Source: a virus
Length of the DNA stretch: 21,751 nucleotides
Strand: one strand, 5' to 3'
Virus record (IMG/VR): IMGVR_UViG_3300049811_000337
Span: 1-21,751 of that record
The notes beneath the pieces are model-generated. The model was given only the letters and a program-made list of their open reading frames with translations, was not told the DNA's origin and searched no databases. Position numbers and translations under genes: made by a program. Of the stretch, positions 1 through 21,751 are shown one piece after another (position 1 is the first letter of the stretch; every line of letters starts with the position of its first letter).

Positions 1-1
1 G

Positions 2-1555
2 CAAGAGCAGCTCGCCGAGGAGCGCCTCAAGGTCAGCGTGCAGCGCGCGGTGCAGCTGGAGCTGGCCAAGCGCGAGCTGGCGCGGCGCAAGCTGATCCAC
101 TACACGCTGCGCAACCTGCCGCACTACGACGCGGGCTGGGTGCACATCGAGATCGCCGAGAAGCTGGAGAAGTTCCGGCAGGACGTGATCGACGGCAAGA
201 GCCCGCGGCTCGCGCTGTTCATGCCGCCGCGCTCGGGCAAGACCGAGCTGATCCGCCAGTTCGTGAGCCAGACCCTCGGCCAGTACCCGTGGATGGAGTT
301 CATCTGCTGCTCCTACGGCGCGCAGCTGCAGGAGGAGAACTCGGGCAAGATCCAGGACGCCATTCGCTCCGAGGAGTGGAAGGCGCTGTTCCCGAACATC
401 GTCATCGACAAGAAGCGCGAGGCGGTGTCGGACTGGAAGCTGGCCAAGCACGGCGGCGGCGTGCTGGCCGTGGGCGTCGGCGGCGCCATCACCGGCCGCG
501 GCGCCAACATCCTGCTGATCGACGACCCGGTGAAGAACCGCGAGGAGGCCGACTCCGAGGTCACCCGCGCCGCCACGTGGAACTGGTACACCTCGACCGC
601 CTACACCCGGCTCATGCCCGGCGCGGGCGTGCTGGTGATCCAGACCCGCTGGCACGACGACGACCTGTCGGGCCGCATCCTCGCGCAGCAGGCCGAGGCC
701 GCCAAGATCGAGCGCGACACCGGCCAGTGGCCGGAGGACGTCGACCGCTGGACGGTCATCGAGTACCCGGCCATCGCCACGCAGGACGAGGCGCACCGCG
801 CCGTGGGCGAGGCGCTGCACCCGACGCGCTTCCCGCTGCAGGCGCTCGCCAAGATCCGCCGCACCATCGGCCCGCGCGACTGGGCCGCGCTCTACCAGCA
901 GAACCCGGTGGCCGACGAGGGCGCGTACTTCCGCAAGGAGATGCCGCGCTACTACGACCAGTTCCCGGAGCACCTGTCGTTCTACGCGGCGGCCGACCTG
1001 GCCATCTCGAAGAAGGAGAGCGCCGACTACAGCGTGATCGTCGTGGTGGGCATCGACCCGCTGGACAACATGTACGTGGTCGACCTGCTGCGCGGCCGCT
1101 GGGACTCCAACGAGATCATCGACCGCCTGATCGCGACCTACCGGCGCTGGAAGCCGAAGTCGTTCGGCATCGAGGCGGGCCAGATCGAGAAGGCCATCGG
1201 GCCGTTCCTGCAGAAGCGCATCGCCGAGGAGAAGCTCTACGGCATGTACGTCGAGCCGCTGCCGCCGGGCAAGCGCGACAAGGAGCTGCGGGCCCGCCCG
1301 CTGCAGGGCCGCATGGCGCAGGGGAAAGTGCACTTCCCGCGCGAGGCGCCGTGGCTCGAAGGACTGTTGCACGAACTGCTGCGTTTCCCAAGCGGCATTC
1401 ACGACGACCAAGTCGACGCACTGGCATGGATCGGCCAGATGCTCGACGTCCTCCGCTGTGCGGAGGTTCCCGTAGCCAAGCCCCGGGCTTCATGGAAGGA
1501 CCGGCTCAATCAATTCGTCAAAGGCGGGGTCGAGTACGACCCGATGGCGGCATAA
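2..1555 (+). CDS. terL: Phage terminase large subunit (5' end outside window)
   Basis: ATP-driven DNA packaging motor and headful/cos nuclease that docks on the portal. The frame is open to the left edge (from base 2), so the true start is probably upstream; a GTG at 38 is the first start codon inside the window, and residue numbers here count from it. The ATPase half shows a Walker A-type P-loop MPPRSGKT (62-69) and a Walker B strand ILLIDD ending at D162-D163, followed by the family motif WHDDDLSGRIL from residue 205. The C-terminal RNase H-fold nuclease half has a first acidic site in AADLAIS (D320) and the late HDDQVDAL motif (H455, D456, D457, D460). This is the arrangement of the terminase family with the uncharacterised phage C-terminal domain. 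It ends with TAA directly against the portal ATG. Codon use becomes less G/C-restricted after about base 1320. Identification is very secure; the 5' boundary is not. Confidence 0.95.
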   Translation, partial: QEQLAEERLKVSVQRAVQLELAKRELARRKLIHYTLRNLPHYDAGWVHIEIAEKLEKFRQDVIDGKSPRLALFMPPRSGKTELIRQFVSQTLGQYPWMEFICCSYGAQLQEENSGKIQDAIRSEEWKALFPNIVIDKKREAVSDWKLAKHGGGVLAVGVGGAITGRGANILLIDDPVKNREEADSEVTRAATWNWYTSTAYTRLMPGAGVLVIQTRWHDDDLSGRILAQQAEAAKIERDTGQWPEDVDRWTVIEYPAIATQDEAHRAVGEALHPTRFPLQALAKIRRTIGPRDWAALYQQNPVADEGAYFRKEMPRYYDQFPEHLSFYAAADLAISKKESADYSVIVVVGIDPLDNMYVVDLLRGRWDSNEIIDRLIATYRRWKPKSFGIEAGQIEKAIGPFLQKRIAEEKLYGMYVEPLPPGKRDKELRARPLQGRMAQGKVHFPREAPWLEGLLHELLRFPSGIHDDQVDALAWIGQMLDVLRCAEVPVAKPRASWKDRLNQFVKGGVEYDPMAA

Positions 1556-4057
1556 ATGGCAACCAAGAAGACAGTGGCGTCGGCGAAGGCCGAAGCGGAC
1601 AGCACCAAGAACGCACTGGCCAATCGCAACGCGTACCTGCGCGCTCGCGACAACGGGCACAAGGACTACTTGAAGCGCGCGTCGCGCTTCAACCAGTACT
1701 ACCTCGGCGAGCAGTGGGACGAGAGCACGCTCGCCAAGCTGCGCGTCGGCAACCGCCCGGCACACACCATCAACCTGATCCTCTCGACGGTCAACGCCGT
1801 GATGGGCGAGTACCTGTCGAAGCGGCAGGAGATCACGCTCAAGCCGGTGTCGGGCAACGCCACGCCGAAGACGGCCGACCTGCTGGCGCGCCAGCTCGAC
1901 CAGATCCAGGAAAACAACAAGTCGAAGTGGAACGAGGCGACCGTCGTGCTCGACGGCCTCGTGGAGGAGCGCGGCTACTTCGACATCCGCATGAGCTACG
2001 ACGACAACATCAAGGGCGAGGTCCGCGAGACGGTACTCGATCCCCGTGATGTGATGCTCGACCCGGGCGCGAAGGAGTACGACCCGAGCACCTGGAACGA
2101 GGTGATCGTGTCGCGCTGGTGGACCATCGACGAGGTCGAGGCCGTCTACGGGCAGGCCAAGGCCGACAAGCTGCGGCGCATGCCGAAGTCGGGCAGCGCC
2201 TACGGCGCCGACGACATCGAGTTCGAGACGGACACTTTCGCGCAGGACAAGGGCAAGTACCTCGACGGCGAACCGATGGGCCACTCGTCCGACGACGACG
2301 GCTACGGCGAGGTGCGCCGCGTGCGCGTCATCGACCGCCAGTTCTGGAAGCTCGGCGACGCGTACTGCTTCGTCGACCCGGTGTTCGGCGACGAGCGCGA
2401 CGTGCCACGCAGCTGGGACGAGACGGCCCGCGATGCGTTCGCCCAGCAGTGGGGCCTGATCATCTACCGCAAGGTCAAGCGCATGGTGCGCTGGTGCGTC
2501 AGCGCCGCCGACGTGGAGCTGTTCTACGACTGGTCGCCCTACGACCGGTTCACGGTGATCCCGTACTTCCCGTACTTCCGCCGTGGACGACCGATTGGCC
2601 TCGTGACCAACCTCGTCGGGCCGCAGGATTTGCTGAACAAGACCGCGTCGCAGGAGCTGCACGTGGTCAACACCTCGGCCAACTCGGGCTGGATCTTCGA
2701 GTCCGGCTCGCTGGTCAACATGACCCGCGAGGAGCTGGGCGCGGTTGGTGCCCAGACGGGCCTGGTGCTGGAGTTCGCGCGCGGCTCGACGCCGCCCGAG
2801 AAGATCCAGCCCAACCAGATCCCCTCCGGCCTCGACCGCATGACGGACAAGGCCGGCCAGTGGTTCCGCATGATCTCCGGCGTCAGCGACTCGTTCCTCG
2901 GCCAGCCCGGGCGCGAGATCTCCGGCGTGGCGCTCGACGCCAAGAACCAGGGCGTGCAGGTGCAGCTGGAGGTCGTGTTCGACAACCTGGCCAAGACGCG
3001 CCAGTTGCGCGCCGAGGCGATGCTGGCGCTGGTGCAGCGCTTCTACACCGAGGAGCGCACGCTGCGCCTCGTGAGCCGCGACATCGACGGCGACGAGGAG
3101 CACGAGGAAGTGCTGCTCAACCAGTACCTCGAAGCGGCCGACGAGATCGTCAACGACCTGACCATCGGCGAGTACAAGATCGTCGTGTCCTCGATCCCGG
3201 TGCGCGACACGCAGGACGAGTCGACGTTCGCGCAGCTGATGCAGCTCAAGGAAGCTGGCGTGCTGATCCCGGACTTCGCGGTGCTCGAAGCCACCAACCT
3301 GTCGATCAAGGACGAGCTGGTCCAGTACGCGAAGAAAATGGCCGGCATGCTCGAACCGACGCCGGAGGAACTCGCCAAGCAGCAGATGCTGGAGGAGATC
3401 CAGATGCGCGCGATGCTGGCCGAGGCGGCCGAGAAGGAGTCGAAGGCCCAGCTCAACGCCGCGAACATCCAGCTGCTCATGGCCAAGGCGCAGTCCGAGG
3501 GCCAGAAGATCCCGGCCGAGATGGAGAAGATGGGCGCCCAGCTGCGCGTCGAGATGGAGCGCATGGCGCTGGAAGCGCAGATGCACCGCGAGGACCTGCA
3601 GAACCGCTACCAGATCTCCAAGGAGAAGAACGCCATGGGCCTGCAGACCGCGCAGGTCAATGCCATGGTCGCCCGCGTCGAGGAAGCGGCCGCCGAGCGC
3701 AAGGACCAGCGCGCCACCCTGAGCAAGGCCGGCGAGCTCAGCCTGCGCAGCCGCGAGATCGACGCGCAGCAGGTGATGCAGCAGAAGCAGCTGGCGCACG
3801 ACCGTCGCCAGGCCGACATCGAGAACGCCATGCGCGCGAAGGAGATGGAGCACGAGCGCCAGATGAGCGAGCGTGAGTTCCAGCTCAAGCAGAAGGAGAA
3901 CGAGCAGAAGCTCGCGCTCGCCAAGAAGCAGGGCGAGCAGAAGCTGCAGCTGCAGAAACAGCAGGGGCAGCAGCAGATGAAGATCGCCAAGCAGACCGCC
4001 ACCGCCACCGCCAAGGCCAAGACGGCCAAGGCAAAACCCACCGCCAAAAGGAAGTGA
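1556..4057 (+). CDS. P22-like portal protein with extended C-terminal coiled coil
   Basis: Forms the dodecameric ring at the capsid vertex through which DNA enters and leaves; partner of the terminase and of the neck proteins. The first ~590 of 833 residues match the P22-type portal pattern: FNQYYLGEQW from residue 45, NRPAHTINLILSTVNAV, LDPRDVMLDPGAKEYDPSTW, and FRRGRPIGLVTNLVGPQD followed by LLNKTASQELHVVNTSAN, a region typical of the family. From about residue 600 to the end there is a nearly uninterrupted helical, Gln/Lys/Glu-rich stretch of ~235 residues, the equivalent of the P22 portal barrel but longer. It ends in a Lys/Ala/Thr-rich tail (KAKTAKAKPTAKRK). The ATG follows the terminase TAA with no gap and no clear Shine-Dalgarno, which suggests translational coupling. 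Length is above that of P22 portal (725 residues). Assignment is by recognition of family motifs. Confidence 0.93.
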   Translation: MATKKTVASAKAEADSTKNALANRNAYLRARDNGHKDYLKRASRFNQYYLGEQWDESTLAKLRVGNRPAHTINLILSTVNAVMGEYLSKRQEITLKPVSGNATPKTADLLARQLDQIQENNKSKWNEATVVLDGLVEERGYFDIRMSYDDNIKGEVRETVLDPRDVMLDPGAKEYDPSTWNEVIVSRWWTIDEVEAVYGQAKADKLRRMPKSGSAYGADDIEFETDTFAQDKGKYLDGEPMGHSSDDDGYGEVRRVRVIDRQFWKLGDAYCFVDPVFGDERDVPRSWDETARDAFAQQWGLIIYRKVKRMVRWCVSAADVELFYDWSPYDRFTVIPYFPYFRRGRPIGLVTNLVGPQDLLNKTASQELHVVNTSANSGWIFESGSLVNMTREELGAVGAQTGLVLEFARGSTPPEKIQPNQIPSGLDRMTDKAGQWFRMISGVSDSFLGQPGREISGVALDAKNQGVQVQLEVVFDNLAKTRQLRAEAMLALVQRFYTEERTLRLVSRDIDGDEEHEEVLLNQYLEAADEIVNDLTIGEYKIVVSSIPVRDTQDESTFAQLMQLKEAGVLIPDFAVLEATNLSIKDELVQYAKKMAGMLEPTPEELAKQQMLEEIQMRAMLAEAAEKESKAQLNAANIQLLMAKAQSEGQKIPAEMEKMGAQLRVEMERMALEAQMHREDLQNRYQISKEKNAMGLQTAQVNAMVARVEEAAAERKDQRATLSKAGELSLRSREIDAQQVMQQKQLAHDRRQADIENAMRAKEMEHERQMSEREFQLKQKENEQKLALAKKQGEQKLQLQKQQGQQQMKIAKQTATATAKAKTAKAKPTAKRK
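4049..4052 (+). promoter_or_regulatory. Shine-Dalgarno deciding the scaffold gene start
   Basis: AGGA lies seven bases before the ATG at 4060 (4053-4059 between). A GTG at 4054 in the same frame is also possible but would sit only one base after the same AGGA, so the ATG is the better start. The motif lies inside the last codons of the portal gene. Confidence 0.6.
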
Positions 4058-4059
4058 CC

Positions 4060-5148
4060 ATGTCCGTACCTACCGTCGCCGGCGCTGAGCCGAGCAGCGC
4101 CCCGCACATCCCCGAGTCCGCCTTCGGGAAGTCGGAAACGCCCGCACAGGCGCGCGATCCGCTGACCGGCCGCTACATCGACATCCACCTCGGTGCCTCC
4201 GCGCACCCCGACGACGCGCCGATCGACGGCGACCGCGGTGACAGCGTCGAGCCCGAAGCACCCAAGTCCCAAGTCACCGAGCCCGAAGCACCGGAGACTC
4301 CCGAGACCCCCGAGTCCGAAGTCACCGAGCCCGAGGCTGCCAAGCCCGAGGCCGCCAAGGACGAGGCGGCGAAGGACTCGGATACTCAGGACGAAGTGAC
4401 TGAGGAGGCCGAGGAGAAGGACCGCCGCATCCCGAAGAAGCGCTTCAACGAGGTGAACGAGAAGCGCAAGCTGGCAGAGCGCCGGGTGGTCGAGCTGGAG
4501 AAGCGCATCGAGGCGCTGACCAAGGCCGAGGACAGCGCCTACGACGTGGCCGCCAACGAGAAGGCGTACATGGAGATGGTGCTCGACGGCAAGTTCGACG
4601 AGGCCGTCGCCAAGCGCGAGGAGATCGACGCGGCCAAGTCGGCCAAGGCGCTGCGCGCGGCCAAGATCGAGGCGGTCACCGAGACCAAGGTCGAGGTCAT
4701 CAACGCCACGCTGCAGGACATCTCCGACGCGGCCACGGCGGCCTTTGCCGAGCTCGACCCGGAGAGCGACAGCTTCAATGAGGCCATCGTCGACCAGATC
4801 GAGTCGTTCTACGTCGGCTACATGGGCCGCGCCAAGGACCCGCTCAACCCGGTCGAGGCCCTGTCGCGGGCCATCGCCGACGCGGTGAAGCTGCACGACC
4901 TGGATGCCGAGCCCGTGGAAGACGAGGCGCCGGCGAAGAAGTCGCGGCCGCGCACCACGGTGGCCGAGAAGATCGCCAAGGCTAAGCAGCAGCCGCCGGC
5001 CGTGACGAGCAAGGTCGGGCGTGCGGCGGACGACGCCGGTGTGCTGACCGACGTGATCGACGCCGAGCAGATCACGGACAAGGAGCTCGCCAAGATCGAG
5101 CGCGACGACCCGGTTGCCTACGCACGGATGCGCGGCGACATCCTGTGA
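4060..5148 (+). CDS. Probable capsid scaffolding protein
   Basis: A 362-residue, highly charged protein placed between portal and major capsid genes, the usual position of the scaffolding protein that guides procapsid assembly and then leaves. No sequence family is recognised with certainty; the call rests on position and composition. Residues ~64-107 are a low-complexity Pro/Glu/Ala/Lys segment with two VTEPEA repeats and EAAK repeats, likely disordered. A coiled coil follows (about 121-161, with KRFNEVNEKRKLAERRVVEL) and a second helical region (about 177-215, rich in Ala, Lys and Glu). The C-terminal third is also charged (DDAGVLTDVIDAEQITDKEL). The start at ATG 4060 is chosen for its AGGA; the gene would overlap the portal by 3 bases if the GTG at 4054 is used. 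The last four bases overlap the next small gene. It could instead be another internal head protein. Confidence 0.72.
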   Translation: MSVPTVAGAEPSSAPHIPESAFGKSETPAQARDPLTGRYIDIHLGASAHPDDAPIDGDRGDSVEPEAPKSQVTEPEAPETPETPESEVTEPEAAKPEAAKDEAAKDSDTQDEVTEEAEEKDRRIPKKRFNEVNEKRKLAERRVVELEKRIEALTKAEDSAYDVAANEKAYMEMVLDGKFDEAVAKREEIDAAKSAKALRAAKIEAVTETKVEVINATLQDISDAATAAFAELDPESDSFNEAIVDQIESFYVGYMGRAKDPLNPVEALSRAIADAVKLHDLDAEPVEDEAPAKKSRPRTTVAEKIAKAKQQPPAVTSKVGRAADDAGVLTDVIDAEQITDKELAKIERDDPVAYARMRGDIL

Positions 5149-5336
5149 GCAGCACCCGGCGCCGCCGGCGGACGGACGCGCCACCACGGTGGGAGTGCCC
5201 GCTGTGGCTGGCCGTCCTGATGGTGCCGCTGGCGCCGCTGCTGGCTGCCGGGGTCCTCGTGGCGTTCTTCGTCGCGATGATGGTCGTGGGCGTGCGCGAG
5301 CTCGTCGAGCAGGTCGTCGCCGCAGCGCGACGGTAA
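5145..5336 (+). CDS. Small single-pass membrane protein, function unknown
   Basis: A 63-residue protein starting at a GTG that overlaps the scaffold stop codon (GTGA), an arrangement typical of translational coupling; no separate Shine-Dalgarno is visible. The N-terminus is strongly basic (RRRRR at 5-9). Residues ~18-50 form one long hydrophobic stretch containing prolines 28 and 31, enough for one membrane helix or a short hairpin, followed by an amphipathic tail ending AAARR. By the positive-inside rule the N-terminus should be cytoplasmic. A membrane protein between scaffold and capsid genes is unexpected; a holin-like or envelope-associated role is possible but there is no sequence evidence for it. 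The coding call rests on the start/stop overlap and the coherent membrane-protein composition, and could be a chance open frame in GC-rich DNA. Confidence 0.55.
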   Translation: MSSTRRRRRTDAPPRWECPLWLAVLMVPLAPLLAAGVLVAFFVAMMVVGVRELVEQVVAAARR

Positions 5337-5344
5337 AAGCAGCC

Positions 5345-5390
5345 CCGCCGCGACTTGTGGTGTGATTCGACACATCGCAGGTCGCGGCGG
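5345..5390 (+). promoter_or_regulatory. Long hairpin in the leader before the capsid gene
   Basis: CCGCCGCGAC at 5345-5354 pairs perfectly with GTCGCGGCGG at 5381-5390, closing a 26-base loop. Inside it TGTG (5361-5364) pairs with CACA (5371-5374), extendable by a G-C and a G-U pair. There is no U-run after the stem, so it is not a standard intrinsic terminator. It begins nine bases after the stop of the small membrane-protein gene. Possible roles are mRNA processing or stabilisation, or a rho-dependent or weak terminator separating expression of scaffold and capsid. Confidence 0.6.
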
Positions 5391-5505
5391 CATAGCGACA
5401 GAGTTTCGAAGGGACCAGTCACCTCACGACTGACTCGCGGCAAGGCCAGCGGAATCGGCCGATAGGGAAATCGGGAAGCAATCGGGCATCACGCCCACTG
5501 ACTTT
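5391..5505 (+). promoter_or_regulatory. Rest of capsid-gene leader: short repeats and palindromes
   Basis: Part of the longest non-coding stretch of the window (5337-5528). It has a small hairpin CAGTC/GACTG (5416-5420 with 5428-5432), a 10-base palindrome ATCGGCCGAT (5454-5463), and AATCGG three times (5453, 5469, 5480). A promoter driving abundant capsid synthesis would be expected here, but I see no convincing sigma70 -35/-10 pair, so no promoter is assigned. Confidence 0.35.
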
Positions 5506-5521
5506 GGTCCACGGAGGGACC
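5506..5521 (+). promoter_or_regulatory. Capsid-gene ribosome-binding site in a hairpin loop
   Basis: GGTCC (5506-5510) pairs with GGACC (5517-5521), leaving the loop ACGGAG. The Shine-Dalgarno GGAGGG (5513-5518) is therefore mostly in the loop with its last two G's in the stem. The distance from the site to the capsid ATG at 5529 is ten bases. This may present or tune access to the site. Confidence 0.5.
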
Positions 5522-5528
5522 TCGTACC

Positions 5529-6632
5529 ATGGCACTTACCAATTTTGCTGCTCTGACGAACGAGCAGAAGACCATCTGGTCGCGCGACGTGTGGAAGCAT
5601 GCGCGCAACATGTCGTTCATCAACAAGTTCGCTGGCAGCGGCTCGAACGCCGTCGTGCAGCGCATCACCGACCTCACCAAGGACGAGAAGGGCACCCGCG
5701 CCGTAATGACGCTGGTCCTCGACCTCGACGGCGACGGTGTGGCGGGTGACAACACGCTGGAAGGCAACGAAGAGGCCCTGCGGTCGAGCGACTGCGTGAT
5801 CCGCCTGGATCAGCTGCGTCACGCGAACCGCCACAAGGGTCGCCTCGCCGACCAGAAGAGCGTGGTCAACTTCCGCGAGAACAGCCGCGACGTGCTGGCC
5901 TACTGGCTGGCCGACCGCATCGACCAGCTCGCGTTCCTCACGCTCTCGGGCGTGTCGTACGCGTTCAAGCCGGACGGTTCGACTCGCACGGGCTCGGCGC
6001 TGACCAGCCTCGAGTTCGCGGCCGACGTGACCGCGGGCACCAGCAACCGCGCGTTCCGCTGGGACAGCGCCACGGGCCTGCAGGCTCAGGCGACCGCGTC
6101 CATCGGCACGGAGGACACGCCGTCCTACGCCGCGCTCGTCGCGCTCAAGGCGAAGGCCAAGACGCTGTACATGCGTGGCCTGCGCGGCCCGGGCAACCAG
6201 GAATACTTCCACGTGTTCCTGCACCCGCTGGCCATGGCCAAGCTCAAGCTCGACACCGACTACAAGACGGCCGTCATCAACGCTGCCCAGCGCAGCGCCA
6301 GCGACAACCCGTTCTTCTCGGGCGAGGGCGTCACGGTCGACGGCCTGATCATCCACGAGTTCCGCTACGTGTACAACACGACCGGCCTCGCGGGTGGCTC
6401 GAAGTGGGGCGGCGGCACGGTGGATGGCTGTCGCGCTCTCTTCCTCGGCGCCCAGGCGCTCGGCATGGCCGACATCGGCTCGCCGTACTGGGTCGAGAAG
6501 GAGTTCGACTACGACAACCAGCCCGGTATCTCGGTGGGCAAGATGTTCGGGTTCAAGAAGCCGGTCTTCCTGAACCAGTACACGGGCCAGGCCGAGGACT
6601 ACGGCGTCATCACCTGCGACTTCGCGATGTAA
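5529..6632 (+). CDS. Major capsid protein, N4-gp56 family
   Basis: Principal shell protein (HK97-type fold known or inferred for the family), 367 residues, of usual length for the N4-gp56 group. The whole N-terminal half shows the familiar pattern: a start of MALTNFAALTNEQKTIWSRD, then FINKFAGSGSNAVVQRIT, the acidic DLDGDGVAGDNTLEGNEEAL segment, QLRHANRHKGRLADQKSVV (from residue 95) and DVLAYWLADRIDQLAF (121-136). The C-terminal half contains the FHVFLHPLAMAKLK strand and a final GMADIGSPYWVEKEFDYDNQ motif, also usual for the family. The start ATG has a GGAGGG site ten bases upstream, held in a hairpin loop. A GC-rich hairpin follows seven bases after the stop. Assignment is secure. Confidence 0.96.
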   Translation: MALTNFAALTNEQKTIWSRDVWKHARNMSFINKFAGSGSNAVVQRITDLTKDEKGTRAVMTLVLDLDGDGVAGDNTLEGNEEALRSSDCVIRLDQLRHANRHKGRLADQKSVVNFRENSRDVLAYWLADRIDQLAFLTLSGVSYAFKPDGSTRTGSALTSLEFAADVTAGTSNRAFRWDSATGLQAQATASIGTEDTPSYAALVALKAKAKTLYMRGLRGPGNQEYFHVFLHPLAMAKLKLDTDYKTAVINAAQRSASDNPFFSGEGVTVDGLIIHEFRYVYNTTGLAGGSKWGGGTVDGCRALFLGAQALGMADIGSPYWVEKEFDYDNQPGISVGKMFGFKKPVFLNQYTGQAEDYGVITCDFAM

Positions 6633-6638
6633 CCGGAC

Positions 6639-6660
6639 GGGGCCCGGGTAGCCGGGCCCC
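6639..6660 (+). terminator. GC-rich hairpin after the capsid gene
   Basis: GGGGCCCGG (6639-6647) and CCGGGCCCC (6652-6660) form a perfect 9-bp stem with a four-base GTAG loop, beginning six bases after the capsid stop. Only two T's follow, so it is a weak or partial terminator, or a 3' stabiliser of the abundant capsid mRNA. Confidence 0.55.
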
Positions 6661-6681
6661 TTCCCAACGAGGGACAAGACA

Positions 6682-7074
6682 ATGCCTTTGACGAAAGAAG
6701 TGGCACGCCAGTATCCGCTGGTTGCCGTCATCAACGTGTCGTACGCCGACATCGCCGCCGGTGCGAACATCGCTGCCGAGCTCCCGCTCGGCGCCGTGAT
6801 CACCAACGGCTCGCTCGTCGTCGACACGGCGTTCAACTCCACGACCAACACGATCTCGGTCGGTGACTCGGCTTCGGCCACGCGCTACAGCGCGGCGGTC
6901 GACGTCAAGACGCTGGCTCGCACGGCACTGACGATCACGGGCTTCAAGGTGACGGAAGCCACCAAGAACCTGCTCCTGACCTACGCCCTGACGGGCGCAG
7001 CGGCTGGGCAGGGCGCGGTGCGCGTCATCATCGAGTACGTGGTCGGCGGCAAGGCCAACGAAGTCCACGGCTGA
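6682..7074 (+). CDS. Putative head decoration / minor capsid protein
   Basis: A 130-residue protein directly after the major capsid gene, the customary place for a capsid decoration or head-fibre-like protein. It has no recognised motif but is rich in Ala, Val, Thr and alternating hydrophobic residues (PLVAVINVSYADI, ELPLGAVITNGSLVV, VRVIIEYVVGG), a composition fitting a compact beta-sandwich. No signal peptide or membrane helix is evident. The ATG is preceded by GAGGG at 6669-6673 with eight bases of spacing. The gene stands alone between two hairpins (6639-6660 and 7090-7131), so its transcript level may be set apart from both neighbours. Function is inferred from position only. Confidence 0.7.
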   Translation: MPLTKEVARQYPLVAVINVSYADIAAGANIAAELPLGAVITNGSLVVDTAFNSTTNTISVGDSASATRYSAAVDVKTLARTALTITGFKVTEATKNLLLTYALTGAAAGQGAVRVIIEYVVGGKANEVHG

Positions 7075-7089
7075 GACCGATCGTGATTT

Positions 7090-7131
7090 GCCCGGTGGGT
7101 TGGGCGACCCCCGCCCACCGGGCTTTTCTTT
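7090..7131 (+). terminator. Intrinsic (rho-independent) terminator
   Basis: GCCCGGTGGG (7090-7099) and CCCACCGGGC (7114-7123) form a perfect 10-bp stem around a 14-base loop, followed at once by TTTTCTTT (7124-7131). This is a canonical intrinsic terminator. It lies 16 bases after the decoration-gene stop and marks the end of the head-gene transcript. Confidence 0.9.
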
Positions 7132-7138
7132 AGGAGGG
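7132..7138 (+). promoter_or_regulatory. Strong Shine-Dalgarno touching the terminator T-run
   Basis: AGGAGGG begins at the base after the terminator T-run and is seven bases from the ATG at 7146. The site is on messages that read through the terminator; no room exists for a new promoter between terminator and start codon. Confidence 0.7.
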
Positions 7139-7145
7139 CCCCGCC

Positions 7146-7583
7146 ATGGCCTACGTCCTATGCCTGATGGACATGCACGTCGTGTCCCTGACCGGGCACT
7201 CGCTGGCGCTGCAGAACAAGCTGGCGCCGCAGCAGGTTCCCGATGTGGTAGTGCCCGAACTCCTCGCGCGCGGCTGCGTGCAGTGCGACGTGGAGGGCAA
7301 CGTGCTGGTGAACGGCACGCCGCTCGCGGTTCGGCGCATGACGCTCGACGTGCCGCAGGTGAGCGTCGGCAACGACGCCGAGAAACGCATGGAGACGCCG
7401 ATGGTGATCTCCGACGAGATGAAGATCGACGCGGCCGTCGCCGAGGCGATTGCCGCCAAGGACCAGTCGCTGATGGACAGGCGCCTCGGCATCCCGAAGG
7501 TGATTGCCATCAGCGAGAAGGTCCAGTTCCGCGTCTCGAAGACGCAGATTCTGGCGTCGTGTAAGCGACTGGGGTACTTCTGA
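7146..7583 (+). CDS. Conserved-type phage hypothetical protein of the neck module
   Basis: A 145-residue protein of unknown function. The N-terminal half has a short beta-like pattern with SLTGHSLALQNKLAPQQVPD followed by PELLARGCVQCDVEG, a layout (a small 'Gly-His-Ser ... Val-Pro ... Arg-Gly-Cys' domain) that I have seen in small proteins next to head-tail genes of podoviruses, though I cannot name a family. The C-terminal half (from about residue 75) is charged and helical (AEKRMETPMVISDEMKIDAAVAEAIA). Three cysteines lie at 6, 44 and 47, the last two as a CVQC pair. The ATG has a strong AGGAGGG. Its stop overlaps the next start (TGATG), so it is translated together with the adaptor. A head-completion or tail-assembly role is a guess from position. 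Confidence 0.75.
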   Translation: MAYVLCLMDMHVVSLTGHSLALQNKLAPQQVPDVVVPELLARGCVQCDVEGNVLVNGTPLAVRRMTLDVPQVSVGNDAEKRMETPMVISDEMKIDAAVAEAIAAKDQSLMDRRLGIPKVIAISEKVQFRVSKTQILASCKRLGYF

Positions 7584-8446
7584 TGGCGGCAGCCAGTGCA
7601 GTGATCAACCGGGCGCGCGACGCGCTGCTCGACCTGAGCTCGACTGGCTACCGCTGGACCGACGCCGAGCTGCTGCGCTGGTTGTCCGACGCGCAGCGCG
7701 AAGTGGTGACAGCCTTCCCCGAGGCCAACACCCAGACCACGGCCATCACGCCCGACGCCGCCGACGTGCGCATTGACATGCGCCTGCGTGCTGGCTCCGG
7801 CGTCACGCCCATCGCGATCCTGCGCTTCGCATCGCAGCAGGACCCGCGCACCGGCGTCGAGGGGCAGGAGCTCAAGCTGGTCGAGAAGATGGTGCTTGAC
7901 GCGCTCGACCCGGGCTGGATCGGCTACGTGCCGACCACACTCGCCGTCTCGGTGACGGCGGGCAGCTTCGTGGTCGGCGCCGTGTACGCCATCAGGACGG
8001 TGGGCACCACCGACTTCACGCTGATCGGCGCGGCCAACAACACCGTCGGCACCGTGTTCACGGCGACCGGCGCTGGCACGGGCACGGGCACGGCGACCAG
8101 GGCCGACGCGACGCCCTACTACAAGGCCGTGGTGATGGACCCGAAGGACCCGCTGTCCTTCTGGCTGTACCCGCGCGCCAACCCCGCGCGCAGGGTCTAC
8201 GTCACCTTCACCGCGGTGCCCGCGGAGCTGGTGGCGACGACCGACACGCTCGCGCTCCCCGACCAGTACATCCCGATGCTGGTCGACTACGTCGTCTACC
8301 GCGCGCTCGGCAAGGACTCGGTCTACACCGGCGCGCCGAACAAGTCGGCCGAGTTCTACCAGGCGTTCGGGCAGAAGCTCGCGGTCGCCTCCGGGCGCCG
8401 CACCGAACTCGCCCCCACGGCGGCCCGCGCGCCCGATGAGCACTGA
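7583..8446 (+). CDS. Head-tail adaptor protein, DUF6682-like, with inserted domain
   Basis: Probable neck adaptor that binds below the portal. The N-terminal ~50 residues (VINRARDALLDLSSTGYRW, then TDAELLRWLSDAQREVV) match the helical start of DUF6682-type phage proteins, and the later segment MDPKDPLSFWLYPRA and the final helices (LPDQYIPMLVDYVVYRALGKD) fit the same family. Between them, residues ~120-172 form a Gly/Thr-rich block containing GAVYAIRTVGTTDFTLIGA and VGTVFTATGAGTGTGTA. This motif occurs as a small separate module in many tail proteins and looks inserted here, making the protein (287 residues) longer than I would expect for the family. The ATG overlaps the preceding stop; two bases separate the stop from the next ATG. 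Confidence 0.78.
   Translation: MAAASAVINRARDALLDLSSTGYRWTDAELLRWLSDAQREVVTAFPEANTQTTAITPDAADVRIDMRLRAGSGVTPIAILRFASQQDPRTGVEGQELKLVEKMVLDALDPGWIGYVPTTLAVSVTAGSFVVGAVYAIRTVGTTDFTLIGAANNTVGTVFTATGAGTGTGTATRADATPYYKAVVMDPKDPLSFWLYPRANPARRVYVTFTAVPAELVATTDTLALPDQYIPMLVDYVVYRALGKDSVYTGAPNKSAEFYQAFGQKLAVASGRRTELAPTAARAPDEH
7940..8098 (+). other. Inserted 'VGTTDFTLIGA' module inside the adaptor gene
   Basis: Codes for residues ~120-172 of the adaptor. Its Gly/Thr/Ala-rich beta pattern differs from the helical flanks and interrupts a segment (WIGYVP ... YYKAVVMDPKDPL) that is continuous in the family as I know it. Boundaries are approximate. Confidence 0.55.
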
Positions 8447-8448
8447 CC

Positions 8449-9195
8449 ATGTACTTCAAGTCGCTGCTGGCTGACATCCGCCTCGTGTGCCCCGGCATGC
8501 CGGAGCCGTGGCAGTACCGGTTCCTGACGCGGTCGCTGCAGGTGTTCCTCTCGGACACCGAGGTCTGGCAGGAGTGGACACAGTACGCGTGGGACTTCAC
8601 GGCCGCGAGCGGCGGCCTCTACGAGATCCCGAACGCCAAGTACAACCCAACCGGTCCGGTGGACCCGTACCCGTTCGTCCGCGCCTCGCGCGTGCTGCGC
8701 GTGAAGTGGATGCCGACCGGCGAGAACATCGCGAAGGTCACCGCCGACGAGCTCGACCGCTGCGAACAGGACTGGATGACCCAGCGCAGCAAGGAGCCGC
8801 GGGCGTGGGCCCCGGCCCCGAGCGCCTTCGGCGAGCACGGCGGCTACCGCGTGCGCCTCTACCCGCACCCGGCGGACGTGGTCGACGACACGGCGGCGGC
8901 ACTCAGATTCCTCGTCGCACACACGGTCACCGAGACCGAGACGCCCGACGACGTGCTGGCCCTCGAAACGGCAGTCGGCGGCAACGTGGCCGACTGGCTG
9001 TTCCGCCGCTACCGCGAGACGGTCGTGGCTGGCACGCTGGCGCGGGCACTCGCGGTCCCGGGAGTCGACTGGTCCAACCCGCAGCTCGCCATGCAGTACG
9101 GCGCAGCGTTCACCTTCGGCGTCGATCGCGCTCGCTCCGAGACACAGGCCGGCCAGACCACGTCGCACGTTGTGGTGGCGTATGGCGGCTATTGA
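8449..9195 (+). CDS. Probable head-tail connector / tail tube-like protein
   Basis: A 248-residue soluble protein between the adaptor and nozzle genes. It opens with a helical segment (MPEPWQYRFLTRSLQVFLSD), then a beta-rich middle (WDFTAASGGLYEIPNA, RASRVLRVKWMPTG), a region RVRLYPHPADVVDD, and a helical C-terminal part (VADWLFRRYRETVVAGTLAR) ending RARSETQAGQTTSH. Alternating strands with a later helix pair resemble the T7 gp11-type / P22 gp4-type connector proteins in outline, but no diagnostic motif is seen. The ATG is two bases after the adaptor stop. Its 3' end overlaps the next gene by 14 bases. It is most likely the second ring of the neck; a minor tail protein is the alternative. Confidence 0.7.
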   Translation: MYFKSLLADIRLVCPGMPEPWQYRFLTRSLQVFLSDTEVWQEWTQYAWDFTAASGGLYEIPNAKYNPTGPVDPYPFVRASRVLRVKWMPTGENIAKVTADELDRCEQDWMTQRSKEPRAWAPAPSAFGEHGGYRVRLYPHPADVVDDTAAALRFLVAHTVTETETPDDVLALETAVGGNVADWLFRRYRETVVAGTLARALAVPGVDWSNPQLAMQYGAAFTFGVDRARSETQAGQTTSHVVVAYGGY

Positions 9196-11233
9196 CATCG
9201 GGAAGTTCGGCCCGGTTTTCTTCGACGGCCGCCGCATTGATCTCCCGCTCGACGCTTCACTCGGCATCGCCAACGTCCGACTGGGCAGCGAGCGGCTCGA
9301 GCCCGTAGCGCCGCCGGCGATCGTCGCGGGCGTGTGGACGCCGTACGCGCCGCCGATCACACGCCGTCCGTACATCTACCGCACCGGCGCGCACTCGAAC
9401 GATCAGGCGCGCATGTGGGCGTTCGATGCCTCGGCCGACATCGAGCGCACGCCGATCCGCGGCGATGACGAGGACCGCCTCGTCCTCACCGACTGGCAGT
9501 ACGACGACCAGGACCCGCTGGCGCTGTCGTCCACGGCGCCGAAGACGGTCTCGAAGACGATTGCCGCCGCGACGCCGGTGGGTGCGTTCGAGCCCGACGA
9601 CTTCAACTACCTCGGCGTGCCCGCCCCGACGGTGGCCCCGGTGCTGACCGGCGTGACGCCGAGCACGGCCATCGTCATCACCGAGCTCGCCGTCGGCGAG
9701 ATCATGCTATATCGCACCTTCGCCGACATCCCGAACTGGCGCTCGTCCGGCGCCCCGGGCGACGGCGACTCGCAGATCCAGCTGCCGAGCGGCGAGAACG
9801 GCGAGCACATCTTCGGCGGGTTCATCCCCGGCCAGCGGATGGTGGTCACCGAGATCGTCGACTCCAGCACCGTGCGCATCGCGGCGCCCAACGCAGACCG
9901 CGCCATCGGCGATCTGAACGTCTCCTCCAGCTGGCGCTTCACGCAGTCTGACGCGGCCACGCAGATTATCTGCACGTGGCGGCTGCCCAAGATCGCCACG
10001 GCTACCATCAAGGACCACAAGCTGCAGGTCAACGATGTGCTGCGCGTCACGCAGGTGACCGTCAACCCATCGTGGTTCTCTGGCACGACGCTGAACCTCG
10101 CACCGTCCAGCGGGCTGGAGCGGCTGGCGACGCCGACCACCGGCACCATCGAGTTCATCGGCAAGGTGTCGTGCGTGGTCGAGCCGCCCGGCCTCCCGGT
10201 CGTCTACGACAACGATGGCGTGCTGATCGCCACCGCGGCGCCGAGCCCGCTGGCATGGAACATCAGCTCGTTCGCCAGCGGCGGCACCGACTCGCGCACG
10301 GTCAGCGCGATCCCCTACGGCGGCCTCGGACCGTTCACGTACTCGTGGGCATGGACCGCCGGTGGCACCGGGCTGTCGCTGGCCGGCACGACCACCCCGA
10401 CCGTGACGGTGTCGCGTGTCTATCTGCAGGGCGACAACGCCTCGTACGGCGGCACCCTGCGGGTCACCATCACCGACTCACTCTCCACAGTCGTCACGGC
10501 TGACGTGCCGGTCGAGGTCGTGGTGACCCCCGCGGACCCGGGCGCAGGCGGCGGCGGCGGTGGCGGCGGCGAACCCGCCCTCGCCGCGACGTTGTCTTCG
10601 TCGGCCCTGACGGGCAGCGCCAGCTCCATCTCGGCTGGTGGCAACCTCGACGCGGCCTGCACCGTCACGGCGGTCGGCGGGCGCACGCCATACAGCTACA
10701 ACTGGTCGTTCGCCGCCGGCGGCACCGGGCTGACTATCCTCAATGGCACCACCTCGGCGGCGACGGTGCGCAGGGCGTACGCGCAGAACGAGGCGAACGT
10801 CTACACCGGCACGCTGCGCTGCACGGTGACGGACGCCAACAACAACAGCGTGTCGGCGGACGCTTCCGTGACGCTAACCGTCACGGGGCCAATGACCATC
10901 ACGCCGTCACCGGACGGCTCGTTCTACGACGTCAAGGACGCCTCGAAGCTGCCCGGCGGCAACGGCGTGTTGACCGACTACGTCGAGCTGGCCGTCACCG
11001 GCGGCGTCGGCCCGTTCACCTACACGTGGTCGTTCACCGACCCGCTGTACGCGTTCAACAAGAACCTGGTGATGGTCGTGAGCCCGAACAACCGCTGCAC
11101 GGTGTCTCGCAGCTTCGACGGCGACTCGCAGAAGAAGCGCTTCCTGTTCACGGTCCAGTGCGTCGTGACCGACACGGACAACGGGCGCACCTCGACGCTG
11201 TTCTTCCCCGGCGACTACTTGAAGCAGGTGTAA
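9182..11233 (+). CDS. Tail nozzle-like protein, N-terminal part, with three Ig-like domains
   Basis: 683 residues from ATG 9182; an upstream in-frame TTG at 9170 is less likely. Residues 1-340 match the front half of nozzle/stabiliser-type tail proteins: a start IDIGKFGPVFFDGRRIDLPL, a region RPYIYRTGA, LTDWQYDDQDPL, and the marker NYLGVPAPTVAP (LGVPAP at 144-149). Residues ~355-683 are three tandem Ig/PKD-like beta domains, each with a related core: GPFTYSW (W389), TPYSYNW (W508), GPFTYTW (W616). Domains one and two are joined by a poly-Gly linker (about 457-464). In relatives as I know them, the LGVPAP segment is followed in the same polypeptide by a fibronectin-like segment YVYT-x-GEEGPPSP; here that segment begins the next gene, in the same frame, after a single TAA. 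Ig-like domains on tail proteins usually give weak carbohydrate or surface contacts. Confidence 0.75.
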   Translation: MAAIDIGKFGPVFFDGRRIDLPLDASLGIANVRLGSERLEPVAPPAIVAGVWTPYAPPITRRPYIYRTGAHSNDQARMWAFDASADIERTPIRGDDEDRLVLTDWQYDDQDPLALSSTAPKTVSKTIAAATPVGAFEPDDFNYLGVPAPTVAPVLTGVTPSTAIVITELAVGEIMLYRTFADIPNWRSSGAPGDGDSQIQLPSGENGEHIFGGFIPGQRMVVTEIVDSSTVRIAAPNADRAIGDLNVSSSWRFTQSDAATQIICTWRLPKIATATIKDHKLQVNDVLRVTQVTVNPSWFSGTTLNLAPSSGLERLATPTTGTIEFIGKVSCVVEPPGLPVVYDNDGVLIATAAPSPLAWNISSFASGGTDSRTVSAIPYGGLGPFTYSWAWTAGGTGLSLAGTTTPTVTVSRVYLQGDNASYGGTLRVTITDSLSTVVTADVPVEVVVTPADPGAGGGGGGGGEPALAATLSSSALTGSASSISAGGNLDAACTVTAVGGRTPYSYNWSFAAGGTGLTILNGTTSAATVRRAYAQNEANVYTGTLRCTVTDANNNSVSADASVTLTVTGPMTITPSPDGSFYDVKDASKLPGGNGVLTDYVELAVTGGVGPFTYTWSFTDPLYAFNKNLVMVVSPNNRCTVSRSFDGDSQKKRFLFTVQCVVTDTDNGRTSTLFFPGDYLKQV

Positions 11234-11236
11234 CGC

Positions 11237-12730
11237 GTGGCTGACGAAGTCCTCAGTACCCGCTCCTACGTCTACACCTTCGTCAACAAGTTCGGCGAGG
11301 AGGGCCCGCCGTCGCCCGCATCGCGCGAGATCACGGTGGGGCAGAACGCGGGCGTGGTCATCTCGCTGGTGCACGCCGAGGTCGCCACGCGCTTTGGCAT
11401 CGTCTCCAAGCGCCTGTACCGCGCCGTCTCCGGCGAGGAGTCGGTCGGCTTCCGGCTCGTGGCAGAGGTGCCGCTGGCGACCACCACCATCGCTGACACC
11501 AAGCGCGACGACGAGCTCGGCGAAGAGCTGCCGTCGGCTGACTGGGACATGCCGCCGCAGGACCTCGTCGGGATCGTCTCGCTGTCCGGCGGCATGCTGG
11601 CCGGATTCCGCCGTGGCACCGGCATCCTGTGCATCACGTACCCGGACCAAGTGCACGCGTGGCCGATCAAGTACCGCATCCGCTTCGACTTCCCGATCGT
11701 CGGCATCATGCCGCTCGACATGGGCTTCGTCGTGTTTACAGAGGCTGAGACGTACTTCGTCGCCGGCACCGTGCCCGAGCAGTTCCAGGTGCGCAACTGC
11801 CCGAGCGCCCCGCGCTGCATCGGCCGTAAGAGCATTGCCTCGACCGGGCCGGTCGGCTACTACGCTTCCGCGCTCGGCCCGGTGCAGACCGACGGCATGA
11901 CGTTCCGCTACCTGCTGGAGACGACCAACTCGACGACGGATCCGACCCGCGTCTACGCGGGGCACATCAACGAGACCCTGGCCACCGACACGGCGGCGTG
12001 GGGCACGGCTGGCGCCGAGGACGTGCGCCGTGAGGCTGCGAGCTTCGCTGCGGTCACCGACGGGCGGCTGTTCCAGTCGTTCTTCTACGACGCGACGCCT
12101 ACTGGCGGGGATCCCGGTACGGCATGGACGTTCTCGATGTACGAGTACGACCTCGTATCACGTTCGTACCCGTTCCTGTGCGGCCGCTGGGAGTGGGTGG
12201 CCGACATCACTGACGATGCCGACCAGGAGTTGAAGGCCACGCACGTCGGCTTCGACAAGCTCACGCGCACGCTGTACACGCTGCGCGGGGCGTACCCGAC
12301 CGCGAACCTGCAACTGGCGCGCCTGTTCCCGCGTGCCTCAGCCACTGAGTTACCGAGCAACGCAGTGTGGAACAGCAAGGAGTTCACGCTGCAACGCCCG
12401 TTCCACCCGGGCGTCATGTACGTGGATTTCAGTTACTCGGGGCCGACCTCGGGCGGACCGGAGCTGCTCACCAAGGTGCGCGTCGAAGTGATCGCGCTGA
12501 TCGGTGACGACGAGCACGTGGTCGCCGACGAGTCGTTCACGCACGACCCGGGGCAGGGCAGCCTCGCCTCGCCGCACAACTGGGTACGCCGCGTGCGGGT
12601 CGTGGCCGGGCCGCGCTCCCACCGCATCAAGCTGCGCGTCACGCTGCCGTCCGGGTATCCCGTCAGCGTGCGCCGCGTCATCGTCGCCGAGAACATGCAG
12701 GAGCTGATCGAGAAGCTCCCGAGCGCCTAG
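11237..12730 (+). CDS. Tail nozzle-like protein, C-terminal part
   Basis: 497 residues from GTG 11237, two codons after the preceding TAA and in the same reading frame. It begins with a fibronectin-III-like motif (RSYVYTFVNKFGEEGPPSPA), then RLYRAVSGEE and FRLVAEVPLATTTIADT, and the nozzle-type features DELGEELPSADWDMPP, a beta-propeller-like section (GGMLAGFRRGTGILCITYP, HAWPIKYRIRFDFPIVG, VVFTEAETYFVAG) and strands typical of tail nozzle proteins. The C-terminal third is beta-rich and likely contacts the fibre or the tail tip. No good Shine-Dalgarno precedes the GTG, so expression probably depends on translation of the preceding gene (reinitiation) or on stop readthrough. The stop TAG touches the fibre ATG. 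Function is assigned from family pattern, confident as a structural tail protein. Confidence 0.8.
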   Translation: MADEVLSTRSYVYTFVNKFGEEGPPSPASREITVGQNAGVVISLVHAEVATRFGIVSKRLYRAVSGEESVGFRLVAEVPLATTTIADTKRDDELGEELPSADWDMPPQDLVGIVSLSGGMLAGFRRGTGILCITYPDQVHAWPIKYRIRFDFPIVGIMPLDMGFVVFTEAETYFVAGTVPEQFQVRNCPSAPRCIGRKSIASTGPVGYYASALGPVQTDGMTFRYLLETTNSTTDPTRVYAGHINETLATDTAAWGTAGAEDVRREAASFAAVTDGRLFQSFFYDATPTGGDPGTAWTFSMYEYDLVSRSYPFLCGRWEWVADITDDADQELKATHVGFDKLTRTLYTLRGAYPTANLQLARLFPRASATELPSNAVWNSKEFTLQRPFHPGVMYVDFSYSGPTSGGPELLTKVRVEVIALIGDDEHVVADESFTHDPGQGSLASPHNWVRRVRVVAGPRSHRIKLRVTLPSGYPVSVRRVIVAENMQELIEKLPSA

Positions 12731-15700
12731 ATGCCAGCCACCAAACCGCCAGCACTGATCATCCCCGCCGGGCAGGCCCCCTCGCTGCAGCAGTTCCTCC
12801 GCGCGGTCGTCGACCGGCTGGAGATGTTGCAGGGCGCGCGCTCCGTCAATGACCGCGCCGTCACTGTCGCGGACCTGACCGACCTCGACATTCTCAGCCT
12901 GCGCGGCACCTCGCTGGCCCTCGGCCCGAACTCAGCTCCGCAGACGCTGGTCGACCTGGTGCGGCCGGCCGACATGGAGGAGTACCAGAGCGTCGGCCAG
13001 GTCGAAGGCGACCACGAGCTGATCCTGTACGACTGGCGCGAGAAGGATTTCCGGCGCCTCGATTGGAGGCTGCTGAGCCTGAGCGCGTTCGCGCTGGCGA
13101 ACGTCGGCATCGGTGCGCGGGTGTGGAAGCAGACCGTTCTCGTGGACAACGTCAACACGGGGCAGCTGCGAAGCATCCGCGGTGAGGACGGAATCACGGT
13201 TCGCGAGGACCCGTACGAGATCGTCATCGGAGGCGGCGGCGGCCTTGGCTGCGGAGCGCCGGCAACCGATCTGGTCGGCCAGTATTCGAACGCGTGCGGT
13301 ACGACCGTCACGATGACGCCCGCTACGGCAGTGCCGGAGGCTCAGGAAGGCGACCTCGCGGTGTGGGTCATCATGCTTGCTACCGACCCGGTTGGCGGAT
13401 CTGGCTCGCCTGTGCGCTTCACGCCGCCCGCCGGGTGGGCGTGGCTGATCCAGCCGTGGGATGCTGGGGCCAATATCGCCACAACTGTTGGCGTCGTCTA
13501 CAAGTTCCTGACCGAGGCAGACCTTGACACCGAAGTGTCAGTGACGCGCGGTGGTTCCTACATCCTGAGCATGTGCGACCGGCTGTACGTTTATCGCAAC
13601 GTACATCCGACCCATCCGTTTGGCGCCGTCTCGGTGCGCATCAACGACGAGCCAAACAGCAACATTGCCGGATACCCGGAACCGGTGCCTGTCTTCTCTG
13701 ATGGGCAGCGCATCCTGTCAATCCGAGCGGCGTACCGAGGGGCCTACGGCGCCGCAGCGTGGCCCGCCGACTCGACGTTGATCCCGATCGGTCAGACGAC
13801 GTTCGCCGACGAGTACAAGAACGCGATGAATGGCCCGGACGACGGGATCGACGTGCTGTTCGACCTGACCACTTGGGCCGCATCGTACGGCGATGACGAG
13901 AACCTGATTCCGGGCGAGACGCTGACTGAGACGCTCGGCGCTACCGAATGGGCGGGCACTCGCATCACGCGGGCCACTCGCTCAGGGGCTGCGCACCAAC
14001 AGATTTGGGCTACTGGCACCAGCGGCACGCACTACCTCGATCACACGATTGAGCTGACGGCTGGGCAAAAGTACACGTGGGCTGTCATGGGCACGCACGG
14101 TACTGGCTCCAGCATTGTCATGGCGTTCATCGACCCGAGCGCGAACGAGCGCAGTGCGGAGTTTGGGCGCAACGGCCTAGTGAACTTCGAGAAGCGGGTC
14201 TACAGCAACCCGTTGTCGGATCACGGCACGGTGTGGCACTCCAAGATGTACAGTGGCAAGGAGGACGGCTCTCCAAGCGCAACCGGCGGATGGTGCTGCA
14301 TCCATTTCGAGGCACCAGAGAGCGGCGCGTACACGCTGCGCATCTACCTCACCTCCGGGTACGGCGGCTCCATCCCGGGCTCGCTGACCTACGCAGGCGA
14401 CGGTGCTCACTCGTGGAAGTTCCGCCACGTCGGATTCCGCACGGGCTGGGTGACGCCCATGCTGATCCAGACGCCCACGGGGCCGGTCAGTGGCGGCACT
14501 GAGACGCGCAGAGTGCAGGGTCGCGGGTGGCTGGAGCATCCGTTCCAGTACACGAACCTCGCGGCATTTCATCTGCACTACCAGATCGCCATCAACCCGG
14601 CGTGGGCGTCGCTGCCGCTTGCGCGCTTGAACGCCGCGATGAACGGCGAAAACGACGCAACCGCGGATGACAGGTCGGATGCGAGCGGTCTCGTCACTCG
14701 CTACAACACGTTCAGCAGCGATGACAGCGGGGGTACCATCGCGGTTGATCGCCTGATCTACCCCCTTCGCAACGGCTCGCCGGGCAAGTACTACTTCGAG
14801 GCCACCGCCACCGTTGCAACTGCTGGGCTCGCCATTGCAGTGTCGCCAATCAGCAGCCCCCTGCCGAATGTGGACGGCGTCGGCACAGCCGAAGGCTACG
14901 GCTTGCGCCTCGACGGCGATACGTTCACGCCAGAGTCATTCGTCAACAACGATATTTCCCTGACGAACACCAATGGCGACGTGTGGGGCGTGGCCGTCGA
15001 CTACGACGCACAAACCGTCAAGATCTACCAGAACAACGTGCTCCGCAAGACGCACGCGCTTGCCAATGGCACGCCCAACGGCTTGACCGAAGACTTGCCA
15101 ATGCGCGCGGTGTTCTCGACCGGTGCGTCCTCTGGCACGTGGTCGATCCGACTCAAGGCTCCATTCACGTACGAGCCGCCGGCTGATCACGTGGCCTACG
15201 ACGAAGACGGCAGCGCAACCGCGACTGGTGGATCTGCCGGCTACGTGAACAGCGGCAACGGCACTGGCCTGAGTGAGCTGGTGACGGTGCCGGGCACGGG
15301 CTGCCAGTACCTAAAGATCAAGTCGCTGGTCGAGGGCAGCGGCATCTCGATCACCGACAACGGCAACGATGTCACCATCGCCGTCACTGGGCTCACGCTC
15401 AGCGACCTCACTGACGTGAACGTGACGACGCCGGCGGATGGTGACGTGCTGACGTGGGACGCGGGCGCTGGTGCGTGGGTTGCTGCAGCATCCGGCGGCG
15501 GCTTCGACACCAGTAACGACTACGTGCTCGCGGGCACGTGGGACTTCGAGATCGTCCCGCGCGTCAAGACGGGCGTGACTGATGTTGACGCAAACTGGTC
15601 GAGCGTGTCAGCACTGATCCGCGTCGAGGACACGGCGACGGATCTCACTGGCAAGTCGACCATCGCCGTGACCGGGAACCCTGCAATCAGCTCCGTGCAG

Positions 15701-17158
15701 GCGAAGGTCGGCACGAAGTCGTATCGCATCCAAGGCACGGGCACCGAGGGCACCAACTACGTGCGCCTCGTCGGTGACGTTGATGACTTCGTGTTCCCGG
15801 GCGAGTTCACTGTCGAGGGCTGGTTCCGCTGCACGTCGCAATCAGCCACATACATGCCGTTCTTCGGTAGCGGTGTGCAGGGCAATACCGGCACGTGGAC
15901 GATCTCGCGTGCATCTAGCGGCGCCATCGGTTCGTGGGACGGCGGCGGTGGCGCATCGGGCGGATCCACTTCGCTTGACACGTGGTTCCATCTCGCGCTG
16001 ACGCGCAACGCCAGCAACCTCCTCACGGTCTGGATTGATGGCGTGTCGGTCGGCACGGCAACGCGCACCGGCACGTACGGTGTCTCGAACGGCACCACTG
16101 AGAGCTACCTCGACATCGGCCGCGGGTGGGCGAGCGACAACGGCGACCTCGATGGCTACTTCGAGGAGCTGCGCGTCACGAAGGGCGTGTGCCGCTACAC
16201 GGCCACGTTCACGCCTGATGCTGACGGCTTCCCGACGACTGGCGTCGACGTGTACGAGACGATCCGGGTGGACGATCTCGGCAACGTCGACCTGACCGGC
16301 CTCGCTGATAACCATGTACTCGTCTACGACAGTGCAACCTCCACGTGGAAACCCGAATCGCCGGGCTCGGCCACGCTGCCGGTGACGACCGAGGGCGACA
16401 TCATCGTCCGCGGGCCGAGCACGGCTGACCGGCTGGGCGTTGGCTCGAACGGGCAGGTGCTCACGGTCGATACCAGCGTCTCCGGCAAGCTCAAGTGGGC
16501 AACGCCGAGCGGTGGTGGCGGCGGCTCCGGCCCGATCACGCCTGACACGTTCCCCAGCAGTCCGAATTCGATGGATGACGAGTTCGAGGGATCGTCGCTC
16601 GACGCGAAGTGGAGCTGGTTCAACCAGTCATCCGGCACGACGACGTTTGAGGCGGGTGCGCTCATGCTCTACACGCCGGCAGCGACCGGCGATAACCTTC
16701 GCGGCATCGTGCAAGCGATCAGCGGGTCGGCGTGGAAGATCCGGGCGAAGCTTGCCGAATCGCCTGTTGGCAGCATTGGTGCGAACTACATGGGCGGCGG
16801 GCTCGTGGTCCGTAATTCAAGCGGGCCAAAGAACATCGCGTTTGGTCCGTTCTATACGAACGGATGGAAGATGTACGCGGACAAGCGGTCCGATACTGCC
16901 TACTCTGCTGCACTTGCAGGACCCAACCTGACCGATTACTGGGCAAGGCCAGAGCAATGGGGCTATCTGGAAATCGAGCTTGCATCTGGCGTGCTGACGT
17001 TCAGATCGTCCGCCAACGGCATCCTGTGGCGCCAAATCGCAACCGAGACGGTGACCACATACCTTGGCAGCATCACGCACGTCGGCCTGATGACTTTCAT
17101 CGGGAACGCAACGGTAGCGAACACCACGCTGGTGGACTGGTTCCGTCGTATTGCCTGA
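12731..17158 (+). CDS. Multidomain tail fibre / spike with lectin-like modules
   Basis: 1475 residues; the host-recognition appendage. Residues 1-175 look like an attachment segment (coil near LQQFLRAVVDRLEML, a DLTDLDILSL motif, then LRSIRGEDGITVREDPYEI). About 177-354 is a beta-sandwich with the TPPAGWAWLI pattern. About 377-597 resembles a carbohydrate-binding-like module (TAGQKYTWAVMGTHG ... SGAYTLRIYLTSG). About 670-820 is SPRY-like (PGKYYFEATATVATAG). About 1010-1165 is a LamG/concanavalin-like domain (FTVEGWFRC ... TWFHLALTRN ... DGYFEELRVTKGVCRYTATF). About 1280-1475 is a DUF1349-like lectin/glycosidase fold (DDEFEGSSLDAKWSWFNQ). Linkers at about 904, 1196 and 1243 share a VLTWD/VLVYD/VLTVD motif. 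No enzymatic active site or S74 chaperone is seen. ATG abuts the previous TAG; no near Shine-Dalgarno. Codon use is less G/C-rich than in neighbours. Confidence 0.88.
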   Translation: MPATKPPALIIPAGQAPSLQQFLRAVVDRLEMLQGARSVNDRAVTVADLTDLDILSLRGTSLALGPNSAPQTLVDLVRPADMEEYQSVGQVEGDHELILYDWREKDFRRLDWRLLSLSAFALANVGIGARVWKQTVLVDNVNTGQLRSIRGEDGITVREDPYEIVIGGGGGLGCGAPATDLVGQYSNACGTTVTMTPATAVPEAQEGDLAVWVIMLATDPVGGSGSPVRFTPPAGWAWLIQPWDAGANIATTVGVVYKFLTEADLDTEVSVTRGGSYILSMCDRLYVYRNVHPTHPFGAVSVRINDEPNSNIAGYPEPVPVFSDGQRILSIRAAYRGAYGAAAWPADSTLIPIGQTTFADEYKNAMNGPDDGIDVLFDLTTWAASYGDDENLIPGETLTETLGATEWAGTRITRATRSGAAHQQIWATGTSGTHYLDHTIELTAGQKYTWAVMGTHGTGSSIVMAFIDPSANERSAEFGRNGLVNFEKRVYSNPLSDHGTVWHSKMYSGKEDGSPSATGGWCCIHFEAPESGAYTLRIYLTSGYGGSIPGSLTYAGDGAHSWKFRHVGFRTGWVTPMLIQTPTGPVSGGTETRRVQGRGWLEHPFQYTNLAAFHLHYQIAINPAWASLPLARLNAAMNGENDATADDRSDASGLVTRYNTFSSDDSGGTIAVDRLIYPLRNGSPGKYYFEATATVATAGLAIAVSPISSPLPNVDGVGTAEGYGLRLDGDTFTPESFVNNDISLTNTNGDVWGVAVDYDAQTVKIYQNNVLRKTHALANGTPNGLTEDLPMRAVFSTGASSGTWSIRLKAPFTYEPPADHVAYDEDGSATATGGSAGYVNSGNGTGLSELVTVPGTGCQYLKIKSLVEGSGISITDNGNDVTIAVTGLTLSDLTDVNVTTPADGDVLTWDAGAGAWVAAASGGGFDTSNDYVLAGTWDFEIVPRVKTGVTDVDANWSSVSALIRVEDTATDLTGKSTIAVTGNPAISSVQAKVGTKSYRIQGTGTEGTNYVRLVGDVDDFVFPGEFTVEGWFRCTSQSATYMPFFGSGVQGNTGTWTISRASSGAIGSWDGGGGASGGSTSLDTWFHLALTRNASNLLTVWIDGVSVGTATRTGTYGVSNGTTESYLDIGRGWASDNGDLDGYFEELRVTKGVCRYTATFTPDADGFPTTGVDVYETIRVDDLGNVDLTGLADNHVLVYDSATSTWKPESPGSATLPVTTEGDIIVRGPSTADRLGVGSNGQVLTVDTSVSGKLKWATPSGGGGGSGPITPDTFPSSPNSMDDEFEGSSLDAKWSWFNQSSGTTTFEAGALMLYTPAATGDNLRGIVQAISGSAWKIRAKLAESPVGSIGANYMGGGLVVRNSSGPKNIAFGPFYTNGWKMYADKRSDTAYSAALAGPNLTDYWARPEQWGYLEIELASGVLTFRSSANGILWRQIATETVTTYLGSITHVGLMTFIGNATVANTTLVDWFRRIA

Positions 17159-17176
17159 CCAAGTGCGAATGAAAGC

Positions 17177-17190
17177 AGCCCCAACGGGCT
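17177..17190 (+). terminator. Short hairpin after the fibre gene
   Basis: AGCCC (17177-17181) pairs with GGGCT (17186-17190) over a CAAC loop, 18 bases after the fibre stop. On the + strand there is only TTCC after it, so any terminator would be weak. The same GCAGCCCC string precedes the long hairpin at 5345. Confidence 0.35.
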
Positions 17191-17215
17191 TCCGATAGCG
17201 TAGGCGGCACTCCCC

Positions 17216-17220
17216 AAGGA
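17216..17220 (+). promoter_or_regulatory. Shine-Dalgarno deciding the start of the next gene
   Basis: AAGGA ends at 17220. It overlaps the first base of an in-frame ATG at 17220 but lies eight bases before the ATG at 17229, which is therefore the better start. Confidence 0.55.
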
Positions 17221-17228
17221 TGGGTCCA

Positions 17229-18029
17229 ATGCCCGGCGACACCGACAAGATTGCTAAGCGGATGGACCGCGCGGACGCGTTCAACTGGACGCCGGAAGCG
17301 CAGCTCGAACGCAAGCTCATGGAGAGCCTCGGGCTCCGCTCGACCAAGGCGGAGCGCAAGGAGAAGAAGCTCAGCAAGCGCAACAAGCGCGCCTACGACC
17401 AGGCGTTCGGCGAGTTCAACTCGGGAGTCGACGGGCAGTCATCGGCCGAGAAGGCCATGCTGGAGCGCTCGCTGTCCCTGCTCAAGGGCACGGGGCCGTT
17501 GCGCGACCTGCAGAACGACGCCATGGACGCCGCCGAGGATCCGGCTGGGCGCATCAACCAAGCGATCGGCCGCGGCCGCCAGGACGTGCACGCGAAGTTT
17601 GCCGAGGGCGGCACGCCGCGCTCCATCGGCGACGCCGTCGGGCAGAACCTGGCGCGCGCCCGGGCGCTGACTCGGGTCGGCATGGCCGGGGACGAGGCCG
17701 TCAAGGCGCAGGCCCTCAAGGACCGCATCGCCATCGCAGGCTTCGGGCGTGACCGCGCGAACCTCGCGATGGGGCAGGGCCAGATCGGCGTCGACATGGC
17801 GGCCAAGCGCCGCGCGGCGGCCGATGACCGCAACGCCGTTACTGGCGCGGCCTACTCGAACCTCGGTGGCGCCGTGCTCGGCGCGGGCCTCAACTACGGC
17901 ATCAACGCGTGGCAGAACCGACTGTCGCCCGTGAAGGTCACGGCGCAGCCGATGCTGGCGCCGATCGACATCACGGCGCAGCGGATCCCGACTCCCGCGC
18001 CTGCTGCCCCCGTCACCGGGCCACGCTGA
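17229..18029 (+). CDS. Putative internal virion / ejection protein
   Basis: 266 residues, predominantly helical and basic in its first third (RKLMESLGLRSTKAERKEKK). The centre holds charged helices (LARARALTRVGMAGDEAVKA, FGRDRANLAMGQGQIG). A small-residue, weakly hydrophobic segment GAAYSNLGGAVLGAGLNYG follows near the C-terminus, ahead of a Pro-rich tail. This layout (long helices, then an Ala/Gly-rich segment capable of lying in a membrane) resembles the T7 gp14 / P22 gp7 type of small ejection protein. It is the first of four consecutive genes that look like internal proteins and lies just after the fibre gene. The start at ATG 17229 is chosen for its AAGGA. The stop overlaps the next ATG by one base. 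Sequence similarity to a named family cannot be claimed. Confidence 0.68.
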   Translation: MPGDTDKIAKRMDRADAFNWTPEAQLERKLMESLGLRSTKAERKEKKLSKRNKRAYDQAFGEFNSGVDGQSSAEKAMLERSLSLLKGTGPLRDLQNDAMDAAEDPAGRINQAIGRGRQDVHAKFAEGGTPRSIGDAVGQNLARARALTRVGMAGDEAVKAQALKDRIAIAGFGRDRANLAMGQGQIGVDMAAKRRAAADDRNAVTGAAYSNLGGAVLGAGLNYGINAWQNRLSPVKVTAQPMLAPIDITAQRIPTPAPAAPVTGPR

Positions 18030-19063
18030 TGAAAGTCTCGATCCCTGGATACGAGATGCCGCCCCTGACGGCCGCTGACGCCCCGAAGGGCAAGAAGGCG
18101 AAGAAGGCAGCCAAGAAGGAGGCGAAGCGCGTCGCGCTGGCCAACCGCGTCGCGGCCGCCACCAACGTCAAGGACATCAAAAGCGCCACGCTCGACCAGC
18201 TGCTGCCGCAGGTGACCACCGACGAGCTGGTGTTCGACGGCAAGAAGGGCCCGCAGTTCACCACTGCCGCGCGCTTCATGGAGCTGGCCAACAGCCCGCA
18301 GCGCCTACAGGAGCGCTACAACGAAGCGCTGTGGGCGGACTCGACCGGCAACCCGGACAGTCGCTTCGGCCAGTTCGAGGAGCGGCTGCTCGCCGAGGGC
18401 AAGCCGTCCCCGGCCGCGCGCGGACTCGACCGCGTGATCGCGGCGCAGCGCGCCGGGCAGGCAACCAACATCTCCGAAGGCATCGCGCAGCGCCAGATCC
18501 GCGCCACGGGCATCCGCCCGGACTCGGACGAGGCGGCGTCGATGAAGCGCCAGTTCGGCATCGCCCGCGTGCTCAACCGCGTCGATGCGCAGAACGCCGC
18601 CGACAAGGCCATGGACGCGCGCCGCGACCTCGTGCGCGACTACTCGTTCGACGCCGAGGGCAACGCGCAGAACGCCATCGGCGGCGCCATCGGCTCGGCG
18701 GCCGCATCGGACCTCGACCGCAAGTTGCGCAAGCGCGGCCAGAACGCCTCCGACGACGCTGGTGTGGCCGGGATGGTCGGGCAGGGCGTCGGCCTCGCGC
18801 TGTCGGCGTTCGCGCTGTCGCACTCCTCGCTCAAGGAGGAGGTCACGGCAGTCGGCGACGGCGAGATCCTCGAAGGCCTGCGCCAGCTCGAAATCAATCG
18901 CTGGAAGTACCGCGGCGAGGACACGGTCCACGTCGGGCCGATGGCCGAGGACTTCCACCGCATCTTCGGCGTCGGCGACGGCGTCACGCTGCAGCTCGTC
19001 GACGTGATGGGCGTGGCGCTCGGCGCGCTCAAGGAACTGGCCCACGCGGCCGACAGGAAGTAA
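18029..19063 (+). CDS. Helical virion protein with C-terminal Peptidase S74 chaperone domain
   Basis: 344 residues from ATG 18029, which overlaps the preceding TGA; the same frame is open further upstream but with no better start. Residues 1-260 are basic then helical and Ala-rich (KGKKAKKAAKKEAKRVALAN at 17-36; later GNAQNAIGGAIGSAAAS and MVGQGVGLALSAFALS). From about 264 to the end is an S74 intramolecular chaperone domain: SHSSLKEEV, then LEINRWKYRG, VHVGPMAEDFHRIFG and VDVMGVALGALKELA. In endosialidase-type domains the catalytic pair is Ser and a Lys five residues later (SDxRLK); here S264 and K269 occupy those places, so self-cleavage may be retained. S74 domains help trimeric beta-helix fibres fold, so finding one on a mainly helical protein amid ejection-like genes is unusual. 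Confidence 0.75.
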   Translation: MKVSIPGYEMPPLTAADAPKGKKAKKAAKKEAKRVALANRVAAATNVKDIKSATLDQLLPQVTTDELVFDGKKGPQFTTAARFMELANSPQRLQERYNEALWADSTGNPDSRFGQFEERLLAEGKPSPAARGLDRVIAAQRAGQATNISEGIAQRQIRATGIRPDSDEAASMKRQFGIARVLNRVDAQNAADKAMDARRDLVRDYSFDAEGNAQNAIGGAIGSAAASDLDRKLRKRGQNASDDAGVAGMVGQGVGLALSAFALSHSSLKEEVTAVGDGEILEGLRQLEINRWKYRGEDTVHVGPMAEDFHRIFGVGDGVTLQLVDVMGVALGALKELAHAADRK

Positions 19064-19067
19064 CCGC

Positions 19068-21527
19068 ATGGCTACGTTCGACCCGCAGTCCTTCGGCTCC
19101 GGCCTGATGCAGGGCTTCTCGTTCGTCGAGGGCATCCGCCAGACGCGTGAGAAGATCGCGCTCGCCAAGCGCGAGGAAGAGCGGCTGATCAAGGATCGCG
19201 AGGACGAGGAGAACCTCAAGCGCCGCACGCTGCGCGCCTCGGCCTACGACCAGCACCGCGCGAGCGGCAAGCGCTTCTCCGACCTGTCGGACGAGGACGC
19301 CATCACGCTGTTCAACGAGCGCAAGGACGAGGTCGGCGACGACGGCACCAAGGTGACCGGCGTGCGCCGCAACGCCGACGGCTCGATCACGCCCATCGTG
19401 AGCGGCCGCGACAAGTACGGCCGCAAGTTCGAAGGCAAGCCCATGACGGTCGACGGCACGCCCGTGACCGAGGGCGGCAAGGAGATCTCCTTCTCCGCTG
19501 ACGACGCCGACAACATGTTCGACAACTGGGCCGCCCAGTACAACCCGAACTTCTCGGCTCGCGCGACCAAGAAGGCTGAGATCGACCGGCTGCAGAAACT
19601 CGAGGACCAGGACGTCGAGGACAACGCCATCACGGCGCAGGGGATCCTCGCCCGGCGCGGCCGAGTCACTGAGTCACCGAGTCCCCAAGCTCCGGGTGCG
19701 CAGACGCCCAGTGGCTCGGCGCCTGTGGACCGCGCGGAGATCCTGCGTCGCCAGCGCGACGCGGAGAGCCGCAGCCGTCACCGCAACGCCGACGGTTCCT
19801 TGGTGACTTCGAAGGTAGGCGCGCAGGGCGTCTCGCAGGTCATGCCGGCCACCGGCGTCGACCCGGGCTTCGGCGTCAAGCCGCTGCAGAACGACAGCGA
19901 AGCGGAGTACGTGCGCTTCCAAGACGACTACATGGCGGCGATGGAGTCGCGCTACGGCGGCGACATGGTGAAGGCGCTCGCGGCCTACAACGCCGGGCCG
20001 GGTAACGTCGATGACGCGCTGCTCGCGGCCGACGAGGCCGGGCAGCCCGAGAACTGGATGCGGTTCCTCCCGAAGCCGGAGGAGACCATCCCGTACGTCC
20101 AGAAGATTCTCGGCCCAGAATCCGGCGCGGCGCAGCTCGCCAGCACCGATCCGCAGCAGGCCATCCAGCCGCCGCCGGCGGCCGCTCCGGCTCCGGCTGC
20201 GGCAGCAGCGCGCGTGTCCCCCACGGCTCCTGCCGGTGCGGCTCCTGCGAGGCTCGGCGGCGACCCGAGGGCGGAACTGAACCAGCAGATCCTCGACTCC
20301 CCGGTCGGGCAGGTGAGCCAGGGCCTGACGCGCGTCGGCCAGTACATGATCGACAAGCCCTCCGAGCTGGTGCAGAAGGGCGTCACCACGGCCAAGTGGA
20401 ACACGGTCAAGTACGAGGACGTGGTCGCGAAGCCCGGCAAGTACCTCGACTCGTGGAACAACGAGCACGGCGACGTGCCGCCGGAAGTGCGCGCCGAGGT
20501 GAGCAAGAACCTCGTGCGTGCCTCGCGCGATCGCATCACGACGCTGGCCGAGGTGGCCAAGGGCAAGGGCCCGGAGGCACAGGCCGCGCGGCGCGAGCTC
20601 ACGACACTGTCGCGGCAGCTCACCGAGATGTCGTACAGCCTCTCTGCAGCCGCTGGCCTGCCGCCCAAGAGCAAGCCCGGCCCCGAGCTCGCCGAGAAGT
20701 TGAAGGACCAGCCCGTGCCGCCGCCGCCGAAGGACGACGGTGCGCAGAAGGCCGACCTGAGCGCGCTGCGCCGGTCGAGCGAGCGCAACGCCAACAGTGA
20801 CGCGCCCGAGCTCTCGCAGCGCGAGATCAACGCCGCATCGCGCATGCTGGCGCGCGGCAAGATCACGGCCGAGCAGTTCGAGCGCTATGTCCTGACGGGC
20901 TACTTCCAGAAGGGCGAGATCGAACAGCTCGACCCGACGAAGTCGCTGATCGAGCGGCTCCCCGACGGCAGCTTCCGGCTGGTCTACGACGGCGCGCCCG
21001 CGGCCATGGCCGAGGCTGCCGCCAAGGCCAAGAAGGGCAGCGGCGACGGTGACAACAAGGTGCACAACCGCAACTACGGGATCCTCGACGGGATCGTGAC
21101 CGAGCGCTACAAGGACACGAAGAACTCCAAGCTCACGGCCGAGCGCCGCGTGCAGCTGCTCAGCGCCGTCTACGACAACGCCGCGGTGCTGGCCGGGCTC
21201 GGCTACGACGTCTGGGACCACGAGACGGGCACGTTCTCGCTGGAGAACCTCAGCGAGATCCAGCTGCATCAGCTCTCCAACACGCTGCTCGACAACATCG
21301 AGAAGAACGAGGAGCCGATGAGCTGGTTCAAGACCGTCTTCGGTGCTGACCAGTCGAAGCCCGGCATGACCGAAGGGCTCAACCAGCAGGTGCCGCGCTT
21401 CGACGAGGGCAAGTTCCAAGGCACCATGGAGAACATCCGGCGCGCGGCGGCCGCAGGGAACCCGAAGGCGCAGGCCGCGCTGGCGCGCGGCGAAGACTTC
21501 ATCCGGCAGCAGTTGGCGGGCAAATGA
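19068..21527 (+). CDS. Virion-associated lytic transglycosylase, ejection-type protein
   Basis: 819 residues. The N-terminal ~60 residues form a charged coil (IRQTREKIALAKREEERLI). At about 225-350 is a transglycosylase SLT-like domain: catalytic-type Glu in DAESR (E233), then SKVGAQGVSQVMPAT, and the signature ALAAYNAGPG (AAYNAGPG at 305-312). This fold cleaves the glycan strand of peptidoglycan between MurNAc and GlcNAc, and in podovirus internal proteins it opens the cell wall for DNA entry (as in the lysozyme-like region of T7 gp16). A Pro/Ala-rich linker (about 365-400) and a long helical C-terminal part (about 440-819) follow, without an obvious second enzyme. The ATG is four bases after the S74 gene and preceded by AGGAAG. 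Its stop overlaps the next ATG (ATGA). Confidence 0.88.
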   Translation: MATFDPQSFGSGLMQGFSFVEGIRQTREKIALAKREEERLIKDREDEENLKRRTLRASAYDQHRASGKRFSDLSDEDAITLFNERKDEVGDDGTKVTGVRRNADGSITPIVSGRDKYGRKFEGKPMTVDGTPVTEGGKEISFSADDADNMFDNWAAQYNPNFSARATKKAEIDRLQKLEDQDVEDNAITAQGILARRGRVTESPSPQAPGAQTPSGSAPVDRAEILRRQRDAESRSRHRNADGSLVTSKVGAQGVSQVMPATGVDPGFGVKPLQNDSEAEYVRFQDDYMAAMESRYGGDMVKALAAYNAGPGNVDDALLAADEAGQPENWMRFLPKPEETIPYVQKILGPESGAAQLASTDPQQAIQPPPAAAPAPAAAAARVSPTAPAGAAPARLGGDPRAELNQQILDSPVGQVSQGLTRVGQYMIDKPSELVQKGVTTAKWNTVKYEDVVAKPGKYLDSWNNEHGDVPPEVRAEVSKNLVRASRDRITTLAEVAKGKGPEAQAARRELTTLSRQLTEMSYSLSAAAGLPPKSKPGPELAEKLKDQPVPPPPKDDGAQKADLSALRRSSERNANSDAPELSQREINAASRMLARGKITAEQFERYVLTGYFQKGEIEQLDPTKSLIERLPDGSFRLVYDGAPAAMAEAAAKAKKGSGDGDNKVHNRNYGILDGIVTERYKDTKNSKLTAERRVQLLSAVYDNAAVLAGLGYDVWDHETGTFSLENLSEIQLHQLSNTLLDNIEKNEEPMSWFKTVFGADQSKPGMTEGLNQQVPRFDEGKFQGTMENIRRAAAAGNPKAQAALARGEDFIRQQLAGK

Positions 21528-21751
21528 CCGACCTCGATCTGTCCGAGTTCATCCCGCAGTCGGCAGGCTCGCAGGGCGGCGCAGACGACCTCGACCTCAC
21601 GGAGTTCATGCCCGCCGAGGGCGGCGACCTCGTGTCGAGCGGCGGCAAGACCTACCGCGTCGCGGACGGGGACACGCTGATCGAGCAGGAGGATGGGCAG
21701 GACTCCAAGGACTACTCGAAGCACATCCGTATCTCCGGGATCAACTCCCCG
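21524..21751 (+). CDS. Start of a virion-type protein with SNase-like N-terminus (3' end outside window)
   Basis: The first 76 codons lie in the window, starting at an ATG that overlaps the preceding stop (ATGA). Residues 3-11 and 22-30 are a near repeat, DLDLSEFIP and DLDLTEFMP. From residue 43 onward the pattern YRVADGDTLIE ... HIRISGINSP resembles a staphylococcal-nuclease-like (thermonuclease) domain: D48 and D50 correspond to the DGDT acids that bind calcium, R69 to the active-site Arg of the xRL strand, and GINSP to the usual GID(A/T)PE, with Asn in place of the usual Asp. The expected Glu would be the next codon, beyond the window. In its position the product is likely a further ejected virion protein. 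Whether the nuclease is active cannot be judged from this fragment. Confidence 0.7.
   Translation, partial: MTDLDLSEFIPQSAGSQGGADDLDLTEFMPAEGGDLVSSGGKTYRVADGDTLIEQEDGQDSKDYSKHIRISGINSP

Follow-up and report, generated by a model that had tools for sequence, protein, structure and literature searches.

The tail nozzle of an uncultured short-tailed phage is encoded as two adjacent genes that meet at an array of Ig-like domains

The source record, an IMG/VR virus sequence of 21,751 bases from an uncultured short-tailed phage, was analysed at its full length and is referred to here as the window. Two of its genes, gene A (9182–11233) and gene B (11237–12730), lie in a common frame with only the spacer TAA CGC between them, the junction reading AAG CAG GTG TAA CGC GTG GCT. 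A first-pass annotation had described the pair as one tail nozzle protein in two pieces with an Ig-like array at the break, and this core reading agrees with the results presented below. The coordinates, the shared frame, the TAA (11231–11233), the single CGC codon and the GTG (11237) were all as it had given them. The front-half motif LGVPAP lies at residues 144–149 of gene A (9611–9628), the opening motif YVYTFVNKFGEEGPPSP begins at residue 11 of gene B, and the array consists of three domains (residues about 357–683 of gene A) that reach the stop, so that the break falls exactly between the array and the nozzle domain that follows it. The features of the locus are as follows.

9182–11233, + strand: gene A, front nozzle piece, 683 residues; N-terminal nozzle part, insert domain and three Ig-like domains; stop TAA
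9182–9646, + strand: N-terminal nozzle part, residues 1 to about 155, with LGVPAP at its end (46-row alignment, AF2, phrog_511)
9659–10201, + strand: insert domain 1, residues about 160–340 (alignment)
10250–10525, + strand: Ig-like domain 1, PKD/cadherin type (Pfam K319L-like_PKD and SprB, marginal)
10583–10882, + strand: Ig-like domain 2, preceded by a poly-Gly linker (AF2 pLDDT mostly 80–93)
10889–11230, + strand: Ig-like domain 3, reaching the stop codon (GPFTYTWSF...CVVTDTDNG motifs in common with domains 1 and 2)
11226–11230, + strand: Shine-Dalgarno sequence AGGTG, within the end of gene A and 6 nt before the GTG of gene B
11231–11233, + strand: TAA that terminates gene A, lying in the frame of gene B
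11237–12730, + strand: gene B, back nozzle piece, 497 residues; start GTG, stop TAG, the ATG of the next gene following directly after the TAG
11267–11545, + strand: FN3/Ig-like nozzle domain YVYTFV..FGEEGPPSP, the first folded domain of gene B (motif invariant in homologues)
11546–12727, + strand: remaining nozzle (AF2; Foldseek to the nozzles of GP4, P22, SU10 and T7)

Residues 7–219 of gene B matched positions 462–672 of phrog_511, annotated as an internal virion protein, with an E-value of 2e-54. When the first 163 residues of gene A were used as the query, residues 21–158 matched positions 339–450 of the same profile at E 0.16, a weak match if taken alone; the two genes match directly adjacent, consecutive stretches of the profile. 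In an alignment of 49 homologous rows gene A aligns at the front, with LGVPAP in nearly invariant columns, and G145, P147 and P149 are nearly invariant in the alignment with the N-termini of 46 rows. A profile built from gene B and eight phage homologues (A1) matched the GP4 portal-tail protein (8jov_A) with an E-value of 9e-168. AF2 modelling of the fused pair, in which a residue was put in place of the stop, gave a sensible nozzle core whose closest PDB match was the GP4 nozzle (8jov; Foldseek E 1e-17, TMt 0.52), further Foldseek matches being nozzle or tail proteins of Pa223, P22, Pan3, Sf6, SU10 and T7. The TM-scores are modest because the array is poorly modelled. A platform and propeller fold was predicted, with pLDDT values mostly between 57 and 93 in the N-terminal part of gene A and of 80–96 over much of gene B, including about 80–96 in its FN3/Ig-like nozzle domain, the fold of which was assigned by inspection. 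Insert domain 1 and array domain 3 were poorly modelled by AF2.

The order of genes in the window (portal at 1556, major capsid protein (MCP) at 5529, SU10_adaptor at 7583, a structural gene at 8449, then gene A) fits the position of a nozzle gene, and the same order of portal, capsid, adaptor, structural gene and nozzle is seen in L270, L277 and L267. Overall, genes A and B encode, in colinear order, the front and the back part of a single nozzle of GP4/SU10 type (phrog_511). Several other features were observed around these modules. In L138:698–2142 the window adaptor protein was matched twice in tandem. Further downstream in the window, the ORFs 17220–18029 and 17909–19063 share about 120 bases, read in different frames, and the latter carries Peptidase_S74 (endosialidase chaperone) at its end; 19068–21527 encodes a structural protein with an SLT transglycosylase domain that is probably an ejected lysin.

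In the SU10 nozzle the platform is built from N- and C-terminal parts, the seven-bladed propeller is closed by strands of both chain ends, and blades 2 and 3 are separated by four Ig-like nozzle domains (PMC9509320). The window nozzle resembles SU10 gp17 (7z4b, 7z47, 7z4f) in its predicted platform and propeller and in its Ig-like nozzle domains. By analogy, the N-terminal part of gene A would provide platform strands and the first propeller blades, and the region 11546–12727 the remaining blades and the C-terminal part of the platform. SU10 gp17, however, holds its four Ig-like domains inside one chain of about 910 residues, whereas in the window the first chain terminates where the array does and a second one takes over at the following nozzle domain; in the alignment, the window array is placed between the N-terminal part and the FN3-like domain, as compared with blades 2 and 3 in SU10. 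The best profile and fold matches were GP4 (8jov chain A) and phrog_511 members from short-tailed phages, among them Bcep22-like and 933W-like ones. These share with the window the motif order LGVPAP/LAVPRP followed by YVYTFV..GEEG, and the phrog_511 profile spans both halves, but they are single chains of about 530–615 residues, while the window nozzle comprises two chains and additionally has, where these meet, one insert domain and three Ig-like domains. As the first-pass annotation had proposed, related phages carry both halves in one polypeptide, a situation found in isolate phages and in 222 distinct single-chain rows, and all solved nozzle proteins known to us are single chains. One chain is thus usual, yet we do not treat it as defining the nozzle fold; the window phage and ten other distinct phages found here encode the nozzle in more than one piece.

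Two of the three array domains were predicted to form beta-sandwiches resembling cadherin repeats (AF2, Foldseek). For domain 1 the pLDDT was mostly 65–85 and Foldseek matched cadherin repeats with an E-value of about 1e-7. Domain 2 matched phrog_2973 (Hoc-like head decoration) with an E-value of 1e-8 and is 47% identical to the terminal domain of an FN3-repeat protein in another phage, L001. Domain 3 is complete according to a by-eye alignment with domain 2, in a region where AF2 performed poorly (pLDDT 29–46). Antibody light chains were among the sequence-search matches (E 1e-4). The search for close sequence relatives of gene A gave only two unrelated proteins that have the PKD-like module in common with it. 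This module (window 10583–10882, L001:4908–5252, L002:4890–5219) terminates FN3-repeat proteins in unrelated phages and, judged by its sequence, is a mobile Ig-like module.

The region between LGVPAP and YVYTFV was compared among homologues. Isolate-phage homologues have merely a short linker there. Insert domain 1 is common to nine relatives (L027, L079, L277, L114, L267, L275, L281, L046 and L138), all of which are unbroken at the position of the window break, referred to below as site 1. In such relatives a linker comes after the insert domain, an example being SSELEDRSYVYT, and the start of gene B, VADEVLSTRSYVYT, aligns with it; in the window phage three Ig-like domains lie between the insert domain and the start of gene B. 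Since the insert-domain relatives are unbroken and their linker aligns with the start of gene B, array and break seem to have been added to a chain that was ancestrally single. As a separate observation, L021, L124, L019 and L234 carry extra tandem domains that resemble the FN3-like YVYT nozzle domain, placed ahead of it within single chains, comparable to the multiple nozzle domains of SU10.

Homologues were collected from IMG/VR and GTDB genomes with degenerate DNA patterns, which yielded 243 distinct rows whose 5' end is complete. Split frequencies in this set are biased upward, since several of the patterns were chosen to enrich for possible starts; one non-enriched pattern taken by itself gave a single split among about 112 complete loci. 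The number of residues ahead of the YVYT motif was 12–23 in six of the 243 rows and at least 100 in all others. The junctions of L172 and L210 are identical, hence the six short-start rows represent five phages (L024, L215, L247, L260 and L172/L210), which form one clade (SH-aLRT 99). In all five, gene 1 consists of the nozzle front followed by three SWM/Ig-like repeats, assigned as SWM_repeat by Pfam in three phages and by inspection in the other two. Boundary and layout (front and three Ig-like repeats, stop, gene 2) are therefore like those of the window. The five phages differ from it in having SWM_repeat rather than PKD-like domains, in lacking insert domain 1, in belonging to another lineage and in that gene 2 is out of the frame of gene 1 in every case, making fusion by readthrough impossible. 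In L215 the genes could not be joined even by one frameshift, because a stop between them closes the frame of gene 2. Gene 2 is preceded by a strong Shine-Dalgarno sequence in three of the five. Homologues that are consistently two proteins with the same boundary, which the first-pass annotation had named as evidence against a split of one protein, thus occur in a minority clade and not as a general rule, indicating that the split is real and recurrent, not universal. Inserts of at least 300 residues at site 1 are present in all split cases compared with two of the 222 single chains (L118 and L266). Of the latter, L266:4343–7858 is a single chain of 1172 residues in which repeats, BNR-like on visual inspection, are inserted at or close to each of the two break sites seen in other phages.

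We recognised no split nozzle in an isolate phage; the front half of L260 matched only N-termini of Rhizobium and Vibrio phages. No description of split nozzles was found in the literature searched (open-licence papers). Two candidate splits were discarded. Vibrio phage 1F273_PE002 (L346) looked like two features and proved to be a single gene, and L146:334–2377 has a frameshift in mid-domain, without an array, that is probably an assembly error or decay. L346 and Aeromonas phage phiARM81mr (L005) have a reverse-transcriptase gene a short distance upstream of the nozzle gene, an arrangement reminiscent of diversity-generating retroelements, with an Avd note beside the reverse transcriptase in L346.

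The nearest relatives of the window phage by capsid share 63–65% identity in the MCP and about 45% in the portal where complete, but only about 24–28% in adaptor and nozzle, from which the tail module (7583–12730) appears, at the level of sequence, to be far more diverged or exchanged than the capsid (5529–6632). No close sequence relative of gene B was found in IMG/VR or GTDB genomes, and the window nozzle lies on a long branch with 27% identity to homologues. The capsid-nearest relatives have nozzles unbroken at site 1. Among these relatives, L270, L271 and L277 have the nozzle broken further on, at a second loop at profile position 262/263 (site 2), and L027 is broken at the same position (L270:13290–18796, L271:5687–9954, L277:10881–15289, L027:2664–7453). 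In L270, L271 and L277 long arrays of Ig-like and/or propeller-like type close the first piece; they show as repeat patterns in a region where Pfam is nearly blank. The stop-start overlap TAATG comes next, and then about 145 residues that complete the nozzle. Elsewhere on the tree, L261:1–3908 has a slightly later break, after bacterial surface Ig-like domains and with TGATG, and its second piece begins with propeller-like repeats that precede the nozzle C-terminus. Placement of L261 in one clade with the other site-2 splits was rejected (AU p 2e-71), so this split arose independently. On the nozzle tree, a sister-group relationship of the window and the SWM clade was not formally rejected (AU p 0.196) and the two may share one origin. 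The splits therefore have at least three origins, or four if the window is counted apart from the SWM clade.

The first-pass annotation had allowed either two separate pieces or readthrough, and stated that the GTG of gene B has no clear Shine-Dalgarno sequence. That statement did not hold, as AGGTG lies 6 nt upstream and its duplex with the 16S tail (−8.7 kcal/mol) ranks third among 14 gene starts examined; only 5% of 660 ATG/GTG/TTG triplets on the strand have as good a duplex. With this start in view, we consider it unlikely that the TAA is leaky, yielding mostly gene A alone and a minority of a full 1182-residue nozzle with internal Ig-like domains. Such a product is consistent with the shared frame and the single codon from stop to next start, with the existence of single-chain nozzles that have long site-1 inserts (L118, L266) and with the sensible AF2 nozzle core of the fused chain. 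The window phage is the only in-frame pair among the split cases found, and its frame alone is compatible with readthrough. The well-formed Shine-Dalgarno sequence and GTG directly after the stop argue against a leaky stop, however, as does the use of the same boundary off-frame in five phages. Furthermore, fusion by frameshift was rejected in L215 and L261, whose genes could be joined neither by readthrough nor by a single frameshift. TAA is also the ordinary stop of three other genes of the window phage, those ending at 1555 (terminase), 6632 (capsid) and 19063 (17909–19063), and an alternative genetic code with TAA as a sense codon was rejected for this reason. UAA followed by CGC is not a leaky stop context known to us. 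Separate chains are thus favoured over readthrough. A comparison with Rfam gave no matches.

It is also decidedly unlikely that the stop is no feature of the population, whether it stems from faulty sequencing or from a nonsense mutation recently acquired by a single-chain gene. The TAA is seen in one assembly of a single metagenomic record, the window nozzle having no close relative in the collections searched, and one other locus, L146, does resemble a plain frameshift error. Against this, the break lies at a domain boundary, in a linker where an independent clade also breaks, and the Shine-Dalgarno sequence and start codon are in place. Finally, gene A might have left the nozzle to serve as an Ig-like decoration or fibre protein in its own right, with a reduced nozzle formed by gene B only, in keeping with the weak match of the N-terminal part alone to the family and with the decoration-type array (phrog_2973), but this is very improbable given that gene B begins past the first half of the platform and blades 1 and 2 of SU10 and by analogy should not close a propeller alone, that the conserved positions including LGVPAP are kept, and that the N-terminal part is well conserved in the SWM clade (131–138 bits).

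Unrelated phages have broken the nozzle alike, which suggests that the split is a real evolved design and looks like neither a sequencing error nor a read-through stop. The explanation that we regard as quite probable is a translationally coupled two-chain nozzle, the chains co-assembling and carrying an Ig-like array with a free end. The layout, the colinear homology, the domain order, the start signal and the recurrence in other phages are observed directly; from these we infer co-assembly, stoichiometry, and the position and role of the array. The ancestor would have been a single chain in which a platform was combined with a beta-propeller, the latter interrupted by an FN3/Ig-like nozzle domain. 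Just ahead of the nozzle domain, the window lineage may have gained an insert domain, followed along the chain by three Ig-like domains, and the sequence TAA CGC GTG, a stop and a fresh start served by a Shine-Dalgarno sequence of its own, may have cut the chain where the array ends. Translational coupling on one message would give about equal amounts of both chains. Since propeller and platform need strands from both, A and B would fold together, presumably as a hexamer of heterodimers below the adaptor; if the SU10 plan holds, gene B alone cannot close the propeller and the two must meet. Tethered at one end, the array could stand out from the tail as an arm for decoration, adhesion or tail extension, and would be spared looping back into the propeller. 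Programmed frameshifting adds Ig-like domains to phage structural proteins, which are likewise carried at the C-terminus of a virion protein. The arrangement here differs in that it involves no recoding but two ordinary ORFs, the second with its own start, and in that the downstream gene is the nozzle core, not an optional extension.

On balance, we favour the more general view that short-tailed phages have repeatedly cut the nozzle gene at surface loops after Ig-like or propeller arrays, giving obligate two-chain nozzles with arms free at one end, and that modular arms can in this way be added to a closed structural protein without recoding. For annotation, such pairs should not be labelled frameshifts or pseudogenes. 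The nozzle protein is among the core components of a short tail. If the splits are indeed repeated and independent, the propeller through which DNA exits can be built from two polypeptides, and the split genes show a route by which modular Ig-like arms may be added to the nozzle.
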